Notes under the pieces: model-generated
The model's input: the letters and a program-made list of their open reading frames with translations, nothing else
Told to the model about the DNA's origin: nothing
Database searches by the model: none
Assembly (NCBI GenBank): GCA_949292635.1
Contig: CASEZY010000005.1
Span: 1 to 64,000 of the forward strand
From: an uncultured Methanomassiliicoccales archaeon
Lineage (GTDB): Archaea; Thermoplasmatota; Thermoplasmata; Methanomassiliicoccales; Methanomethylophilaceae
Length of the DNA: 64,000 bases
Direction: 5' to 3'
Translations under genes and position numbers: made by a program
Part shown: positions 1-64,000 of the stretch, in pieces
Layout: every line of letters begins with the position of its first letter
How positions within the stretch are numbered: the stretch's first letter is position 1

Positions 1-340
<340 letters not shown>

Positions 341-485
341 TCTTTTGACGTCGCTGGGGTGTGGTCTAGCAGTCAAACAGGTTGCGTATGATGTGAGTCT
401 CTCATCCGCTCACACTCTCTTTATCCTCTTAGTTATTCATTCGATTTTTACCATTGTGGCACATTGTTTATCGACGTCCAAATGG

Positions 486-494
486 GTTATATAT
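486..494 (+). promoter_or_regulatory. TATA box of the metallo-beta-lactamase/sua5/map operon
   Basis: TTATATATC lies about 26 nt before the ATG at 516, the archaeal spacing between a TATA element and the transcription start. This supports the 516 start and a leaderless mRNA, and argues against longer in-frame starts that would reach into the 23S rRNA 3' end. Confidence 0.6.
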
Positions 495-515
495 CGCGTT
501 GCGGTACGCCGATTC

Positions 516-1163
516 ATGATCGCGCAGTTGGAACCCGCAATGCTGTTCGATTCGAACATATTCCTCGTCATCGGCAGCGAAGCCACCGCTTTGATCGATA
601 CCGGTACGGGGTTCCAATCCGCATCTACGATCGCTTCCATCGAGAAGCGTCTCGGCGACCGTCCGTTGGATATACTCATCCTCACCCACAGGCACTTCGA
701 CCATGTGGGAGGCGCCGGCGCGATCATCGACCGCTACCATCCGAAAGTGTATGCTGGCACTGCCGATGCGGAGCCCCTTAGGCAGGGGGATTCCGAGTCC
801 ACCCTGGGCACGAAGTTCCAGGGGGCGATATCTCCCATGGACATCATCGACCTGCATGAGGGCGACGTCATCGACCTGGGGGACCACAAGCTGAAGGTGA
901 TCGACACCCCCGGACATACCATCGGCAGCATCTGTCTGCTGGACACGGAGACCAAGTCCCTGTTCTCCGGGGACTGCTTCTTCTTCGACGGTGTGGGCAA
1001 CTGGGAACACCCCACCGGCGACGTGCATCAACTGTACGACTCGCTGAATAAGCTCACCGGTTACGAGTTCGAGGCCTTGTACTCAGGACACGGCCCCTGC
1101 CCCAAGCAGGACGGCATGCGGTATCTCAAAAACGCGATCTCATTCACGGAGGCCAGAATATGA
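516..1163 (+). CDS. Metallo-beta-lactamase fold hydrolase
   Basis: A 215-residue MBL-fold protein. The metal-binding motif THRHFDH is at residues 57-63, with further ligands in PGHT (His134), SGD (Asp153) and SGHG (His192), the complete di-metal set of glyoxalase II-like hydrolases. The substrate cannot be read from the sequence; hydroxyacyl-thioester hydrolysis is one possibility. The frame is open upstream to 345, but the TATA box at 486-494 favours the ATG at 516. The stop overlaps the start of sua5 by 4 nt, so the two are translationally coupled. Confidence 0.85.
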   Translation: MIAQLEPAMLFDSNIFLVIGSEATALIDTGTGFQSASTIASIEKRLGDRPLDILILTHRHFDHVGGAGAIIDRYHPKVYAGTADAEPLRQGDSESTLGTKFQGAISPMDIIDLHEGDVIDLGDHKLKVIDTPGHTIGSICLLDTETKSLFSGDCFFFDGVGNWEHPTGDVHQLYDSLNKLTGYEFEALYSGHGPCPKQDGMRYLKNAISFTEARI

Positions 1164-1795
1164 GGGTACTCAAGTGCAGCGCGGAACTGGATCAGGCCAC
1201 CAAGGAGGCCGTTTCCGCCGCAGCTCAGGACATACGCGACGGCGAGCTCGTGGTGTATCCCACCGAGACCGTCTACGGCATAGGCGCCGACATCTACAAT
1301 CAGAAGGCCATCAAGAATCTCTTCATGGCCAAGAACCGTCCCTTCGACATGCCCCTCTCCGTGGCTGTCGCGGACAAGGACATGGTGGAACAGATCGCCG
1401 TCATGACCAGCCCGGTGGAGAAGCTCATCGATGCGTTCCTCCCCGGACCTCTTACGATAATCACGAAGAAGAACCCCAACGTTCCCGACATCGTCACGTC
1501 CATGTCATTCAAGGTGGGTATTCGCATCCCGGACGATCCCGTCGCGTTGGAACTTGTAAGACAGGCGGGCGTGCCTATCGTGGCCACTTCCGCCAATCTC
1601 CATTCGCATCCCGATGCGGTCACAGTGGAGGAGGCCGTGAGGGACTTCGGCGACGCCGTCAGCACCTACCTCGATCGTGGGGCCACCCCCACGGGAAGGC
1701 CCTCCACCATCGTCTGGATCATGGACGACCAGGTGGAGATCGTCAGGCAGGGAGACATAACCAAAGAGCAGATAGAGGCGGTCCTCAATGCTTGA
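1160..1795 (+). CDS. sua5: Threonylcarbamoyl-AMP synthase (Sua5/YrdC/TsaC family)
   Basis: A 211-residue YrdC-domain protein. The family makes threonylcarbamoyl-AMP from threonine, bicarbonate and ATP, the first step of tRNA t6A37 formation in the cytosol. The motifs YPTETVYGIGAD near residue 35 and ATSANLH near residue 140 are the substrate-binding signatures. The length covers the catalytic domain only, without the C-terminal Sua5 domain, so it resembles the short TsaC type. It overlaps the MBL gene at its start and the methionine aminopeptidase gene at its end by 8 nt. Confidence 0.9.
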   Translation: MRVLKCSAELDQATKEAVSAAAQDIRDGELVVYPTETVYGIGADIYNQKAIKNLFMAKNRPFDMPLSVAVADKDMVEQIAVMTSPVEKLIDAFLPGPLTIITKKNPNVPDIVTSMSFKVGIRIPDDPVALELVRQAGVPIVATSANLHSHPDAVTVEEAVRDFGDAVSTYLDRGATPTGRPSTIVWIMDDQVEIVRQGDITKEQIEAVLNA

Positions 1796-2681
1796 TTCGG
1801 AGCAGCTGGAGAAGCTCAGGAAGGCCGGCAGGGTCGCCGCAGAGGCCCGTGAGCTGGGCATGTCCATGGTGGGCAAGGGCGTGAAGCTCTTCGATGTGGC
1901 ACAGGAGGTGGAGTCCTACATCCGCAGCCACGGTTGCGGTTTGGCGTTCCCCTGCAACATCAGCATCAACGAGGTGGCCGCCCATTACACCCCGTCCGTC
2001 AACGACAAGTTGGTGTTCGAGGTGGGCGATGTGGTCAAGGTCGATTGCGGAGCGCACTGCGACGGATATGTCGGAGACACCGCTGGCACTGTGGAGGTCG
2101 GCACCAACCGCTTCCACGATCTCATCGAAGCTTCCAAGGCCGCCAGGGACTCCGTGATGGAGTTCGTGGGAGAAGGCGTGCCCATCAACGAGATAGGCAA
2201 GGTCGTCGACATGACCATCCGCAGCAGGGGATTCCGCCCCTTGCAGAACCTCACCGGTCACGAGATCAAGCAGTACAACCTCCACGCCGGATTGTCCGTT
2301 CCGAGTTACGACGACGGCAACACCGACCCGCTGGAGAAGGGCATGATCATCGCCTGCGAACCCTTCGCCACCAACGGAGAGGGATTCATCAAGGCGGGCA
2401 AGCCCGGTAACATCTGCCGTCTGGTCCGCCCCGACCGCACCGTGGATGACCCGAGCCTGCAGCAGTTCCTGGACTATGTGAAGGAGGAGTTCTCCACATT
2501 CCCGTTCTGCGCCCGCAGCTGCGACTGGCCTAAGGCCAACATCATGCTCAGCAAGCTCCTGCGTCACGGTATCGCCTCCAGCTACGCCATTCTGGTGGAA
2601 GTGAAGGGCGGCTGTGTGTCTCAGGCGGAGCACACGGTGTACATCGCCGGTCACAGGGGAGAGGTCACCACCCTCCCGTGA
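1788..2681 (+). CDS. map: Type II methionine aminopeptidase
   Basis: A 297-residue pita-bread fold enzyme that removes initiator methionine from nascent proteins. The metal ligands are visible: two Asp in KVDCGAHCDGYVGD, His in GHEIKQYNLH, Glu in ACEPFA and Glu in QAEHTVYI. The substrate-pocket His is in AAHYTP. The insertion between the last His and Glu ligands marks type II (archaeal/eukaryotic). The ATG overlaps the end of sua5, so it is the third gene of a translation-related operon. Confidence 0.95.
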   Translation: MLDSEQLEKLRKAGRVAAEARELGMSMVGKGVKLFDVAQEVESYIRSHGCGLAFPCNISINEVAAHYTPSVNDKLVFEVGDVVKVDCGAHCDGYVGDTAGTVEVGTNRFHDLIEASKAARDSVMEFVGEGVPINEIGKVVDMTIRSRGFRPLQNLTGHEIKQYNLHAGLSVPSYDDGNTDPLEKGMIIACEPFATNGEGFIKAGKPGNICRLVRPDRTVDDPSLQQFLDYVKEEFSTFPFCARSCDWPKANIMLSKLLRHGIASSYAILVEVKGGCVSQAEHTVYIAGHRGEVTTLP

Positions 2682-2718
2682 ATACCTTTATCAAGAATAC
2701 GGGCTTACGATGGCACGG

Positions 2719-2803
2719 GCCGGAGTTGCCAAGCCAGGTCAAAGGCGGCAGACTCAAGATCTGTTCCCGTAGGGGTTCACCGGTTCGAATCCGGTCTCCG
2801 GCA
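2719..2803 (+). tRNA. tRNA-Leu (anticodon CAA)
   Basis: The acceptor arms GCCGGAG and CTCCGGC pair perfectly, the anticodon loop CTCAAGA gives CAA, a long variable arm marks a class II tRNA, and the T loop is GTTCGAATC. The 3' CCA is not encoded (ACTATCC follows), so it is added post-transcriptionally. A TATA-like stretch at about 2684-2692 precedes it. It reads TTG codons. Confidence 0.95.
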
Positions 2804-2855
2804 CTATCCATCTCAATCGAATGCGTATGCATCATCCTCGGACGAAGGCGTTCCC

Positions 2856-3308
2856 GTGATCACCGTTGTTCCTTACGACCCGGTCTACCGCGACGTGTTC
2901 ATTCGTTTGAATCTCGAGTGGATCGAGAGGTACTTCAGGGTGGAACCAAACGACGTGGAGATGCTTTACGGCGTGGATTCTCTCATCGCCGAAGGAGCAC
3001 AGATGTTCGTGGCTTTGGACGACAATGTGCCCATATCAGTATGTCTGGCACTTCCCAAGGGCGACGGGATCTGGGAGCTGTGCAAGCTCGCCACCGCCCA
3101 AGGACACCGGGGCAGGGGCGCCGGCACCGCCGTGGTGGAGGCATGCTTGGATTATGCGAGATCCAACGGCGGCACCATGATGTTCATCGTCTCCAACCGC
3201 ATCCTGGAGGATGCGATACGCCTCTATCTGAAACTCGGATTCGTGGAGGTTCCTCTTGAGGAGAGGGAATACGAACGCGTGGACATCAGGCTGGAGATGC
3301 CCCTCTGA
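2856..3308 (+). CDS. GNAT family N-acetyltransferase
   Basis: A 150-residue single-domain GNAT protein with a GTG start. The acetyl-CoA pyrophosphate-binding motif GHRGRGAG lies near residue 85, preceded by the strand ELCKLAT. The C-terminal part (VSNRILEDAIRLYLKLGF) matches the family's final helix and strand. The substrate is unknown; small-molecule or protein N-acetylation are both possible. The stop is one base from the stop of the convergent membrane-protein gene. Confidence 0.85.
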   Translation: MITVVPYDPVYRDVFIRLNLEWIERYFRVEPNDVEMLYGVDSLIAEGAQMFVALDDNVPISVCLALPKGDGIWELCKLATAQGHRGRGAGTAVVEACLDYARSNGGTMMFIVSNRILEDAIRLYLKLGFVEVPLEEREYERVDIRLEMPL

Positions 3309-3309
3309 C

Positions 3310-3705
3310 TCACTTATTTTTCTTTCCGCCGGTGACCAGCCACACCAAGATAAGCACCGCAACGGGTATCAAGGCGTCATAGACGTTGCCCATGAGCCAG
3401 TATGCCACTATCAGGCCGATTACGCCCACGATGCCATACTTTCTCAGCACCGCTCCGCCGCCCAAGAGCAGTATGAACAGCACCATGACGATGAGCATCA
3501 CTATGGTCACGATCGTGGACGAGGTAAGCGTGGCAATCGCCGTGTCGCCCACCGCATCAATCACCAACGGTTCGATGTATGCCGTGGTGATCACCGGGAC
3601 CACCACCACGAGCAGGATCGTGAACAGCACGCCTCCCGCGAAACTCTGGATTATTCCGGGCCCATCCTTTCCCATGAGTGCGATGACGGCACGGGGACAT
3701 ATCAT
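3310..3705 (-). CDS. Small integral membrane protein of unknown function
   Basis: A 131-residue protein with about four hydrophobic segments: residues 18-38, 55-82, 88-104 and 108-124. It ends in the basic tail GGKKNK. I do not recognise a family. The ATG at 3705 is preceded by AAGG and lies about 23 nt after the transcription start predicted from the A/T-rich element at 3749-3758, which it would share divergently with the ribosomal operon. An internal Met at residue 11 is an alternative start. Confidence 0.6.
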   Translation of the reverse strand: MICPRAVIALMGKDGPGIIQSFAGGVLFTILLVVVVPVITTAYIEPLVIDAVGDTAIATLTSSTIVTIVMLIVMVLFILLLGGGAVLRKYGIVGVIGLIVAYWLMGNVYDALIPVAVLILVWLVTGGKKNK

Positions 3706-3747
3706 CCTTGCGTACCTTCACGCCTCCTATGACACGCGCGAAGCCCG

Positions 3748-3760
3748 ATATATTTAATAA
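3748..3760. promoter_or_regulatory. Divergent TATA region of the r-protein operon and membrane protein gene
   Basis: The near-symmetric A/T run ATATATTTAATAA can act as a TATA box in both directions. On the plus strand it predicts transcription of rps13 from about 3778; on the minus strand, from about 3728. It is the only strong promoter candidate between the two genes. Confidence 0.55.
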
Positions 3761-3779
3761 GGGTGAGATAATCCGCCGA

Positions 3780-3899
3780 CCTGCGTAAACTCAGGACCCA
3801 TCCTCCGAGAGGCGGATGAAAACTGAGAGCGCCTACGCGAAGCGTACAGGGCGCTTGGGCACTTCCCCCCGCGGGGAGAACATTTACGGAGGAAAGCAA
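3780..3899 (+). promoter_or_regulatory. Structured 5' leader of the rps13-rps4-rps11-rpoD operon
   Basis: The 120-nt untranslated leader can form consecutive hairpins. CTCAG (3790-3794) pairs with CTGAG (3823-3827) and encloses CATCC/GGATG (3799-3803 with 3814-3818). AGCGCC (3828-3833) pairs with GGGCGCT (3849-3855) and encloses ACGC-GAA-GCGT (3835-3845). CCCCGCGGGG at 3867-3876 is self-complementary. The ribosome binding site GGAGG at 3888-3892 follows. R-protein operons are commonly autoregulated through such leaders; that role here is inference. Confidence 0.5.
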
Positions 3900-4379
3900 A
3901 TGGCAAAGAAAGACAACCAGCCGGCAGCACCGGTCGAGGACGAGGATTTCAACTTCATCGTCCGTATCGCCAACAGCGATATCGACGGTCAGAAGAGGAC
4001 CGTCATCGGCCTGCAGAGCATCAAGGGCGTCGGGAAGAGGGTCGCAGAGATCATCGCTAAGAGGGCCGACGTGGACCCCCACATGAGGATCGGTTCCCTC
4101 TCCGACGAGAAGGTCAAGGAGATCGAGGGCCTCGTCCTCAACTTCGTCGAGTATGCTCCCGAGTGGTGCATCAACAGGCAGAACGATTACGAGACCGGGA
4201 GCGACATGCACCTCCTGGGCAACAACCTGGACATCCTGCAGAAGGATGACATCAACAGGATGAAGATGATCCGCTGTTACCGCGGAATCAGGCACGAGAC
4301 CCGCCACAAGGTCAGAGGCCAGAGGACCAGGTCCAACGGACGCCGCGGACTCACCATGGGTGTGTCCAAGAAGAAGTGA
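3900..4379 (+). CDS. rps13: 30S ribosomal protein S13
   Basis: A 159-residue archaeal S13 (bacterial S13/eukaryotic S18 family), which sits at the head of the small subunit and contacts the large subunit. The helix-hairpin motif SIKGVGKRVAEIIAKRA and the basic tail rich in RGQRTRSNGRRG are typical. The ATG at 3900 follows GGAGG with good spacing; an upstream in-frame ATG at 3816 lies inside the structured leader and is rejected. First gene of the conserved S13-S4-S11-RpoD operon. Confidence 0.97.
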   Translation: MAKKDNQPAAPVEDEDFNFIVRIANSDIDGQKRTVIGLQSIKGVGKRVAEIIAKRADVDPHMRIGSLSDEKVKEIEGLVLNFVEYAPEWCINRQNDYETGSDMHLLGNNLDILQKDDINRMKMIRCYRGIRHETRHKVRGQRTRSNGRRGLTMGVSKKK

Positions 4380-4388
4380 GGTGTTTGA

Positions 4389-5009
4389 ATGGGAGATCCT
4401 AAATTCTCACGCAGGTCCTACGACACCCCCTCCCACCCCTGGCAGGGCGAGAGGATCAAGGCCGAGGTCGTCCTGGTCAATCAGTACGGCCTGAAGAACA
4501 AGACCGAGGTCTGGAAGGCCCAGTCCGTCCTGAGGAACTTCAGGAAGCAGGCAAGGGAGCTGCAGGCACGCCAGAGGGGTGGAGACCAGCAGGCTCAGAA
4601 GGAGGCCAACGACCTTATCGCCAAGTGCGGACGCATGGGAGTCCTGCCCCTGGAGGGAGCCACCCTCAATGACATCCTGGCACTCAACGCCGAGAACGTC
4701 CTGGGACGCAGGCTGCAGACCCTGGTCTTCGAGAAGGGCATGGCCTCCACCATCGGACAGGCCAGGCAGATGATCGTCCACGGACACATCTTCATGAACG
4801 GTCACAAGGTCACCGTGCCCGGATACATCGTCACCAGGAAGGAGGAGTCCTCCATTGAGTACAACCCCGCATCCCCGTTCACCGACGAGATGCACCCCAT
4901 GAGGATCTCCGCCGAGCAGGCAGCGGCCAACATGGCCGCCAAGGCCGCAGCCGCCAAGGCTGAGGAGCCCGCCGCCGAGGAGACCGCCGAGGAGACCAAG
5001 GAGGAGTGA
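4389..5009 (+). CDS. rps4: 30S ribosomal protein S4
   Basis: A 206-residue archaeal S4 (eukaryotic S9 family), a primary 16S rRNA-binding protein. The S4 RNA-binding domain is visible from about residue 105: [13 protein letters not shown], then [17 protein letters not shown]. The C-terminus is a low-complexity Ala/Glu tail from about residue 175. It lies 9 nt after rps13 and overlaps the rps11 region. Confidence 0.97.
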
Positions 5010-5011
5010 AG

Positions 5012-5401
5012 ATGGCCACACCTAAATGGGGAATCGCGAACATCTACGCCAGCTACAACAACATCATGATCACCCTGACCGACATCACCGGCGCCGAGAC
5101 CATCACCAAGGCCACCGGCGGAATGGTGGTCAAGCAGGCCAAGGACGAGTCCTCGCCCTATGCGGCCCAGAGGGCAGCCGAGAAGGTTGCCGAGGCCGCC
5201 AAGGAGAAGGAGTTCGTGGGCATCCATGTGAGGGTCCGTGCTCCCGGAGGCAACAAGTCCACCTCCCCCGGACCCGGCGCACAGGCCGCGATCCGTGCCC
5301 TCACCAGGGCCGGCCTGAAGATCGGTCGCATTGAGGATGTGACCCCGGTGCCCCACGACGGCACCAAGAAGAAGGGCGGACGCAGGGGACGCAGGGTCTG
5401 A
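5012..5401 (+). CDS. rps11: 30S ribosomal protein S11
   Basis: A 129-residue S11 (eukaryotic S14 family) of the small-subunit platform. Signatures are [21 protein letters not shown], and the [11 protein letters not shown] and GGRRGRRV tail motifs. ATG at 5012 gives the normal N-terminus; a GTG two codons earlier overlaps the S4 stop and is a weaker alternative. Third gene of the operon. Confidence 0.97.
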
Positions 5402-5413
5402 GGGGGTCCGGTC

Positions 5414-6247
5414 ATGGACATAGAGATACTCGAGATGGCGGAGAGGAAGTGCAGGTTCATCCTGAGGAACTCCACCCCCGCCATGGCGAATGCCCTCAGG
5501 AGGACCATGCTTTCCGACATACCGAAGATGGCCATCGACAAGGTGGAGTTCCACCTGGGTCCCATCGACGTCAACGGAAAGGAGTTCGAGAGCATCACGC
5601 CCCTGTTCGACGAGATCATTGCCCACAGACTCGGAATGGTCCCGGTACCCACGGACCTGAACGCCTTCACCTTCCAGGACCAGTGCGTCTGCAACGGAGA
5701 GGGTTGCCCCAATTGCACCGTCATGTACAGCCTGAACAAGCACGGCCCCTGCACGGTGCTCTCCGGGGACATGGAGCCTCTGGGCTCCCCCGACCTCAAG
5801 GTCTGCGACCCGGACATCCCCATCGTGGAGCTTGCCGAGGGCCAGTCGGTCCTCATCTACGCCCACGCCGTGATGGGTACCGCCAGTAAGCATGTGAAGT
5901 GGCAGGTCGCCAACGGCGTCGGCTACAAGTACATGCCCACCGTGGAGATCGTCCGCGACGTGGACGAGCCCGCCCTGGTCATCGAGAAGTGCCCCAAGCA
6001 CGTCTTCGCCATGGAGGGCGGCCAGCTGGTGATCAAGAACCTCATCGACTGCATCACCTGCCGCAAGTGCGAGGAGATCACCCACGGTGAGATCAAGGTC
6101 GGTGCCATCGACACGGAGTTCGTCTTCAAGTTCGAGACCGACGGTTCCCTGACCGCACAGCAGGTGCTGGACAAGGCCGTACAGGTCCTCTCCGAGAACG
6201 CTAAGGATTTCGCCCAGCAGCTCGAGGAGAAGGCCGCCGCATTCTGA
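5414..6247 (+). CDS. rpoD: DNA-directed RNA polymerase subunit D
   Basis: A 277-residue archaeal RNAP subunit D (Rpb3/alpha homologue), the assembly platform with subunit L. The alpha motif at about 18-34 includes NALRRTML. Cys91, 93, 98 and 101 form a zinc-type site. Cys193, 213, 216 and 219 form a ferredoxin-like domain able to hold one 4Fe-4S cluster, as known in D subunits of several archaea. Last gene of the r-protein operon. The partners that often follow elsewhere (L18e, L13, S9) are absent here. Confidence 0.96.
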   Translation: MDIEILEMAERKCRFILRNSTPAMANALRRTMLSDIPKMAIDKVEFHLGPIDVNGKEFESITPLFDEIIAHRLGMVPVPTDLNAFTFQDQCVCNGEGCPNCTVMYSLNKHGPCTVLSGDMEPLGSPDLKVCDPDIPIVELAEGQSVLIYAHAVMGTASKHVKWQVANGVGYKYMPTVEIVRDVDEPALVIEKCPKHVFAMEGGQLVIKNLIDCITCRKCEEITHGEIKVGAIDTEFVFKFETDGSLTAQQVLDKAVQVLSENAKDFAQQLEEKAAAF

Positions 6248-6251
6248 AACC

Positions 6252-6274
6252 GGGCCTCACGGCCCATTTTCATT
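6252..6274 (+). terminator. Hairpin terminator after rpoD
   Basis: GGGCC-TCAC-GGCCC (6252-6265) is followed by the T-rich run ATTTTCATTTT. It lies between the convergent rpoD and DP2 genes and would end the r-protein operon transcript; archaeal polymerase stops at T-rich tracts, and the hairpin may stabilise the 3' end. Confidence 0.6.
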
Positions 6275-6278
6275 TTAA

Positions 6279-9200
6279 TTACTGCTGACCGCCGCCGAGG
6301 AAGTCGGTGATCTTGCAGATACGTACCTTATCGTTGTGGAACAGGGAGTCCATGCCCATCTCCAGGGTCATGATCCTCTCCTTCGTGTAGTCGGACAGCG
6401 CGTACTTCTCGCTGATCTGCTTGGACACCTCGAGGTACTTCCTCACGCTGAGCTCGTGCACCGTGAGATTCAGTTTGTTGCCGCAGCGGGTGCAGCACCC
6501 CGTCAGGGGGATCCTGCGGTACTTCTCCCCGCATTTGGTGCATCTGAAGCTCTGGGCGGAGAAGCTCCTCAGGTTCCCGGCCATGTCCGGCATGAAGTGC
6601 TTGTCGATCACACGGGTGGCCACGTCGCACTCGTCCACGGCACGGATCTTCCTGCCCAGCTCCAGCTGGGCGTTCATCTTGTCCATCATGGTCTCCAAAG
6701 TGGTGTACGCCGAATGCTTGGGACCTTCGGAGATGTCGTTGGTGTCATGGGTGAACCCAAGACCCTCGTACTGCCGTTCGGTACCGATCCTGGAGGCGAT
6801 GAGGTCCATCATGCCCTCCACCTCCTTGGTGTCCTTGAACTGCATGGCGGCGCGGTAGAACTCCAGCGGATAGCGTCTGAGGCAGTCCACGTTGTGCGCC
6901 TCCTTGTCGATCTCGTTGGGGTCCAGCCTCGTCGTGAGAACGAGGGGCGCATCCATGAGCCCTCCTCTCCTGTTGGGAAGGAACGCCCTGGAGAAGTTCA
7001 GCAGGCCGTCCAGCAGAAGGATGATGCTGTCCTCGTCCCCGTCGCAGTTGCGTCTCTTGGAGGCGTGGAAGAACGGATGGGCGAAGCCTCCGCTGGCGGT
7101 GGTGTATCCGATTATGCGGCAGAGGATGCCTCCCGATGTGTGAGGTGCCAATCCGATGCCCAGATGGCCGATGAGTTGGTCCCTGCGCTCCACATTGTAG
7201 AACGGCTCCATCCCGTAGAATTTGACCAGAAGGTGATCTATGAACTTGGCCACGCTGACCAGATAGTCCCCGCAGCCGGTGTTTGGTATGAAGTCCTGGA
7301 CCTTCAGCTCGCAGAGCTGTTCCGGGTCCGTAAGCGGGTTGCCGTCCATGTCGTGGGTGTATCCCAATTCGATGGCCTTCTCCACGCTGAGACCGATCTC
7401 CCTGGGTCTGAAGTGCGTCAGCGGGATATCGGTCATGTCGAACCTGATGGTGCCGTCCTTGTATGTGCCGAGATCGTAGTACTTTCTCAGTATCCCCTTC
7501 TCTATGGCCTCCGGCACCCTGGCCTTGGTGATGAGCTTGTCCAGCACCTTGACCTCCGACGGCTTGGGGACTCCCATGTCCGCTATGGCGGCGTTCAGCT
7601 CGGCGGTGACGTCCACCCCGATGGTCCCTCTCGACTCGCTCAGAGAAGGCACGGTGTGCTTGTTGCACTCCCTGCACCAGCAGCGGAAGGTATCCTTCCC
7701 GCAGACGGGACAGGTCCTCCTCGCCAGATCCAACTGGATGTTCCTGCTGGGTATGTGGCCGAGGGCCTTCTCCCTCTCCATCTCGCTGGCCGCCGTTACC
7801 AGGTCCTTCTTGAACGAGGTGGTGTCGGTGATGGGGAACAGGCCGTGGATGATCGGCGCCCCCTTCCTGTCCTTGGCCTTCTCCGGACGGGCCATCCTGG
7901 TGCCTATGCGGGTCATGGCCCGGGCACGGACCTCCATCCCTACGGCGTTGGAGACGGCTTCCAGCGACGTCCCGCCTTCCAGCTCTTTGACGGAAACGAC
8001 CCTGCCGTTGTCGGAATCGAGGCCGAGACACTCCATCATGGGTCTTCCGTAGCGGGGGTCGATGATTATCCTCCCGTCCCTGAACTTGTGTAATGCTCCC
8101 AGATCCTCGCAGATGCGCTTTATCGTGGGGTTGCTCTCGAGCTCCAGGGTGTCGGTGAACGTCCCGAATCCCAGCAGGTGCATCCTCAGGTCCTTGAGTC
8201 TTGATAGTTCCACGTCCGACCAGAAGAGGTTGAAGTCCGGATGCATCGGGACGCCCAGGTCCCTTGCCATCTCCTTGCATCTCTCCCAGGTGGGGTGCTC
8301 CCAGTCCTCGGGAAGAGGCCCCTTCTCCTCCATCTCCAGCCTGTGCCATTCGATGGGATATCCGCAGGGGATCAGGTAGTGGTTGTTCTCGCAGAACTCT
8401 CCGAAGGGCACCAGTATCTCCCCGTCGTCGGTGATCTCCGCGATGTCGTTGGGACGCAGCGCTTTCGCTTCAGCGGATGTCTGGCACTGTACCAGGTCGC
8501 CGTTGGTCAGCAGCACTATGGGGCCGTCCAGCTCGTCGCAGGGGGTGACCACGCAGGCCTTCCCCGGCCTCTCGATCTTCACTTGTGTGCCCAAAGCGGG
8601 GAAGCTTCCCAGGATGTACATGCTGGCTGGGTTGAATGCAAGGGAGGCGAGACCACTTGTTCTCGCTCTTCCGTATCTCAGTCTGAATCCCCCGATGGCG
8701 CAGGGGTGTCCGAAGATGGGCCTGCCGGCCACGATGTCTTTGAGGTACTTGTCCGCCTTCTTGACCGTCCTCACTTCCTCGTCCTTGCTGGCCACGCCGG
8801 CACCCTTCTCGGCCAGGTAGGTGTCCATGAACTCCCAGCCTTCGAGACCCAACTTCTTCACGTGCTTCTGCAGTTTGGAGGCCTTCTGGCACATGCCTTC
8901 GGCGATGACCAGGCACGCACCCCCCCTGACCTGGTTGGTCTTGATGCGGGGCAGGTCCCTGAATCCGGAGATCTCCATCTTCTCGGTACCCTCTCCGTCG
9001 ATGCACACCGGGCAGTTGCCCACGATGAGTTGGATCTCGTGCGCCGACGGTGTGTATTGGAGATGCTGGCACTGTTTGTACAGCGGGATCTCCTCGATGA
9101 ATCTGTCCACCTCCGCCTCGGTGGGTATGTACTTGCCGATGCCCAGTTCCGTCCTCACCACATCGGCGATAAGGACGCTCATGGCCTGTCCCGTACCGCC

Positions 9201-9656
9201 CGCGGCACGAATGGGTCCGGCGAAGATCAGGTCCACATACTCGGAGCCGTCGGCGTTGGTGCCGATCTTGGTGTCCGCCAGACCTTCCAGCGGCGCCACC
9301 AGGATGCCTTCGGTGAGGACGGCCAGACCGACACGTATGGCGGTGTCCAGTGCCTGCTCTCTGTCCCCGGATGACCTCTTGGCCATCTCCTTGGCGGCCA
9401 TCAGGGAGACGAGTTCCCTGTTGCCCAATTCGTCCGTGAGCTTTCTGATGGTCTCGGCGATGCCGGCGACCTCGTAATCGTCCAGGAGCTTCTCCACCCT
9501 GGAGGCCAGGTCCTCCGCTCTGGGAATCTCCACCTTGGTCTCCGGGTCCTTACCCCTGCTGCGGGCCTCCTCGGCGATGCGGTAACACTCCTCGTTGGCG
9601 TCGGCCAGCGACTTGAAGTAGCGCCCCATCTCCTCGCTGAAGACCAGCTCGGGCAT
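6279..9656 (-). CDS. polC: DNA polymerase D large subunit DP2
   Basis: A 1125-residue catalytic subunit of the euryarchaeal replicative polymerase PolD, which works with the exonuclease subunit DP1 (not in this window). The catalytic signature NCDGDEDS lies near residue 880 and is followed by the conserved LPNRRGGLMDAPLVL. Zinc ribbons are visible at CPVCG...CWCREC (about 645) and CTKCG...CTRCG (about 1050), the latter in the region that binds DP1 or PCNA. The length is normal and there is no intein. It starts one base after the NOG1-type GTPase gene, so the two form an operon. Confidence 0.97.
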   Translation of the reverse strand: MPELVFSEEMGRYFKSLADANEECYRIAEEARSRGKDPETKVEIPRAEDLASRVEKLLDDYEVAGIAETIRKLTDELGNRELVSLMAAKEMAKRSSGDREQALDTAIRVGLAVLTEGILVAPLEGLADTKIGTNADGSEYVDLIFAGPIRAAGGTGQAMSVLIADVVRTELGIGKYIPTEAEVDRFIEEIPLYKQCQHLQYTPSAHEIQLIVGNCPVCIDGEGTEKMEISGFRDLPRIKTNQVRGGACLVIAEGMCQKASKLQKHVKKLGLEGWEFMDTYLAEKGAGVASKDEEVRTVKKADKYLKDIVAGRPIFGHPCAIGGFRLRYGRARTSGLASLAFNPASMYILGSFPALGTQVKIERPGKACVVTPCDELDGPIVLLTNGDLVQCQTSAEAKALRPNDIAEITDDGEILVPFGEFCENNHYLIPCGYPIEWHRLEMEEKGPLPEDWEHPTWERCKEMARDLGVPMHPDFNLFWSDVELSRLKDLRMHLLGFGTFTDTLELESNPTIKRICEDLGALHKFRDGRIIIDPRYGRPMMECLGLDSDNGRVVSVKELEGGTSLEAVSNAVGMEVRARAMTRIGTRMARPEKAKDRKGAPIIHGLFPITDTTSFKKDLVTAASEMEREKALGHIPSRNIQLDLARRTCPVCGKDTFRCWCRECNKHTVPSLSESRGTIGVDVTAELNAAIADMGVPKPSEVKVLDKLITKARVPEAIEKGILRKYYDLGTYKDGTIRFDMTDIPLTHFRPREIGLSVEKAIELGYTHDMDGNPLTDPEQLCELKVQDFIPNTGCGDYLVSVAKFIDHLLVKFYGMEPFYNVERRDQLIGHLGIGLAPHTSGGILCRIIGYTTASGGFAHPFFHASKRRNCDGDEDSIILLLDGLLNFSRAFLPNRRGGLMDAPLVLTTRLDPNEIDKEAHNVDCLRRYPLEFYRAAMQFKDTKEVEGMMDLIASRIGTERQYEGLGFTHDTNDISEGPKHSAYTTLETMMDKMNAQLELGRKIRAVDECDVATRVIDKHFMPDMAGNLRSFSAQSFRCTKCGEKYRRIPLTGCCTRCGNKLNLTVHELSVRKYLEVSKQISEKYALSDYTKERIMTLEMGMDSLFHNDKVRICKITDFLGGGQQ

Positions 9657-9657
9657 C

Positions 9658-10641
9658 TCACTCCTCCTCTACCGGCACCTTCCTCAGTTCCTTGATGACG
9701 GCGGTGCGCAGGGCCTCCATGCCGTCGCCGGTCTTGGCGGAGAACGCCAGGTGCTCCGGATGTCCGGTCCTGAGCAGGTCGGTCTTGCTCTCGGCTATGA
9801 TGATGGGAACTCCCTCGAACCCTCTCTGCACGGACTCCAGCAACGCGGTCTGTTTGTCCATGCCGTAACCGCAGGTCTCCGAGGGGTCGAGAACGAAGAC
9901 CATCACGTGCGTCAGGTACTTCAGCGCCAGGATGGCCTGCTTCTCGATGTCGTTCCTCTCGGACAGCTCCCTGTCCAGGAGTCCAGGGGTGTCGATAACC
10001 TGGTACTTCCGCCAGGTGTCCTCGATGTGGCCGATGATGATGCCCTTGGTGGTGAATGGATACGGCGCGACCTCCGGTTCCGCGGTGCTGAGCACGGACA
10101 CCAGGCTGCTCTTCCCCACGTTGGGGAATCCCGCTATGACCACGGTGGGAACGTTGGGCTCGATGTGGGGCAGCTTCCTGAACTTGTTCTTGCAGTCCTG
10201 CAGGAACAGCAGGTCCTTGGAGATGCGCTTCAGCAGCGATGAGGTCCTTCCGTAGAACTGCCCCTTCACCGAATCGATCAGGGCGGGGTCCTTGGTCCAC
10301 CTGATGCTGCGGACGCTCTCGTTCCTCAGCATCTCCACCCTGCGTGCGGCCCAGTTCACGGCGCCCAGGGCCTTCTTGTAATCGTCAAGTCCGATGATGA
10401 TGTCCACCAGCTCGGAGAGGAAATCCTCCTCCTTCTCGATCCTGGGGAACTTGTCCACGTAGCCCTGCAGGGTATCGTGGACGATGTCGCCGGAGGCCGT
10501 TATCTTGGCCAAGGTCGTCTTCTTCTTCGCATCCAGGAACGTGGTCCCGGAGACGGTGATCTTGGATGCCCTATGGAACGCCTTGTCCATGAGCTCCTCC
10601 GCGGAGAGGACGGTGGGTATCCGATAAGTGGTCTCGGCCAT
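9658..10641 (-). CDS. NOG1-family GTP-binding protein
   Basis: A 327-residue Obg/NOG1-like GTPase. The G domain shows G1 GFPNVGKSS near residue 170, G3 DTPGLLD, and a G4 variant SKTD in place of the usual NKxD. The N-terminal 160 residues form the helical NOG1 domain. NOG1 proteins act in large-subunit ribosome biogenesis in eukaryotes; the archaeal role is presumed similar. It is the first gene of the operon with DP2 and has its own TATA box at 10664-10671. Confidence 0.9.
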   Translation of the reverse strand: MAETTYRIPTVLSAEELMDKAFHRASKITVSGTTFLDAKKKTTLAKITASGDIVHDTLQGYVDKFPRIEKEEDFLSELVDIIIGLDDYKKALGAVNWAARRVEMLRNESVRSIRWTKDPALIDSVKGQFYGRTSSLLKRISKDLLFLQDCKNKFRKLPHIEPNVPTVVIAGFPNVGKSSLVSVLSTAEPEVAPYPFTTKGIIIGHIEDTWRKYQVIDTPGLLDRELSERNDIEKQAILALKYLTHVMVFVLDPSETCGYGMDKQTALLESVQRGFEGVPIIIAESKTDLLRTGHPEHLAFSAKTGDGMEALRTAVIKELRKVPVEEE

Positions 10642-10663
10642 GTCCGGGAGACGGTCGGACCCA

Positions 10664-10671
10664 TAAATATA
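10664..10671 (-). promoter_or_regulatory. TATA box of the NOG1-DP2 operon
   Basis: On the minus strand TATATTTA is centred about 26 nt before the ATG at 10641, predicting a leaderless mRNA that begins at or next to the start codon. Confidence 0.6.
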
Positions 10672-10698
10672 GGTGACCCCCGAAGGGGGAAGCGGTTT

Positions 10699-13600
10699 TC
10701 AGAGTTCGTAGAAGAGCACCTTGAGGAGCCAGAGATCGCTGTCCTTGTCGGAGTCCGCGTCGAACAGCGCCGGTAGGGCTTTTGTGGGAACATCCTCCAT
10801 GAGCACGCCGGCCTCCACGTTCCATCTGCCCTTGTCCCCTCCCAGTAGTGCGGATATCGCCGCCAGGTTGGTGCGGACGGACACGCCGATGTCCACACTG
10901 TCGTCGCTGACGAAACTGAGGAAGTCGGGTACCGAGATGCCCCCGTGGACGTAGACGCGAATGAACACGTTCTCGTAGAGGATGGTCTCTGCGGTCATGC
11001 CGTCCGGGTTGCTGACGTACTTGCTCAGCAGCGGGATCTTGGACAGCAGGAACCTGAGACCGTCCTCGATGATCCCGGAGTCCACTCCCAGCATGATGGT
11101 GACGCCGGTGCTTCCGGATCCGGTGATATCGGTGGCCTTCACCTCCAGGAACACCACGGCCTCGACCACGGTGCCGGCGATCGCCTCAATCATCCTGTCG
11201 ATGACCCTGGAGATCAGCAGCTCGATGTACTGTTCCAGCTCCCCGATCTCGCTGATGTTCTTGCCCATCTCGTCGAACACGTCTATGGCGGATTCCTTGA
11301 TGATGTCGTAGACGGTGAGCTTCACCAGCTCCCCGCCGGGGATGTCCCCGCCGTTGGAGGTGCCTGGGGTGCCGGGGAGGAAGGACCATTCCGTGCATCC
11401 GTCGAAGGTGCGCTGCCAGGTGTAGTCGGAGTTGGCGGTGTCGGTTTTCCAGGAGGTCTGGTCCACCTTGTTGCCCTGGGGGTCGTACAGCGTCAGCCTC
11501 TCGCCGCTGCCGGCCTTGCCGGTGCTGTTGTTCAGGCTCTGCTTCTCGAAGTACACCACGGTCTTCTGTCCGGGGGCCAGGAACTCCGAATCCAGGGTGA
11601 TGGCCTTGGACTCCCCGCTGCCGGGGACCAGGGTGTATCCCTCAAGGTCCACCGGGAAGCGGGAGTTGTTGTACAGCTCCACCCATTCGTTGCCGTTGTC
11701 GTCCCCCTCGGGGTTCTGCTCGAACTCGTTGATCAGCAGTCCTGTCTTGATGGGCAGGTCGTACTTCAGCCTCACGCCCAGGTCGATCTGGGTCTTGGTA
11801 CCGGGGATGAGTCCGGGCAGGTTCTGCAGCACGTTGGCAACAGCGGGGATCCCGGAGGCGGCGACCTCGAAGGTCCTGTATTGGGTGAGGTCGGGCATGG
11901 TCCCGTAGAAGCCGATGCCTCTGACCTCTCCCATGAGGGTGACGTACTTGTCCCCGGTCTTCTGCTGGGGATCCGCTTTGACATCTATGTTCCAGTCGTC
12001 TCCGGTGGCCGTGCATCCGATGAGTGCGTAGGTGCCCTTGGAGCTGCTCTGCCTGATGTCCATGGATGCGGACACGTCGGCTCCGCTGAAGCTCTTGGAC
12101 AGCGTCACCTTCACGAGCTGTTTGGAGCTCTTCTCCAGCGAAGCCAGGTTCAGACCCACGGTCAGGGTCATGCCGAAGAAGTCGAACGTCAGTGTCTGGC
12201 TCCTTGCCAGGATGTTCACGGACACCAGTCCGACGGCGTTCATCACGCCGTCTATCGCGTCCCTTATGACCTCGAAGGGAACGGAGATCACGGAAAGCAG
12301 CCTCTCCACCACCTCCCCGAGGTAGGAGGCGTACTCCACCAGCGAGGTGGTGATGGTGCGGACCAGGTCCTGTAGCATGGCGAAGGCCTGCTTCAGCGGA
12401 CCCAGGATGGGGTCCAGCAGCTGGAGCACCGCGTCGATGATGTCCTGATAGAGGGAGTCGGTGTTGACGTAGTCCACTCCCGCAAGTTCCCATGGCGAGG
12501 ATACGGGAATGGACATCTCGGCGTCCACCTCCACCGTGCCCGCGTACATGGAATCATAGAGACCCAGAGCGGCGTAGACAGGGTTGCTACCGGTGACGGT
12601 GTAGTCGATGGTGGCGCGAACATGCACCTCATAAACGGACACGTATCCGGAGGCGTGCTTCTCCACGGGGCTGTTGTTGTGCACGTTCCCAGAGGTGTAT
12701 CTGGGGTCGGTGACATCGGCATCTACGTCCACGTCGTGGCGCAGGGTCAGGGTCTCGGTGTATGTCTTGCCATCCTCGTCGGCAAGCTCGAAGGTACCTG
12801 TGCCGGGGAGCTCGGTGATCCCGCCGGAGGGGTTCAGGCAACCATAGAGGACCATCTCGTCCACCATCATGTCCAGGGCCTCCCTGGCGGGCTCGCCCAC
12901 GCCCAGGAGGTCGAAGAGGGGGGATGCGGCCCTGGCCAGGAGGTCGGTGATGATCTTCTGGTTGTTGACCATGGCGTCCTCCATAAACGCCATCTCATCG
13001 ACCCTCTCATCCACCAGTGCCCTGTAGGCGGATACCGCGGATTCCACGGCGGAGTTCACCGTAGTGGACATGGCTGATACCACGGAGCCGGTGTCCACGA
13101 CCCCGGCCTCGGCCGCCTTCCTGGCGATCGAATTGTTCACGGCGTTCAGTACGTTCTGCCTGTAGATGTCCACGCCGAAGATGGCGTCCCTGTTGTCGCC
13201 GATGCGCTTGTAGATCTCCATCATCATGGGGTCGGAGATCCTGGAGGAGTTTACCCTCCTCTCGGTGGCGTCCACTCCGTCCGTCTGCGCCCTGTTCAGA
13301 GCGTCGTCCACGCATGCTCTGAGCACCGCTTCGTATCCTCTCCCGTCGTAGGGGTCCAGGGTGTAGGTGTAGACGCCGCCCTTCGCCATCTCATCCGCGA
13401 CGGAGACGATCAGACCCTTGATGGATTCCCTGAACTGGTTGCGCCCGCTGTCGTAGTCCTTGTAGAATCCGTTCCATCCGCTCCAGGAGGTGACCTCCAC
13501 GTTGGGATAGGGTACGGAGACGGTGAAGGAACCGAACTCGGTGACGATCTCCTCCATGTCGACGTATGTGGTGACGTTGAATCCGGGGACCTCGATGACG

Positions 13601-14730
13601 GCGGTGCCTCCGTTGAGGAAGGTGTCGTATTCGCTGGCCCTCCTCCCGATGCCGGCCATGGCACCGTCGATGTACTCGCCCACCTTGGTCACGTCCCCAG
13701 TGTCCCTGCCGGTGAAGAAGGACACCACACCGTTCCACACGGAGCGAACCACATCGTTCACGACGTCGGATACGCTGTCTATGATGTCCAGGAAGGTGTC
13801 CATGCCCAGGTAGTCCAGCCATTTCCAGGCCAGGTCGTCCGCCTGGGAGAGGATGGCCATCCTGTACAGCTCGCCCACGTCTATCCTCAGCTGATCGTTC
13901 TCGGATATGAGCAGAGAGGTCAGGTCCACCTTGCATACATTGATCAATTCGCCGCCGTAGCCGTCGGTGCGGAAGAACATGGTCTGCAGCACGCTTACCG
14001 CGTTCTCGAAAGCCCTCACCACGTCGGCGTTCGTGAGCACGTCCTTGGTCCCGGTGCCCCCGCCCTCGGAGTCCAGGCCGTATCCCTGCATGACCCTGGT
14101 CTGTGCAAGCGAGGACAACTGGTACTCCATCATCTGGGTGAGCATGGAGATGCTGCCTCCGGCGGCGAGCTCGAAGGAAGTGGCGGCATCGATCGCCAGC
14201 GGCAGTCCGGAGGAGGCGTCGGCGTCGATCTCCAATGTCCTCTCCGCGGTGGTGCTCTGGGTGGTGAACCTCAGCGTCACGGATCCGACAGCTTTCAGGT
14301 ACGATGCCATCGCGCCCCCGCCGGTGAACACCTGGTCCCCGTCCGCGGGTCTCAGGGTCTCGAGGCTCAGGTGCACGTCCTCTTCCACGACCTCGGTGGT
14401 CACACCGGCGTCGAAGTGCGGGAAGGTCTCGTCGAAATATCTCTCGGCGGCGGGCCTGAACTTGGAGGCCCTGTCCGCCAGGTTGCCCTCGGAATTGGAG
14501 CTCACATCGGTAAGCAGGTGGCCCAGGGCGGACTCTATCATGAACTCGGCGTCTTCGACAGCATCGTCCAGGGATTTGATCTCCGAACCCATACTGTCGG
14601 CGTTGTCGGAGGACTTGCCGATTTCCGAGCAGATCACTCCGAAGAAGCTGCATCCGAGGAGCAGGACCACCGCCACCAAGGCCAGCGGCATCTGTCCTTT
14701 CCTGCTCCTACGCGCGTCTTTTGTTATCAT
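10699..14730 (-). CDS. Giant membrane-anchored surface protein with lamin-tail domain
   Basis: A 1343-residue protein. A basic N-terminus (residues 1-13, RRSRKGQ) precedes one hydrophobic segment at about 14-36, resembling the anchors of archaeal exported, pilin-like proteins. The remainder is Asp/Ser/Thr-rich and presumably extracellular, with long helical stretches. Residues about 995-1127 match a lamin-tail domain (LLINEFEQNP, NEWVELYNNS, PVDLEGYTL, GTPGTSNGGD), an Ig-like fold found in bacterial and archaeal surface proteins and DNA-linked nucleases. There is no C-terminal anchor. The overall family is not recognised. It lies alone between its own promoter and the NOG1 promoter. Confidence 0.7.
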   Translation of the reverse strand: MITKDARRSRKGQMPLALVAVVLLLGCSFFGVICSEIGKSSDNADSMGSEIKSLDDAVEDAEFMIESALGHLLTDVSSNSEGNLADRASKFRPAAERYFDETFPHFDAGVTTEVVEEDVHLSLETLRPADGDQVFTGGGAMASYLKAVGSVTLRFTTQSTTAERTLEIDADASSGLPLAIDAATSFELAAGGSISMLTQMMEYQLSSLAQTRVMQGYGLDSEGGGTGTKDVLTNADVVRAFENAVSVLQTMFFRTDGYGGELINVCKVDLTSLLISENDQLRIDVGELYRMAILSQADDLAWKWLDYLGMDTFLDIIDSVSDVVNDVVRSVWNGVVSFFTGRDTGDVTKVGEYIDGAMAGIGRRASEYDTFLNGGTAVIEVPGFNVTTYVDMEEIVTEFGSFTVSVPYPNVEVTSWSGWNGFYKDYDSGRNQFRESIKGLIVSVADEMAKGGVYTYTLDPYDGRGYEAVLRACVDDALNRAQTDGVDATERRVNSSRISDPMMMEIYKRIGDNRDAIFGVDIYRQNVLNAVNNSIARKAAEAGVVDTGSVVSAMSTTVNSAVESAVSAYRALVDERVDEMAFMEDAMVNNQKIITDLLARAASPLFDLLGVGEPAREALDMMVDEMVLYGCLNPSGGITELPGTGTFELADEDGKTYTETLTLRHDVDVDADVTDPRYTSGNVHNNSPVEKHASGYVSVYEVHVRATIDYTVTGSNPVYAALGLYDSMYAGTVEVDAEMSIPVSSPWELAGVDYVNTDSLYQDIIDAVLQLLDPILGPLKQAFAMLQDLVRTITTSLVEYASYLGEVVERLLSVISVPFEVIRDAIDGVMNAVGLVSVNILARSQTLTFDFFGMTLTVGLNLASLEKSSKQLVKVTLSKSFSGADVSASMDIRQSSSKGTYALIGCTATGDDWNIDVKADPQQKTGDKYVTLMGEVRGIGFYGTMPDLTQYRTFEVAASGIPAVANVLQNLPGLIPGTKTQIDLGVRLKYDLPIKTGLLINEFEQNPEGDDNGNEWVELYNNSRFPVDLEGYTLVPGSGESKAITLDSEFLAPGQKTVVYFEKQSLNNSTGKAGSGERLTLYDPQGNKVDQTSWKTDTANSDYTWQRTFDGCTEWSFLPGTPGTSNGGDIPGGELVKLTVYDIIKESAIDVFDEMGKNISEIGELEQYIELLISRVIDRMIEAIAGTVVEAVVFLEVKATDITGSGSTGVTIMLGVDSGIIEDGLRFLLSKIPLLSKYVSNPDGMTAETILYENVFIRVYVHGGISVPDFLSFVSDDSVDIGVSVRTNLAAISALLGGDKGRWNVEAGVLMEDVPTKALPALFDADSDKDSDLWLLKVLFYEL

Positions 14731-14753
14731 GCGCAGGAACTCGTCTTCGCAGG

Positions 14754-14833
14754 GGTTATAAGCGGGGAACTAACCGTACTGGTTAGCCGTAGTATATTAA
14801 GTTGTATGGTCAACTCCCAGAACTATATTATAT
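14754..14833. promoter_or_regulatory. Divergent promoter region with CTAACC/GGTTAG inverted repeat
   Basis: A minus-strand TATA box (CTTATAACC, 14754-14762) serves the surface protein at the usual leaderless distance. The plus-strand TATA candidates for the lipid operon are GTATATTAA (14792-14800) and CTATATTATAT (14823-14833). Between them lies a perfect inverted repeat CTAACC-GTACT-GGTTAG (14770-14786), a plausible operator. A purine-rich ribosome binding site (14857-14865) precedes the ATG at 14871. Confidence 0.5.
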
Positions 14834-14870
14834 CTTAGAGCGTTCCCCCGTTAAATAGGAAGGGATTCAA

Positions 14871-16481
14871 ATGCCTAGCACAGCCAAACAGAGCACCCTG
14901 GGTAAAGGCCTCCCGAGGAAGACGGAGTCCATCTGCCCCGAGTGCGGAAAGGTACTGGAGACCGAGCTGTACGACAAGAACGGTGCGGTCTACGCTAAGA
15001 AGGAATGCCCGGAGCACGGAGTCTTCGACAGCCTGATCTGGAACGACACCGAGCTCTACCTGATGGCAGAAGAGTACGCCATGGACGGTATCGGCCTCAT
15101 CAACGAGGACGACCCCGATTCCGGCGAGAACAACGTTACGATCAAGGTCGGGGACGAGGATCTCGCCCTCGACACCACCACCATCCTCTGCAACATCGAC
15201 CTGACCAACAGATGCAACATGACCTGTCCCATCTGTTTCGCCGAGGCCAACTCCGCAGGCTACGTCTATGAGCCAGATTTCGACACCGTGGTTAAGATGC
15301 TGGAGATGCTGAGGAAGGAGAAGCCGGTCAAGTGCCCCGCCGTCCAGTTCTCCGGCGGAGAGCCTACCATCTACCCCCGTTTCATTGACGTGATCAAGAA
15401 GGCCAAGGAGCTGGGCTTCGTCCAGATCCAGGTGGCCACCAACGGTCTCAAGTTCAGGGACTTCGAGTTCTGCAAGGCCGCCGCCGAGGCGGGAATGAAC
15501 ACCGTCTACCTGTCCTTCGACGGCGTCTCCGACGACGTCTACATCCAGGCCAGGGCCAGGAAGATGTTCCACGTGAAGAAGGAGGTCCTAGAGAACCTGA
15601 GGAAGCTGGAGCACCCGCCCTCAGTGGTCCTTGTGCCCACCGTGGTGAAGGGCGTCAACGACCACCAGCTGGGCAAGATCATGGAGTTCGCCTTCGAGAA
15701 CAGCGACATCATCCGCGGAGTAAACTTCCAGCCCGTGTCCTTCACCGGCAGGATCACCGCAGCTGAGTTGGAGAGGGGAAGGTTCACCATCCCCGACCTG
15801 GTCAAGGGCATCAACGAGCAGACCGGATGGACGGTCAAGTCCGACTGGTACCCCGTCCCCGTGGTGGCTCCCATATCCAACTTCGCGTCCATCCTCATGG
15901 GCGAGAACAAGGTCACCTTCACCGTGCACCCCCACTGCGGCATAGCCACCTACCTGTACCGCGACGACAACGGGAAGGTCACCCCCATCACCAGGTTCCT
16001 GGACGTCAAGAAGTTCGTCAACGGTCTGGACGCCCTGTCCGTCAAGGCGGCCAAGTCCAGGTTCACCAAGCTGTATGTCTCCAAGGCGGTCAAGCTGCTG
16101 GACGAGTGCATCATCGACGAGGGCCTGCCCGAGGGTCTGGACCGCAAGTCCGTGTCCAACCTTATGAAGGCCCTGCTGAGCGATAAGTCCAAGGAGACTC
16201 TGGCCGACTTCTCGTGGAAGATGATGTTCATCGGCAGTATGCACTTCCAGGACAACTACAACTACGACCTGGAGAGGGTCAAGCGCTGTGCCATCCACTA
16301 CGCCACCCCAGACCTGAAGGTCATCCCCTTCTGCGCCTACAACACCGGACCCGAGTACCGCCGGGACGTGGAGCGCAGGTACTCCGTTCCCATCGAGGAG
16401 TGGAAGCAGAAACATGTTCAGGAGGCGAAGGAGTTGGCCGAGGCCCTGATAGTCCCGGACGACCAGAAGCCCGACCAATGA
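14871..16481 (+). CDS. tes: Radical SAM tetraether lipid synthase (Tes/MJ0619 family)
   Basis: A 536-residue radical SAM enzyme. The N-terminus has metal-binding cysteines CPEC (22-25) and CPEHG (46-50). The radical SAM cluster motif is Cys115-x3-Cys119-x2-Cys122 (CNMTCPIC), followed by QFSGGEPT. Conserved C-terminal cysteines are in HPHCG and IPFCAYN. This architecture matches the family of MJ0619 and MA_1486, shown to join two archaeol chains into membrane-spanning GDGT lipids. Ferredoxin and geranylgeranyl reductase follow in the same order as MA_1485 and MA_1484 of Methanosarcina acetivorans, which supports the lipid assignment. A homologue acting on another substrate is the main alternative. 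Confidence 0.82.
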   Translation: MPSTAKQSTLGKGLPRKTESICPECGKVLETELYDKNGAVYAKKECPEHGVFDSLIWNDTELYLMAEEYAMDGIGLINEDDPDSGENNVTIKVGDEDLALDTTTILCNIDLTNRCNMTCPICFAEANSAGYVYEPDFDTVVKMLEMLRKEKPVKCPAVQFSGGEPTIYPRFIDVIKKAKELGFVQIQVATNGLKFRDFEFCKAAAEAGMNTVYLSFDGVSDDVYIQARARKMFHVKKEVLENLRKLEHPPSVVLVPTVVKGVNDHQLGKIMEFAFENSDIIRGVNFQPVSFTGRITAAELERGRFTIPDLVKGINEQTGWTVKSDWYPVPVVAPISNFASILMGENKVTFTVHPHCGIATYLYRDDNGKVTPITRFLDVKKFVNGLDALSVKAAKSRFTKLYVSKAVKLLDECIIDEGLPEGLDRKSVSNLMKALLSDKSKETLADFSWKMMFIGSMHFQDNYNYDLERVKRCAIHYATPDLKVIPFCAYNTGPEYRRDVERRYSVPIEEWKQKHVQEAKELAEALIVPDDQKPDQ

Positions 16482-16490
16482 GGTGAGAGC

Positions 16491-16658
16491 ATGATCGTGG
16501 ACTATGACAAGTGCCTGCACTGCGGCGGATGCGTGGGCTCCTGCCCCCAGAACGCCATCTACCTGAACGACTACATACTCGAGTTCAACGAGGATTGCAA
16601 CAATTGCGGCAGATGCATCAAGCTTTGCCCGGTGAACGCGCTCTCCAGGGAGGCCTGA
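16491..16658 (+). CDS. 2[4Fe-4S] ferredoxin
   Basis: A 55-residue ferredoxin with two CxxCxxCxxxCP motifs: CLHCGGCVGSCP (8-19) and CNNCGRCIKLCP (36-47), ligating two 4Fe-4S clusters. It sits 9 nt after tes and 2 nt before the geranylgeranyl reductase. The homologue MA1485 was shown to be the electron donor that allows geranylgeranyl reductase MA1484 to saturate archaeal lipids, so the same role is inferred here, possibly also feeding electrons to Tes. Confidence 0.93.
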   Translation: MIVDYDKCLHCGGCVGSCPQNAIYLNDYILEFNEDCNNCGRCIKLCPVNALSREA

Positions 16659-16660
16659 GC

Positions 16661-17854
16661 ATGCGCACCATCGAATGCGACGTCGTAGTCGTCGGAGCGG
16701 GACCGGGAGGCTCCATGGCCGCCAGGTACTGCGCCGAGGGCGGACTGGACACCATCCTGTTGGAGAAGAAGGCGGAGATCGGCGCCCCCCTCAGGTGCGC
16801 CGAGGGAGTCTCCAAGAAGTGGCTGGACGAGGTGGGCATCAAGCCCGACCCCATCTGGATCCGCGGAGACATGAAGGGAGCGATCATCAAGTCCCCTCAG
16901 GGCACCACCTTCCAGCTGGACGAGTCCAAGGCGGGTTCCGAGGTCGGATACGTTCTGGAGAGGCACCTCTTCGACAAGGCTCTGGCAAGGGACGCGGCCG
17001 AGGCCGGCGCCAAGATCATGATGCGCACCGGTGCCACCGGCGTCATCAGGGACGGGAACGGCAAGCTCGCGGGCGTCCGCGCAAGGTCCATGGGCGAGGA
17101 GATCGAGATCCGCGCCAAGTGCATCGTCGGCGCCGACGGCTACGAGAGTCAGATCGGCAGATGGGCGGGCATCGACACCACCCTGAAGCTCAACGACATC
17201 GACTCCTGCATCCAATACAGGATGTGCAACATCGACTGCGAGCCCGACTACTGCGAGTTCGTCATCGGCTCCGTGGCACCCGGAGGATACGTCTGGATCT
17301 TCCCCAAGGGCAACGGCGTGGCCAACGTCGGTATCGGCGTCATGGGCAGGCTGTGCAAGGGTAAGGCCGACGCGAAGTACTATCTGGACAAGTTCATCGC
17401 CGAGGACCCCAGGCTGGCCAAGGGTCAGATCCTGGAGATCATGGGAGGATTCGTCTCCACCTGTCCCGGACTGGACTGCGCCGTGGACGACAACATCGTC
17501 CTGGTGGGCGACGCCGCGAGGATCATCGACCCCATCACCGGCGGAGGCATCTGCCACGCCTGCAGGACCGGAATGTACGCAGGCAAGGTCCTGACCGAGT
17601 GCGCCAAGAAGGGCGACTTCTCCAAGGCCGCCCTGATGCCCTATGAGAAGATGTGGCGCGACAGGATGGAGGACAAACTCTACCGCAACTGGATGGCCAA
17701 GGAGAAGCTGGCCAGCCTGGACGACGAGACCATCGACGAGCTCATCAAGATGATCAAGGACTCCGACATAGGCGAGGTCAACGTCTACAATCTCCTGAAA
17801 GTTGTCAAGGAGAAGTTCCCCAAGGTCGTCGAGGGCTTCGAGGACCTGATCTGA
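16661..17854 (+). CDS. Digeranylgeranylglycerophospholipid reductase (geranylgeranyl reductase)
   Basis: A 397-residue FAD-dependent reductase that saturates the isoprenoid chains of archaeal membrane lipids. The Rossmann motif VVVGAGPGGSMAA is at about 8-20, with further FAD contacts in GADG (about 160) and VGDAARIIDPITGGG (about 280). The family signature with cysteine in RCAEGVS lies near residue 48. ATG at 16661 follows GAGC closely after the ferredoxin stop. Third gene of the lipid operon; its product may supply the saturated chains that Tes couples. Confidence 0.93.
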   Translation: MRTIECDVVVVGAGPGGSMAARYCAEGGLDTILLEKKAEIGAPLRCAEGVSKKWLDEVGIKPDPIWIRGDMKGAIIKSPQGTTFQLDESKAGSEVGYVLERHLFDKALARDAAEAGAKIMMRTGATGVIRDGNGKLAGVRARSMGEEIEIRAKCIVGADGYESQIGRWAGIDTTLKLNDIDSCIQYRMCNIDCEPDYCEFVIGSVAPGGYVWIFPKGNGVANVGIGVMGRLCKGKADAKYYLDKFIAEDPRLAKGQILEIMGGFVSTCPGLDCAVDDNIVLVGDAARIIDPITGGGICHACRTGMYAGKVLTECAKKGDFSKAALMPYEKMWRDRMEDKLYRNWMAKEKLASLDDETIDELIKMIKDSDIGEVNVYNLLKVVKEKFPKVVEGFEDLI

Positions 17855-17860
17855 GAAAAC

Positions 17861-17880
17861 AGGGGGTCAATCCCCCTTTC
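17861..17880 (+). terminator. Terminator of the lipid operon
   Basis: AGGGGG-TCAAT-CCCCCT (17861-17877) forms a 6-bp stem followed by a short pyrimidine run, between the convergent reductase and mevalonate kinase genes. Confidence 0.55.
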
Positions 17881-17885
17881 CCTTC

Positions 17886-18818
17886 CTATTCTTCCAGCCT
17901 CACACCGGGGATCCCGGTGTGGACTATCATCGGCACACCGCCCCTGAGGGCGATGGCCTCGCACACCTTCTCTGGTTGATCCGTCAGAGCGATCATGCTG
18001 CCGCCCCCGCCGGAGCCGGTGAGCTTGGCGCCGTAGGAGAGGGGCAGCGAGGCGTTCACCAGCTTGTTCAGCTGGTCGCAGGACACTCCCAAGATGGATA
18101 GGAGTTTGTGGTTCTGGGTCATCAGTCTGCCCAGGTGCTCGGTATCGTTCTTGGCCATCGCTTGGACGCCTTCCAATGTGATCGCCCCGATCTCGTCGAT
18201 TATGTCCGAGGCGAAGCGGTTGTGCTCCTTGTACTTCCGCACCCTCTCCACGATGGGTCCGGTGGGTGCGTGTATCCCCGTGTAGCCGACCACGAAGGTC
18301 ATGTGCGGAACATCGACTTCAGTCACGTCCCAACTGTTCCCTCCCTTGGAGAAGGTCCACAGATGCCTGCCTATGGGGCAGTTGAGGGCGACGCCTCCAC
18401 CGTGGGTGCACACCGAGGTGTCCATGGGGCTGGCCCTTCCCTGGGCTGTGTATTCCGCGTTGAAGGCGTCCGCCGCTATGGACTCCTCGTCGGTTTCTCT
18501 GCCGAAGAGCTTCCTTACCGCCAGTGAGAACGATGCCGAGAGGGCAGCGGATGAACCCAACCCCGATGACGTGGGTATGTCGGTGACCGCATCCACCGAG
18601 ACGTTGGCGGCGCCGTTGTCCTTGAGCACAGAGCGTATGTGCGGATGTGCTATGGTGCCGGAGGCCTTGCGGCCGTTCACCAGCAGCTCGGAGCTGGCGC
18701 TGACGGTGCACTTGATGCGCCGGTCGATGGCAAGTGCCACCGCGGGCTTCCCGTACACCACGGAGTGTTCCCCCAGGAGGATCATCTTCCCGGGTGCGGA
18801 TGCGGTTACCTTGTTCAT
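17886..18818 (-). CDS. mvk: Mevalonate kinase
   Basis: A 310-residue GHMP kinase that phosphorylates mevalonate in isoprenoid synthesis. Motif 1 is GEHSVVYGKPAVA (about 15-27), the ATP-binding motif is PTSSGLGSSAAL (about 90-101), and the C-terminal motif is KLTGSGGGGSMIAL. ATG at 18818 overlaps the stop of the upstream unknown gene by 4 nt. It stands tail to tail with the lipid operon, so isoprenoid supply and lipid maturation are neighbours. Confidence 0.95.
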   Translation of the reverse strand: MNKVTASAPGKMILLGEHSVVYGKPAVALAIDRRIKCTVSASSELLVNGRKASGTIAHPHIRSVLKDNGAANVSVDAVTDIPTSSGLGSSAALSASFSLAVRKLFGRETDEESIAADAFNAEYTAQGRASPMDTSVCTHGGGVALNCPIGRHLWTFSKGGNSWDVTEVDVPHMTFVVGYTGIHAPTGPIVERVRKYKEHNRFASDIIDEIGAITLEGVQAMAKNDTEHLGRLMTQNHKLLSILGVSCDQLNKLVNASLPLSYGAKLTGSGGGGSMIALTDQPEKVCEAIALRGGVPMIVHTGIPGVRLEE

Positions 18819-19348
18819 TCCTCGTTCAGTCCGTATTTGCTGAGGGCCTCGTAGATGGCGTCGTTGGGGCTCCTCATGCCCAGGGCCGGCTGGCCCATGT
18901 CCCACCAGCGCTCCTCGAACTCCTGCAGTCCCTTGACGTACATGTCCTCGTCGGGGAAGTCCTTGGGGTCTACGGACTCCATGGCCTTCTTGGCCTCCGC
19001 CAGGATGTTCACGTCGTACTTCTTGTTGGCAAGTGCCAGACCAAGCATGTTGTCGAAGCAGTAGGACACGTCCATGGCGGTGTCCGTGGGCAGGGAGTCC
19101 AGGATCAGGTCGATGGTGCTGTTCACAGCCATCATGAAGGTCATCTCCCATCTCTTCTCCGGCGGGATGTTCTCATCATCCATGTGGGACATCAGCTCGT
19201 CGAACAGTATGTCCCTAAGCGCATGTGCTCTCCCGGGGTTCTTACCCCAGAGCTGCTTCTCCGCGATTTGCTCCGGACTCTCGTCCACCACGGTGGTGAC
19301 CTCCCCGGTGACGGGGTCGATCTCGATATGGGTCTTCTGTTCCTCCAT
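18815..19348 (-). CDS. Hypothetical acidic protein between aminotransferase and mevalonate kinase
   Basis: A 177-residue soluble, acidic, mostly helical protein without recognisable domains or membrane segments. The N-terminus is EEQKTHIEID followed by a Val/Thr-rich stretch. ATG at 19348 lies 5 nt after the aminotransferase stop and the gene's end overlaps mvk, so the three genes form one operon. No function is assigned. Confidence 0.75.
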   Translation of the reverse strand: MEEQKTHIEIDPVTGEVTTVVDESPEQIAEKQLWGKNPGRAHALRDILFDELMSHMDDENIPPEKRWEMTFMMAVNSTIDLILDSLPTDTAMDVSYCFDNMLGLALANKKYDVNILAEAKKAMESVDPKDFPDEDMYVKGLQEFEERWWDMGQPALGMRSPNDAIYEALSKYGLNEE

Positions 19349-19353
19349 GACAA

Positions 19354-20481
19354 TCACTTCCTGAGTTTTCCGTAGGTCTCTTCCAGTATGTCCATTCCCC
19401 TGGAGATCTTGGTCTCGTCGGCGGCGTAGGAGAACCTGAGGTGTCCCTCGCCGTATGAACCGAATGCCGATCCAGGGGTGCATATCAATCCCGCTTCGAC
19501 CAGCTTCATGGCCAGGTCCGCGGACGGGATGTCCGCGTCGTAGGACGGGAAGGCGTAGAACGCGCCCTTGGGAGTGGTGATGTCCACGCCCTCGATGGCC
19601 TTCAGCCTGGATACTATGAGGTCCCTCCTGCGCTTGAAGATGGTGCGGGCGTCGTTGAGGTAGTCCTCGATGTCGGGCATGGCGGCCAGGGCCCCGTACA
19701 TGGCGGGCATGTTGGGGCTGGCACATAAGTGATACTGCATCTTGATCAGCGCTTCCATCATCTCCCCGCGGGCCATGAGGAATCCAAGCCTCCAGCCGGT
19801 GACCGCCATCATCTTGGAGAATCCTCCCACCACGATGGCGTTGTCCAGTTTGGACAGATACGAGCGGTGCTGCCCCTCGTAGATGAAGGAATCGTACACC
19901 TCGTCGGAGAGGATGGTGATGCCCTTGTCCTCGGCGATGTCCCCCAGCGCCTTGTAGGTGTCCTCGTCCAGGATGGAACCCGTGGGGTTGGAGGGGTTGT
20001 TCACCACCAGCATCCTGGTCTTCGGGGTGATCTTGGACTGGATGTCGTCGATGTCGGGCTGGAAGTCCGGCCCGGACATCCTGTACTCCTTGTAGGTGCC
20101 GCCGGCCAGCATGGCCTGCGGACCGTAGATCACGAATCCGGGGCTGGGCACCAGTATCTCGTCGCCGGGGTCCACGCAGGTCATCATCACCTCAAGCAAC
20201 GCGGAGGACCCGCTGGGGGTGATCATCACCTCGCTGGCCTCCACCGGGTGGTACATCGAGTACCTCTTCGCCACGGCAGTCCTCAGCTCGGGGATCCCTG
20301 CGGTGGGGCCGTATTTGTTCAGGCCATTCTCCGCGGCAGCGGTCATGCCGTCTATAGCTTTGGCCGGCGGGAGCAGGTCGGGCTCTCCCAGCCCAAGGTT
20401 GATGCTCGACGGACTCGCCAGGTCGAACATCTTCCTGATGCCCGACATGGGGATGCTCTGCAGCCTTTGAGAGACCTTCAT
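19354..20481 (-). CDS. Class I/II aminotransferase, PLP-dependent (AspC-like)
   Basis: A 375-residue fold-type I aminotransferase. The PLP-binding lysine is in GGFSKMMAVTGWRLG (about 235). Other signatures are NNPSNPTGS (about 160) and the C-terminal LRFSYA Arg for the substrate carboxylate. Aspartate or aromatic amino acids are likely substrates, which the sequence alone does not decide. A minus-strand TATA (CTATAACCG, about 20504-20511) lies 26 nt from the ATG, so the mRNA is leaderless. It is divergent from the HD hydrolase. Confidence 0.88.
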   Translation of the reverse strand: MKVSQRLQSIPMSGIRKMFDLASPSSINLGLGEPDLLPPAKAIDGMTAAAENGLNKYGPTAGIPELRTAVAKRYSMYHPVEASEVMITPSGSSALLEVMMTCVDPGDEILVPSPGFVIYGPQAMLAGGTYKEYRMSGPDFQPDIDDIQSKITPKTRMLVVNNPSNPTGSILDEDTYKALGDIAEDKGITILSDEVYDSFIYEGQHRSYLSKLDNAIVVGGFSKMMAVTGWRLGFLMARGEMMEALIKMQYHLCASPNMPAMYGALAAMPDIEDYLNDARTIFKRRRDLIVSRLKAIEGVDITTPKGAFYAFPSYDADIPSADLAMKLVEAGLICTPGSAFGSYGEGHLRFSYAADETKISRGMDILEETYGKLRK

Positions 20482-20574
20482 GCCTGCGGGTTATGCCGTC
20501 CTCGGTTATAGGGTTTGCATGTGTGCGGGTGCGGACGCGCTATCGTTATAGCCGAGACGCGCTTAGTGAGGGGC

Positions 20575-21714
20575 ATGCTCCTGGACATGGACCTCCTCGC
20601 AAAGCTCTTCGACACCACCAACCTGCACAGGTGGAACGATCACATCCGCCCTCTGGACCTGACGGAGCTTGACAAGCAGGCCCACAAGGCGATGATCGCA
20701 TGGGTGATGGGGAAGACCTGGGAGAGAGACACCGGAGAGGCCCTTGACTGGAGGATGCTGATCGAGCACACCCTGTTCTCGTTCATCGAGCGCAGCGTGC
20801 TCACGGACATCAAGCCGCCGCTGTTCCACCGCCTGAAGGCGGAGAGGTCCAAGGACGTGGCCGATTACGTGGTCTCGGAGGTACGCAGGACCATGCCCTC
20901 ATTGGACGAGAGGTTCGTGGAGCGCATGGATGTCTACCTCAGAGCGCAGCCGGTGTCGGTGGAGGACGAGATCGTACGTGCGGCGCATTATCTCGCTACG
21001 CACTGGGAGTTCGGCCTGGTCTACGAGATGAACCGCAGGATGGTGGGGATCGAGCAGACCAAGAAGGAGATAGAGTCGGAGATCGCCTATCACAGCAAGA
21101 CCATCGGGGTCATGCGCAAGCACATGGGCGGTGATGATTTCATCGACCTGCTCGGTCAGCTAAGGTTCCAGCAGAGGTGGACCCGCACCCCCAGGATCCC
21201 GGAGACCACCGTGCTGGGTCATTCGCTTTTGGTGGCCGACATGACCTACCTGCACGATTGCGACATGGGCGTCGACGACCGCACCCTCTACAACGACTAT
21301 TATACCGCGCTGTTCCACGACCTGCCTGAGGTGATGACCAAGGACGTCATCACCCCGGTGAAGGTGAACGTGGGCGGTCTGTCGGAATTGCTGGAGGCCT
21401 ACGAGCGGGAGATGATCGAGTCCAAGATCACCGTGCTGCTGCCGGAGGACCTGAGGGACGAGTTCCGTTTTCTCGTGTACGATCCCTTCTCTCAGCGCAG
21501 CCATCCGCGGTTCGGTGATGTCAGGGGGCCGGAGATAAAGGTCTGGGACACCATGGCCGCGTATATGGAGGCCAGGATGTCCCGCTACTACGGCGTCACC
21601 TCCAGGACCCTGATGGAAGGGGAATCATCCATGAAAGAGAAGCTCTGCGCCTACGGCACCGCTGCGGATACCGAGGCGCTGATTAAGGAGTTGGAGAGGA
21701 TCTGCACCCTCTGA
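20575..21714 (+). CDS. HD-superfamily hydrolase (YfbR/HDDC2-like)
   Basis: A 379-residue protein. The HD domain in the second half shows GHSLLVADM (metal His) and TALFHDLPEVMTKDVITPVK, the HD dyad followed by the PEVxTxDIxTPVK-type motif of YfbR 5'-deoxynucleotidases. The N-terminal half is helical and unique, longer than the roughly 200-residue family norm. The TATA at 20543-20550 favours ATG 20575; ATG 20587 is also possible. Nucleotide dephosphorylation is inferred. The stop abuts the serS stop with no gap. Confidence 0.75.
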   Translation: MLLDMDLLAKLFDTTNLHRWNDHIRPLDLTELDKQAHKAMIAWVMGKTWERDTGEALDWRMLIEHTLFSFIERSVLTDIKPPLFHRLKAERSKDVADYVVSEVRRTMPSLDERFVERMDVYLRAQPVSVEDEIVRAAHYLATHWEFGLVYEMNRRMVGIEQTKKEIESEIAYHSKTIGVMRKHMGGDDFIDLLGQLRFQQRWTRTPRIPETTVLGHSLLVADMTYLHDCDMGVDDRTLYNDYYTALFHDLPEVMTKDVITPVKVNVGGLSELLEAYEREMIESKITVLLPEDLRDEFRFLVYDPFSQRSHPRFGDVRGPEIKVWDTMAAYMEARMSRYYGVTSRTLMEGESSMKEKLCAYGTAADTEALIKELERICTL

Positions 21715-22980
21715 TCAGTTACCGATGACTTCCTGTCCCCTCATGTAGGGGCGCAGGACCTCGGGGACCGTCACGGTACCGTCCTTGTTCTGGTAGTTCT
21801 CCAGTATGGCCACCATGGTCCTGGGCAGGGCGAGACCGGATCCGTTCAGTGTGTGGACGAACTCGCTCTTCAGGTGGGGCGCGGGGCGGTATTTGATCCT
21901 GGCCCTCCTGGCCTGGAAGTCGGTGAAGCAGGAGCAGGAGGAGCACTCCAGCCATCTGTCCTCGGCGGGGGCGTACATCTCCAGGTCGTAGCACTTGGCG
22001 CAGGAGAAGCTCATGTCGCCAGTGCAGAGCAGCAGTACGCGGTAGGGGAGCTTCAGTTCCCTGATGAGCTCCTCGGCGTCCATCCTCAGCCTCTCCAGCA
22101 CCTCGAAGGAGCCCTCGGGCTCTACGAACCTGACCATCTCCACCTTGTTGAACTCGTGCACGCGGATGATGCCGTGGGTGTCGGAGTGCTTGCCCGCCTC
22201 CCTCCTGAAGGAGGGCAGGTAAGCGGTGTACAATATGGGGAGCTGGCTCTTTTCCAGGATCTCTCCCTGGAGGAGGTTCGTCACCGGTACCTCTGCGGTG
22301 GGGTTCAGCCACATGTCGTCCCTCTCCAGGTGGTACATGTCGTCCTTGAGGTTGGGGTACTGGCCGGTGCCGATGACCGCCGCGCGGTTCACTACCACCG
22401 GAGGGAACACCTCCGTGTAACCCTGATCCTTGTGGCGGTCCAGGAAGTAGCTGACCAGCGCCCTCTCGAGACGGGCGCCGTCGCCCTTCAGGCAGTAGAA
22501 TCCGCTGCCGGCCACCTTGGTGGCCCTGTCGAAGTCGATGATATCCAAAGCATCCGCGATCTCGGAGTGGGTCAGGGGCTTGAAGTCGAACTTGCGCTTC
22601 TCTCCCCACTCATAGACGACGACGTTGTCGTTCTCGTCCTTCCCGATGGGGACGGAGGGGTGGGGGATGTTGGGGATGTTGAGGACGGCCTCCTGCCTCT
22701 CCTCCTCGCAGGCGGCGAGCTCCTTCTCGATCTCGCCGATCCTGGCGGAGACCTCCTTCATCTCCGCGATGAGCTTGGCCTTCTCGTCGCCGGAGGTCTT
22801 GGAGATCTTCAGCGACTCCTCGTTCCTGACCTTCCTGAGGCGGTTGCCCTCCTCGGTGAGGGCCCTCCACTTGCCGTCCGCGGCCAGGAATCTGTCCAGG
22901 AAGGACTCGTCCTTGTTCCTGTTCCTGATCATCTGACGGATCCCCTCGGGATCCTCCCTGATTACGTTGACATCCAGCAT
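21715..22980 (-). CDS. serS: Seryl-tRNA synthetase (canonical type)
   Basis: A 421-residue class II synthetase. The N-terminal coiled-coil tRNA-binding arm covers about residues 30-100. Motif 2 (FRREAG...RVHEFNKVEM) and motif 3 (GLALPRTMVAILEN) are intact. It is the canonical SerRS and not the rare methanogen type with zinc and no long arm. It is the last gene of an operon with RNase P protein 4 and a CRM-domain protein. Confidence 0.96.
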   Translation of the reverse strand: MLDVNVIREDPEGIRQMIRNRNKDESFLDRFLAADGKWRALTEEGNRLRKVRNEESLKISKTSGDEKAKLIAEMKEVSARIGEIEKELAACEEERQEAVLNIPNIPHPSVPIGKDENDNVVVYEWGEKRKFDFKPLTHSEIADALDIIDFDRATKVAGSGFYCLKGDGARLERALVSYFLDRHKDQGYTEVFPPVVVNRAAVIGTGQYPNLKDDMYHLERDDMWLNPTAEVPVTNLLQGEILEKSQLPILYTAYLPSFRREAGKHSDTHGIIRVHEFNKVEMVRFVEPEGSFEVLERLRMDAEELIRELKLPYRVLLLCTGDMSFSCAKCYDLEMYAPAEDRWLECSSCSCFTDFQARRARIKYRPAPHLKSEFVHTLNGSGLALPRTMVAILENYQNKDGTVTVPEVLRPYMRGQEVIGN

Positions 22981-22989
22981 CTCAATGCC

Positions 22990-23283
22990 TCAGAACTTCT
23001 TCTCGGAGAGAGATCTCCATGTGCGGGCGTCGGTCATCACGACCACGCTGCCGCGGACGTCCACGACGACGCCCTTGGTTCTGGCGGCGATCTCCTCCGC
23101 CACGGCGGCGGTATCGTCCTCGGCGTTGGCCAGAACCTTGATCTTGATCAGCCTGTTCTTCTTGAGCTGGGCGGAGACCTCCTCGAAGACGGAATCCTTG
23201 AGACCGTCCTTCCCCACGTGGACGGTGGGGGATATCTCCAGCGCTCTCCTCATGAGCTCCTTCTTTGCTTCCCTCTCGGTCAC
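22990..23283 (-). CDS. YhbY/CRM-domain RNA-binding protein
   Basis: A 97-residue protein matching the CRM (YhbY) fold: LMRRALEISPTVHVGKDGL at the start, LIKIKVL in the middle, and a GSVVVM strand near the end. Family members associate with pre-ribosomal large subunits. The GTG start at 23283 follows GGAGAGGAG and overlaps the stop of the RNase P protein 4 gene. Confidence 0.88.
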   Translation of the reverse strand: MTEREAKKELMRRALEISPTVHVGKDGLKDSVFEEVSAQLKKNRLIKIKVLANAEDDTAAVAEEIAARTKGVVVDVRGSVVVMTDARTWRSLSEKKF

Positions 23284-23600
23284 GATCTCCTCTCCTTGAC
23301 GTACGGCATCCTGCGGACCCTTCCGCAGCGCAGGCAGGTGCACGCCACCTTCCCGCCGGAAAGACGGGTCCTTGACGTGATTCCCGGCATCAGCGGGATC
23401 ATGCATCCCTTGCAGTACCGGAAGTCCTCGGGCATCCGCGTGCGGGTCTTCCCGCAGATGCGCAGGGCGATGGACACATACCTTCTGGCTCTGTCGTCCC
23501 TGCCTGCGCGGACGGCCTCGGCGGACAGTCTTGTGAGCACGGAAAGGCGCTGGACCGCGATGGCAGCCGCCTCATCCCCGCTTATCCGCCGCCTGGACAT
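23280..23600 (-). CDS. rnp4: Ribonuclease P protein component 4
   Basis: A 106-residue Rpr2/Rpp21-family subunit of archaeal RNase P, which removes 5' leaders from pre-tRNA. Two N-terminal helices precede a zinc ribbon with CKGC (about 64-67) and CLRC (about 90-93). The RNase P RNA itself lies in this window at 60730-61026. A TATA (GTTTATAGC on the minus strand, about 23635-23643) precedes it. First gene of the operon with the CRM protein and SerRS. Confidence 0.92.
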   Translation of the reverse strand: MSRRRISGDEAAAIAVQRLSVLTRLSAEAVRAGRDDRARRYVSIALRICGKTRTRMPEDFRYCKGCMIPLMPGITSRTRLSGGKVACTCLRCGRVRRMPYVKERRS

Positions 23601-23655
23601 ATGCCGCTCTCTCTTTTTGCGCGTTACAGGCTCCTGCTATAAACAACCTTGGTCC

Positions 23656-24672
23656 TCACTCCATCAGGGAGTTGAGGTAGGCGGAGACCTCGGCCTCGTC
23701 GCCGGACTCCCCGGAGGGGTCCTTCCCGCCGTACTGGGTCCAGAGGAACACGAAGTAGTCGTGGAACGACTGCACAGCAGCGTCCCAGGTGTCCTTGGTG
23801 GCGGATATACCCAGATCGTCGTTCCTAAGTGTCCAGATGCCGGAGGAGTAGATCACGTCCGCCTGCACGGGATTCTTGAGGGTCACGTCGCCGTCGCAGG
23901 ATATCAGCCTGCGGAACTTGATGTTGGACACCGGGGTGATCCCGGCACCGTCCCTGATCTCCAGCAGCTCACCGTTCTTGGAGAACGCCAGCTTCCCTCC
24001 GATGAGCACCGGCGAGCCCACCAGCCCTCTGGCACGATTCTCGGACGCCTTGTCGTAGAACGATATCCTGGCACGGTCCTTGCCGCACTGTAAGTAGAGC
24101 AGATCCCCTTTCGCCTTGGAGGGTACGTTCACCAGCACTCCCAGGGTGGCTCCGTTCGCGGTGAGTCCCCTGTCCTTGATGAACGCCCTGAGCTTGTCCG
24201 CGTCCACCTTGCCGAACCTCTTCATGTCGTCGGCGGGACCGAACATGAGGCTGTTTCCGGGGGACATGACCATGTGCTCGTACAGTGCCAGCACATCAAC
24301 GATAATGGTGTTGCGGTAGATGGGGTCGGTGAACCTGTCCTCCATCCAGTAGCCGCCGATCCCGGAGCCCAGTGCGGTGAGCACCGCATCGGTGAGGTCG
24401 ATGGCGTCGCTGACGATGTTGCCCATCCCCTGCACCTTGGACTCGGTGACGGATGCGCCGAAGGTCATGCCGCCGTCCCCGTCGAGATAGAGCACGAAGC
24501 GGTTCAGAAGGTCCGGATGGAGAGTGTTCTGTATCCGCAGCTCCTTGGCGACCAGATACTCCCCTATGTCGCCGATCAACTGCTGGATGTCGATCATGAT
24601 CTGGCCCGCGAGTCCCACGGGCACCCTTCCCTCTCCGTCGTCGGGTACGACGCTGACACTGAATCCCTCCAT
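23656..24672 (-). CDS. Hypothetical protein, 338 residues
   Basis: A soluble protein without signal peptide or recognised domain. The N-terminus MEGFSVSVVPDDGEGRVPV precedes a helical region (about 20-60) and a mixed alpha/beta body, with an Asp/Gly-rich beta-rich C-terminal half. Met at 24672 is chosen because a minus-strand TATA (TATTATAAT, about 24703-24712) predicts transcription near 24681; an upstream GTG/ATG would precede that. No function is proposed. Confidence 0.65.
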   Translation of the reverse strand: MEGFSVSVVPDDGEGRVPVGLAGQIMIDIQQLIGDIGEYLVAKELRIQNTLHPDLLNRFVLYLDGDGGMTFGASVTESKVQGMGNIVSDAIDLTDAVLTALGSGIGGYWMEDRFTDPIYRNTIIVDVLALYEHMVMSPGNSLMFGPADDMKRFGKVDADKLRAFIKDRGLTANGATLGVLVNVPSKAKGDLLYLQCGKDRARISFYDKASENRARGLVGSPVLIGGKLAFSKNGELLEIRDGAGITPVSNIKFRRLISCDGDVTLKNPVQADVIYSSGIWTLRNDDLGISATKDTWDAAVQSFHDYFVFLWTQYGGKDPSGESGDEAEVSAYLNSLME

Positions 24673-24719
24673 GAGTGCACCTCTGCCCCTCATATGGCGC
24701 TGCATTATAATACCGCTTT

Positions 24720-24856
24720 GGACCTGGAGGTCCCCCGAGCCCTATTAATAATAGGGAGCGCACGCGTATGGGATTCCGAATGGGCCGTTCTCATGATAAT
24801 CTATTAATAGAGCGTCCTGATTGTCCAGTCCCACGTAACCTAATTAGGTGGTATTG
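24720..24856 (+). promoter_or_regulatory. Promoter region of rpl10e with duplicated A/T elements
   Basis: Two similar elements, CCTATTAATAATAGGGAGCG (24741-24760) and CTATTAATAGAGCG (24801-24814), lie about 60 nt apart and may be tandem TATA boxes. A perfect inverted repeat GGACCT-GG-AGGTCC (24720-24733) lies just upstream, between these and the divergent gene's TATA. The ribosome binding site AGGTGGT precedes ATG 24857. Confidence 0.45.
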
Positions 24857-25375
24857 ATGGCAAGGAAGCCCGCAGTAATGTACAGACAGGTCAAGGGGAT
24901 GGCCTACACCCGCAGGAAGTTCATGGGTGGAGTCCCCAACAGCAGGATTCAGCAGTTCGAGATGGGTAACCTCAAGGAGGATTTCCCCGTCGTCCTCACC
25001 CTCAAGGTGAAGAACCGCGTCCAGATCAGGCACACTTCCCTGGAGGCCGGCCGTATCGCCGCCAACAGGCTGCTCTCCAAGGAGGCAGGTGTGGCCAACT
25101 ACCACCTCAGGGTGAGGGTGTACCCCCACATCGTCCTGAGGGAGAACAAGCTCGCCACCGGCGCAGGAGCGGACCGTGTGTCCAGCGGCATGAGGGCCGC
25201 CTTCGGCAAGAACGTCGGTACCGCAGCCAGGCTCGAGCGCAACCAGATCATCCTGTCCGTCTCCTGCACCCCCGCGGTGTACGAGAAGGCCAAGCTCGCC
25301 CTCTGGAAGGCCTCGATGAAGTACCCCACCCCCTGCTACATCGACGTCGAGAAGGGCAAAGAGCTCGTAATGTAA
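24857..25375 (+). CDS. rpl10e: 50S ribosomal protein L10e (L16 family)
   Basis: A 172-residue archaeal L10e (eukaryotic uL16), near the peptidyl transferase centre and needed for subunit joining. Signatures are RKPAVMYRQVKG, the RMSSGMRAAFGK-type segment (here VSSGMRAAFGK) and the YPTPCYIDVE end. ATG at 24857 gives the usual N-terminus. The stop TAA is followed at once by the ATG of dph2, so the two are co-transcribed. Confidence 0.97.
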   Translation: MARKPAVMYRQVKGMAYTRRKFMGGVPNSRIQQFEMGNLKEDFPVVLTLKVKNRVQIRHTSLEAGRIAANRLLSKEAGVANYHLRVRVYPHIVLRENKLATGAGADRVSSGMRAAFGKNVGTAARLERNQIILSVSCTPAVYEKAKLALWKASMKYPTPCYIDVEKGKELVM

Positions 25376-26362
25376 ATGTTCGACCTCAAACTCGGACACG
25401 TTGCTGCGTGGATCAAGGACGGGGGCTACTCCTCCGTCGCCATCCAGCTGCCCGAGGGCCTGAGGGTCCGGGCGGCTGAGATCTCAGACGTCCTGTCCCG
25501 GGAGACCGGGACGGACGTCATCATTCTCGGAGACCCCTGCTACGGGGCCTGCGACCTTTACACAGGATATCATTCCATAGCGGAGGCCCTGGTGCATTTC
25601 GGGCACTCCCGCATACCTTCCATGGGCGATGACCCAGACGTCCTCTACATACCGGCCGACATGGATCTTGACGTGAGAGACGCCGTCAAGAACGCCCTTC
25701 CTCAGCTGGGACAGCGCATAGGGTTGCTTGCTACGGTGCAGTACCTCCGCTGTCTGGCACAGGCCAAGGAGGTCATCGAGGGGGAGGGCCGCACCGCCCT
25801 CATCGGCGAGGGCGACAGCAGGGTGCAGCACCCCGGACAGGTCCTCGGGTGCAACTGCACCGCCGCGTTCTCCGTGGTGGATGACGTGGACTGTTTCCTC
25901 TACATCGGCGAGGGTGACTTCCATCCTCTCGCCGCCGCGTTCTCCATCGGCAAGCCGATAAAGGTCCTGAATCCGGTGACCGGAGAACTAAGGTCGGTGG
26001 ACGAGGCCAGGGACCGCATCCTCCGCAGGAGGTTCGCCGCCATCGTATCGGCGAAGATGGCCACCAGCTTCCTCGTCATAGTGAGCAGCAAGCCCGGACA
26101 GAACCGTTCGGAGCTGGCCGACCGCCTGGTGGAGAGGATCAGGGCCAAGGGCATGAAGGCCTACAAGGCCGTGATGAACGAACTCTCACCCCAGAGCCTG
26201 ATGGCGTATTCGGCGGAGGTCTTCGTCTGCACCGCATGTCCCAGAATAGCCATGGATGACGCCGCCCGCTACGACAGGCCGATCATAACCCCCACAGAAT
26301 TGGACGTTGTGCTGGGCGATTGCGAGTGGGACGATTACGTCTTCGACCAGATTACCGGGTGA
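25376..26362 (+). CDS. dph2: Diphthamide synthase Dph2 (2-(3-amino-3-carboxypropyl)histidine synthase)
   Basis: A 328-residue enzyme of the noncanonical radical SAM class that transfers the 3-amino-3-carboxypropyl group of SAM to a His of elongation factor 2, the first step of diphthamide. The three conserved cysteine regions are present: GDPCYGAC (Cys55, Cys59), LGCNC (Cys159, Cys161) and CTACP near residue 285, which together hold the 4Fe-4S cluster. It starts directly after rpl10e, a translation-linked context. Confidence 0.95.
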   Translation: MFDLKLGHVAAWIKDGGYSSVAIQLPEGLRVRAAEISDVLSRETGTDVIILGDPCYGACDLYTGYHSIAEALVHFGHSRIPSMGDDPDVLYIPADMDLDVRDAVKNALPQLGQRIGLLATVQYLRCLAQAKEVIEGEGRTALIGEGDSRVQHPGQVLGCNCTAAFSVVDDVDCFLYIGEGDFHPLAAAFSIGKPIKVLNPVTGELRSVDEARDRILRRRFAAIVSAKMATSFLVIVSSKPGQNRSELADRLVERIRAKGMKAYKAVMNELSPQSLMAYSAEVFVCTACPRIAMDDAARYDRPIITPTELDVVLGDCEWDDYVFDQITG

Positions 26363-26402
26363 CCCGGACGAAACGTTAATACAGCCTTTCCGATGGAGGT
26401 CC

Positions 26403-27149
26403 ATGGTCCGCCGCAGGGACATATTGTGCGGGGAACTCCCCGATGCCGTCGTTGGGATCGGTGCCGGTTGCGATCGCGATGCCGTCGTGCGCAGCGCGGA
26501 ACCATTCGGCGAGAACGCCGTCGTCTATGACGATCCGGAGGCACTGGTCTCAGATCTGGCCTCCGGCAGGATAGACGCCGCCGTCCGTGGGAACATGTCC
26601 TCCTCCGTCCTTCTTCCGAAACTGAAGGAGGCCCTGGGCCTCACCGAACTGGAGAGGGTGGTGATCCTGGAGCCCCGGGGCGGCAGGATGTTCTGCCTGG
26701 CCCCGGTGGGCATCGACGAGGGGTGGACGCTGGATCAGAAGCACCGTCTCGTGATCGGATCGTTATCGCTGCTGAAGCGCTTGGGCATGGGTTCCAAGGT
26801 GGCGGTGATGTCCGGTGGCAGGAAGGACGACGGCGGCAGGAACGGTGTGGTGGACGATACCCTCAAACAAGCCATCGAGCTCACGAAGATGCTGAATGCG
26901 GAGGGCATCGAGGCCTACGACGCCCAGATACTCATCGAGGACGCCGTCAAGGAAGCGGACCTCATCATAGCCCCGGACGGCGTGTCGGGGAACCTGATCT
27001 TCAGGACCATGCATTTCATCGGAGGCGCCCATGCTCTGGGCGCACCGGTCATCAATACGGACAGGGTGTTCGTGGACACATCCCGGGCCAAATCGGACTA
27101 CCGGGACTCCATAGCCCTGGCCATGAAGCTAACGGAGCGTGTCATATGA
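26403..27149 (+). CDS. mtxX: MtxX, methanogenesis marker protein 4
   Basis: A 248-residue protein of the MtxX family, related by fold to phosphate acetyl/butyryltransferases and found in methanogens with no settled function. The C-terminal half has IIAPDGVSGNLIFR and GAHALGAP, similar to the phosphotransacetylase core. A TATA at about 26373-26380 is 27 nt from ATG 26403, so a separate leaderless promoter is likely. It overlaps queD by 4 nt, placing it at the head of the preQ0 gene cluster. Confidence 0.85.
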   Translation: MVRRRDILCGELPDAVVGIGAGCDRDAVVRSAEPFGENAVVYDDPEALVSDLASGRIDAAVRGNMSSSVLLPKLKEALGLTELERVVILEPRGGRMFCLAPVGIDEGWTLDQKHRLVIGSLSLLKRLGMGSKVAVMSGGRKDDGGRNGVVDDTLKQAIELTKMLNAEGIEAYDAQILIEDAVKEADLIIAPDGVSGNLIFRTMHFIGGAHALGAPVINTDRVFVDTSRAKSDYRDSIALAMKLTERVI

Positions 27150-27619
27150 TACTCGAGATAGATGGCGGGCATTCGGGCATACGGTTCTCCGCATGCCACT
27201 TCATACCGAGGCACGAGAAGTGCTCCAGACTGCACGGGCATTCCTACATCCTCCGCCTGAGGGTCACCGGCGACATCGGTGCCGACGGCATGGTGATGGA
27301 TTTCGTGGTGCTCAAGAAGAAACTGAAGGCCTTCGCCGAGATGTTCGACCACAAGACCATATTGGCAGGCGCGTCCCCTGACGTCAAGCTCACCGTGGAT
27401 GGGGACAGCGTGGAGGCTGTCACTTGCGGCAAGAGGTATGTGTTCCCCATGATGGACGTGGTGATCATCGACACCGTTAACACCACGGCGGAGGAGATGA
27501 CCCGTCTGATGGCCGAGACCCTGAGGCGGGAGGTGGAGTTCCCGCCCAACGTGCGCTCCGTAGCCGTGGGATTGGACGAGGAGCGGGGACAGACCGCATG
27601 GTACGAGGTGGAGCTGTGA
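27146..27619 (+). CDS. queD: 6-carboxytetrahydropterin synthase (QueD/PTPS family)
   Basis: A 157-residue T-fold enzyme. Zinc ligands are in FSACHF (His) and LHGHSY (two His); catalytic Cys is in HEKCSRLHGH. It converts dihydroneopterin triphosphate to 6-carboxytetrahydropterin, the first dedicated step to preQ0 and the archaeosine of archaeal tRNA. ATG 27146 overlaps mtxX, and the end overlaps queC. Confidence 0.92.
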   Translation: MILEIDGGHSGIRFSACHFIPRHEKCSRLHGHSYILRLRVTGDIGADGMVMDFVVLKKKLKAFAEMFDHKTILAGASPDVKLTVDGDSVEAVTCGKRYVFPMMDVVIIDTVNTTAEEMTRLMAETLRREVEFPPNVRSVAVGLDEERGQTAWYEVEL

Positions 27620-28281
27620 CCAACGCAGTGGTCCTCCTCTCCGGAGGGTTGGATTCCACCACCTGCGTGGCCAAGGCCGTGGCGGACGGGTGCAAGGTGA
27701 CGGCTCTCAGCTTCAGGTACGGACAGCGTCACAGCCGTGAGCTGGAGTCGGCGAAGAAGGTGGCCGAGTACTACAACATCGATCACATCATCGTGGACCT
27801 GGACCTCAGTTCATTCCGCTCCGCACTCACCAGAAAGGAGATCCCGGTGCCGGAGAACAGGGAGGAAGTTGGTTCGGACATACCGGTGACGTACGTCCCC
27901 GCCAGGAACATCATCATGCTCTCGGTGGCCGCAGGGCTCTGCGAATCCGTGGATGCGGATAGGATTTACATCGGTGTGAACAGCGTGGACTACTCCGGAT
28001 ATCCAGACTGCAGGCCGGAGTTCATCCAGGCCTACAGGGACATGCTCGCACTGGGCACCAAGGCCGGTGTGGAGGGTCACCCCATCCAGATAGTCACTCC
28101 GATCCAACACAGCACCAAGGCGGACATCGTCCGTCTCGGGAAGGAGCTGGGTGCACCGCTGCATCTTACATGGTCCTGCTACGAGGGCGGGGCCAAGGCC
28201 TGTGGAAAATGCGACTCATGCAGGCTCAGGCTGGAAGGGTTCCGCGAGGCCGGCTACGAGGACGAGATCGAGTACGAGTGA
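27616..28281 (+). CDS. queC: 7-cyano-7-deazaguanine synthase QueC
   Basis: A 221-residue N-type ATP pyrophosphatase that makes preQ0 from 7-carboxy-7-deazaguanine and ammonia. The PP-loop is LLSGGLDSTT (about 7-16), and the zinc site is in the C-terminal CYEGGAKACGKCDSC. The GTG start at 27616 overlaps the queD stop; it gives the standard N-terminus directly before the first strand. Confidence 0.96.
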   Translation: MTNAVVLLSGGLDSTTCVAKAVADGCKVTALSFRYGQRHSRELESAKKVAEYYNIDHIIVDLDLSSFRSALTRKEIPVPENREEVGSDIPVTYVPARNIIMLSVAAGLCESVDADRIYIGVNSVDYSGYPDCRPEFIQAYRDMLALGTKAGVEGHPIQIVTPIQHSTKADIVRLGKELGAPLHLTWSCYEGGAKACGKCDSCRLRLEGFREAGYEDEIEYE

Positions 28282-28282
28282 G

Positions 28283-28906
28283 ATGCTGATCAGCGAGATG
28301 TTCCGGTCCCTCCAGGGAGAGGGGAAACTCATCGGTATACCGACAGTGTTCGTCAGGTCGGTGGGGTGCAACCTGGAATGCTCCTGGTGTGACACCCGTT
28401 ACGCCTTCACCGACGGGAAGGAGACCTCCGAGGATGAGATCGTGGACTTCGTTGGAGATTGTCACGACGTATGCCTCACCGGCGGAGAACCTCTGCTGAG
28501 GAAGGAGATGGTTTCCCTGGCCGATAGGCTTCTGAGGGAAGGTCATCGCGTGTCGGTGGAGACCAACGGGTCCGTGGACATCGGCATCCTTCCGGATCAT
28601 CCGGACCTGCTGATAAGCATGGACATCAAGTGCCCCTCCTCAGGCATGACCGACCGCATGTGCTGGGAGAATCTGTCGCTTCTGAGGAGGAAGGACCAGC
28701 TGAAGTTCATCGTCGCCGACGAGAATGATTACGAGTTCGCCAAGGACGTGCTTGGAAGATACCATCCGGACACCGAGGTCATCTTCAGCCCGGTGGGCGG
28801 GATGCATCTGGAACCTCTGGCGGAGGCGGTGCTGAAGGACCGCCTGGATGCCAGGGTTCTTCCGCAGCTGCACAAGATCATCTGGGGAGACAGACGTTCA
28901 GTCTGA
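28283..28906 (+). CDS. queE: 7-carboxy-7-deazaguanine synthase QueE
   Basis: A 207-residue radical SAM enzyme that contracts the ring of 6-carboxytetrahydropterin. The cluster motif is Cys29-x3-Cys33-x2-Cys36 (CNLECSWC), followed by CLTGGEPLL and the SMDIKCPSSG segment typical of the family. It starts 1 nt after the queC stop codon. Its 3' end overlaps the convergent NifX-like gene by 9 nt. Confidence 0.95.
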   Translation: MLISEMFRSLQGEGKLIGIPTVFVRSVGCNLECSWCDTRYAFTDGKETSEDEIVDFVGDCHDVCLTGGEPLLRKEMVSLADRLLREGHRVSVETNGSVDIGILPDHPDLLISMDIKCPSSGMTDRMCWENLSLLRRKDQLKFIVADENDYEFAKDVLGRYHPDTEVIFSPVGGMHLEPLAEAVLKDRLDARVLPQLHKIIWGDRRSV

Positions 28907-29245
28907 CTTGGAGAACGAACGGCGGCGTTCCTCCCTTCTCTTGAACGCCTCCATGCATTCCTCCGCGGTGCCCTCCTCGTCGAAGGACACCGTTATCCCC
29001 GCTTTCGTGAGGATGTCGTATCCGTGGCTGCCGATGCCGCCGGTGATGACAGCGTCCACTTTCAGGGACGATATCGCTTCGGCGACCTTCATCCCCGCGC
29101 CCACGGCGTCGGCGAACTCGTTCTCCACCACCATGTAGTCCAGGGTGTCGTAGTCCACCACCAGAATGAACGGGGCGTGGCCGAAGTCCTCGCTGACCTC
29201 GGCCGAAAGGTCGTCCCCGTCGCAGACGATTGCCACCTTCATCAT
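28898..29245 (-). CDS. NifX/NifB-type dinitrogenase iron-molybdenum cofactor domain protein
   Basis: A 115-residue single-domain protein of the NifX/NafY fold (KVAIVCDGDDL, FGHAPFILVVD, AVITGGIGSHG). Such stand-alone domains are common in methanogens and hyperthermophiles as putative FeS or metal-cluster carriers, often beside Mrp-type ATPases. No nitrogenase genes lie nearby. The C-terminus is basic (RREERRRSFSKSD). It overlaps the mrp stop by 4 nt and forms a two-gene operon with it. Confidence 0.85.
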   Translation of the reverse strand: MMKVAIVCDGDDLSAEVSEDFGHAPFILVVDYDTLDYMVVENEFADAVGAGMKVAEAISSLKVDAVITGGIGSHGYDILTKAGITVSFDEEGTAEECMEAFKRREERRRSFSKSD

Positions 29246-30057
29246 TCACCGACCGTCTTGACCACTTTGTCAACGATCTCGGAGAAGGCCTTGGCGGATG
29301 CGCTCTCGGGGTGGGTGATGATGATGGGCATGCCCTCGTCCCCGGCCTCGGCGACGATGGCCTCGATGGGCACCTTGCCGAGGAACTGGATGTTGAACTC
29401 CTCCGCGGTGCGCTGGCCTCCGCCGGACTTGAAGATGTCGGTGACCTCTCCGCAGTGGGGGCAGACGAATCCGCTCATGTTCTCCACCAGTCCGATGATG
29501 GGCACCTCGGCCTGGGCGGCGAAGGCGATGGACTTCCTGGAATCCAGCAGGGAGACGTCCTGGGGGGTGGTGACGATGATCACACCGTCGGCCTTGGGTA
29601 TGAGCTGCATGATGGAGATGGCCTCATCGCCGGTGCCGGGAGGCATGTCCACCACGAGGTAGTCCAACTTGCCCCATTCGACGTCCTCGATGAACTGGCG
29701 GATGGCGGACATCTTCACGGGGCCCCTCCAGATCACGGGGGAGTCCTTGCTGGGCAGCAGGAATGCCATGGACATGACCTTCAGGGACGGGGGCACGATC
29801 ACGGGGATGAGCCTCTCGTTCACGACCTCCAGCTGCTCGTCCTCGATGCCGAACATCTTGGGGATGTTGGGTCCGGTGATGTCGATGTCCATCAGTCCGG
29901 TGGCGAAGCCCTTCTGGTTGAGTTCCACGGCGATGTTGGAGGAGACGGTGCTCTTGCCCACGCCTCCCTTTCCGCTCATGACGATGATCACGTGCTTGAT
30001 CTTGCTCAGGCTGTCGCTGAGCTTGAAATCATCCTCGCTTATCATGGGTTTGCTCAT
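29242..30057 (-). CDS. Mrp/NBP35-family FeS cluster carrier ATPase
   Basis: A 271-residue P-loop ATPase with the deviant Walker A motif GKGGVGKST near residue 35 and a C-terminal CPHC pair near residue 190 that can bridge a 4Fe-4S cluster in the dimer, as in ApbC/Nbp35. These proteins transfer FeS clusters to client enzymes. A minus-strand TATA at about 30092-30099 places transcription near 30069, favouring Met at 30057 over ATG 30081, which would add eight residues. Confidence 0.93.
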   Translation of the reverse strand: MSKPMISEDDFKLSDSLSKIKHVIIVMSGKGGVGKSTVSSNIAVELNQKGFATGLMDIDITGPNIPKMFGIEDEQLEVVNERLIPVIVPPSLKVMSMAFLLPSKDSPVIWRGPVKMSAIRQFIEDVEWGKLDYLVVDMPPGTGDEAISIMQLIPKADGVIIVTTPQDVSLLDSRKSIAFAAQAEVPIIGLVENMSGFVCPHCGEVTDIFKSGGGQRTAEEFNIQFLGKVPIEAIVAEAGDEGMPIIITHPESASAKAFSEIVDKVVKTVGE

Positions 30058-30142
30058 TCGCTGCACTTCCTGGACGGTCATGCGGTAACGCCGTTATAGG
30101 GTTATCGGAATCGGCTTAACCACCCAGGGGATACGATAGGCC

Positions 30143-30538
30143 ATGCCATTGGGAGACCCCTGCGGAGGGGAGTTCAGCTACACGGACGAGGGGTTGCCGG
30201 AGACGCTCTGTGCCGCCTCCGTACGCTGCCGGGATTTGGACGCGTCCGAGGAATTCTACTGTTCGCTGCTGGGTTTCATGAACGTGGGGGAGGATAAGGG
30301 CATGCGGGTGCTGAGGAGGGGTGACGCAGTGCTCATCCTCACCGGAGGATTCACCGAGCCCTACGACACCGGCATCTATCTCGGCGTGGACAATCCCTAC
30401 GACCTGCACCGCAGGCTGATCGATGAGGGTGTGGTCTTCGTACGCGACCCGCTGAACAGTCCCATAGGTGTCTACACGTCCTTCAGGGATCCTTCCGGTA
30501 ACACGGTCCACGCGGCGGACCGCCGCGGAAGACTGTGA
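30143..30538 (+). CDS. VOC (glyoxalase/dioxygenase) family protein
   Basis: A 131-residue vicinal-oxygen-chelate protein: SVRCRDLDASEEFYCSLLGF is the classic first beta-alpha-beta module, and SFRDPSGNTV the end of the second. Function within the superfamily (isomerase, dioxygenase or binding protein) is not clear. CTTAACC at about 30115-30121 lies 26 nt upstream as a weak TATA. Its stop abuts the sufBD stop without a gap. Confidence 0.8.
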   Translation: MPLGDPCGGEFSYTDEGLPETLCAASVRCRDLDASEEFYCSLLGFMNVGEDKGMRVLRRGDAVLILTGGFTEPYDTGIYLGVDNPYDLHRRLIDEGVVFVRDPLNSPIGVYTSFRDPSGNTVHAADRRGRL

Positions 30539-31750
30539 TCAGTTGCCCAGGTTCGCCTTCTCGATGGTCTCGTTGATCTCCCTCTCGAGATGCTCGGGGA
30601 GACCTCTGATACCGCCCACCAGGAATCCGCGGACGATCATGCTGACCGCATCGTCCTCGGTCAGACCTCTGGACATCAGATACTCGATCTGATCCCTGGC
30701 TATCTTTCCGACGGCGGCCTCGTGGGTCATCTCCACATCCGCCACGGTGGATTCCAGCTCGGGGATCGCAAGTGTGAGTCCCCCATCCTCCAGCACGATG
30801 CTTCTGCATTCCAGGTGTGCCTTGGCGCCGTCGGCGTTGCCCACCAGCCTTCCGCGGGCGATCATCCTTCCGCCCTTGGTTATGGATCTGGACATTATCT
30901 CGGCGGTCGTGTCCGGGGCGTTGAGTACGACAACCCCTCCGCTGTCGATGTCCGATCCCTTCTGTGCGACGCAGATGGTGTTGAACTTGCAGGTGGCACC
31001 GCGTCCGTTGAGATACGCCACGGGGTTGCTCTGCAGCGTCCCCACGGGCTCCAGGATCACGTAGTTGTTCACGTAGCTGGCACCTTCCTCCAGGATGGCG
31101 GCGGTGCGGGGCCTGACAGCCGTGTCCTTTCCCCAGTTGTGGATCATGGAGAACGTGACGGAGGCGTTCTTCTTCACGTAGATCTCGGAGACCCCGATGT
31201 GCAGGGCGTCGTTGGCGTGGGTGTCGGTGGTGCATCCGGTGAGAAGCTCCAGGGATGCGCCCTCGTCCACGATGATGATGTTGTGCACGTTCTGCACGGA
31301 CTTCTTCTTCCTGATGAGCATGCAGGTCTGCACCGGGTCCTTGATGTGATATCCGGGCTTCACCCAGATGAAGTATCCGTCGGAGTCCTCCAGATACGTC
31401 TTGGCGGTGTACTTGTCCTTGTCGGGCTTCACCGCGTTCCAGATGTAGTCCTTGGCCCAGTCGTATTTCGCCAGGGCCTCCTGGGTGGTAATCATCTCCA
31501 GGCCCTCCTGGACCTTGTTGGAGCAGTGGCTCAGGCTGTTGCCGATGAACATGAACGTGCCGGCCTTCCCGGTGTCGTCGGAGGAGATGCCCACGTTGAT
31601 CATGTCCGTGCGGATGTCCTCCGGTGCGGAGTTGAGGTCATCGATGACCTCCGCGTCCTTGTTGGACTCGTACGCATCGATGTCGATGTCGGAGCCGATC
31701 TCCGACTTCTTGGAGAGGGCCTCCCTTATTCTATCTTCACCATGCGGCAT
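30539..31750 (-). CDS. SufB/SufD-family FeS cluster scaffold
   Basis: A 403-residue right-handed beta-helix protein of the SufBD family, the scaffold on which FeS clusters are built with SufC. The C-terminal region has the conserved ALHIGVSEIYVKKNASV and HEAAVGKIARDQIEYLMSRGL. Together with SufC it makes the minimal two-gene SUF system known in methanogens. ATG 31750 lies inside the 3' end of sufC; a GTG at 31759 is an alternative. Confidence 0.93.
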   Translation of the reverse strand: MPHGEDRIREALSKKSEIGSDIDIDAYESNKDAEVIDDLNSAPEDIRTDMINVGISSDDTGKAGTFMFIGNSLSHCSNKVQEGLEMITTQEALAKYDWAKDYIWNAVKPDKDKYTAKTYLEDSDGYFIWVKPGYHIKDPVQTCMLIRKKKSVQNVHNIIIVDEGASLELLTGCTTDTHANDALHIGVSEIYVKKNASVTFSMIHNWGKDTAVRPRTAAILEEGASYVNNYVILEPVGTLQSNPVAYLNGRGATCKFNTICVAQKGSDIDSGGVVVLNAPDTTAEIMSRSITKGGRMIARGRLVGNADGAKAHLECRSIVLEDGGLTLAIPELESTVADVEMTHEAAVGKIARDQIEYLMSRGLTEDDAVSMIVRGFLVGGIRGLPEHLEREINETIEKANLGN

Positions 31751-32475
31751 GTTATGCACTCCTTGTATCCGCGCTCCCTGATGTCCTTCAGCAGGTCCAT
31801 GGGGCGTCCCTGGCAGCGGATCAGGCCCTGTTGCAGGATGTAGGCCTTGTCCGCGCCTATGTAATCCAATATCTGTCCGGTGTGGGTGATCACCAGCGAG
31901 GAGACGTGACGGTTCTGTCTCCCGCCCCCGCAGGCGCGGGTGTCGTAGAGCAGCTCGTGGACCTTCTTCCCGATGAGGTCGATGCTCTCCAGGTCCACCC
32001 CCGACTCCGGTTCGTCCAGGAGGACGAAGTCCGGGCGCTGGGCGGTGAGCTGCATGAGCTCGGAGCGCTTGATCTCGCCTCCGGAGAATCCCACGTTGAT
32101 CTCTCTGTCAAGGAACTCCTTCATGCGGAACTCGTCCGCCTTCTCCAGCAGGGAGTCGTCACCGCCGGCGGCGGCCTTCACCAGGTCGCCCAGCTTCACA
32201 CCGGTCACGTTCGGGGGGCGCTGCATCATCATACCGATGCCCAGCCTTGCCCTCTGGTCCACGGACATGTGCGTGATGTCCTGTCCCTTGAACAGTATCT
32301 TGCCCTGGGTGACGGTACACGTGCCGTATCCCATGATTGCGGCGAGAAGGGTGGATTTACCCGAGCCGTTGGGACCGAAGAGGACGCATGTCTCCCCTTC
32401 CTCCACCTTGAGGTCGATCCCCTTGAGGATCTCCCGGCCCCCGGCCTCTACATGAAGGTCCTGAATCTCTAGCAT
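31726..32475 (-). CDS. sufC: SufC, FeS assembly ABC ATPase
   Basis: A 249-residue cytosolic ABC-type ATPase. Walker A GPNGSGKST (about 35-43), signature FSGGEIKRSE (about 140) and Walker B FVLLDEPESGVD (about 160). It energises cluster assembly on the SufBD scaffold encoded immediately downstream with a 25-nt overlap. A minus-strand TATA (TTAAATACGG, about 32510-32518) precedes it. Confidence 0.96.
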   Translation of the reverse strand: MLEIQDLHVEAGGREILKGIDLKVEEGETCVLFGPNGSGKSTLLAAIMGYGTCTVTQGKILFKGQDITHMSVDQRARLGIGMMMQRPPNVTGVKLGDLVKAAAGGDDSLLEKADEFRMKEFLDREINVGFSGGEIKRSELMQLTAQRPDFVLLDEPESGVDLESIDLIGKKVHELLYDTRACGGGRQNRHVSSLVITHTGQILDYIGADKAYILQQGLIRCQGRPMDLLKDIRERGYKECITCRMVKIE

Positions 32476-32556
32476 TCCACTATGCTCCGTTCGTTAGAAT
32501 TAGGAATGCCGTATTTAACATATGGGGAGTCCCCCAGGATCTGGGGGAATTGGTTT

Positions 32557-33279
32557 TCAGAAGAAGTAGAATCCGCAGCCTTCCCTGACGGAGATGTCCG
32601 CCACGGCACCCAGGCGCTCCAGGGGGCCGGAGTATCTGCGCACCATCAGCTTCCCCTCGTCGGGAAGGACCTGTGTGAGCTTCTCCACCTCCTGTGCCAG
32701 CACCTTGGCGTCCTCGGAGGTGAACCTCTTTCCAGCTGCCGCGCTCTCGGGTACCGAGGCGATGATCCTGCAATCGTACTTGGCGGCGATCTCCGGCAGC
32801 TTGCTGTTGTCCGGACCGAATGCGCCCATGCATCCCCTTCCCTTGTCCCAGGAGAGGGGGCATCTGGCACACATGTCGTTCATGCCGTCGAAGTCCAGTT
32901 CGTCCCAGCCGGTGACCCTGTTCTCGGGCAGCGACAGCGACAGGGCATCCTTCCTGCCGTTCTCGTCAAGAGCGGTAAGGTCCACCCATCCGGTGAGGAC
33001 GACCTTGGCCTTGGGCTCCAGCAGTGCCGCGTCGTCGGCCTTCTTCACCTTGTCCATGTAGATTGCGTCGGATTCCGGGTTTATGCGGTTCCTGGCCATG
33101 AAACCCTCCAGGTCCGGGAATACCTCCCTGGCCTCCTCCAGGGACACCACACGGTCCCTCTCGGCGGCGTCACCGAATCTCTCCGGTTCGGACACCAGTG
33201 CCCTCTTGATCTCGCTTCTCAGCCCCCTGCACAGTGCGCCGGGGGCCTCGGTCTCGCAGATTGCGATGCTGATTCCCAT
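32557..33279 (-). CDS. Hypothetical cysteine-containing protein, 240 residues
   Basis: A soluble protein whose centre holds a four-cysteine-type cluster (CARCPLSWDKGRGC near residue 140), with one Cys near residue 9, another at CRG near 17 and one near the C-terminus (EGCGFYFF). This may be a metal or FeS site. No family is recognised. ATG 33279 follows GAGGAG; a GTG at 33288 overlaps the upstream stop. It is the last gene of a three-gene operon with two membrane proteins. Confidence 0.65.
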   Translation of the reverse strand: MGISIAICETEAPGALCRGLRSEIKRALVSEPERFGDAAERDRVVSLEEAREVFPDLEGFMARNRINPESDAIYMDKVKKADDAALLEPKAKVVLTGWVDLTALDENGRKDALSLSLPENRVTGWDELDFDGMNDMCARCPLSWDKGRGCMGAFGPDNSKLPEIAAKYDCRIIASVPESAAAGKRFTSEDAKVLAQEVEKLTQVLPDEGKLMVRRYSGPLERLGAVADISVREGCGFYFF

Positions 33280-33280
33280 C

Positions 33281-33910
33281 CTATTCACTCCTCATCTTCT
33301 TGCGGTCCCTGCGCCTCTTCTTCGACTTACCGTCCGAGTTACCGTCCGAACCGCGGTCGTCACCGCCGGCCTCCTCCTTCTCGGCCATGCTCTTCAGGTA
33401 ATCCTTGCGGTAGCTGCCGAACTCGGCGAAGGCCATGAACGCCTTGACCACCGAGATGAGGGCCAATATGTAAATCACTGTCTGTATGCGCAGGTCAACC
33501 TTCACCGCGGTCAGACCCTCGATCCCGAGGGTGGAACCGTCGAGGGACATGGAGAGCACACCCCCGTCGGTGAACAGCAGGAGTAGCAGTGCCAGATACA
33601 ATCCGTATATCAATTTGAATGGAATGCGGGCGTAGTTGCCCTTGGGGTAGAACCCAAGCGGTATCGCCAGGATGACCAGGGGTATGGCGTACACCATCAG
33701 CCTGTTGAGGTACACGGACAACTGTTCGATGATGGCGGCGAAGTCCATGCCTCCGGTAGGGAGTCCGTTGCCGATGCCGGCTATCAGCGCCAGTATTCCA
33801 AGTGGAAGCATGATGAATTTGACGATCGCCTTGCTTAGGGACAGGAACGCCCCTCCGGGGCTACCCCTCCTGAAGCGGAAGTCCGATACGGCGTCCTCCT
33901 TCATGCCCAT
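33281..33910 (-). CDS. Multi-pass membrane protein with basic C-terminal tail
   Basis: A 209-residue protein with hydrophobic segments at about 26-48, 68-88, 96-112 and 142-160. The last 45 residues are strongly charged (KKRRRDRKKMRSE), presumably cytosolic. It overlaps the start of the upstream exported protein gene (ATGA) and the downstream cysteine protein. Family unknown. Confidence 0.7.
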   Translation of the reverse strand: MGMKEDAVSDFRFRRGSPGGAFLSLSKAIVKFIMLPLGILALIAGIGNGLPTGGMDFAAIIEQLSVYLNRLMVYAIPLVILAIPLGFYPKGNYARIPFKLIYGLYLALLLLLFTDGGVLSMSLDGSTLGIEGLTAVKVDLRIQTVIYILALISVVKAFMAFAEFGSYRKDYLKSMAEKEEAGGDDRGSDGNSDGKSKKRRRDRKKMRSE

Positions 33911-34773
33911 CAGATCGCCCCCATGGCTGCGGCGGTGTCCACCAGGCCCTTCATCACGTTCACCAGGCCCTCAAGGCTCTCGGTGTCCATGCTGACCGTC
34001 TGGCCGTCGTAGACGAAGGAGATCGTCTCGCCCTGTTCCGCCTTCTGGAACATCTCGTCCAGGACGGTCTTCAGGACCTCATTGTCCGCGGACGAGATGC
34101 CGACGGTGATCCTGCCGCCGATCCTGTCGAGGTTGAGGTTCACCTGGGATCCTCCCACGGACACCGATGCGGTGCGGCTGCCCTCGGGCACCATGGATGC
34201 TATGAGGTCGCTGTCCACGAAGTCCTCCACGGTCACGTTCACAGCTGTTACGTTGCCGTCGGCGTCCTCCGTCTTGTTGATGTCCAGGGTTCCGGTGGAG
34301 GAGACCTGTAGGTTGTAGTCCAACTCGAAGTCGAATCCCAGCATGCTGTGGAAGTACGTCCCCGAGATGCCGATGGTCACCGGGAGCACGATCCCGGGGG
34401 TGGTCTTCTCTGCGTTGTAGTTGAGTGTGTGTATCAAGGCCTCAGCGATCGGCACCGATGCGCTGATGGGAATCGTGGTCGTGGACCCCGCTGTCAGGGT
34501 CTGGGTCTGATCCAGGATCTCTATGTTCCCGGTCTCGGATTTGCAGTAGATGTGCAGACGCACGTTCTCCACATCCTCATTGAGGCTCGAGATCAGGGTG
34601 ATCTCCCCGGACACCTTCAGGTCGCTGCCCTGTACCTCGGCATTGAGGCTTGTGGGGTCCCCGGTGTTGATCCCCCCGGATGCGATGGGCAGTATGGCAA
34701 ATGCCAAGAGCACCACCAGCGACAGGGACACCAGGGTGGTCAGTATCTTCATCAGCCCTACGAAGGCCTTCAT
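33910..34773 (-). CDS. Exported, membrane-anchored protein of unknown function
   Basis: A 287-residue protein with one hydrophobic segment at about 9-32, then a Thr/Ser/Asn-rich, beta-rich extracellular body (GTLDINKTEDADGNVTAVNV). There is a second weakly hydrophobic stretch at the C-terminus. ATG 34773 is supported by a minus-strand TATA (AATAAATA, about 34793-34802). First gene of the three-gene cassette 34773-32557. It may be a ligand-binding or envelope protein; this is not determined. Confidence 0.65.
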   Translation of the reverse strand: MKAFVGLMKILTTLVSLSLVVLLAFAILPIASGGINTGDPTSLNAEVQGSDLKVSGEITLISSLNEDVENVRLHIYCKSETGNIEILDQTQTLTAGSTTTIPISASVPIAEALIHTLNYNAEKTTPGIVLPVTIGISGTYFHSMLGFDFELDYNLQVSSTGTLDINKTEDADGNVTAVNVTVEDFVDSDLIASMVPEGSRTASVSVGGSQVNLNLDRIGGRITVGISSADNEVLKTVLDEMFQKAEQGETISFVYDGQTVSMDTESLEGLVNVMKGLVDTAAAMGAI

Positions 34774-34851
34774 GCCATTGCCATCGCCCCCCAGGTATTT
34801 ATTGGTTGAAGAGGGCCAAGTTTCAATACGGCGAAGTCCATGGAAGGCCGT

Positions 34852-35343
34852 ATGGCAGACATCAGGATACGGAAGAGGAAGAGGATGCGCTCCAAGGACA
34901 TCAAGTCCCTGGCCGAAGGTCTGAGGGAGGCTTTCGGCGTCGATATCATCACAGAGGACGACCCGGTGGACATCGCCGAGAGCACCGATTTCGACCTCCT
35001 CTTCGTGGGTCCGGACATCCTGGGCATGGTGTACGAGGGGAAACCGTTCCTCACCGTACGCGGACTGCTCAAGTACCGTCCGGAGAAGCGCTTCGTCACC
35101 GTGGACATGGGCGCGGTGCCCTACGTCACCAACGGAGCGGACGTCATGGGTCCCGGCATAGTCGACGCGGACCCGGACATCGTGGAGGGCGACCTGGTCT
35201 GGATCAGGGACGTGAAGAACATGGTCCCCATCGCCGTAGGCGTTGCCCTCAGGGACGCAGCCGGTCTGGTCTCCAAGGACAAGGGCAAGGCGATCACCAC
35301 GCTGCACAACGTGGGCGACAAGCTCTGGAAGGCCGGTGAGTGA
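34852..35343 (+). CDS. PUA-domain RNA-binding protein
   Basis: A 163-residue archaeal PUA protein of the MCT-1/eIF2D-like group. The N-terminal region has basic residues RIRKRKRMRSKDI, and the C-terminal PUA domain shows TVDMGAVPYVTNGADVMGPGI and GDLVWIRD. Such proteins bind tRNA or the ribosome, or modify rRNA in fusion with other domains; here there is no catalytic domain. A TATA-like TCAATACGG lies about 26 nt upstream of 34852; ATG 34840 is an alternative. It overlaps the sepF start by 8 nt. Confidence 0.83.
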   Translation: MADIRIRKRKRMRSKDIKSLAEGLREAFGVDIITEDDPVDIAESTDFDLLFVGPDILGMVYEGKPFLTVRGLLKYRPEKRFVTVDMGAVPYVTNGADVMGPGIVDADPDIVEGDLVWIRDVKNMVPIAVGVALRDAAGLVSKDKGKAITTLHNVGDKLWKAGE

Positions 35344-35653
35344 GTTGCCCGGCAGGAAGGCGAGGCCGGAGGAGCCGCGGGTGTTCGTCGATCTGGCTCA
35401 ATACGACATCGACGACGAGCCCAAGCGCAGGATAAGGGTGTCCAAGGCATCATCGCAGAAGGACCTCTCCGTCATCACCTCCAGCCTCAGGGCCGGGATA
35501 CCGATGGTCATCGACACATCATCCGTGGATGGCGCCGCCGATGCGGTCAGAGCGCTGGCGTCGGAGTTCGGCGCCGTGGCCTATGAGGTCGGATCGGGTG
35601 TCTGGCTCATATCTCCCGCCGAGGTGAGGGTGGAGCGCGTGAGGAGCAGATGA
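35336..35653 (+). CDS. sepF: SepF-like cell division protein
   Basis: A 105-residue protein with the SepF core (DUF552): a strand near IRVSKASS, a helix with VITSSLRAGIPMVIDTSSV, and EVGSGVWLISPAEV. In archaea SepF anchors FtsZ to the membrane through an N-terminal amphipathic helix. The N-terminus here (SELPGRKARPEEP) lacks an obvious amphipathic helix, so membrane anchoring is uncertain. The GTG at 35336 overlaps the PUA gene, and the end overlaps the HD phosphohydrolase. Confidence 0.7.
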   Translation: MSELPGRKARPEEPRVFVDLAQYDIDDEPKRRIRVSKASSQKDLSVITSSLRAGIPMVIDTSSVDGAADAVRALASEFGAVAYEVGSGVWLISPAEVRVERVRSR

Positions 35654-36966
35654 AGACCATCCACGACCCCATCCACGGAAGCATAGCCGTCGGCGGCGTG
35701 TACCTGGACATCCTGGACCGCCACGAGATGCAGAGGCTTCGCAACATCCGTCAGCTGGGTCTGAGCACATTGGTGTTCCCCGGCGCCAACCACACCAGAT
35801 TCGAGCACAGTCTGGGCACGTTCTCCCTGGCGGGGAGGATGTGCGATTCCATGGGCATGTCCGCGGATGATGCCAGGGCGGTGAGGGCGGCGGCCATGCT
35901 GCACGATGTGTGCCATCCCCCGTTCTCCCACACGTTGGAACAGCCGCTCAGGGACGCCACCGGCTACGACCATATGGAATTGTCGCGCAGGCTGATCTTC
36001 GGCGAGGTGCCCACCCATCTTCCCAGGGACGACGATGCCTTGGGTGGCGTGGAACCCATATCCGTGCTGCTGGAGGATGCGGGCATAGATCCGAAGTTCG
36101 TATGCGATCTCATCGCCAAACCGCTCTCGGACACCACGGGACTGGACGCATTCTCCACCGAGGCGGGACAGTCCTACTTCAAATCCAAGGACTATGCGCA
36201 CCAGGTGATTCACGGTCCCGTCGATGCGGATCAGATGGACTATCTGATGCGTGATGCCCACTATACCGGTGTGGTCCACGGGTCCATAGATATCGATCGC
36301 ATACTGACCAGGATGTCCATCGTCAACGGGCAGGCGGTGTTGGAGAAGGGAGCGGTATCCGCCGCCGAGGGGCTGATGATGTCCCGTTCGCTGATGTATT
36401 CCGCCGTGTATTATCACAAGACCGTCAAGATAGTCGAGGCCATGCTCAGGAGGGCGGCGGAGATCTCCGGTCTCGATCTTTCCAATCTCTATCTCCTCAC
36501 GGATCACGAGCTCCTGTCGATGCTCCTGAGCTCCGAGGGTCGCTCCGCCGAACTCGCTGCCAAGGTGGTGCGCAGGGACCTGTTCAAGAAGGCTTTCATA
36601 GCATATACCATCGACCTGTGTGACGGGGACAGGGAGATGCTGGCGGAATACGCATCGCCCAAAGGTCGCAAGACATTGGAGGAGCGCATCGCGGATGCGG
36701 CCAGGATCGATCCGCAGGATGTGATCGTGGACATCCCCTCCAGGTCCGTGCTGTTGTCGAAACTGAAGATAGGCAAGACCGACGTGCCCATCCGCGACGG
36801 CGCACGTGTTAGATCCATCACCCGGTATTCGGCGGTGGCCAAGGCGCTGCAGGCCAGGGACACCATTGACTGGGCGGTGATGGTCTCCGCCCCGAAGGAG
36901 GTGTCCGACGTTGTGGCGGAAGCCTCCAGGAAGGTCCTATCCCTTGACAACGCCGATAGGTCTTAG
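35650..36966 (+). CDS. HD-superfamily phosphohydrolase (SAMHD1/dNTPase-like)
   Basis: A 438-residue HD-domain protein. Metal ligands are in NHTRFEHSLG (about 52), HDVCHPPFSHT (about 90) and a DxxD-like segment VDADQMDY near residue 195. The architecture with an N-terminal DPIHG matches dNTP triphosphohydrolase-like proteins of COG1078. It probably hydrolyses nucleotides, which links it to dNTP pools. Last gene of the PUA-SepF-HD operon; its 3' end overlaps the rtcB 3' end by 30 nt. Confidence 0.85.
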   Translation: MKTIHDPIHGSIAVGGVYLDILDRHEMQRLRNIRQLGLSTLVFPGANHTRFEHSLGTFSLAGRMCDSMGMSADDARAVRAAAMLHDVCHPPFSHTLEQPLRDATGYDHMELSRRLIFGEVPTHLPRDDDALGGVEPISVLLEDAGIDPKFVCDLIAKPLSDTTGLDAFSTEAGQSYFKSKDYAHQVIHGPVDADQMDYLMRDAHYTGVVHGSIDIDRILTRMSIVNGQAVLEKGAVSAAEGLMMSRSLMYSAVYYHKTVKIVEAMLRRAAEISGLDLSNLYLLTDHELLSMLLSSEGRSAELAAKVVRRDLFKKAFIAYTIDLCDGDREMLAEYASPKGRKTLEERIADAARIDPQDVIVDIPSRSVLLSKLKIGKTDVPIRDGARVRSITRYSAVAKALQARDTIDWAVMVSAPKEVSDVVAEASRKVLSLDNADRS

Positions 36967-38388
36967 GCGGGCCACCTTCCCGGCGAGGCCGGCTTCGCAG
37001 ACCACGGACACCACGGTGTCCACGTCCTTGTAGGCCACCGGCGCCTCTTCCACGAGGCCCTCGTCGGAACCTCTGCGCAGGACGATGCCCCTGTTCCTCA
37101 TGTCGGATTCGATCTGACCGGCGGTGACCGCCTTCTCGGCCGCTTTGCGGGACATGACCCGTCCCGCACCGTGACAGGCGGTGCCGAAGGTGGACTCCAT
37201 GGATCCCGGGAGGCCCTTCAGAACGTAAGTGCCGACGCTCATGTCCCCGGGGATGATGACCGGCTGTCCCACGTCCCTGTACATCAGCGGCACCTCGCTC
37301 CTGCCGGCGGCGAAGGCGCGGGTGGCGCCCTTGCGATGTACCAGCACGTCGATGCCGGAGCCGTCGTAGTCGTGGTGCTCCTTCTTGGCGATGTTGTGTG
37401 CCACATCGTACACAACCTTCATGCCCATGGATTCCGCGGACACGCCCATGACGGACTCGAAGGACTCCCTGACCCAGTGGGTGATCATCTGCCTGTTGGC
37501 CCAGGCGTAATTGGCGCCGCATGACATGGCCTTGTAGTAATCGTCCCCCAATTTGGAGTCCAGGGGTGCGCAGGCGAGCTGGCGGTCAGGAAGAGCCAGA
37601 CCCACGGATTTCACGTAGGATTCCATCTGTTGCAGGTAGTCCGTGGCGATCTGATGGCCGCATCCCCTGGACCCGCAGTGCACGGTGACGGTGACCTCCC
37701 CCTCCTTTAATCCGAAGCACCTGGCGGCGGTGTCGTCGAAGACGCTGTCCACCACATCCACCTCCAGGAAGTGGTTCCCGGAGCCCAGGGATCCCAATTG
37801 TGCCAGTCCTCTCTTGCGAGCCTTGTCGCTGACCTTCGACGCATCCGATTCGGGCATGCATCCGCCCTCCTCGGTGGCGTTGAGGTCGTCGGGGATGCCG
37901 AAGCCGTTCTCCACCGCCCACTTGGATCCGTAAGCAAGGATCTCCTCCAACTCCCTGTGGCCCACCCTGGTCAATCCCTTGGAGCCGAGTCCGGAGGGGA
38001 TGTTGGCGTACAGGGCATCCATCAGTGCATCCATCTTGCCATCCAGGTCCTCTGCTGTGAGCCCGGTGCGGATGAGCCTGACGCCGCAGTTGATGTCGAA
38101 GCCGATGCCTCCGGGCGATATGGATCCGGATTCCGCGTCCACCGCCGCCGCGCCTCCGATGGGGAAGCCGTAGCCCCAGTGGATGTCCGGCATGGCCATT
38201 GAGCTTCCCACGATCCCGGGGAGGCAGGCCACGTTGGCCGCCTGCATGGGGGCGTTGTCCTCGCGGATCTTGGAGAGCATGTCCTCGCTGGCGTAGACCA
38301 CCGCGTTGGTGAGCATGCCGGGGACGGTGCCCTCGGGTATCTCCCATCTGCAGCTGTCGATCCTCCTGAGTTCGCCTTCCCATGCCAT
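36937..38388 (-). CDS. rtcB: RNA-splicing ligase RtcB
   Basis: A 483-residue tRNA ligase that joins exons after tRNA intron removal and repairs broken RNA. Metal ligands are seen in FDINCGVR (Cys), HCGSRGCGHQ, and AHNIAKKEHH. The guanylylated His is in CHGAGRVMSR near residue 410. There is no intein or ferritin-like insertion. ATG 38388 is chosen; the frame is open further into the adjacent tRNA-His, but that upstream part is not coding. Archease, its usual cofactor, is not in the window. Confidence 0.97.
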   Translation of the reverse strand: MAWEGELRRIDSCRWEIPEGTVPGMLTNAVVYASEDMLSKIREDNAPMQAANVACLPGIVGSSMAMPDIHWGYGFPIGGAAAVDAESGSISPGGIGFDINCGVRLIRTGLTAEDLDGKMDALMDALYANIPSGLGSKGLTRVGHRELEEILAYGSKWAVENGFGIPDDLNATEEGGCMPESDASKVSDKARKRGLAQLGSLGSGNHFLEVDVVDSVFDDTAARCFGLKEGEVTVTVHCGSRGCGHQIATDYLQQMESYVKSVGLALPDRQLACAPLDSKLGDDYYKAMSCGANYAWANRQMITHWVRESFESVMGVSAESMGMKVVYDVAHNIAKKEHHDYDGSGIDVLVHRKGATRAFAAGRSEVPLMYRDVGQPVIIPGDMSVGTYVLKGLPGSMESTFGTACHGAGRVMSRKAAEKAVTAGQIESDMRNRGIVLRRGSDEGLVEEAPVAYKDVDTVVSVVCEAGLAGKVARLRPIGVVKG

Positions 38389-38415
38389 AGAATCACCAAA
38401 GGTCTGAGAATGAGG

Positions 38416-38490
38416 GGCCTGGGCCGAGATTTGAACACGAGTCAAGGGATCCACAGTCCCCTAGGATAACCAAGCTACCCTACCCAGGCC
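38416..38490 (-). tRNA. tRNA-His (anticodon GTG) with encoded G-1
   Basis: On the minus strand the acceptor arms GCCTGGG and CCCAGGC pair fully. The anticodon loop CTGTGGA gives GTG. A G precedes position 1 and the discriminator is C, which together form the G-1:C73 identity pair of tRNA-His. The T stem holds one T-T mismatch (positions 52-62). No CCA trinucleotide is completed (CCC follows). It lies just upstream of rtcB on the same strand. Confidence 0.93.
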
Positions 38491-38590
38491 ATTCGATGAC
38501 CCTCGAATCCGTCCTTATAGATAAACATTGTCGCGTATGCGCACCCGCGACACGCGAATCCTTTATTACGAAACAGTAGGCTTCCCACGC

Positions 38591-39508
38591 ATGGCGAAGA
38601 GAAACATCATTTCCGTCCTGGATATGAAGGATGACATGCCCGAGCTTGTGGACCTCGCCATCAAGCTCAAGGCAGAGCGCGGCAACCACGGCGCTCCCCT
38701 GAAGGGCAAGACGCTGGCGATGATATTCGAGAAGCCCAGCACCCGTACGAGGATATCATTCGACGTGGCCATCAGCGAGCTGGGCGGACACCCCCTGTAC
38801 ATCGAGGCCTCCAAGATGCACCTGGGGGGGCACTCCGAGACCGTGGAGGACACCGCCATGGTGATGAGCAGGTTCGTCCACGGCATCATGTACCGCGCAT
38901 TCGACTACAAGATCATGGACCGCCTGGGGGACAACGCCACCGTGCCGGTCATCAGCGGACTGGACAACCTGGAGCACCCCTGTCAGGCCCTGGCCGACAT
39001 GGTCACCATCAAGGAGAAGAAGGGCGGCTTCCGCGGCAGGAAGCTGGTCTATCTGGGGGACGGCAACAACGTCTGCAACTCCCTGCTCTACGCCTGTGCG
39101 ATCATGGGCATGGACATGGTGGCCTGCTGCCCTGCCGTCAGGATGCCCAACGCGGAGATCATGCTGAACGCATCCCGCATCGCCGACGAGAACGGTTGCA
39201 AGATCGTCGCATCACACGAGCCCTACGAGGCATGCAAGGATGCGGACGTGCTGTACACCGACACCTGGATCTCCATGGGCGACGACACACCCCTGGAGAC
39301 TGCGGTGAAGATCTTCCACGACTACCAGATCAACTCCGAGCTGCTGAAGGTGGCCAAGCCGGACTGCATAGTCATGCACTGTCTCCCGGCCCACCGCGGA
39401 CAGGAGATCACCGCAGAGGTCATGGACGGTCCCCAGAGCGTGGTCTTCGACGAGGCGGAGAATCGCCTGCACGCTCAGAAGGCGGTGCTGTACACACTGC
39501 TCAAATGA
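38591..39508 (+). CDS. argF: Ornithine carbamoyltransferase
   Basis: A 305-residue enzyme forming citrulline from ornithine and carbamoyl phosphate in arginine synthesis. The carbamoyl phosphate motif is FEKPSTRTR (about 46-54), then HPCQALAD and the ornithine loop HCLPAHRG near residue 265. A TATA (CTTTATTAC, about 38560-38568) lies 26 nt before ATG 38591, so the mRNA is leaderless. The 3' end overlaps the convergent RecJ-like gene by 8 nt. Confidence 0.95.
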   Translation: MAKRNIISVLDMKDDMPELVDLAIKLKAERGNHGAPLKGKTLAMIFEKPSTRTRISFDVAISELGGHPLYIEASKMHLGGHSETVEDTAMVMSRFVHGIMYRAFDYKIMDRLGDNATVPVISGLDNLEHPCQALADMVTIKEKKGGFRGRKLVYLGDGNNVCNSLLYACAIMGMDMVACCPAVRMPNAEIMLNASRIADENGCKIVASHEPYEACKDADVLYTDTWISMGDDTPLETAVKIFHDYQINSELLKVAKPDCIVMHCLPAHRGQEITAEVMDGPQSVVFDEAENRLHAQKAVLYTLLK

Positions 39509-40898
39509 CCTGGGCGGCCACTATGTCCTCCACGGCATTCAGGAAGTCCCGCTTCCTGTCCGGGGGGATGGTGGCCCCGGCGGCCACGCTGTGACCGCCG
39601 CCGAAACCCCCTACGCTTTCTGCCGCGACACGCATCACGAACGAGAGGTCCAGTCCCCTGGCGACAAGGGACCTGTCGGCTCTTGCCGACACCTTCACCC
39701 CGTCCTCGGCGTCGGCGAAGGCGATCATGGGCTTGTGGTGCACGGCGCCCTCCCCGTTGAGGAGCATGCCGGCCACGATGCCCACCACCGTCTCCTGGAT
39801 CTCGGAGCCGGCGTCGAACCATTGTATGAACTGTCCCTGGTTGAGGAGTCCCTTCTCCTTCACCATGGACAGCGCGGAGGATATGTTCTGCTTGTGCGCC
39901 GCCCTCCTGTCCTTCGCGGCGGAGAGCGCCGACGGCTCCCCGAGGCAGATGCGCATGCCGGTCTCCGCGTCCCCGTAGCGGCCGCAGGCGTTGAGCAGGG
40001 TGGCGTACTCCTTGGCGTCACGGAGCTCGGTGCCGGGCCTCCCGTTGCATAACGTATAGGATTCTCCCACGGCGCGTTCCGCATCCTCGGGGGACAGACG
40101 TGCCAGCACAGCGTCGGTGACCCTGTCCTTCTCGTCCCTGGACAGATCGTTCCAGTTCCTGAAGCGCTTGCCGTCCTTCAGGGGAACGTCCAATGAAGCG
40201 TAAAGTCTGGCACATTCGGTGCCGTTCTCGCTGAGGCCGGGGATGGACGGTTCCGAACCGTACTGCAGATATTGGATGAGGGTGCGGGTCTCCCTGCCGA
40301 AGAGCCTCAGGTCCTCGACGATCTCCACGCTACCTTCGGCGATGGCGTCGTTCAGGATGGAGCGGTTGAGGCCAACGAGTCTTCCCTCGGAGTCCTGCAC
40401 GTCCCCGCAGGCGCCCACAACAGCGAGATATGCCAGATCCGTGTTGCGCGGATCCACCTCCTTCGCCACCAGGTATGTCACACCGGCCCCGGAGATCTGC
40501 ACGGAGCCGTCCAATCCGGCGTCGTGCGGGTTGACGTGTACCCTGTCGGCGAAGACGTCCAGCGACATCTGGCCCTTCTTGCCCTCGAGGTTCGGGACGT
40601 GGTGGTCGGTGATCACTATGTTCCCCCGGTTGAAGGAGGACAGGCTGCCGCTGCCCAGGTCACAGATCCAGACCAGGGATTCCCCGGAGGCATCGATCAT
40701 CTCCACACCCTCGTCCCCCAATTTCTTGAGGAACACAGTCCTGTACTCCTTTCCCAGACGCTGGCACACCGATGCGGCTATCGCCGCCGCGGTGATCCCG
40801 TCGGCGTCTATGTGCGACACGATGAGCACGTCGTCGGCGGACCGTATCGCCTTCGCGGCCTCTGCGACCTCATTGAACAGTATCGTGGAATCCGGCAT
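39501..40898 (-). CDS. DHH-family single-strand nuclease (archaeal RecJ/GAN/Cdc45-like)
   Basis: A 465-residue DHH phosphoesterase. Catalytic motifs are SHIDADG (about 28), CDLGSG, TDHH (about 97) and VGACGD (about 160). The DHHA1 domain ends with GGFGGGHSVAAGA. In euryarchaea this family includes GAN, the exonuclease bound to GINS in the replisome, and other RecJ paralogues; which one this is cannot be decided here. The start overlaps the upstream RNase H-fold exonuclease gene by 29 nt. Confidence 0.88.
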   Translation of the reverse strand: MPDSTILFNEVAEAAKAIRSADDVLIVSHIDADGITAAAIAASVCQRLGKEYRTVFLKKLGDEGVEMIDASGESLVWICDLGSGSLSSFNRGNIVITDHHVPNLEGKKGQMSLDVFADRVHVNPHDAGLDGSVQISGAGVTYLVAKEVDPRNTDLAYLAVVGACGDVQDSEGRLVGLNRSILNDAIAEGSVEIVEDLRLFGRETRTLIQYLQYGSEPSIPGLSENGTECARLYASLDVPLKDGKRFRNWNDLSRDEKDRVTDAVLARLSPEDAERAVGESYTLCNGRPGTELRDAKEYATLLNACGRYGDAETGMRICLGEPSALSAAKDRRAAHKQNISSALSMVKEKGLLNQGQFIQWFDAGSEIQETVVGIVAGMLLNGEGAVHHKPMIAFADAEDGVKVSARADRSLVARGLDLSFVMRVAAESVGGFGGGHSVAAGATIPPDRKRDFLNAVEDIVAAQVI

Positions 40899-41640
40899 AT
40901 TCCGTCACCAGCCTCCCGTATGCGGCATCAGCCAGCCTCTCCAGGTTCACGGTGTCCGCGATGTTGTATCTCACCAGGGTGTCCAGGGCGCCTCTGTCGC
41001 CCCGGTTCTCCCATCTCTTCCACAGGCGCACGGCCTCGAAGCCGTCCACCTCGGCGATGTCGTCATCCCTGGCGATGCCTATCTCCTTCTCCACAGTCTT
41101 CAGGCCGCCCTTGAACCCCGCCTTCCGGCAACCGAATCTCAGGTCGAAGTGCGGCCTCTCCAGGTCCACATCGGGGAAGCTGCATCTGAGCACCGGCAGG
41201 TCGAAGCAGCTGCCGTTGAAGGTGACGAACATTGATGTCCCTTCCAAAGCGTCCGCCAGGGATTGGGACGAAAGGTCCCTGCCGTGCACCAGTGTGACGG
41301 TGCGGTCCCTGCGGTGGACGGTGACCACCGTCACCGTGGAATCCCGCTCCAATCCGTCCGTCTCAATGTCCAGGTAGGCGGCGTCCCTCTTGAAGCGGTC
41401 GTACAATCTCCAATGCTCCCCCGGCTTCAGCATCGCGCCCAGTCCGGCGCAGTCGCCGGAATCCAGCAGTTCGTAGGCGTACCTGAGCACGGAGTCGCAC
41501 CTCTCCTTCCTATCCTCCTTGATCCCGGGGACGGAATCGCTGTCCAGGAAGTCCCCCCATCTGAGGATGCCCCCGTCCCACAGCGTCCGCTCCTTGGCGG
41601 CGCCCACGGAGGGCAGGATGCGGAAGGTGCTCTCTATCAT
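40870..41640 (-). CDS. YprB-like RNase H-fold 3'-5' exonuclease
   Basis: A 256-residue protein. The DEDD exonuclease motifs are YLDIETDGL (about 92), FVTFNGSCFDLPVL (about 139), and the C-terminal VRYNIADTVNL with a Tyr/Asp pair (about 228). It matches the RNase H-like YprB domain. It shares a transcript with the RecJ-like nuclease. A minus-strand TATA (GTTTATTGG, about 41661-41670) is 26 nt from the ATG, so the mRNA is leaderless. Confidence 0.82.
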   Translation of the reverse strand: MIESTFRILPSVGAAKERTLWDGGILRWGDFLDSDSVPGIKEDRKERCDSVLRYAYELLDSGDCAGLGAMLKPGEHWRLYDRFKRDAAYLDIETDGLERDSTVTVVTVHRRDRTVTLVHGRDLSSQSLADALEGTSMFVTFNGSCFDLPVLRCSFPDVDLERPHFDLRFGCRKAGFKGGLKTVEKEIGIARDDDIAEVDGFEAVRLWKRWENRGDRGALDTLVRYNIADTVNLERLADAAYGRLVTEYAGFHDTVQ

Positions 41641-41718
41641 CGCCGGTGGGATGCGCTACCCCAATAAACTGTTGTCGCGGAACCCACGTTTTTTCTACGA
41701 ATCCGGGAATCAGGGGCC

Positions 41719-42444
41719 GTGGACCGCGCGGAGATAGCCCCGGGCATACTGGTCACCAACGACCGCTGCCTGATCTTCAGGGACCAGCGGACGCTGGTGA
41801 TCGGGGACCTGCATCTGGGCTACGAGAAGGCCCTGGAGGAGGACGGCGTCTACCTCCCCAGGTTGAACACCGGGTCCGTGCGTATCGCTCTGAACAACCT
41901 GATCTGCAAGTACGAGCCGGAGCGCATCGTACTCCTGGGGGATATCAAGCACGATTTCCGCAGGGCCAAGTACGAGGGCAGGGACGAGGTCCGTGCGATA
42001 GTATCCTTGGTGACGGAGGCCGCCGAGGCGGTCATCGTGCGGGGAAACCACGATAATTACATACAGAACATAATAGCGGACATGGATTTGGAGGCGGTGG
42101 ACCACTACGACATAGCGGGATACCGTCTCGAGCACGGTCACGAGGACTCCGGCCACCGTCCGGTGGTTATCGGCCACGAGCACCCCTCGGTGAGGATCCC
42201 GGGGGCGGTGGGGGGCGGTGTCAAGCTGCAGTGCTTCCTACACATGAAGAAGGAGGGGATCATCGTGATCCCGCCCTTCAGTCCGCTGTCCACCGGTACC
42301 GACCTGCTACCGGTGGCGGCGGGTGATTTCATGTCCCCCGCATGCCGGACCGCGGACGTGTCGGCGGCGGATGTGTACGCGGTCTCGGAGATGGGGCTGT
42401 TGCCCTTGGGGCGTCTCGGAGAGGTGTCCGAGATACGCGTTTGA
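41719..42444 (+). CDS. SbcD/Mre11-related metallophosphoesterase
   Basis: A 241-residue calcineurin-like phosphoesterase of the archaeal SbcD-related group. Metal motifs are GDLHLGYE (about 30), LLGDIKHDF (about 75), RGNHDN (about 110), and the HGHED and IGHEHPS pair (about 140-155). Substrate unknown; bacterial relatives are ligase- or helicase-associated. The start is a GTG at 41719. It is divergent from the YprB-like exonuclease and RecJ-like genes, a DNA-metabolism neighbourhood. Confidence 0.85.
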   Translation: MDRAEIAPGILVTNDRCLIFRDQRTLVIGDLHLGYEKALEEDGVYLPRLNTGSVRIALNNLICKYEPERIVLLGDIKHDFRRAKYEGRDEVRAIVSLVTEAAEAVIVRGNHDNYIQNIIADMDLEAVDHYDIAGYRLEHGHEDSGHRPVVIGHEHPSVRIPGAVGGGVKLQCFLHMKKEGIIVIPPFSPLSTGTDLLPVAAGDFMSPACRTADVSAADVYAVSEMGLLPLGRLGEVSEIRV

Positions 42445-42488
42445 CCCAATCGTACAAACATTACACGCCGTTAACAAAAATTCGGAAG

Positions 42489-42610
42489 TTTTTTATACCA
42501 ATTTTTGCCCTTTATAGGTAGATGATGGATATAGTATCCATCCATCCAAGCCTTTAAGACAAACCAGAAGAATCACCAACCAACACCCGAAAGGGTGATG
42601 AGGTATAGAA
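42489..42610 (+). promoter_or_regulatory. Promoter and long leader of the corrinoid protein gene
   Basis: TATA candidates are TTTTTTATA (42489-42497) and CTTTATA (42510-42516). A perfect inverted repeat GATGGATA-TAG-TATCCATC (42524-42542) falls at the expected 5' end of the mRNA and can form a stem there. The leader of about 70-90 nt ends with the ribosome binding site GGTGATGAGGT before ATG 42611. A leader and RBS contrast with the leaderless mRNAs of neighbours and suit a highly expressed gene. Confidence 0.5.
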
Positions 42611-43252
42611 ATGAGCGAGAAACTCGACGCACTTATCGACATTGTCGTGACCGGAAAGATGAAGCTTGCCAAGGACGCCACCCAGGCCTGCCTGGACGAG
42701 GGCATCGACGCCAAGACCATCATCTTCGACGGTCTGTCCAAGGCAATGGCAATCGTCGGTGACAAGTACGCTGCCAAGCAGTACTTCCTGCCCCAGGTCC
42801 TGCTGTCCGCCAACACCCTGTACCAGGGTCTGAACCTTTGCCTGCCTCTGCTCCAGGGAGACGGATCCGCCTCCAAGGGAACCGTCGTCCTCGCCGTCGT
42901 CGAGGGAGATGTCCACGACATCGGCAAGAACATCGTCAAGGCCATGCTGACCGGTCTCGGACTGAACGTCATCGACCTCGGAAAGGATGTCCCCATCAAG
43001 GACCTGATCGCCTCCGCTCAGGAGAACGACGCAGCCATCATCGCTGAGTCCACCCTGATGACCCCCACCCTCGCCGGCATGAAGCAGTGCGAGGCTGACC
43101 TGAAGGAGAACGGCCTGAAGGGCAAGATCAAGACCATGATCGGCGGCGGAGCTACCTCCAAGGAGTTCGCCGAGCAGATCGGTGCCGACGGCTGGTCCTA
43201 CGACGCAGTCGAGGCTTCCCACCTGGCCGCGAACATCCTCGGCATCGAGTGA
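42611..43252 (+). CDS. Methyltransferase corrinoid protein (MtbC/MtsB-like)
   Basis: A 213-residue corrinoid methyl carrier. The N-terminal helical cap covers residues 1-88, and the Rossmann-type B12 domain follows. Cobalt is coordinated by His102 in Asp100-x-His102-x-x-Gly105 (GDVHDIGKN); STLMTP (147-152) and GGGAT (178-182) contact the corrinoid. Length and motifs are normal for the family. The substrate (methylamines, methanol or methyl sulfides) cannot be assigned: no MttB, MtbB, MtmB or MtaB is nearby. The closest partners are the ASKHA protein and the CoM methyltransferase downstream. Confidence 0.9.
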   Translation: MSEKLDALIDIVVTGKMKLAKDATQACLDEGIDAKTIIFDGLSKAMAIVGDKYAAKQYFLPQVLLSANTLYQGLNLCLPLLQGDGSASKGTVVLAVVEGDVHDIGKNIVKAMLTGLGLNVIDLGKDVPIKDLIASAQENDAAIIAESTLMTPTLAGMKQCEADLKENGLKGKIKTMIGGGATSKEFAEQIGADGWSYDAVEASHLAANILGIE

Positions 43253-43633
43253 TCTCACTGATCCCGAAGGGATACTCCCAAACCACTTTCCTTTCAACCT
43301 TTTACTCTGACACGGGGTCTGGCATGCCATCGCCGGATCCCACACCGTTCTTCCGTTCGTTCCCGTCATCGCGATCCCATCGTCTCCGTGTACATCCGAT
43401 ACAGATCCGGTGCTATTTTGGGATGATTTCTTGCTTAACAATCCTTATTTCTATGATAGGATATAGTGGAACAATGTTACATAATTTAGGTAAAAAATAC
43501 AAATTGTTTTACAAACATCACTTAATAAACGCTGATTTACCGTATTATCTGGTTGTATTTACGACATACCGTATAACTTGGTTTTAGGAGGTTATACGGT
43601 AGTCTTTAATATCTCGTCATCATTGACAAAAAC
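43253..43633 (+). promoter_or_regulatory. 380-nt AT-rich intergenic region with inverted repeat
   Basis: ATCCC-GAA-GGGAT (43261-43273) followed by pyrimidine-rich sequence may terminate the corrinoid gene. The rest is AT-rich compared with its surroundings and has no credible gene. A perfect 11-bp inverted repeat TACCGTATAAC (43567-43577) and GTTATACGGTA (43591-43601), with a 13-nt spacer, ends next to the TATA-like TTTAATAT (43605-43612). A third half-site TACCGTATTA lies at 43539-43548. The TATA is about 26 nt before ATG 43634. The repeat is a strong operator candidate. Confidence 0.6.
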
Positions 43634-45847
43634 ATGGTACAAAGAGCCGATTACGACCAGTGGGTCCAGGATTGGATCCGCCAGGAGAAGGAAGGCGGGC
43701 GCAAATGCTTCGATGTGAAGAAGTCGGGCAATTCCTACTACGTCTATTATCAGACCACCAGGTACAACTCGGTGACCAAGAAGAGGGAGAAGGTCTCCGG
43801 ATATCTGGGCAAACTGGTGGAGGGTGTGGGTCTCGTTGAACCGGATACCTACAGCGAGGACGACGAGAGCGTCACCACCGCGAGGTACGGTCTGGGCATC
43901 GACACCGGCGGTTCCTTCACCGACGCGGTCATCGTCGACCTGGATGACAACTCCGTGGTGGCGAAGAGGAAGTCCCCCACCACTCATCACGACCTTTCAA
44001 TTGGCCTGTACAACTCCGTGGATGCGGTCTTCGCGTCCTGCGACATAAAACCCTCGGACATCAGCCTGGTGGGGATCTCCACGACATTGGCCACCAACTC
44101 CGTCCTGGAAGGGCACGGGGGAGAGGTGGGTCTGATCCTCATCGGGTGGAAGCCCGGGGAGGGCGCGGACTTCGGCGAGAAGCACAGGGTCACCGTCCGC
44201 GGCGGGTTCACCAGCACCGGCAAGGCCATCGCCGCCATGTCCAAGGACGAGGTGGTGGAGGCGATCAAGAAGGTGTCCGACGGCGTGGACGCCATCGCCA
44301 TCTCCGGACTGTTCTCCGTGGCCAACTCCACCCAGGAGGAGAAGGTGAAGGAGCTCGCCAGGAAGATGACCGGTCTGCCCGTCATCACCGGTCACGAGCT
44401 CTCCGCCGCACTCGGCATCGACCTGAGGGCGGAGACCGCCGTCCTGAACGGCCGTCTGATACCGATCGTCAGCAAGTTCTTCGACGATGTGGAGAGGACC
44501 TTCCGCGCCAAAGGCATCAACGCACCGATCATGGTGTACAAGGGGGACGGGTCCGTCATGGGATTGGATGAGGCAAGGCTGCACCCCATCGAGACCATCC
44601 TCTCCGGTCCCGCCGCCAGCGCCATGGGCGGCATGATCCTCTCCGGCTACGAGGACTGCGTGATGGTGGACATCGGCGGCACATCCACCGACATTGCGGT
44701 GATGGAGGGAGGCTTCCCCCAGATCCAGTACGAGGGTGCATCCATCGGCAGGTGGAGGACCCGCGTCAAGGCGGTGGACATGTACACCGTCGCTCTGGGT
44801 GGCGACTCCAAGATCTCCGTGTATGAGGGACAGAAGTTCATGCTGGGCCCCGATAGGGTGGTGCCGCTGTGCGTGTTCTCCGAGAAGCATCCCGACCTGC
44901 CGGAGAAGGTGCGCCACTCCGAGATCAGCGAGTACTACGAGACGGTGGACGATGCCGACACATCCTACCTGACCCCGAAGGAGAAGAGGATCTTCGACGC
45001 CATCCAGGGGAAGGGCGCATTGAACAAGATGGACATCGTGGACATCGTGGAAGGCCTCTGGGTCATAGACGACGAGCTGGCCTCCATGGTCAGGAAGGAG
45101 ATGCTGGTCATGTCCGCACTGACACCGACGGACGTCATGGTCTACAAGAAGATGTTCAAACTGGGCGACCCCAACGGCGCCGATGCCGGCGTCCAGGCGC
45201 TGGGGGCCAGGATGGGCATGACCAAGAAACAGGTGGCCGCGGCGGTCTTCGAGGAGATCAAGACCCAGGTCTGCGAGGTCATCATGACCAAGATGCTGGA
45301 CGACGAGATGAACCACTGGTACGGCGAGGGATCTAAGGTCTTGCTTAGAAGGCTTGCATCGGTGAAGAGGGGCGGCTCCATGGACATTGTCCCCAAGATG
45401 AACATGCCGGTGGTGGGCATCGGCGCACCCGCCCAGTTCATGATGGAGGACCTGGAGGAGAGGCTCAACGCCAAGGTGGTGTTCCCGGAGAACAACGACG
45501 TGGGTAACGCCGTGGGCGCCGTATCATCCAAGGTGGCGGAGTCGCTGTCGGCAACGATCGCCCCCACGCCGGACTACAGGTACATGGCCAACATCCCCTT
45601 CATGGGAGCGGCCTACTACACCCACCTGGACACTGCGGTGGCTGCAACCCGCAGATGGCTGGAGTCCTACCTCACCAAGAAGGTCGCCGACATGGGCGCC
45701 ACGAACATCCGCACCTCCTCGAAGATCAAGACCTACATGGCCACCGAGGGCGGTGTGGGCGATTGGGAGGAGGAGTCCATCGCCAGGACGGTCAACTTCG
45801 TGGAAGTGGTCTCCCGCGCCGTGGGCAATCCGCCGGAGAACATCTGA
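43634..45847 (+). CDS. Hydantoinase/oxoprolinase-family (HyuA-like) ASKHA protein with transposase-like N-terminus
   Basis: A 737-residue protein. Residues about 86-690 match HyuA-type ASKHA proteins: phosphate-1 loop IDTGGSFTDA (89-98), SPTTHHDLS, ISTTLATNS, ILSGPAAS, and phosphate-2 VDIGGTSTD near 344-352. Family members hydrolyse hydantoins or 5-oxoproline with ATP; distantly related ASKHA proteins reactivate corrinoid enzymes. Residues 1-70 are extra: the pattern YYVYYQTTRYNSVTKKREKV followed by GYLGKL resembles the N-terminus of IS1634/IS4-type transposases. Its place between a corrinoid protein and a CoM methyltransferase suggests a role in methyl transfer, which is inference. Confidence 0.8.
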   Translation: MVQRADYDQWVQDWIRQEKEGGRKCFDVKKSGNSYYVYYQTTRYNSVTKKREKVSGYLGKLVEGVGLVEPDTYSEDDESVTTARYGLGIDTGGSFTDAVIVDLDDNSVVAKRKSPTTHHDLSIGLYNSVDAVFASCDIKPSDISLVGISTTLATNSVLEGHGGEVGLILIGWKPGEGADFGEKHRVTVRGGFTSTGKAIAAMSKDEVVEAIKKVSDGVDAIAISGLFSVANSTQEEKVKELARKMTGLPVITGHELSAALGIDLRAETAVLNGRLIPIVSKFFDDVERTFRAKGINAPIMVYKGDGSVMGLDEARLHPIETILSGPAASAMGGMILSGYEDCVMVDIGGTSTDIAVMEGGFPQIQYEGASIGRWRTRVKAVDMYTVALGGDSKISVYEGQKFMLGPDRVVPLCVFSEKHPDLPEKVRHSEISEYYETVDDADTSYLTPKEKRIFDAIQGKGALNKMDIVDIVEGLWVIDDELASMVRKEMLVMSALTPTDVMVYKKMFKLGDPNGADAGVQALGARMGMTKKQVAAAVFEEIKTQVCEVIMTKMLDDEMNHWYGEGSKVLLRRLASVKRGGSMDIVPKMNMPVVGIGAPAQFMMEDLEERLNAKVVFPENNDVGNAVGAVSSKVAESLSATIAPTPDYRYMANIPFMGAAYYTHLDTAVAATRRWLESYLTKKVADMGATNIRTSSKIKTYMATEGGVGDWEEESIARTVNFVEVVSRAVGNPPENI

Positions 45848-45883
45848 GACCGGGTCTCCCGGCATTTCGTTACCTCCAAACAA

Positions 45884-45904
45884 AAGGGGTCCTACGGACC
45901 CCTT
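45884..45904 (+). terminator. Hairpin terminator after the HyuA-like gene
   Basis: AAGGGGTCC-TAC-GGACCCCTT is a perfect 9-bp stem with a 3-nt loop, followed by AACTTAAC. It separates the HyuA-like gene from the CoM methyltransferase gene, which has its own promoter. Confidence 0.6.
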
Positions 45905-45965
45905 AACTTAACACCCCGCACACCCCGCCATATCCTTTTTCCTACCTGATAGGGCGGGTAGGGAT

Positions 45966-46012
45966 GATTATATAGAATGTACTCCATCCGCCAACCAAGG
46001 AGAGATATAACA
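45966..46012 (+). promoter_or_regulatory. Promoter and ribosome binding site of the CoM methyltransferase gene
   Basis: GATTATATAG (45966-45975) is a good TATA box and predicts transcription from about 45997. The strong ribosome binding site AAGGAGAG (45998-46005) precedes ATG 46013. Confidence 0.6.
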
Positions 46013-47041
46013 ATGTCTATGACTCCCAGAGAAAGAGTGCTCGCAGCGATGAGGAAGGAGAAGCTGGACAGGCCCCCCGTGGCAGTGTTCACCCAGTCCG
46101 CCACCATCGGACAGATGGACGCCGTCGGATGCGCCTGGCCCGAGGCACACTCTGACGCCAAGATGATGGCCAAGCTCGGTGCCGCTCAGGCAACCGTCTT
46201 CGGCTTCGAGGCCGTCAGGTCCTCCTTCTGCCTCACCGCAGAGGCTGAGAGGCTCGGATGCGTCGTCGACCCCGGAAAGAAGGACAGGACCCCCATGCTG
46301 AAGAAGCACCCCTTCAACTTCGACCCCATGTCCGACGTTTACGACGAGCCCAACCTGATGGACCCCGAGGAGTTCATCAAGGGAGGCCGCCCCGCTACCA
46401 TCATCGAGGCCACCAGGCTCATGGCCGACGAGTACGGCAAGGACTACGCCGTCATCGCCGGTAACACCGGACCCTTCACCCTGGCCGGACACATGGTCTC
46501 CACCGAGAACCTGGTCTTTGGTATCATGATGAACCCCGATGAGGTCCACAAGTGGATCGCCGCGGTGAACCCCATCGTCAAGGCCTACTCCCAGGCTCTG
46601 TCCGACGCCGGCGCAGACATCATCCAGATGTCCGAGCCCTCGTCCTCCACCGACCTGCTGTCCCCTGACATGTTCACCGAGTACTCCGGTGACTACGTCA
46701 AGGAGTCCCTGGCCTCCGTCAAGGACGCCTACTCCGTGCTGCACATCTGCGGTGACACCTCCGCTATCCTGCCTCTGATGGCAGACACCGGCGTCACCGG
46801 ATGCTCCATCGAGGAGAAGGTCGACTCCGCCGAGGCTGTCAAGATCAACAACGGACGCGTCGCACTGGTCGGTAACATCGGTGTGGTCTTCCCTCTGCTG
46901 CAGGGAACCCCCGACGACTGCGCTGCAGCCGCCAAGAGGATCGCCGACGCCGGGTTCAACATCATCTCCCCCGGATGCGGTCTGTCCGCTCTGATCGCTG
47001 ACGACAACCTGAAGGCAGTCGTGAAGGCAATCAAGGGATGA
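46013..47041 (+). CDS. Methylcobamide:coenzyme M methyltransferase (MtaA/MtbA/MtsA family)
   Basis: A 342-residue protein of the uroporphyrinogen decarboxylase fold. The thiol-activating zinc ligands of the family are present: His244 and Cys246 in HICGDTS, and Cys322 in SPGCGLS. It moves the methyl group from a corrinoid protein to coenzyme M, giving methyl-CoM for methanogenesis. MtbA (methylamines), MtaA (methanol) and MtsA (methyl sulfides) share this pattern, so the subtype is open. It has its own promoter and strong RBS, consistent with high expression. Confidence 0.88.
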   Translation: MSMTPRERVLAAMRKEKLDRPPVAVFTQSATIGQMDAVGCAWPEAHSDAKMMAKLGAAQATVFGFEAVRSSFCLTAEAERLGCVVDPGKKDRTPMLKKHPFNFDPMSDVYDEPNLMDPEEFIKGGRPATIIEATRLMADEYGKDYAVIAGNTGPFTLAGHMVSTENLVFGIMMNPDEVHKWIAAVNPIVKAYSQALSDAGADIIQMSEPSSSTDLLSPDMFTEYSGDYVKESLASVKDAYSVLHICGDTSAILPLMADTGVTGCSIEEKVDSAEAVKINNGRVALVGNIGVVFPLLQGTPDDCAAAAKRIADAGFNIISPGCGLSALIADDNLKAVVKAIKG

Positions 47042-47124
47042 GCTTCAGGCTCACCCCCCAAACCCCTTCTTCCAAAACCCATTCTTCCGTCGTGTTTTAA
47101 TCCGAGCCCGCCATTGTGGGTATC

Positions 47125-47682
47125 ATGACAGTTGCAGACGCCAGTGGCTACACGGGCATGAATGTGGTCTCAGGTGATGCGTACATCGTCGGGGACATCG
47201 TCGACATGAGGTACGATCCCGTCACCTGGGTCTTGGAGGGTCTGAAGGTCCGCTGTACCAAGACCACATCCAACCTCATCGGCGCAGGCACCGGCAAGTC
47301 CATGATCCTCCTCGGTCCCGTAGAGCTGATCGTGAACGATGTGGTGCTCCTTCCCGAGAATCTTGAGGATGCCAAGCCCTACATCCGTGCGGATACCGAC
47401 GCGTTGTCCTCGGTGGCATATCTCTACGGTCGCAAGGTGGTGTCCTCGGACGGTATGATCCTGGGGACCATGGAATCGGTGATGGTGGACCTGGACTCCT
47501 GGACCATCCACTCCTTCAAGCTGAAGGTGGACAAGGCCGCCTGTCAGGTACTGGGTATAAAGAAAGGGATCTTCGCCAAGACCGTCACCGGATTGGTCAC
47601 CGCCAACGTGTCGACGGTCACCGAGAACGTGAACCTGAACATCACCGCGGAGCAGGTCAGGGGCCTGGTGGCCCCCGAGTGA
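47125..47682 (+). CDS. PRC-barrel domain protein
   Basis: A 185-residue protein with two PRC-barrel-like units: residues about 10-80 (GDIVDMRYDPVTWVLEGLKV) and about 95-165 (YGRKVVSSDGMILGTMESVM). PRC barrels occur in RNA-processing (RimM) and photosynthetic proteins; archaeal stand-alone forms are unassigned. A TATA (GTTTTAATCC, about 47093-47101) is 26-28 nt from ATG 47125, preferred to GTG 47116. The stop abuts that of the next gene. Confidence 0.75.
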   Translation: MTVADASGYTGMNVVSGDAYIVGDIVDMRYDPVTWVLEGLKVRCTKTTSNLIGAGTGKSMILLGPVELIVNDVVLLPENLEDAKPYIRADTDALSSVAYLYGRKVVSSDGMILGTMESVMVDLDSWTIHSFKLKVDKAACQVLGIKKGIFAKTVTGLVTANVSTVTENVNLNITAEQVRGLVAPE

Positions 47683-48240
47683 TCACTGCTTCTCGGTGAG
47701 GTTGAAACCTATCAGGATGGAGGCCAGCCTGCCGTCGTCCGGCAGCCCCCTCCATTTCCTTATAAGCACGTCGCTGGTGGGGGCGGGGCTGCAGGATACC
47801 ACGTCGTAGCATCCGTTGTCGGGATTGAGTTCGGGGAACGACACCGGCGGCATCACGAATGTCTCGGTGCTACCCTCGCTGGGACGTACGTCCGTGAATA
47901 CCACGAAGCCGTCGGACACCATGAGGCATCCGTCCTTCCCTAGGTACTGGTCCTGGGTGTCCGGGAACACTTCCACACCGAGGCACTGTCCGTCGCTGCA
48001 TTCCAGTTTGACGGTGGGTTCCGGCGGGGGCCTGAACCTGGGGTCCTTGACGATGCAGATGACCCTGTCCCTGGTGAGGGCCTGATTGAACCCTTCGTTG
48101 ATCACTCCGGTGTTGAAGCCCTGGGAGATCACGGTGGCCTCTTCGGCTCTGACCTGCTCCAGGATGTCGGCGTCAAGGTAGAAAGCGTCGCGGACACCCC
48201 TGAGACCTTTTATTATCTGAAGCGGCAGATCATCTGTCAT
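47683..48240 (-). CDS. Hypothetical protein, 185 residues
   Basis: A soluble, acidic protein without membrane segments or recognised motifs. Cysteines occur at ECSDGQCLG near the middle, and CYDVVSCSP toward the end, a possible metal site. A minus-strand TATA (GGTTATTAACTG, about 48262-48271) is 26 nt from ATG 48240. Function unknown. Confidence 0.7.
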   Translation of the reverse strand: MTDDLPLQIIKGLRGVRDAFYLDADILEQVRAEEATVISQGFNTGVINEGFNQALTRDRVICIVKDPRFRPPPEPTVKLECSDGQCLGVEVFPDTQDQYLGKDGCLMVSDGFVVFTDVRPSEGSTETFVMPPVSFPELNPDNGCYDVVSCSPAPTSDVLIRKWRGLPDDGRLASILIGFNLTEKQ

Positions 48241-48290
48241 ACCGGGTGAATCGGCAGTGCAGTTAATAACCGTTTTTACCTATGAGCCAG

Positions 48291-49223
48291 TCATTCCCTG
48301 ATGTGGCTGGAGAACAGCTCCTTCATATCCACCACGCCGATGGCCGCGATGACCGTGCCGTCATAGTCGATGGGCGTACAGATGACCCTGATCCCCTTGT
48401 ACGGGCCGGATTCCGCCACCTTCCTCACGGTCTTGCCGGTCTGTATCGCCTCCTCCAGCGCCTGGCCGTCGTAGAGGTTGTCGATGACCATGCCGTCCTC
48501 GATCCTGATGCCCAGGTTGTTCCTGCGCTTGGCACATACCGGGAGCTCGCCCACAAGCTCGTGGACGGCGAAGCACATGGAGACCAGCTCGTCGTTGGTC
48601 TGTCCGGACAGGCTGAATCTTGCCTCGGCGCTGAACTTGATGCCGCCTATGAGTGCCAGACCCACGCTGACCGCGCCCATCTCCGCCGCCTCGGGGGTCC
48701 TGGCGGTACCGACGACGATAACGTCGTCCGCCCTCAGGCGGAATATCCGGCGGAGGATCTCCTCGGATTCGCGATCCACCTCCTGGTTGGTGCCGGGGAA
48801 CCTTACGTGACCGTCGGTGTAGACCAGGGTGGTGGCTCCGGCGGCACCGCTCTTGATGGCGGCATCGGTCTCCTCCCTGCCGTAGCGGATCTTTTTGGAT
48901 GCGAAGGGTATCCTGATGGCGCAGTCGCAGTCGCTTATGGTCAGCCTGCCGAGATCGATGTGCGCCACGTCCATGGCTATCCGGTTGCGGACCTTCTGTC
49001 CCTCCTCGGACAGGTAGATGCCGGTCTTGTTGGTGAACGTGCATCCGTTGCGCTCCAGGACGCCCAGCAGGGTGCGGGTGCTGCCCTCGCCTATGTCCAA
49101 CTCCTCGGACAGCCTCTTGCGTCCGATTCCGGAGCTCGGATCCAGTGTTATCAGGGCCTTCCAGAGGTGATAATCAGTGAATTTCGCCGCCGCTCCCGTA
49201 CGGTATCCGTTACCGCTGCGCAT
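48291..49223 (-). CDS. Winged-helix transcriptional regulator with DUF2111-type sensor domain
   Basis: A 310-residue protein. The N-terminal winged helix (about 15-70) resembles DUF4443 HTH domains (GIGRKRLSEELDIGEGSTRTLL). A middle alpha/beta domain follows, and the C-terminus (about 205-300) matches DUF2111 (CAKRRNNLGIRIEDGMVIDNLY, TVIAAIGVVD), found in methanogen proteins with a GAF-like look. It is divergent from atwA, so control of the MCR-activation operon or of itself is likely but not shown. TATA about 49246-49254, leaderless. Confidence 0.75.
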   Translation of the reverse strand: MRSGNGYRTGAAAKFTDYHLWKALITLDPSSGIGRKRLSEELDIGEGSTRTLLGVLERNGCTFTNKTGIYLSEEGQKVRNRIAMDVAHIDLGRLTISDCDCAIRIPFASKKIRYGREETDAAIKSGAAGATTLVYTDGHVRFPGTNQEVDRESEEILRRIFRLRADDVIVVGTARTPEAAEMGAVSVGLALIGGIKFSAEARFSLSGQTNDELVSMCFAVHELVGELPVCAKRRNNLGIRIEDGMVIDNLYDGQALEEAIQTGKTVRKVAESGPYKGIRVICTPIDYDGTVIAAIGVVDMKELFSSHIRE

Positions 49224-49243
49224 CGAATCACGGAACGCTTTGA

Positions 49244-49357
49244 GGCTATAAAACCGCGTTATTTTAACGACGTTTAGTAGAATCGTGACATAACATGACT
49301 TAACGCCGATGACCCCCCGCAGTCACATTTAATACCCTTTAAAGGTTCCCCACCTAC
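49244..49357. promoter_or_regulatory. Divergent promoter region of regulator and atwA operon
   Basis: The minus-strand TATA GGTTTTATAGC serves the regulator. An inverted repeat CGTTA-TTT-TAACG (49257-49269) adjoins it where the BRE element would be, a candidate autoregulatory site. The plus-strand TATA ATTTAATACC (49327-49336) is centred 26 nt before the atwA ATG, predicting a leaderless atwA mRNA. Confidence 0.5.
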
Positions 49358-50980
49358 ATGGCAGTCAATGGCATCGAACTCCTCAAGCTGGAGAACGTCG
49401 TGAAGAGGTTCGAAGGCAGGGTCGTCTTGGACAACATCTCGGTCACTCTGAAGACCGGGGAGATCCTCGGACTCATAGGGAAGAGCGCGGCCGGAAAGAG
49501 CGTCCTGATCCACATGATCAGGGGCTCCGATGGATACAAGCCCGACTCCGGGAAGATCCTCTATCACGTCAACTGGTGTTCCAAGTGCGGACGCCTGGAA
49601 CTCCCCGAAGAGGGGAAGAAATGCCCCAAGTGCGGCGACGTCTACGAGACCCAGTGGGTCGACCTCTGGGCGTTGCACCCCCGCGACAGGCTGAGGCAGG
49701 AGCTGAAGGGACGCATCTCCATCATGCTCCAGAGGACCTTCGCCCTGTTCGGGGACAACACGGTGCTGGAGAACATCTTCGAGGCCATGCCCGAGGACCT
49801 CACCGAGAAGCAGAAGATCGACAGGGCCATCGAGCTGCTGGAATTCGTCAACATGACCCACCGCACCACCCACATCGCCAGGGACCTCTCCGGAGGCGAG
49901 AAGCAGAGGGTGGTCATGGCGAGGCAGCTGGCCAAGGACCCCCTGTTCTTCCTGGCCGACGAGCCCACCGGTACTCTGGACCCCTACACCGCCAACGTGG
50001 TCCACGAGCGCCTGGTGAAGTACACCCGCGAGCACGGCATCTGCATGGTGCTGGCATCCCACTGGCCCGAGGCCATCGACAAGATGGCGGACGACGCCAT
50101 GTGGCTGGATGCGGGAAAGGTCGTCATGCACGACGAACCCGAGAAGGTCACCAAGAAGTTCATGGAGGCCTACAAGTTCGACAAGGCCAACGACTACACC
50201 GTGGGCGAGCCGGTCATCAGGCTGGAGAACGCCGAGAAGCACTTCTTCTCCGTGGTTAGGGGAGTGGTCAAGGCCGTCGACGGCGTCACATTCGACATCA
50301 AGGAGGGCGAGGTCTTCGCCCTGGTGGGATTCTCCGGAGCGGGAAAGACCACCACCTCCCGTATGATCGCGGGAATGACCCCCACCACCGGCGGCAAGGT
50401 GGAGGTGAAGATCGGAGACACCTGGGTGGACATGAACGACCCGGGAGAGGGCGGAAAGGGAAGGGCCACCCCCTACATTGGCGTGCTCCACCAGGAGTTC
50501 ACATTGTATCCGTTCGACACCGTGCTGCAGAACCTGTCCTCCTGCATCGGCATCAAGATGCCCGCGGAGCTGGCCAAGGTTAAAGCCATCCAGTCCCTGC
50601 TCAGCGTGGGATTCCCCAAGGAGAACATCGAGGCCGTCCTGCAGTCCTACCCCGACGCGCTGTCCGTGGGAGAGTGTCAGAGGATCGCCTTCGCGCAGGT
50701 CCTGATCAAGGAGCCCAGGTTCGTCATCCTGGACGAGCCCACCGGCACCATGGACCCCATCACCAAGATCACCGTGGCCAAGGCCGTGCTCAAGGCGAGG
50801 GAGGATCTCAACGAGACGTTCATCGTGGTCAGCCACGACATGGACTTCATCCTCAACTGCTGCGACCGCGCCGCCCTGATGAAGGGCGGTAAGGTGGTGG
50901 ACATCGGCTCCTCCGAGCAGATCGTCGAGCAGCTGAAGGTCATCGAGAAGGAGATCCTCGACTCCGGCGGTGAACTATGA
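49358..50980 (+). CDS. atwA: Methyl-coenzyme M reductase system component A2 (AtwA)
   Basis: A 540-residue protein with two ABC ATPase domains. Domain 1: Walker A GKSAAGKS (41-48), signature LSGGEKQRV, Walker [10 protein letters not shown]. Domain 2: Walker [10 protein letters not shown] (about 324), signature [12 protein letters not shown], Walker [11 protein letters not shown] zinc ribbon (Cys74, 77, 89, 92) is inserted into domain 1. Component A2 couples ATP to reductive activation of the nickel cofactor F430 in methyl-coenzyme M reductase. First gene of the MCR activation operon. Confidence 0.95.
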
Positions 50981-51603
50981 AGCAGAGGATCGGAAGGCAC
51001 CTCAGCTTCGTCGAGTGCAGGGAGTCCATGGGACTCGGCCAGGGAGGTGGACTCGCCCAGAGGGCGACCATCTCCGAGAGCGGAAGGGACGTTGTGGCCA
51101 TCGCCATGGGACCGGGAAGGAGACACATCACCAAGCCGGTCTGCGAGATCACCTACGCTCTGAGGGAGGAGGGCATCGACACATCCGTCCTGGTCCTCAA
51201 CGCGGGAGCCGGTGTTCCCGCCGACGCACCCGACGTGTCCCACGGGCAGTGTATGGGACTCGACCCCATCGAGGTGTCTAGGATACAGCAGTTCAAGGTC
51301 GCACTGATCCACCTGGGCAATGTGCGGCCCCACATCATCTGGAAGGCGAGGCTCATCCTCAGGAACGTGGACATACCGGCGATGATCGTCGCCCAGTGCC
51401 CCATCGACTTTGAGGACTTCGCCGCCATCGGCGTCAAGACCCGCATGGTCATGCCCGACGACGCCGACATCAACACCAAAGGTTCCATCCAGGAGATCGT
51501 CACCGGGGTCATCCGCGGCGTCTCCTGTCCCCAGGAGAAGCTGGACGAGATCGTCTCGAAGATCCAGCGCATGCTGCCAGATACCGGAGGCGAGGTGCAA
51601 TGA
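50977..51603 (+). CDS. mcrC: McrC, methyl-coenzyme M reductase activation protein
   Basis: A 208-residue protein of the McrC family, often encoded in mcr operons and copurified with the ATP-dependent MCR activation complex. Motifs include [27 protein letters not shown] and LNAGAGVP. Cys-rich positions are consistent with an FeS-associated role. Overlaps atwA by 4 nt (ATGA) and mmp3 by 4 nt, so translation is coupled. Confidence 0.93.
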
Positions 51604-53114
51604 AGGTAATCGTCAACGGCGTGGAGAAGGAGTTCCCCAAGGGGGCCACGCTGAAGGATGCGGTGGCCGGGGAGCCCTACACCAAGGGCACGCTGGTCTC
51701 CGTACACAAATCCACCGAGTCCCTCAGGACCGAGTCCGAGGACTTCGACGTGGTGACCACCAGGGGTACGTTCACCCTCCACCTGGATCCCGGCAAGGAC
51801 GCGGACCTGTGGAAGGTGCTGACCAAGAGGGTCACCGGGTCCACCGCCAGGTGGGTCACGTCCCAGATAGCGGCGTTCGGTTCGTTCAAGACCGACATCA
51901 AGGTGGACCGCAGCGAGCGGATGTACCGCGTTTACGACTGCTTCTTCTCCCTGGGAGGTTTCGATTCCGCGACCACCTATGTGATGATCGCCAGGAACGA
52001 CCACAGGAACGCCTACGGCGCCGGTGCGGGACGCATCGGCAGGGTCACCAGGGGAAGGCACGTGGTGGATGCCCTCCAGGAGGGGGACGAGATCATCTCC
52101 ATCGCACCCTCGGTCTCCGAGACGGTGAAGGAGAACCACGTGGTCACCAGCAACATGAAGACCAAGCTGGCGGACGGCAACTCCGTGGACACCTGCATCA
52201 AGGTGGACCTGGACATGACCAACCCCGAGTCCGCTGAGCATCTGATGATCCTGGCGCAGAAGGGATACATCAACGTATCCGAGGCGTCCGGCAGCTTCAT
52301 TGCCTGCCACGACGACACCGACGTCACCATCGCCTCCGAGAATCTCACCGTGAGGTCCGAGGGCAGCGTGCAGGTGCGCAACCACGGCGTGGGCGTGGGG
52401 AAGATGTTCTTCTACCGCCAGCGCAGGCAGATGTCCGACATGCATAACCACGTGGGCGACGTGGTCCTGGGAAGGGCCATAATGGAGGCCGCCAAGGAGG
52501 GCGACACCATCACCGTGGTCACCGAGCCCAAGCGCACATTGGCCGTTGGTATGACCATGGCCGAGGGCGAGAAGCTTCTGAAGGCCGCGGGGATCGAGGT
52601 CACCCGCACCGGCGACGTCTCCGACGACGCCATCGTGGCGGAGCAGACCCCGGAGATGACCGTCACCATGCTCAACGGCGGCAAGGCGGAGATCTTCGGC
52701 GTTCCCAGGGACAGGGTGTTCCGCATATCCCTGAACCGCAAGCGCCCGGAGGATGTGCACTACTTTGAGAAGATGACTGGGCTGAACCACAAGCCCGTGG
52801 GCGTGCTGAAGGTGCACTTCTGGTTCGAGGGCATGTCCATGATCACATTCGAGGGCGACGAGGTCAAGGGCAAGTCCCTGTACCCCGGGGAGCCCTTCAA
52901 GAGATGCCGCCGCGGTGACATCGGATTCACCAACCAGGCCTGCGACCATCACGGTCTCATGGGCATCAGGATGCAGGACAGCAAGGAGTACGGTCCCACC
53001 GGCGAGGAGCCCTTCGGGACCAACATCTTCGGCAGGTTCCTGGGAGACCTGGACCACATGACAGAGGGTCTGGAGGACGGCATGAAGGTCTACATCACGG
53101 AGTTGGAGTTATGA
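51600..53114 (+). CDS. mmp3: Methanogenesis marker protein 3 (UPF0288 type)
   Basis: A 504-residue methanogen-specific protein. The N-terminal 90 residues look like a ubiquitin/beta-grasp fold ([16 protein letters not shown]), and the middle (about 115-300) resembles a peptidyl-prolyl isomerase (cyclophilin-like) core. The C-terminus has [13 protein letters not shown]. Genetic work in Methanococcus found several Mmp proteins in the MCR activation complex; Mmp3 was among them. Confidence 0.93.
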
Positions 53115-53527
53115 GCAGGGAGACGAGGATACTGATGATCTGCCCCACGTCGAACGTGACGCCGGAGATGCTGGCGCGTTCGATCCACGCCATGGGCGAA
53201 CCCGTCGCCCTCAAGGAGACCTGCTACGGCTGTCTCATCGAGGGCGAGGCCGATGTGGTCCGCCGGGTGGCGGACAAGGCCAGGGACATGGAGCCCTACG
53301 CCATCTACTCCAAGCGCAGGGCGTATCGTTTGGGCGATCCTGTCAGATGCAGGGCCCAGCACGGCACCCGCCCCGGATACTCCCAGCTGGAGGAGGAGTG
53401 GAGCAAATTGTCCTTCATAAGGGCCGGCCTTGAGGCCGCCGAGAGGGGCGAGGTTCCGGCCGAGAGGCCGAAGAGGGAGAAACTCCCTGTAATGAAGTTC
53501 AAAGAGATTTGCGAGGTGAAGGAATGA
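53111..53527 (+). CDS. mmp6: Methanogenesis marker protein 6
   Basis: A 138-residue protein with conserved cysteines in KETCYGCLIEGE (about 37-40) and a Cys near RCRAQHGTRPG. The family is restricted to methanogens and methane-oxidising relatives, and lies here, as elsewhere, between Mmp3 and Mmp5 genes. The role is presumed to be MCR activation or F430-related, but is not established. Overlaps both neighbours by 4 nt. Confidence 0.92.
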   Translation: MSRETRILMICPTSNVTPEMLARSIHAMGEPVALKETCYGCLIEGEADVVRRVADKARDMEPYAIYSKRRAYRLGDPVRCRAQHGTRPGYSQLEEEWSKLSFIRAGLEAAERGEVPAERPKREKLPVMKFKEICEVKE

Positions 53528-53958
53528 AGGTGTTCATCGATCCGCCGAACAGCATGATCCTGTTCGATCTGGTAGAGAGATTCGGCCACGAGCCGCTCAG
53601 CACGATGGCCGCGATTCAGGAGAGGGTCGACAACCTTGAGGTGGACATGCCGCCCATGAACGTCACCCTGGACGACGTGGTCAGGGGACTCAAGTACGCA
53701 GGCATCGAGGTGCCCTCCGGTGTGAGGGGCAGACTCGCCGTATGGGGACCCATGATCGAGGAGGCCGACGCCGCCATCATCGTGGACGACGCCCCCTTCG
53801 GCTTCGGCTGCGTGGGTTGCGAGCGTTCCGAGCTCATGGTGAAATACCTCATCCGCAGGCGCGGTATCCCCGCCCTGAGGCTCACCTACCCGGAGACCGA
53901 GGAGGACGGTATCGAATTCGTAGCCAAGGTCAAGGAATTCCTGGAGGGACTGCAGTGA
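53524..53958 (+). CDS. mmp5: Methanogenesis marker protein 5
   Basis: A 144-residue Rossmann-like protein starting [21 protein letters not shown]. Conserved cysteines are in [10 protein letters not shown] near residue 98. Part of the methanogen-only marker set; biochemical role unknown. The ATG at 53524 overlaps the mmp6 stop and is preceded by GAGGTGAAGG. Confidence 0.92.
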
Positions 53959-55181
53959 TCAAGATAGCACAGCTCTCGTGCGGTACAGAGTACAGCAGCG
54001 TGCAGTACGAGATAGAGAAGGCGGCCCGCTCCGTGGGCGCAAAGATCGTTTACCCTGACGTATCCGCAGCCGACATCAACAAGGCGGTGGAGAGGTTCGG
54101 CTTCCGCCCCCACTCCTCCCAGCTCAAGCTGATGATCGCCAGGGCAATCCAGCTGGCCGACGGCAACTTCGATGCCGATGCCGTGTTCATCACCACCTGC
54201 TTCAGGTGCGCCGAGGCGGCACTTGTGAGGAACGAGCTCAGGAGGTTCATCCAGGAGAACACGAATCTCCCCGTGGTCACGTACTCCTTCACCGAGAGGA
54301 TGAAGGCCTCCCAGCTGCTCACCAGGATGGAGGCGCTGGTCACCATCGTCACCAGGAAGGAGCTCCTGGCCAGGGAGCGCCAGGCGGGACTCACCGCCGG
54401 TCTGGACTCCGGTTCGTCCACCACCAAGGCGGTGGTCATGCTGGACAACAAAATCATCGGCAAGTCTTGGACGCCCTCTCACGATGTGGTGGAGTCCGCC
54501 ACCCAGGTGCTGAACGAGGCGCTGGCCGAGGCCGGCTACGAGTACAAGGACCTGGAGGCCATCGGTACCACCGGATACGGACGCTTCACCCTGGGAGACC
54601 ACTTCTCCGACAAGGTCAAACTGGTCCAGGAGGAGCTCACCGTCAACTCCAAGGGAGCCGTCTGGCTGGCGGACCGCCAGCGCGGAGAGGCCACCATCAT
54701 CGATATCGGCGGTATGGACAACAAGGCGATCACCATCCGTGACGGGATCCCGGACAACTTCACCATGGGAGGCGTCTGCGCCGGTGCGTCCGGACGTTTC
54801 CTGGAGATGACCTCCAGGAGGCTGAAGATCGAGGTCACCCAGTTGGGAGCGCTGGCGGAGAAGGGAGACTGGCGCAACGCCAAGATGAACTCCTACTGCT
54901 CCGTCTTCGGTATCCAGGACCTGGTCACCACCCTCGGTGAGGGTAAGAAGTTCGAGGATGTGGCCGCCGCCGCTTGCCACTCCGTCGCCGAGCAGGTGTA
55001 CGAGCAGCAGCTGCAGGAGATCGACGTCAGGCATCCCGTCATCCAGGTGGGAGGCACGTCCCTGATCTCCGGTCTGGTCAAGGCCGTGGGCGAGGTGCTG
55101 GGCGAGAAGCCTATCGTGCCCGAGAACTCCCAGTTCATCGGTGCCGTGGGCGGTGCCCTGTTGAGCTCCGGATTCCTGTGA
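53955..55181 (+). CDS. mmp15: Methanogenesis marker protein 15 (ASKHA, activase-like)
   Basis: A 408-residue protein related to BcrAD/BadFG activators (2-hydroxyacyl-CoA dehydratase activase). After a roughly 140-residue N-terminal domain, the ASKHA core has [13 protein letters not shown] (about 153) and IDIGGMDNK. Cysteines in [11 protein letters not shown] (about 274) and YCSVF (about 315) match the pair that holds a shared 4Fe-4S cluster in activases. It may provide the ATP-driven electron step in MCR activation. GTG start at 53955 overlaps mmp5. Confidence 0.92.
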
Positions 55182-55190
55182 GGGGATTGC

Positions 55191-55769
55191 ATGGAGATAG
55201 TGGTGGAAGGACCCGACCAGTACGGCAACGACGCCTACGGTAAGCTCTTCGACGACATCATCGGAGACATCGGCAAGTCCTTCATGTTCCGCAAGGCCCA
55301 TCTGGTCCTCAAGCCCGAGGTGCCGCTGTTCATCTACTCGGTGATGCTGAAGAATCACCCCTCCAGCAAGACCATAGGTGACGTTGCATCCTTCAGAGCG
55401 GAGGGCACTGAGCTGCATATGTCGATCTCCAACGAGAGGTACGCCCCGGACATCCTGTCCACCCTGTGGAAGCAGTACGGCAGGGGCAAGGTGGATCAGC
55501 AGACCCGCTTCGACCTCATCGTGCACGACGCCATGCAGGAGGACATCGAGAACGTGGTGGTCTCCTCCGGAGAGGAGTCCATCAAGGAGATCATGGGCGC
55601 GTTCTGGCGCTCCCTCCCCGAGGGTATCAGGGTGCGTCACTCCTACGTGGACGGACGCGTCATCACCGTAGTGGCCACCGAGGAGATCATGAGGCAGGAG
55701 TTCCTGGACGAGGGACGCGAGTTGCACGAGGCCATGCTCAAGGAGTCGGAGGTGGAAGAGGATGTTTGA
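55191..55769 (+). CDS. mmp17: Methanogenesis marker protein 17
   Basis: A 192-residue methanogen-specific protein, beta-rich with an acidic C-terminus (KESEVEEDV). The N-terminal EIVVEGPDQYGNDAYGKLF is family-typical. It was among proteins found with the MCR activation complex in Methanococcus. Lies 9 nt after mmp15 and overlaps mmp7 by 8 nt. Confidence 0.92.
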   Translation: MEIVVEGPDQYGNDAYGKLFDDIIGDIGKSFMFRKAHLVLKPEVPLFIYSVMLKNHPSSKTIGDVASFRAEGTELHMSISNERYAPDILSTLWKQYGRGKVDQQTRFDLIVHDAMQEDIENVVVSSGEESIKEIMGAFWRSLPEGIRVRHSYVDGRVITVVATEEIMRQEFLDEGRELHEAMLKESEVEEDV

Positions 55770-56694
55770 GGTTGTGAAGTACGACGGCGGTGTCTACCGT
55801 TCCAACGAGCTCTACGAGGCCATCGAGGACGTGGGCGGCACCGTGATCAACAGGTTGCACAGCGCCCAGGTGCTGACGGTGACCATGTCCATCCCCGAGG
55901 AGGACCACGCCGTTATCGAGAAGATCACCAAGGAGATCGGCGGACAGCTGTTCAGCGTCCCCCTGGCCGGCACGGAGATTGCCGTGGTCGGTTGCACCCT
56001 GGGCAGGCACCACATGCCCCACCCTATCTGCGACATCGCGGAGATCCTCAGGGAAGCGGGTTCGATCTCTGTGGTCATGGGACTGGCCCGCGGCAGGGGC
56101 AAGAAGACCTCTCAGATCTCTCTGAGGGAGATCAGCATCATCGACGAGTACGATGCGGTCATCTTCATGCTCGGCAACTTCAAGCCCTGTATCGAGGAGA
56201 AGAAGATGCTGATGGAGAAGATCTCCATCCCCGTGATCCTGGTCTGCGGACCCCAGCCCGACGGCATGGAGGACATCTGCGAGGCCGTGGTCTCCGGCGT
56301 GGGCAGGAAGGCGGCTAGGATGAAGGCTCCCGAGGAGAGGGTCAAGCTCAGCGAGATCTCCGACGTGGTCGTGGATGTGATCTCCAAGAAGAAGGCCATG
56401 CTGGAGGAGGACCCCCTGTTCATCCATCCGGCGGAGCTGAAGCCTCTGCTGGAATCCTATGAACCGATCGACATGTGTCTCCGTCCCGCCCCCATCGTCC
56501 TGCACCTGGACGGTCTGAGGGTGAAGATCCCCTACAAGGAACACAAGGAGTACTTCGATAACCTGATGGTATACGGTCGCAAGCTCTGCGAGATCGCGGA
56601 CATCCGCGAGTCCAAGATGGAGGACAGCAGCACTATCATCAGGATCAAGACCATGTCCGCGGTCAGGGACCAGGACGCCAAGAACGTACAATGA
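55762..56694 (+). CDS. mmp7: Methanogenesis marker protein 7
   Basis: A 310-residue protein. The N-terminal 80 residues contain FEVVKYDGGVYRSNELYE; the middle has a CTLGRHHMPHPICDIAE segment with Cys and His residues, and LVCGPQPDGMED. The family is linked to MCR activation by association; its own reaction is unknown. Last marker gene in the operon; overlaps the GIY-YIG gene by 4 nt. Confidence 0.92.
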   Translation: MFEVVKYDGGVYRSNELYEAIEDVGGTVINRLHSAQVLTVTMSIPEEDHAVIEKITKEIGGQLFSVPLAGTEIAVVGCTLGRHHMPHPICDIAEILREAGSISVVMGLARGRGKKTSQISLREISIIDEYDAVIFMLGNFKPCIEEKKMLMEKISIPVILVCGPQPDGMEDICEAVVSGVGRKAARMKAPEERVKLSEISDVVVDVISKKKAMLEEDPLFIHPAELKPLLESYEPIDMCLRPAPIVLHLDGLRVKIPYKEHKEYFDNLMVYGRKLCEIADIRESKMEDSSTIIRIKTMSAVRDQDAKNVQ

Positions 56695-57143
56695 GCGTCA
56701 GAAAGGGGACCTACGTCCTCTTCCTGACGTTCTCCAAACCCTTCCAAGGGGAGGTTGGCCGTCTGGGGAACGTGCATCTCGACCCCGGTGTCTATTGTTA
56801 CGTGGGCAGCGCCATGGGCGGTCTGGACCAGAGGATCTCCAGGCACTTGTCGAAGGAGAAGAGGGTCAGGTGGCATATCGATTGCCTCACACTGGCGGCG
56901 GATTCTGTGGCCGCTTTCGAGTCCTACCCTGACCCGATACCTGAGTGTACTCTTGCGTATACCGCATCGTTGATCGGGTTTGAAGCGGTCATTGACGGCT
57001 TCGGATGCTCCGATTGCCATTGTCGCACGCATCTGTTCCGCGTACCCTCCGGATCCGCTCACGCACTGGTGTCTGAAGCGGGTCTCAGGGGGTGGTCGGA
57101 ATCAATGTGCCACACATCCAAAAATGACCCAAACCATTATTAA
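56691..57143 (+). CDS. GIY-YIG (DUF123) family protein
   Basis: A 150-residue protein whose first half matches the DUF123 type of GIY-YIG nucleases: GTYVLFLTF (variant of GIY), YCYVGSAMGGL (YIG equivalent), RISRHL, and WHIDCL (HID). Conserved Cys/His at the C-terminus (CSDCHCRTHLFR) fits the family. DNA-repair or RNA-processing roles are possible. ATG overlaps the mmp7 stop, so it is co-transcribed with the MCR activation genes. Confidence 0.85.
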   Translation: MSVRKGTYVLFLTFSKPFQGEVGRLGNVHLDPGVYCYVGSAMGGLDQRISRHLSKEKRVRWHIDCLTLAADSVAAFESYPDPIPECTLAYTASLIGFEAVIDGFGCSDCHCRTHLFRVPSGSAHALVSEAGLRGWSESMCHTSKNDPNHY

Positions 57144-57196
57144 ACGCGACCGTCTTGTCGGTCCAATCACACACATACGTTTGTGGAGGACGTTAA
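57134..57196 (+). promoter_or_regulatory. Promoter and RBS of the GlcD-like gene
   Basis: ATTATTAAAC (57136-57145) is a TATA candidate overlapping the end of the GIY-YIG gene. It predicts transcription from about 57166, a roughly 30-nt leader and the strong RBS GGAGG (57184-57188) before ATG 57197. Confidence 0.55.
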
Positions 57197-58795
57197 ATGA
57201 AAGGGGACAACCTATCTAGGAAAGTGACCCCCGAGGTCATCTCGAAGCTCCAGGAGATACTCGGCGCGGAGAATGTCAACACCAATGAGATGGACAGGAT
57301 GCTCTACGGGCATGACCTGGCCCCCCTGCCCAAAGAGGCCGGGATGGCATTCAAGAACATGCCTGACGTGATCGTCAGGCCCTCGACCCCCGAGCAGATC
57401 TCCGAGATCGTCGCTCTGGCCTACAGCACCGGCATCGCCGTCACCCCCCGCGGTAACTCTACCTGGGGACTGGGCGGCTCCATGCCCACCGACGGAGGCA
57501 TCCTCATCGACATGGCCTCCAAGATGAACAAGATCCACTACATCGACAAGGTCAACATGGCCGTCAAGGTGGACGCCGGATGCACCTGGAAGAACGTCCT
57601 CGAGGCTTGCGAGAAGGAGGGCTTCCTGGTCGGTTCCTACCCCTCCAGCTTCCCCTCCGCCACCGTCGGAGCCTGGTTCTCCACCGGCGGCATCGGCATC
57701 GGCGGATACAAGTACGGCTCCGCCAAGGACAACGTCCTGAACCTCCAGGTCGTCCTGTCCGACGGTACCATCATCGAGACCGGCTACGACAAGATCGCCA
57801 GCAACATGTCCGGGTACAACCTCACCCAGCTGTTCGCCAGCGCCGAGGGAACCCTCGGAGTCGTCGCCACCGTCACCCTCAGGATCTACCCCAGGGGAAT
57901 CGTCAAGCCCATCGCTTACGAGTTCGACGCTCTCAGGGAGGCCGGCAAGCCCATCATGGACATCGTCAACCACCCCAGCCTGAAGCCTCTGCACATCTCC
58001 TGGTCCGACTACAACCACTTCGAGAACCAGAGGAAGGCCGGTCTGCACGCCCCCGAGGTCAAGAACCTGATCCTGATCACCCTGCAGGGTGCCGAGGAGT
58101 TCGTGGCCCTGGAGGAGAAGGTCACCGACGAGATCATGACCGCCGCCGGCGGAAGAAGGGTCTCCGACGAGATCGCCGCCCACGAGTGGGACGAGCGCTG
58201 CTACGAGTTCCGCGCCCGCAAGGTCGGTGTCGGATCCATCCCCGCAGAGGTCGTCGTCACCAACGAGCACTGGGCCGAGTTCGTGGACGAGTGCTACGAG
58301 GGCTACAAGACCATGAAGATGGAGCCTGGAGGAATCATCGGAATGGTCGCCGACCGCAGCACCTCCATGTTCATGCCCTACTACTTCAAGGACGACGAGT
58401 CCCTGCTGGGCATGACCGCCTTCGCCTACAACTTCTACATGGGCGACGTCGCTGCCAAGTACGGCGGACGCTCCCTGGGACTGGGCGTGTTCTTCGCGTC
58501 CAACCTGGACAGCATCCACGACGCAGGCTGCGTCAGCACCATGAGGGACCTGAAGACCTTCCTGGACCCCAGGGATGTCATCAACCCCGGCCACCTGGTC
58601 TGCGGAAAGACCCGCTTCGGCGTCAACATGGACAAGAACCTCATGGGCATCGGTTCCATGATGATGCAGTCCATCAAGAAGCTCCTTCCCAAGAACACCA
58701 CCTTCGCCGACAACCGCCAGAGGTTCCACTACGACGATATGGAGGAGGAGAAGGAGGAGAGCCGCGAGGTCGAGTACGGCAAGGGCACTCAGTGA
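57197..58795 (+). CDS. GlcD-like FAD-binding oxidoreductase (glycolate/D-lactate dehydrogenase family)
   Basis: A 532-residue flavoprotein of the VAO/PCMH fold. The FAD-binding domain spans about 60-240 (VTPRGNSTWGLGGSMP, STGGIGIGGYKYGSAKDN), and the FAD-oxidase C domain about 270-470. GlcD and D-lactate dehydrogenases oxidise 2-hydroxy acids and pass electrons to FeS partners; no FeS subunit is encoded nearby. Codon use is strongly biased to C-ending codons, as in the r-protein and corrinoid genes, suggesting high expression. A partner such as HdrD would have to lie outside this window. Confidence 0.88.
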   Translation: MKGDNLSRKVTPEVISKLQEILGAENVNTNEMDRMLYGHDLAPLPKEAGMAFKNMPDVIVRPSTPEQISEIVALAYSTGIAVTPRGNSTWGLGGSMPTDGGILIDMASKMNKIHYIDKVNMAVKVDAGCTWKNVLEACEKEGFLVGSYPSSFPSATVGAWFSTGGIGIGGYKYGSAKDNVLNLQVVLSDGTIIETGYDKIASNMSGYNLTQLFASAEGTLGVVATVTLRIYPRGIVKPIAYEFDALREAGKPIMDIVNHPSLKPLHISWSDYNHFENQRKAGLHAPEVKNLILITLQGAEEFVALEEKVTDEIMTAAGGRRVSDEIAAHEWDERCYEFRARKVGVGSIPAEVVVTNEHWAEFVDECYEGYKTMKMEPGGIIGMVADRSTSMFMPYYFKDDESLLGMTAFAYNFYMGDVAAKYGGRSLGLGVFFASNLDSIHDAGCVSTMRDLKTFLDPRDVINPGHLVCGKTRFGVNMDKNLMGIGSMMMQSIKKLLPKNTTFADNRQRFHYDDMEEEKEESREVEYGKGTQ

Positions 58796-58803
58796 AAACA
58801 TAT

Positions 58804-58880
58804 GCCGGCCTCACGGCCGGCCCATATTCTCCACACGGGTCAATCGGACGGTATCACCGTCCGGACCCGTTCTTGGTCTT
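58804..58880 (+). terminator. Hairpins after the GlcD-like gene
   Basis: GCCGGCC-TCAC-GGCCGGC (58804-58821) forms a perfect 7-bp stem right after the stop codon. A second longer stem pairs ACGGGTC (58835-58841) and CGGACGG (58845-58851) with CCGTCCG-GACCCGT (58857-58870), with a 3-nt bulge, followed by TCTTGGTCTTTTG. The second is the better terminator. Confidence 0.55.
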
Positions 58881-58941
58881 TTGACCGCCATCCTTTGACA
58901 TCCGACCGATTGGCGGGTGATCTTCATCTGCCATCGTTTTG

Positions 58942-59044
58942 TTTCAGTATGTGTTGAAAAGAACGAGATAATCTCCGTTTTTTTCAGTATAGGTTGAACG
59001 GAATGTGCTTAGCACAATCTGTTCTTGATATAGGGTGAATTAGA
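58942..59044 (+). repeat. Three imperfect 22-nt direct repeats and a palindrome
   Basis: TTTCAGTATGTGTTGAAAAG (58942), TTTCAGTATAGGTTGAACGG (58982) and TTGATATAGGGTGAATTAG (about 59024) recur at a spacing of 40-41 nt. Between copies two and three lies the perfect palindrome TGTGCT-T-AGCACA (59004-59016). The stretch 58881-59185 contains no credible gene. The repeats could be protein-binding sites or decayed promoter copies; nothing marks them as CRISPR. Confidence 0.5.
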
Positions 59045-59188
59045 ATGATGTGGGTGTTCCCGTATCATCTCAGGTGAACCAACGGCTGATCCCTGGTAAC
59101 AGCTTATCAGTGAGCCGATTGACGTGAATGGCCGGAACGGTGTGACGGAAGTGGGTATCAGGGAGTCCTCATGGGGAGGGAGTTGTGA

Positions 59189-60037
59189 TCACTCCCCGTC
59201 CCCGGGAGGAGGCAGGAGTTTGGTCTCCTCACCCTTCTTGAGGGTCTTGGGGTCCTTCTTCTTGGGCTTCTCCACGATGTCCGGGGGCTTGCCGCCATAT
59301 GTCAGGTCCCTGAGCATCAGAAGACCCAGTATAACCATGGGGATGATGATCCAGGGGTTCCTGGTGCCGGTATCCACGAAGAAATAGGTGACTATGGAGA
59401 ACACCAGCACGATGATGGACATGATGGCCAGGGTAATCATGTGGATCATCGTCTTGAGCGGATACTTCTTCACCGTCTTGGCGAGACCGAACATGTTGAA
59501 CGCCGAGAGTACGGCGTACAGTACGAGTCCGAAGGTCAGCACGCTTATGGTGACCTCCACCACTTCCAGGAGGTAGGAGGTGGAGAACGCCACTTTGTTA
59601 TACCACACGTCGTTGGCCAGCGCCACGGGCAGGGCGCAGAGCAGGGCGCCCATGATGCCGGTGATGGCATATGCCGCCACATCTCCCAGCCTCTTGACCA
59701 GGAAGATGTTCTCGTCCTCCTTCTTCAGGATCACCGCCCACACCTTGTACGGGGCGTAGGACAGGCAGAAGTATCCCAGGGCGGCACCCACCGTTCCCAG
59801 GGACAGATCCCCCTGGAAGAATTCGGGGCCCACGATACCCAAAGCGCATCCCAGCGCACCGGATGAGCCGAACATGAATCCCATCAGGACGGGGATGCCG
59901 TCCGCCGGGTTGATGGTGATCTCCGTGTTACCAACGGTGAAGCTGAAGGATGTGAAGGGCCAGATCAGAGAGAAGAACACCGCGACGAACACGATCACGA
60001 CGATCTTCTTCTTGAAGCTGTCAGTGAAGTTGATCAT
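59189..60037 (-). CDS. Multi-pass membrane protein (possibly ECF-type S component-like)
   Basis: A 282-residue protein with about six to seven hydrophobic segments, the first at about 10-30 and the last at about 235-252, and a charged, Lys/Pro-rich cytosolic tail (KPPDIVEKPKKKDPKTLKKG). The segment around GFMFGSSGALGCALGIVGPEF resembles vitamin-type ECF substrate-binding proteins, but this is weak. It overlaps the HAD gene by 4 nt (ATGA), so the two are co-expressed; a phosphatase next to a transporter could dephosphorylate or supply its substrate. Confidence 0.6.
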   Translation of the reverse strand: MINFTDSFKKKIVVIVFVAVFFSLIWPFTSFSFTVGNTEITINPADGIPVLMGFMFGSSGALGCALGIVGPEFFQGDLSLGTVGAALGYFCLSYAPYKVWAVILKKEDENIFLVKRLGDVAAYAITGIMGALLCALPVALANDVWYNKVAFSTSYLLEVVEVTISVLTFGLVLYAVLSAFNMFGLAKTVKKYPLKTMIHMITLAIMSIIVLVFSIVTYFFVDTGTRNPWIIIPMVILGLLMLRDLTYGGKPPDIVEKPKKKDPKTLKKGEETKLLPPPGDGE

Positions 60038-60714
60038 AGCAATTCCACCAGATACGAGACGGTCGGAAGCGTGACGATATCTTTCGATAACTCTAGCCAG
60101 TCATCATTCTTATAGGTGCCTGATAAAACTCCGATGAATTCGGCTCCTGATGATGATGCGCACTGATAATCGAAGAGATGGTCCCCCAGGAAGAGTATCT
60201 CCTCCGGGCGGAGGTCCAGGCGGTCGGCCAGGTGACGCATGGCCGCCGGGGACGGTTTAGCATCGGTCTCCGGGTAGTCGTCCCTGGCGATGATAGCGTC
60301 CAACAGATCGATGACCCCCGCGGTGCTCAGAGCAGCTTCGGCGTACTCCCTGCATCCCCTGGTGAGGACGCCTGTCATATAGCCCTTCTCCCTAAGTGCC
60401 AGTAGCATCTCCCTGCCACCCGGGAAGGGCTTTGCCAGATGGACGTTCTCCATCTCTATGTCCCGGGACTGCTTGGCTACGCGGGCGTTGATGCCGTACA
60501 TCTCCTCCTTCATCCCGTGGTCGGAGAGCCAGGCGTATCCCTTGTCGATGTTGAACTTGAATCCCTGGCCACGGTCGATGACCTCCTCCGGCACACCCAG
60601 CTCCGCGAACACGTCGTAGACCAGCTGGGACATGCGGACGTAATCCACCTTGGTGTCCAGAAGCGTGCCGTCCATGTCAAAGCAGACAGCACGGTACTTG
60701 GGATCGATGCTCAT
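60034..60714 (-). CDS. HAD-family hydrolase (phosphoglycolate phosphatase-like)
   Basis: A 226-residue HAD phosphatase. Motif I is DMDGTLLDT (about 12-20), motif II LTRG (about 113), motif III lysine in DAKPSP (about 148), motif IV LGDHLFD (about 170). The helical cap is of the phosphoglycolate phosphatase type. Substrate unknown. ATG 60714 lies only 15 nt after the predicted 3' end of RNase P RNA, and the gene overlaps the downstream membrane protein gene. Confidence 0.88.
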   Translation of the reverse strand: MSIDPKYRAVCFDMDGTLLDTKVDYVRMSQLVYDVFAELGVPEEVIDRGQGFKFNIDKGYAWLSDHGMKEEMYGINARVAKQSRDIEMENVHLAKPFPGGREMLLALREKGYMTGVLTRGCREYAEAALSTAGVIDLLDAIIARDDYPETDAKPSPAAMRHLADRLDLRPEEILFLGDHLFDYQCASSSGAEFIGVLSGTYKNDDWLELSKDIVTLPTVSYLVELL

Positions 60715-60729
60715 ATGCCCTCCGAGTGT

Positions 60730-61026
60730 GTCAGGTGATGGGAGTAGCCCCCCTTCTGTTTCAGGCGGCATTCAACTTCGCACCCTACCCGCCGGTCGTC
60801 GAGCACTCATCCCGGCCGTTTGGGCTTGCTCCGATGGGGAGTCGCCGTTTCACCATATCCTCGGGAACGTCACCGTCAGCGGATCATCCTGCCCCGAAGC
60901 TGTGTCGTTTCTGAGCCCTTGCCCGAGCTCTCGCCCGGTCGGATTTCCCGACCCATCTTGCTCGCGGAGGAGGGAACTTCCTCAGCGGGATCCAGTCCCA
61001 CCGTCGGCCGCCCTCCATCTCCTGAC
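60730..61026 (-). ncRNA. rnpB: RNase P RNA (archaeal type)
   Basis: On the minus strand the conserved blocks of RNase P RNA appear in order: GAGGAAGTTCC (CR-I), CAGAAACGACACAGC (CR-II/III), GGTGAAACGG, GGAGCAAGCCCAAACGG (CR-IV) and ACAGAAGGGGGGCTAC (CR-V). The ends pair as helix P1: GTCAGG-A-GATGG at the 5' end with CCATC-A-CCTGAC at the 3' end. Length about 297 nt. It is the catalytic RNA for pre-tRNA 5' processing and works with Rnp4 encoded at 23280-23600. The ends are inferred from P1 pairing and could shift by a few bases. Confidence 0.9.
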
Positions 61027-61166
61027 GCTCCTCTCTATTACTTCATGGTTTAACTATTCTCCTTCAAGTAATACGAAAGCTCCCGTCGAATCGTTCCGCG
61101 GCATTGCTGGCACATCTTCGGATCGGGGCGATATGCCATCATGTACGGATCCGGCCTCTGAGAAAG

Positions 61167-61175
61167 TATTATAAG
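61167..61175 (+). promoter_or_regulatory. TATA box of tRNA-Leu(GAG)
   Basis: TATTATAAG is centred about 29 nt before the tRNA 5' end, consistent with transcription starting a few bases upstream of it. Confidence 0.6.
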
Positions 61176-61199
61176 TATGCCCGATATGGGTGGTCTGCT

Positions 61200-61286
61200 G
61201 CAAGGGTAGTCAAGCATGGCCAACGACGCAAGGTTGAGGGCCTTGTCCTTAGTGGTCCGCGAGTTCAAATCTCGTCCCTTGCACCA
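61200..61286 (+). tRNA. tRNA-Leu (anticodon GAG), CCA encoded
   Basis: The acceptor arms GCAAGGG and CCCTTGC pair fully, with discriminator A at 61283. The anticodon stem CAAGG/CCTTG encloses loop TTGAGGG, anticodon GAG. A long variable arm marks class II. The T loop is GTTCAAATC. The CCA end is encoded at 61284-61286, unlike the two other tRNAs of this window. It reads CTC and CTT leucine codons. Confidence 0.95.
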
Positions 61287-61359
61287 CTCTCCATCTAACA
61301 TCGATCGTAGGCGTTCTCACATATCCATGCGGAACGTCCATGTGCTGGCACTTGTATGT

Positions 61360-62661
61360 TCACATATCGTCCATGGATAATCCACGATAGGAGACCTCGT
61401 AGCCGTCGAGTCCCGGTACGGTTTCCCCGGTTCTGCGCAACTTACCCATATCGATCTTCGAAGGGTTGCGCTTTACCTCTGCCAGCATCGCTCTGCGACC
61501 GATGAGGTCAATGGCCACGATATCCACCTCCGCATCCCCCTTCCTGTTCCAGTATCTGCCGACGGCGGTGAAATCCTCCTCCTCGGCGATGCGGCGTCTG
61601 AGATATTCCTCCAGCACCCTCCCTTCGTAGGATTCCAGATCCTTCTCCACCATCTTGATCAGAAGGTCCGTCCGGTCCGTCTCCACCAGGTCTTCGTTGG
61701 GCCGGATGTATCTGTAGAAGAATCTCAGGTATTGGTCGGAGATCTCCCATCTGCTGATCTTCTCGTTCCTTCCTACGATGGGAACGGTCCTGCGGATCAT
61801 CCCGTATTCGTTCTCCAGGCGCTGAAGGTAGGGGCCGACGCCTGTTCCCAAGATGCCCTCCATCTCGGAACGGGTGTTCCTTCCTTCGGCGATAAGAATG
61901 AGGATGGAGGTGTACGTCCCCTTGTCCCTGCCGAACTCCTCAGCCATCAAATCCGTACCGTCCCTGAGGAAGATGGATCCGGGAGAGAGCGCCGTTTCGA
62001 TCATGCTGCGGGTGTCGAAGGCCTTGGCATCCATGAGGGCGGCGACGTATGGCGGTACGCCTCCCGACAGCATGTACAGTGTCAGCAGCGAGCGGTTGTC
62101 GTAGGAGGGTTCGTGATCCCTCATTATCTCCTTGAGCGTGTTGATGGGCAACGGTCTCAGTTCCAACTTTCCCGTGGCCCTGCCGAACAGCGGTTGCTTC
62201 TCGTTCTCGAAGATCCGGACCATCATGGAGTGCATAGAACCGGCAACGACCAGGTTGATGCGTGACTCATCCTTGTACATGTCCCAGATCTCCTGGATGT
62301 CGGAGAATACGGACGGGCCGACGTGATCCAACTCCTGGAATTCGTCCAATACGAGCGTGATGGGTTCGCCGCGGGAGTGGATCATCACAGCCCTGAGGAA
62401 CTCCCTGACCGTGGATACGGAGCCGGTGAATTCGATACCCGCATCTTCGGCTATGTCCTGCATCCTGCGGCAGAACAGAGGCTCCTTCATACGGGAGATG
62501 TAGACGTAGACAATCTTGGTGTGCTCCAGCGCCTTCCTTATGGTGCTGGTCTTGCCGATGCGCCTCCTTCCCAGGACGACGGTGAAGCGGCTCTCGGAGC
62601 GGGACCGCTCTTCCGTCTCCCTCAGGATGCCGATCTCCCGCTCTCTGCCGTAGAACCTCAT
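61360..62661 (-). CDS. Archaeal ATPase with DUF234 nuclease-like domain
   Basis: A 433-residue member of the archaeal AAA-type ATPase family (pfam01637 group). Walker A GRRRIGKTS (about 31-39) and Walker B TLVLDEFQE (about 101). A winged helix follows (about 280-330), then a C-terminal restriction-endonuclease-like DUF234 domain with Asp in GDAEVDIVAID and the pair Glu/Lys in MLAEVKRN near residue 395. These genes are abundant and variable in archaea, with functions proposed in mobile elements and defence but not proven. A minus-strand TATA (CTATAATATAC, about 62675-62687) precedes it. Confidence 0.85.
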   Translation of the reverse strand: MRFYGREREIGILRETEERSRSESRFTVVLGRRRIGKTSTIRKALEHTKIVYVYISRMKEPLFCRRMQDIAEDAGIEFTGSVSTVREFLRAVMIHSRGEPITLVLDEFQELDHVGPSVFSDIQEIWDMYKDESRINLVVAGSMHSMMVRIFENEKQPLFGRATGKLELRPLPINTLKEIMRDHEPSYDNRSLLTLYMLSGGVPPYVAALMDAKAFDTRSMIETALSPGSIFLRDGTDLMAEEFGRDKGTYTSILILIAEGRNTRSEMEGILGTGVGPYLQRLENEYGMIRRTVPIVGRNEKISRWEISDQYLRFFYRYIRPNEDLVETDRTDLLIKMVEKDLESYEGRVLEEYLRRRIAEEEDFTAVGRYWNRKGDAEVDIVAIDLIGRRAMLAEVKRNPSKIDMGKLRRTGETVPGLDGYEVSYRGLSMDDM

Positions 62662-62801
62662 ACTTGTTGTATGTATATTATAGTAATAAAGATTATCGTA
62701 ATAATTACTATTATTATTTTCAACACATTCACGATCAACAGAGCCAGCATATCACTTGACAGATGCCAACGGTATTATACGGGCATTCGATGACGTTGTC
62801 C
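62662..62801. promoter_or_regulatory. AT-rich divergent promoter region of the ATPase and dtdA genes
   Basis: About 60 bp (62670-62730) are almost free of G and C, strikingly different from the GC-rich surroundings, and contain GTAAT-A-ATTAC (62698-62708). Two TATA boxes lie in the region: CTATAATATAC on the minus strand for the ATPase, and GTATTATAC (62772-62780) for dtdA about 26 nt before ATG 62802. No gene fits. Confidence 0.5.
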
Positions 62802-63632
62802 ATGGTCCGCCTTCTCGTATGCACGCCCGACGATCCGCCTTCCGTCAACATGAGGGACGCCCTCCTGGAGATGCGGGACTGGGAGGAGCTGGGCTCCGAA
62901 GGCGGCAACACATATTCCCAATGCGGTAACGACGTTCTCGCGGTGATTTCAGGAAGGCACATCCGTGCCGAGGGGATAGACGCCGCCGCTAAGGATTTCG
63001 GCGTGGACTGCGACGAGGTGGTCTTCATGAGCAGACATTCCGCCGCCAGCGGGAAGCCCACCCTCACCGTTCATCCGTTCGGTAATTACGGGCAGGCGGA
63101 CTTCGGCGGCGAACCTTGTAAACTGTCCCCTTCCGCACCAGAGTCCATGACCGGCATGCTCCGGAGGATTGTGAAGCTCAACGACGATCCCGGATATTCC
63201 GTGTCATTCGAGGTCACCCACCATGGACCGCTCATCGAGACCCCCGGATACTTCATCGAGATCGGCAGCGAGGAGACCCACTGGGGCGACCGTCATGCCG
63301 CGCACGTCCTGGCGGAGGCCCTGCTGACCGCGGAGAAGGCCGACGGCCCCAGGTTGATCGGCGTCGGCGGTGGTCACTATGCCCCGAGGTTCACCGAGCT
63401 GGTGATGGGCCACAGGGCGTGCATGGGACACATGGTGCCCACGTATCAGACCGACGGCATGGATGATGCGGAGGTCTCCAGAAGGATACTCGACGCCTTC
63501 CACCGCACAGGTGCCGAAGCGGTCTACATACACCGTAAATCCATGAAGAAGTCGGAGGAGAGGAGGATCGAGGGGATCATCCAATCCGCCGGACTGCCGA
63601 TCGTGTCCTCCAAGGATTTGGAGTCACTTTGA
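62802..63632 (+). CDS. dtdA: D-aminoacyl-tRNA deacylase (archaeal DtdA/GEK1 type)
   Basis: A 276-residue enzyme that hydrolyses D-aminoacyl-tRNAs to recycle tRNA and prevent D-amino-acid incorporation. Conserved motifs are FEVTHHGPL (about 140), GSEETHWGD (about 156) and GVGGGHYAPRFTE (about 188), characteristic of the archaeal/plant form. The TATA supports ATG 62802 (MVRLLVCTPDD); starts at 62763 and 62790 precede the predicted mRNA start. The stop abuts the UMP kinase stop. Confidence 0.93.
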   Translation: MVRLLVCTPDDPPSVNMRDALLEMRDWEELGSEGGNTYSQCGNDVLAVISGRHIRAEGIDAAAKDFGVDCDEVVFMSRHSAASGKPTLTVHPFGNYGQADFGGEPCKLSPSAPESMTGMLRRIVKLNDDPGYSVSFEVTHHGPLIETPGYFIEIGSEETHWGDRHAAHVLAEALLTAEKADGPRLIGVGGGHYAPRFTELVMGHRACMGHMVPTYQTDGMDDAEVSRRILDAFHRTGAEAVYIHRKSMKKSEERRIEGIIQSAGLPIVSSKDLESL

Positions 63633-64000
63633 TCAGACGTGGGAGTCCACGAACGTCCCCTTTATCGGCTTGCCCAGGATGGCGTTCCTCAGCTCGTCCA
63701 GGTCACGGCCGTTGACCATGAGGATGTCTATGCGCCCCTTCATGGCGATGGACACCCCGAGGGGATCGAACACCGAGGATTTCCCGGCATCGTGGTCGTG
63801 GTAGACCACGTCGTTCAGCTGGTGGATGGTCATCCTGTCATATCTCTTGGCGTTCGGGTCCTTGCGGGGATCCGCAGAGAACACCGCATCCACGTTGCTG
63901 GCGTTGACGATCCTATCGGCGCCGATCGCTTGTGCTATCATCGCCGATACCGCGTCGGTGGTGTGACCGGGTTCGGTGCCGCCCATCACAGCCACCTTTC
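63633..64000 (-). CDS. pyrH: UMP kinase, C-terminal part (gene truncated by the window edge)
   Basis: About 122 residues of the archaeal PyrH-type amino acid kinase fold: VMGGTEPGHTTDAV near the start of the visible part, NASNVDAVFSADPRKDPNAK, and SSVFDPLGVSIAMKGRID toward the C-terminus. UMP kinase phosphorylates UMP to UDP with ATP. The N-terminal half lies beyond 64000; the reading frame runs through the edge. Confidence 0.93.
   Translation of the reverse strand, partial: KVAVMGGTEPGHTTDAVSAMIAQAIGADRIVNASNVDAVFSADPRKDPNAKRYDRMTIHQLNDVVYHDHDAGKSSVFDPLGVSIAMKGRIDILMVNGRDLDELRNAILGKPIKGTFVDSHV

Follow-up and report, generated by a model that had tools for sequence, protein, structure and literature searches.

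Three-component corrinoid methyltransferases feed both methylotrophic methanogenesis and acetogenesis. HyuA-type ATPases recur near the corrinoid methyltransferases of distant organisms, and no function is assigned to them in the papers we found; nor did we find in that literature any functional work on a hydantoinase-, HyuA- or oxoprolinase-type protein together with a corrinoid. In Methanosarcina acetivorans, the predicted hydantoinases MA4395-4396 are located near mtsF and mtaCB2 (PMC11619418), and the DCMF glycine betaine cluster includes a HyuA-like gene, "HydA", among the MtgB, MtgC and MtgA genes, where it is listed as unknown (PMC9768040). MttB-type methyl transfer has been reconstituted in vitro with MT1, the corrinoid protein, MT2 and RamQ only (PMC12155760); the HyuA-like protein is thus not needed for catalysis there, and its role would be one of maintenance or sensing. 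If such an ATPase does maintain or sense the corrinoid protein, it would be a missing part of many pathways.

The window considered here, a 64,000-nucleotide stretch of a Methanomassiliicoccales genome, contains a HyuA-like gene between genes for a corrinoid protein and a coenzyme M methyltransferase. The features are as follows.

42611-43252, plus strand: CORR1, methyltransferase corrinoid protein, 213 residues, B12-binding_2 and B12-binding domains, DxHxxG motif with H102
43567-43601, no strand: operator of HYUA1, inverted half-sites GTTATACGGTA at 43567-43577 (minus) and 43591-43601 (plus), 13-nt spacer
43605-43612, plus strand: putative TATA-like box TTTAATAT immediately after the operator, recognised by eye
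43634-45847, plus strand: HYUA1, HyuA-type ASKHA protein and predicted ATPase, 737 residues, Hydant_A_N and Hydantoinase_A domains
43634-43879, plus strand: N-terminal extension of HYUA1 (residues 1-82, best conserved over 8-70), proposed DNA-binding domain
43901-43924, plus strand: ASKHA phosphate-1-type motif DTGGSFTD of HYUA1, residues 90-97
44669-44692, plus strand: ASKHA phosphate-2-type motif DIGGTSTD of HYUA1, residues 346-353
45884-45904, no strand: GC-rich, terminator-like hairpin of 9 bp after the HYUA1 stop codon, absent in the genome G117
46013-47041, plus strand: MTAA1, MtaA-type methylcobamide:CoM methyltransferase, URO-D, MtaA/CmuA family; reading frame opens at 45977, likely start ATG 46013

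All three reading frames (42611-43252, 43634-45847 and 45977-47041) match known families far above chance level in profile and domain searches, so the genes proposed in the preliminary description of this DNA are real. Its residue assignments are correct as well. In CORR1 the corrinoid ligand is H102 of the DxHxxG motif, with D100 as the motif aspartate, and the nearest solved relatives are the trimethylamine, methanol and monomethylamine corrinoid proteins. The zinc ligands of MTAA1, an H-x-C pair and a further cysteine, are intact, being H244, C246 and C322 when counted from the likelier start at 46013, or H256, C258 and C334 from the ATG at 45977. As that description also stated, no substrate methyltransferase is encoded in the cluster, and the three-gene arrangement appears undescribed.

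The genome (1.48 Mb, 99.9% complete) encodes four corrinoid proteins: CORR1, CORR2 on contig C6, and two MtaC-like proteins on contigs C8 and C11. Beside the C11 mtaC gene are an MtaB-like gene, recognised by eye, and a gene for RamA, which scores 737 bits against TIGR04270 and has both a RACo_C_ter ASKHA domain and a [4Fe-4S] domain. A search of the whole genome gave no match to MtmB or MtbB, and for MttB only a 16.6-bit match, below the cut-off.

Across 147 Methanomassiliicoccales genomes, HyuA-like proteins were found in 132, homologs of the corrinoid protein in 144 and MtaA-family homologs in all 147. The adjacency of the three genes is conserved, with CORR1, HYUA1 and MTAA1 lying within 5 kb of each other in 39 of the 147 (families f1, f2, f3 and f6). 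Close orthologs of HYUA1 and CORR1, as called by bit score, occur together in 64 genomes, one without the other in 3 and 5, and neither in 75, counts that are not phylogenetically independent given the shared ancestry of the genomes. HYUA1 is distant from CORR1 in family f5 and in some f6 genomes. The gene for RamA often stands beside the triad, and it follows MTAA1 in several families and also in genus g8. Several genera without CORR1 and HYUA1 have kept MTAA1, still beside a phosphoesterase gene, and in several of these a McrB-like reading frame (identified by eye) then comes after MTAA1. At five loci (L067, L075, L078, L079 and L080) MTAA1 is between the phosphoesterase gene and a DUF169-like and a McrB-like gene, the latter two recognised by eye. 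We looked for a hidden substrate methyltransferase in the gap between CORR1 and HYUA1 of relatives; the gap genes encode membrane proteins, ArsR-type regulators and unrelated products, and no MtxB was recognised among them.

A scan of 84,980 species yielded at least 569 confirmed relatives of HYUA1; we retained the 80 best, and 59 of those come from outside the Methanomassiliicoccales. Corrinoid methyltransferase genes lie within 5 kb at 27 of these 59 loci, and at 16 one of them is the immediate same-strand neighbour; the other 32 relatives have no such gene nearby. Over the same 59 loci from the best-80 set, corrinoid methyltransferase genes are about four times denser near the HyuA-like gene than further out. 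The partners vary: MttB/MtgB-type, MtrH/MeTr-type, URO-D/MtaA-type, RamA-type and fused Mts-like proteins are all represented. Both HyuA subfamilies of the Methanomassiliicoccales show the association, and in a quickly built tree, for which a single support value was computed, HYUA1 forms a clade of its own. The M. acetivorans pair MA4395-4396 (PMC11619418) and "HydA" of the betaine cluster (PMC9768040) fit this pattern. A DCMF homolog (L099) likewise adjoins a corrinoid gene. The homologs that we aligned, a set that does not include the exact "HydA" protein, lack the N-terminal domain of HYUA1. The changing methyltransferase partners argue against one dedicated substrate for the HyuA-like protein. 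A HyuA-like gene that is kept as its partners are exchanged suggests action on a common component, and the corrinoid protein would be the shared one.

Given relatives beside corrinoid methyltransferase genes at 27 of 59 loci, with varied partners, the likeliest role of HYUA1 is that of an accessory ATPase in corrinoid methyltransfer. We read the cluster as an old methylotrophy module in which MTAA1 is the general MtaA, CORR1 a carrier and HYUA1 the accessory ATPase, with autoregulation through the N-terminal domain in part of the Methanomethylophilaceae, and we give this reading a probability of roughly one half. In such a module the zinc methyltransferase MTAA1 would pass the methyl groups of corrinoid proteins on to coenzyme M, and CORR1 would be the corrinoid carrier partnering it, whatever the methyl donor may be. 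ATP-driven movement of its ASKHA lobes would allow HYUA1 to sense what state the corrinoid protein is in, or to maintain that state, acting perhaps on cofactor loading, on cofactor exchange or on release of the protein from an inactive form, and RamA would supply the electron that takes Co(II) to Co(I). The adjacency, the operator and the apparent novelty of the arrangement, all put forward in the preliminary description, stand, while its suggestions of an MtsA-like methyltransferase and of a HyuA-like protein that opens a cyclic amide or reduces Co(II) are not supported, for the reasons that follow.

MTAA1 is best read as the general MtaA of the Methanomassiliicoccales, since its homologs form one order-wide clade near Methanosarcina MtaA and it is kept where CORR1 and HYUA1 have been lost. 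In the tree it groups with Methanosarcina MtaA (96/96), with two bacterial MtaA-like sequences placed between them on weak support (84/60). MtaA (PDB 4AY7) is its nearest characterised relative there, shares its family and zinc ligands, and gives a 220-bit match; MTAA1 differs in being linked to CORR1 and HYUA1 rather than to mtaCB. It scores 304 bits against the NCBIfam MtaA equivalog, whose cut-off is 400, and is for that reason filed as MtaA-type and not as the equivalog. Against the MtbA equivalog it scores 243 bits with a cut-off of 600, and Methanosarcina MtaA scores similarly (241). The possibility that MTAA1 is an MtbA serving distant methylamine genes, which the preliminary description had named as the case that would undo its proposal, is rejected for this genome, where no MtmB, MtbB or MttB passes the cut-off.

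We considered whether MTAA1 might itself demethylate a methyl sulfide onto CORR1 and then methylate coenzyme M, in the manner of MtsBA and with HYUA1 assisting. Like MtsAB and MtsD/F/H, the cluster combines a corrinoid protein with an MtaA-family protein and has no MtxB partner; the genome has no methylamine MtxB, and CORR1 and MTAA1 lie within 6 kb of each other in 51 genomes. Homologs of mtsA and of mtsD/F/H have also been reported in the order (PMC10805028). We nevertheless consider this unlikely. MTAA1 clusters across the order near Methanosarcina MtaA and away from the Mts-like clade, in a tree whose Mts representatives are the Mts-like fused proteins of loci L141 and L148 and which does not include the M. 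barkeri MtsA and MtbA sequences. MTAA1 also survives beside the phosphoesterase gene after the loss of CORR1, and the Mts-like set of this genome is elsewhere, on contig C6. The pairs of CORR2-like proteins and MTAA1-derived methyltransferases at L071:2892-4579 and L072:2405-4077 possibly correspond to the mtsBA genes annotated in gut species.

The set on contig C6 (L013:6440-10640; G000 contig C6:61439-65639) comprises CORR2, a URO-D protein (UROD2), a small zinc-ribbon-like protein and a second HyuA-like protein, HYUA2. Loci L141 (Methanosarcina) and L148 encode fused corrinoid/URO-D proteins, and UROD2 groups (100/100) with their C-terminal halves. From their architecture we read these fused proteins as MtsD/F/H-like, with no characterised Mts sequence in the comparison. 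Both fused genes have a HyuA-like gene close by, as the window cluster does, but the fused proteins group with the C6 cluster and not with the window cluster. The C6 cluster thus resembles a split MtsD/F/H-like system and, because UROD2 joins the Mts-like fused proteins, it is the Mts-like set of this genome and the better candidate for methyl sulfide use. In other families, clusters of this type add a second corrinoid protein, a CobW GTPase, DGC-domain proteins and an HTH_10 regulator.

The operator in front of HYUA1 consists of perfect 11-bp arms, TACCGTATAAC-N13-GTTATACGGTA, and ends 32 nt before the ATG; no such palindrome is expected by chance in 64 kb. With a slightly relaxed core, 9 of the 102 genomes of the family (genera g1, g2 and g12) each contain a single copy of the palindrome, always at HYUA1. 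Genus g8 has the half-sites as direct repeats, at about -48 and -21, on either side of a TATA-like stretch. That the HyuA-like gene has its own operator, as previously proposed, is accordingly well founded; its own terminator is weaker, as the T-rich tail that had been flagged sits on the minus strand and the hairpin at 45884-45904 is missing from the closest relative, G117.

What is new here is that the half-site co-occurs with the N-terminal domain of HYUA1. This 82-residue extension is limited to some genera of the Methanomethylophilaceae: it is present in g1, g2, g5, g8 and g12, absent in g11 and g13 and in those f4 and f6 genomes that we examined, and most of the HyuA family lacks it. The half-site GTTATACGGTA, allowing at most one mismatch and within 150 nt, was found at the HYUA1 promoter of 18 of 20 genes with the domain and 0 of 9 without it, the window's own gene being excluded from the count. 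The N-terminal domain is most diverged in the two exceptions, G029 and G030, with 68-70% identity to the window protein as compared with 79-97% elsewhere, yet the ASKHA part of these two proteins is conserved to the same degree as that of their peers. The N-terminal domain is otherwise the best conserved part of HYUA1 (80%, versus 75, 60 and 51%), which is not so in these two. Its predicted fold has one helix and three main strands (pLDDT 77); it has no Pfam match and no Foldseek match below an E value of 0.001, and no known DNA-binding fold was matched. For an origin of the domain from a transposase there is a lead only, a weak similarity to two IS1634-type transposases (hhalign probability 28%).

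This is the pattern that a DNA-binding autoregulator would leave, although it amounts to roughly a single gain and a single coupled loss, because the domain was gained within one set of genera. From these sequence patterns, HYUA1 may control its own gene by binding the half-sites through its N-terminal domain; having acquired that domain in some Methanomethylophilaceae, it would set its own level, whichever the direction of the control. The pairing of domain and operator makes this part of the HYUA1 question directly testable. A bolder idea, which we offer tentatively, is that HYUA1 combines maintenance and regulation in a new kind of factor, an ASKHA ATPase able to sense the state of a methyl-carrying corrinoid protein and to report it to its own promoter through a novel N-terminal DNA-binding domain, and that the wider HyuA-like family is a hitherto unrecognised component of bacterial and archaeal corrinoid methyltransferase systems.

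Joint distribution of operator and N-terminal domain would also be expected if HYUA1 in these genera were chiefly a sensor and regulator, with an ASKHA and a DNA-binding domain laid out much as in the ROK repressors and with no direct action on the corrinoid protein. We think this improbable, as the domain is missing in most of the HyuA family and yet the gene still adjoins corrinoid methyltransferases. It is similarly improbable that the operator belongs to another regulator and that its match to the genera with the domain is coincidental. One such regulator might be the DUF4443/DUF2111 protein encoded at 48291-49223 on the minus strand, which has winged-helix-type matches at its N-terminus and is syntenic with the cluster in close relatives, but the palindrome occurs once per genome, at HYUA1 only, and the half-site is missing in both genomes with a diverged N-terminal domain.

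The ASKHA motifs of HYUA1 are invariant across 19 aligned members of the family. Sequence matches to solved HyuA-type enzymes span about residues 87-408, and the predicted fold matches HyuA and acetone carboxylase beta over nearly the full length, and RACo weakly. HYUA1 thus shares Hydant_A_N, Hydantoinase_A and the overall fold with the HyuA proteins of hydantoinase, oxoprolinase, acetone carboxylase and caprolactamase, but differs from them in having no B subunit: Hydantoinase_B is absent from this genome and present in one of the 147 genomes of the order, which makes a HyuAB-type enzyme very unlikely. The single Hydantoinase_B gene is at G008:C29:24674-26218 (L168). Opening of an N-methylated cyclic amide, suggested previously, is rejected for want of the obligatory partner HyuB, and the present reading corrects an annotation that would suggest hydantoin metabolism in methanogens. 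HYUA1 has in common with RamA and RACo an ASKHA fold and an association with corrinoid methyltransferases; unlike them, it has HyuA-type architecture and, in a domain search, neither an Fe-S domain nor RACo_C_ter. Since RamA is separately encoded, and often adjacent, we also reject HYUA1 as a reductive activator, and with it the Co(II) reduction proposed earlier. MutL/GlmL, the ASKHA accessory protein of glutamate mutase, is a possible further parallel; the similarity is very weak (a short Pfam MutL match of 28.5 bits, just above the cut-off of 27), and the context of HYUA1 is methyltransfer rather than a mutase. That HYUA1 uses ATP to phosphorylate, and so activate, a small substrate is highly improbable. 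Its nearest solved structures, in fold as well as in sequence, are HyuAB, acetone carboxylase and caprolactamase, but the order almost entirely lacks the partner B subunit. Among 88 neighbour proteins scanned outside the order, Hydantoinase_B does not figure in the families that two or more of them match, and relatives of HYUA1 accompany systems with differing methyltransferases.

Two further observations concern other contigs of this genome. IS1634-family transposase genes, divergently oriented, adjoin both mtaC genes (C8, L015:6164-7678; C11, L016:8835-10367); they score 129 bits with a cut-off of 100, their N-termini weakly resemble the N-terminal domain of HYUA1, and they are possibly domesticated regulators. 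Contig C3 encodes two more URO-D-family proteins (L017:2937-3968 and 4552-5583), which adjoin transporter-like genes.
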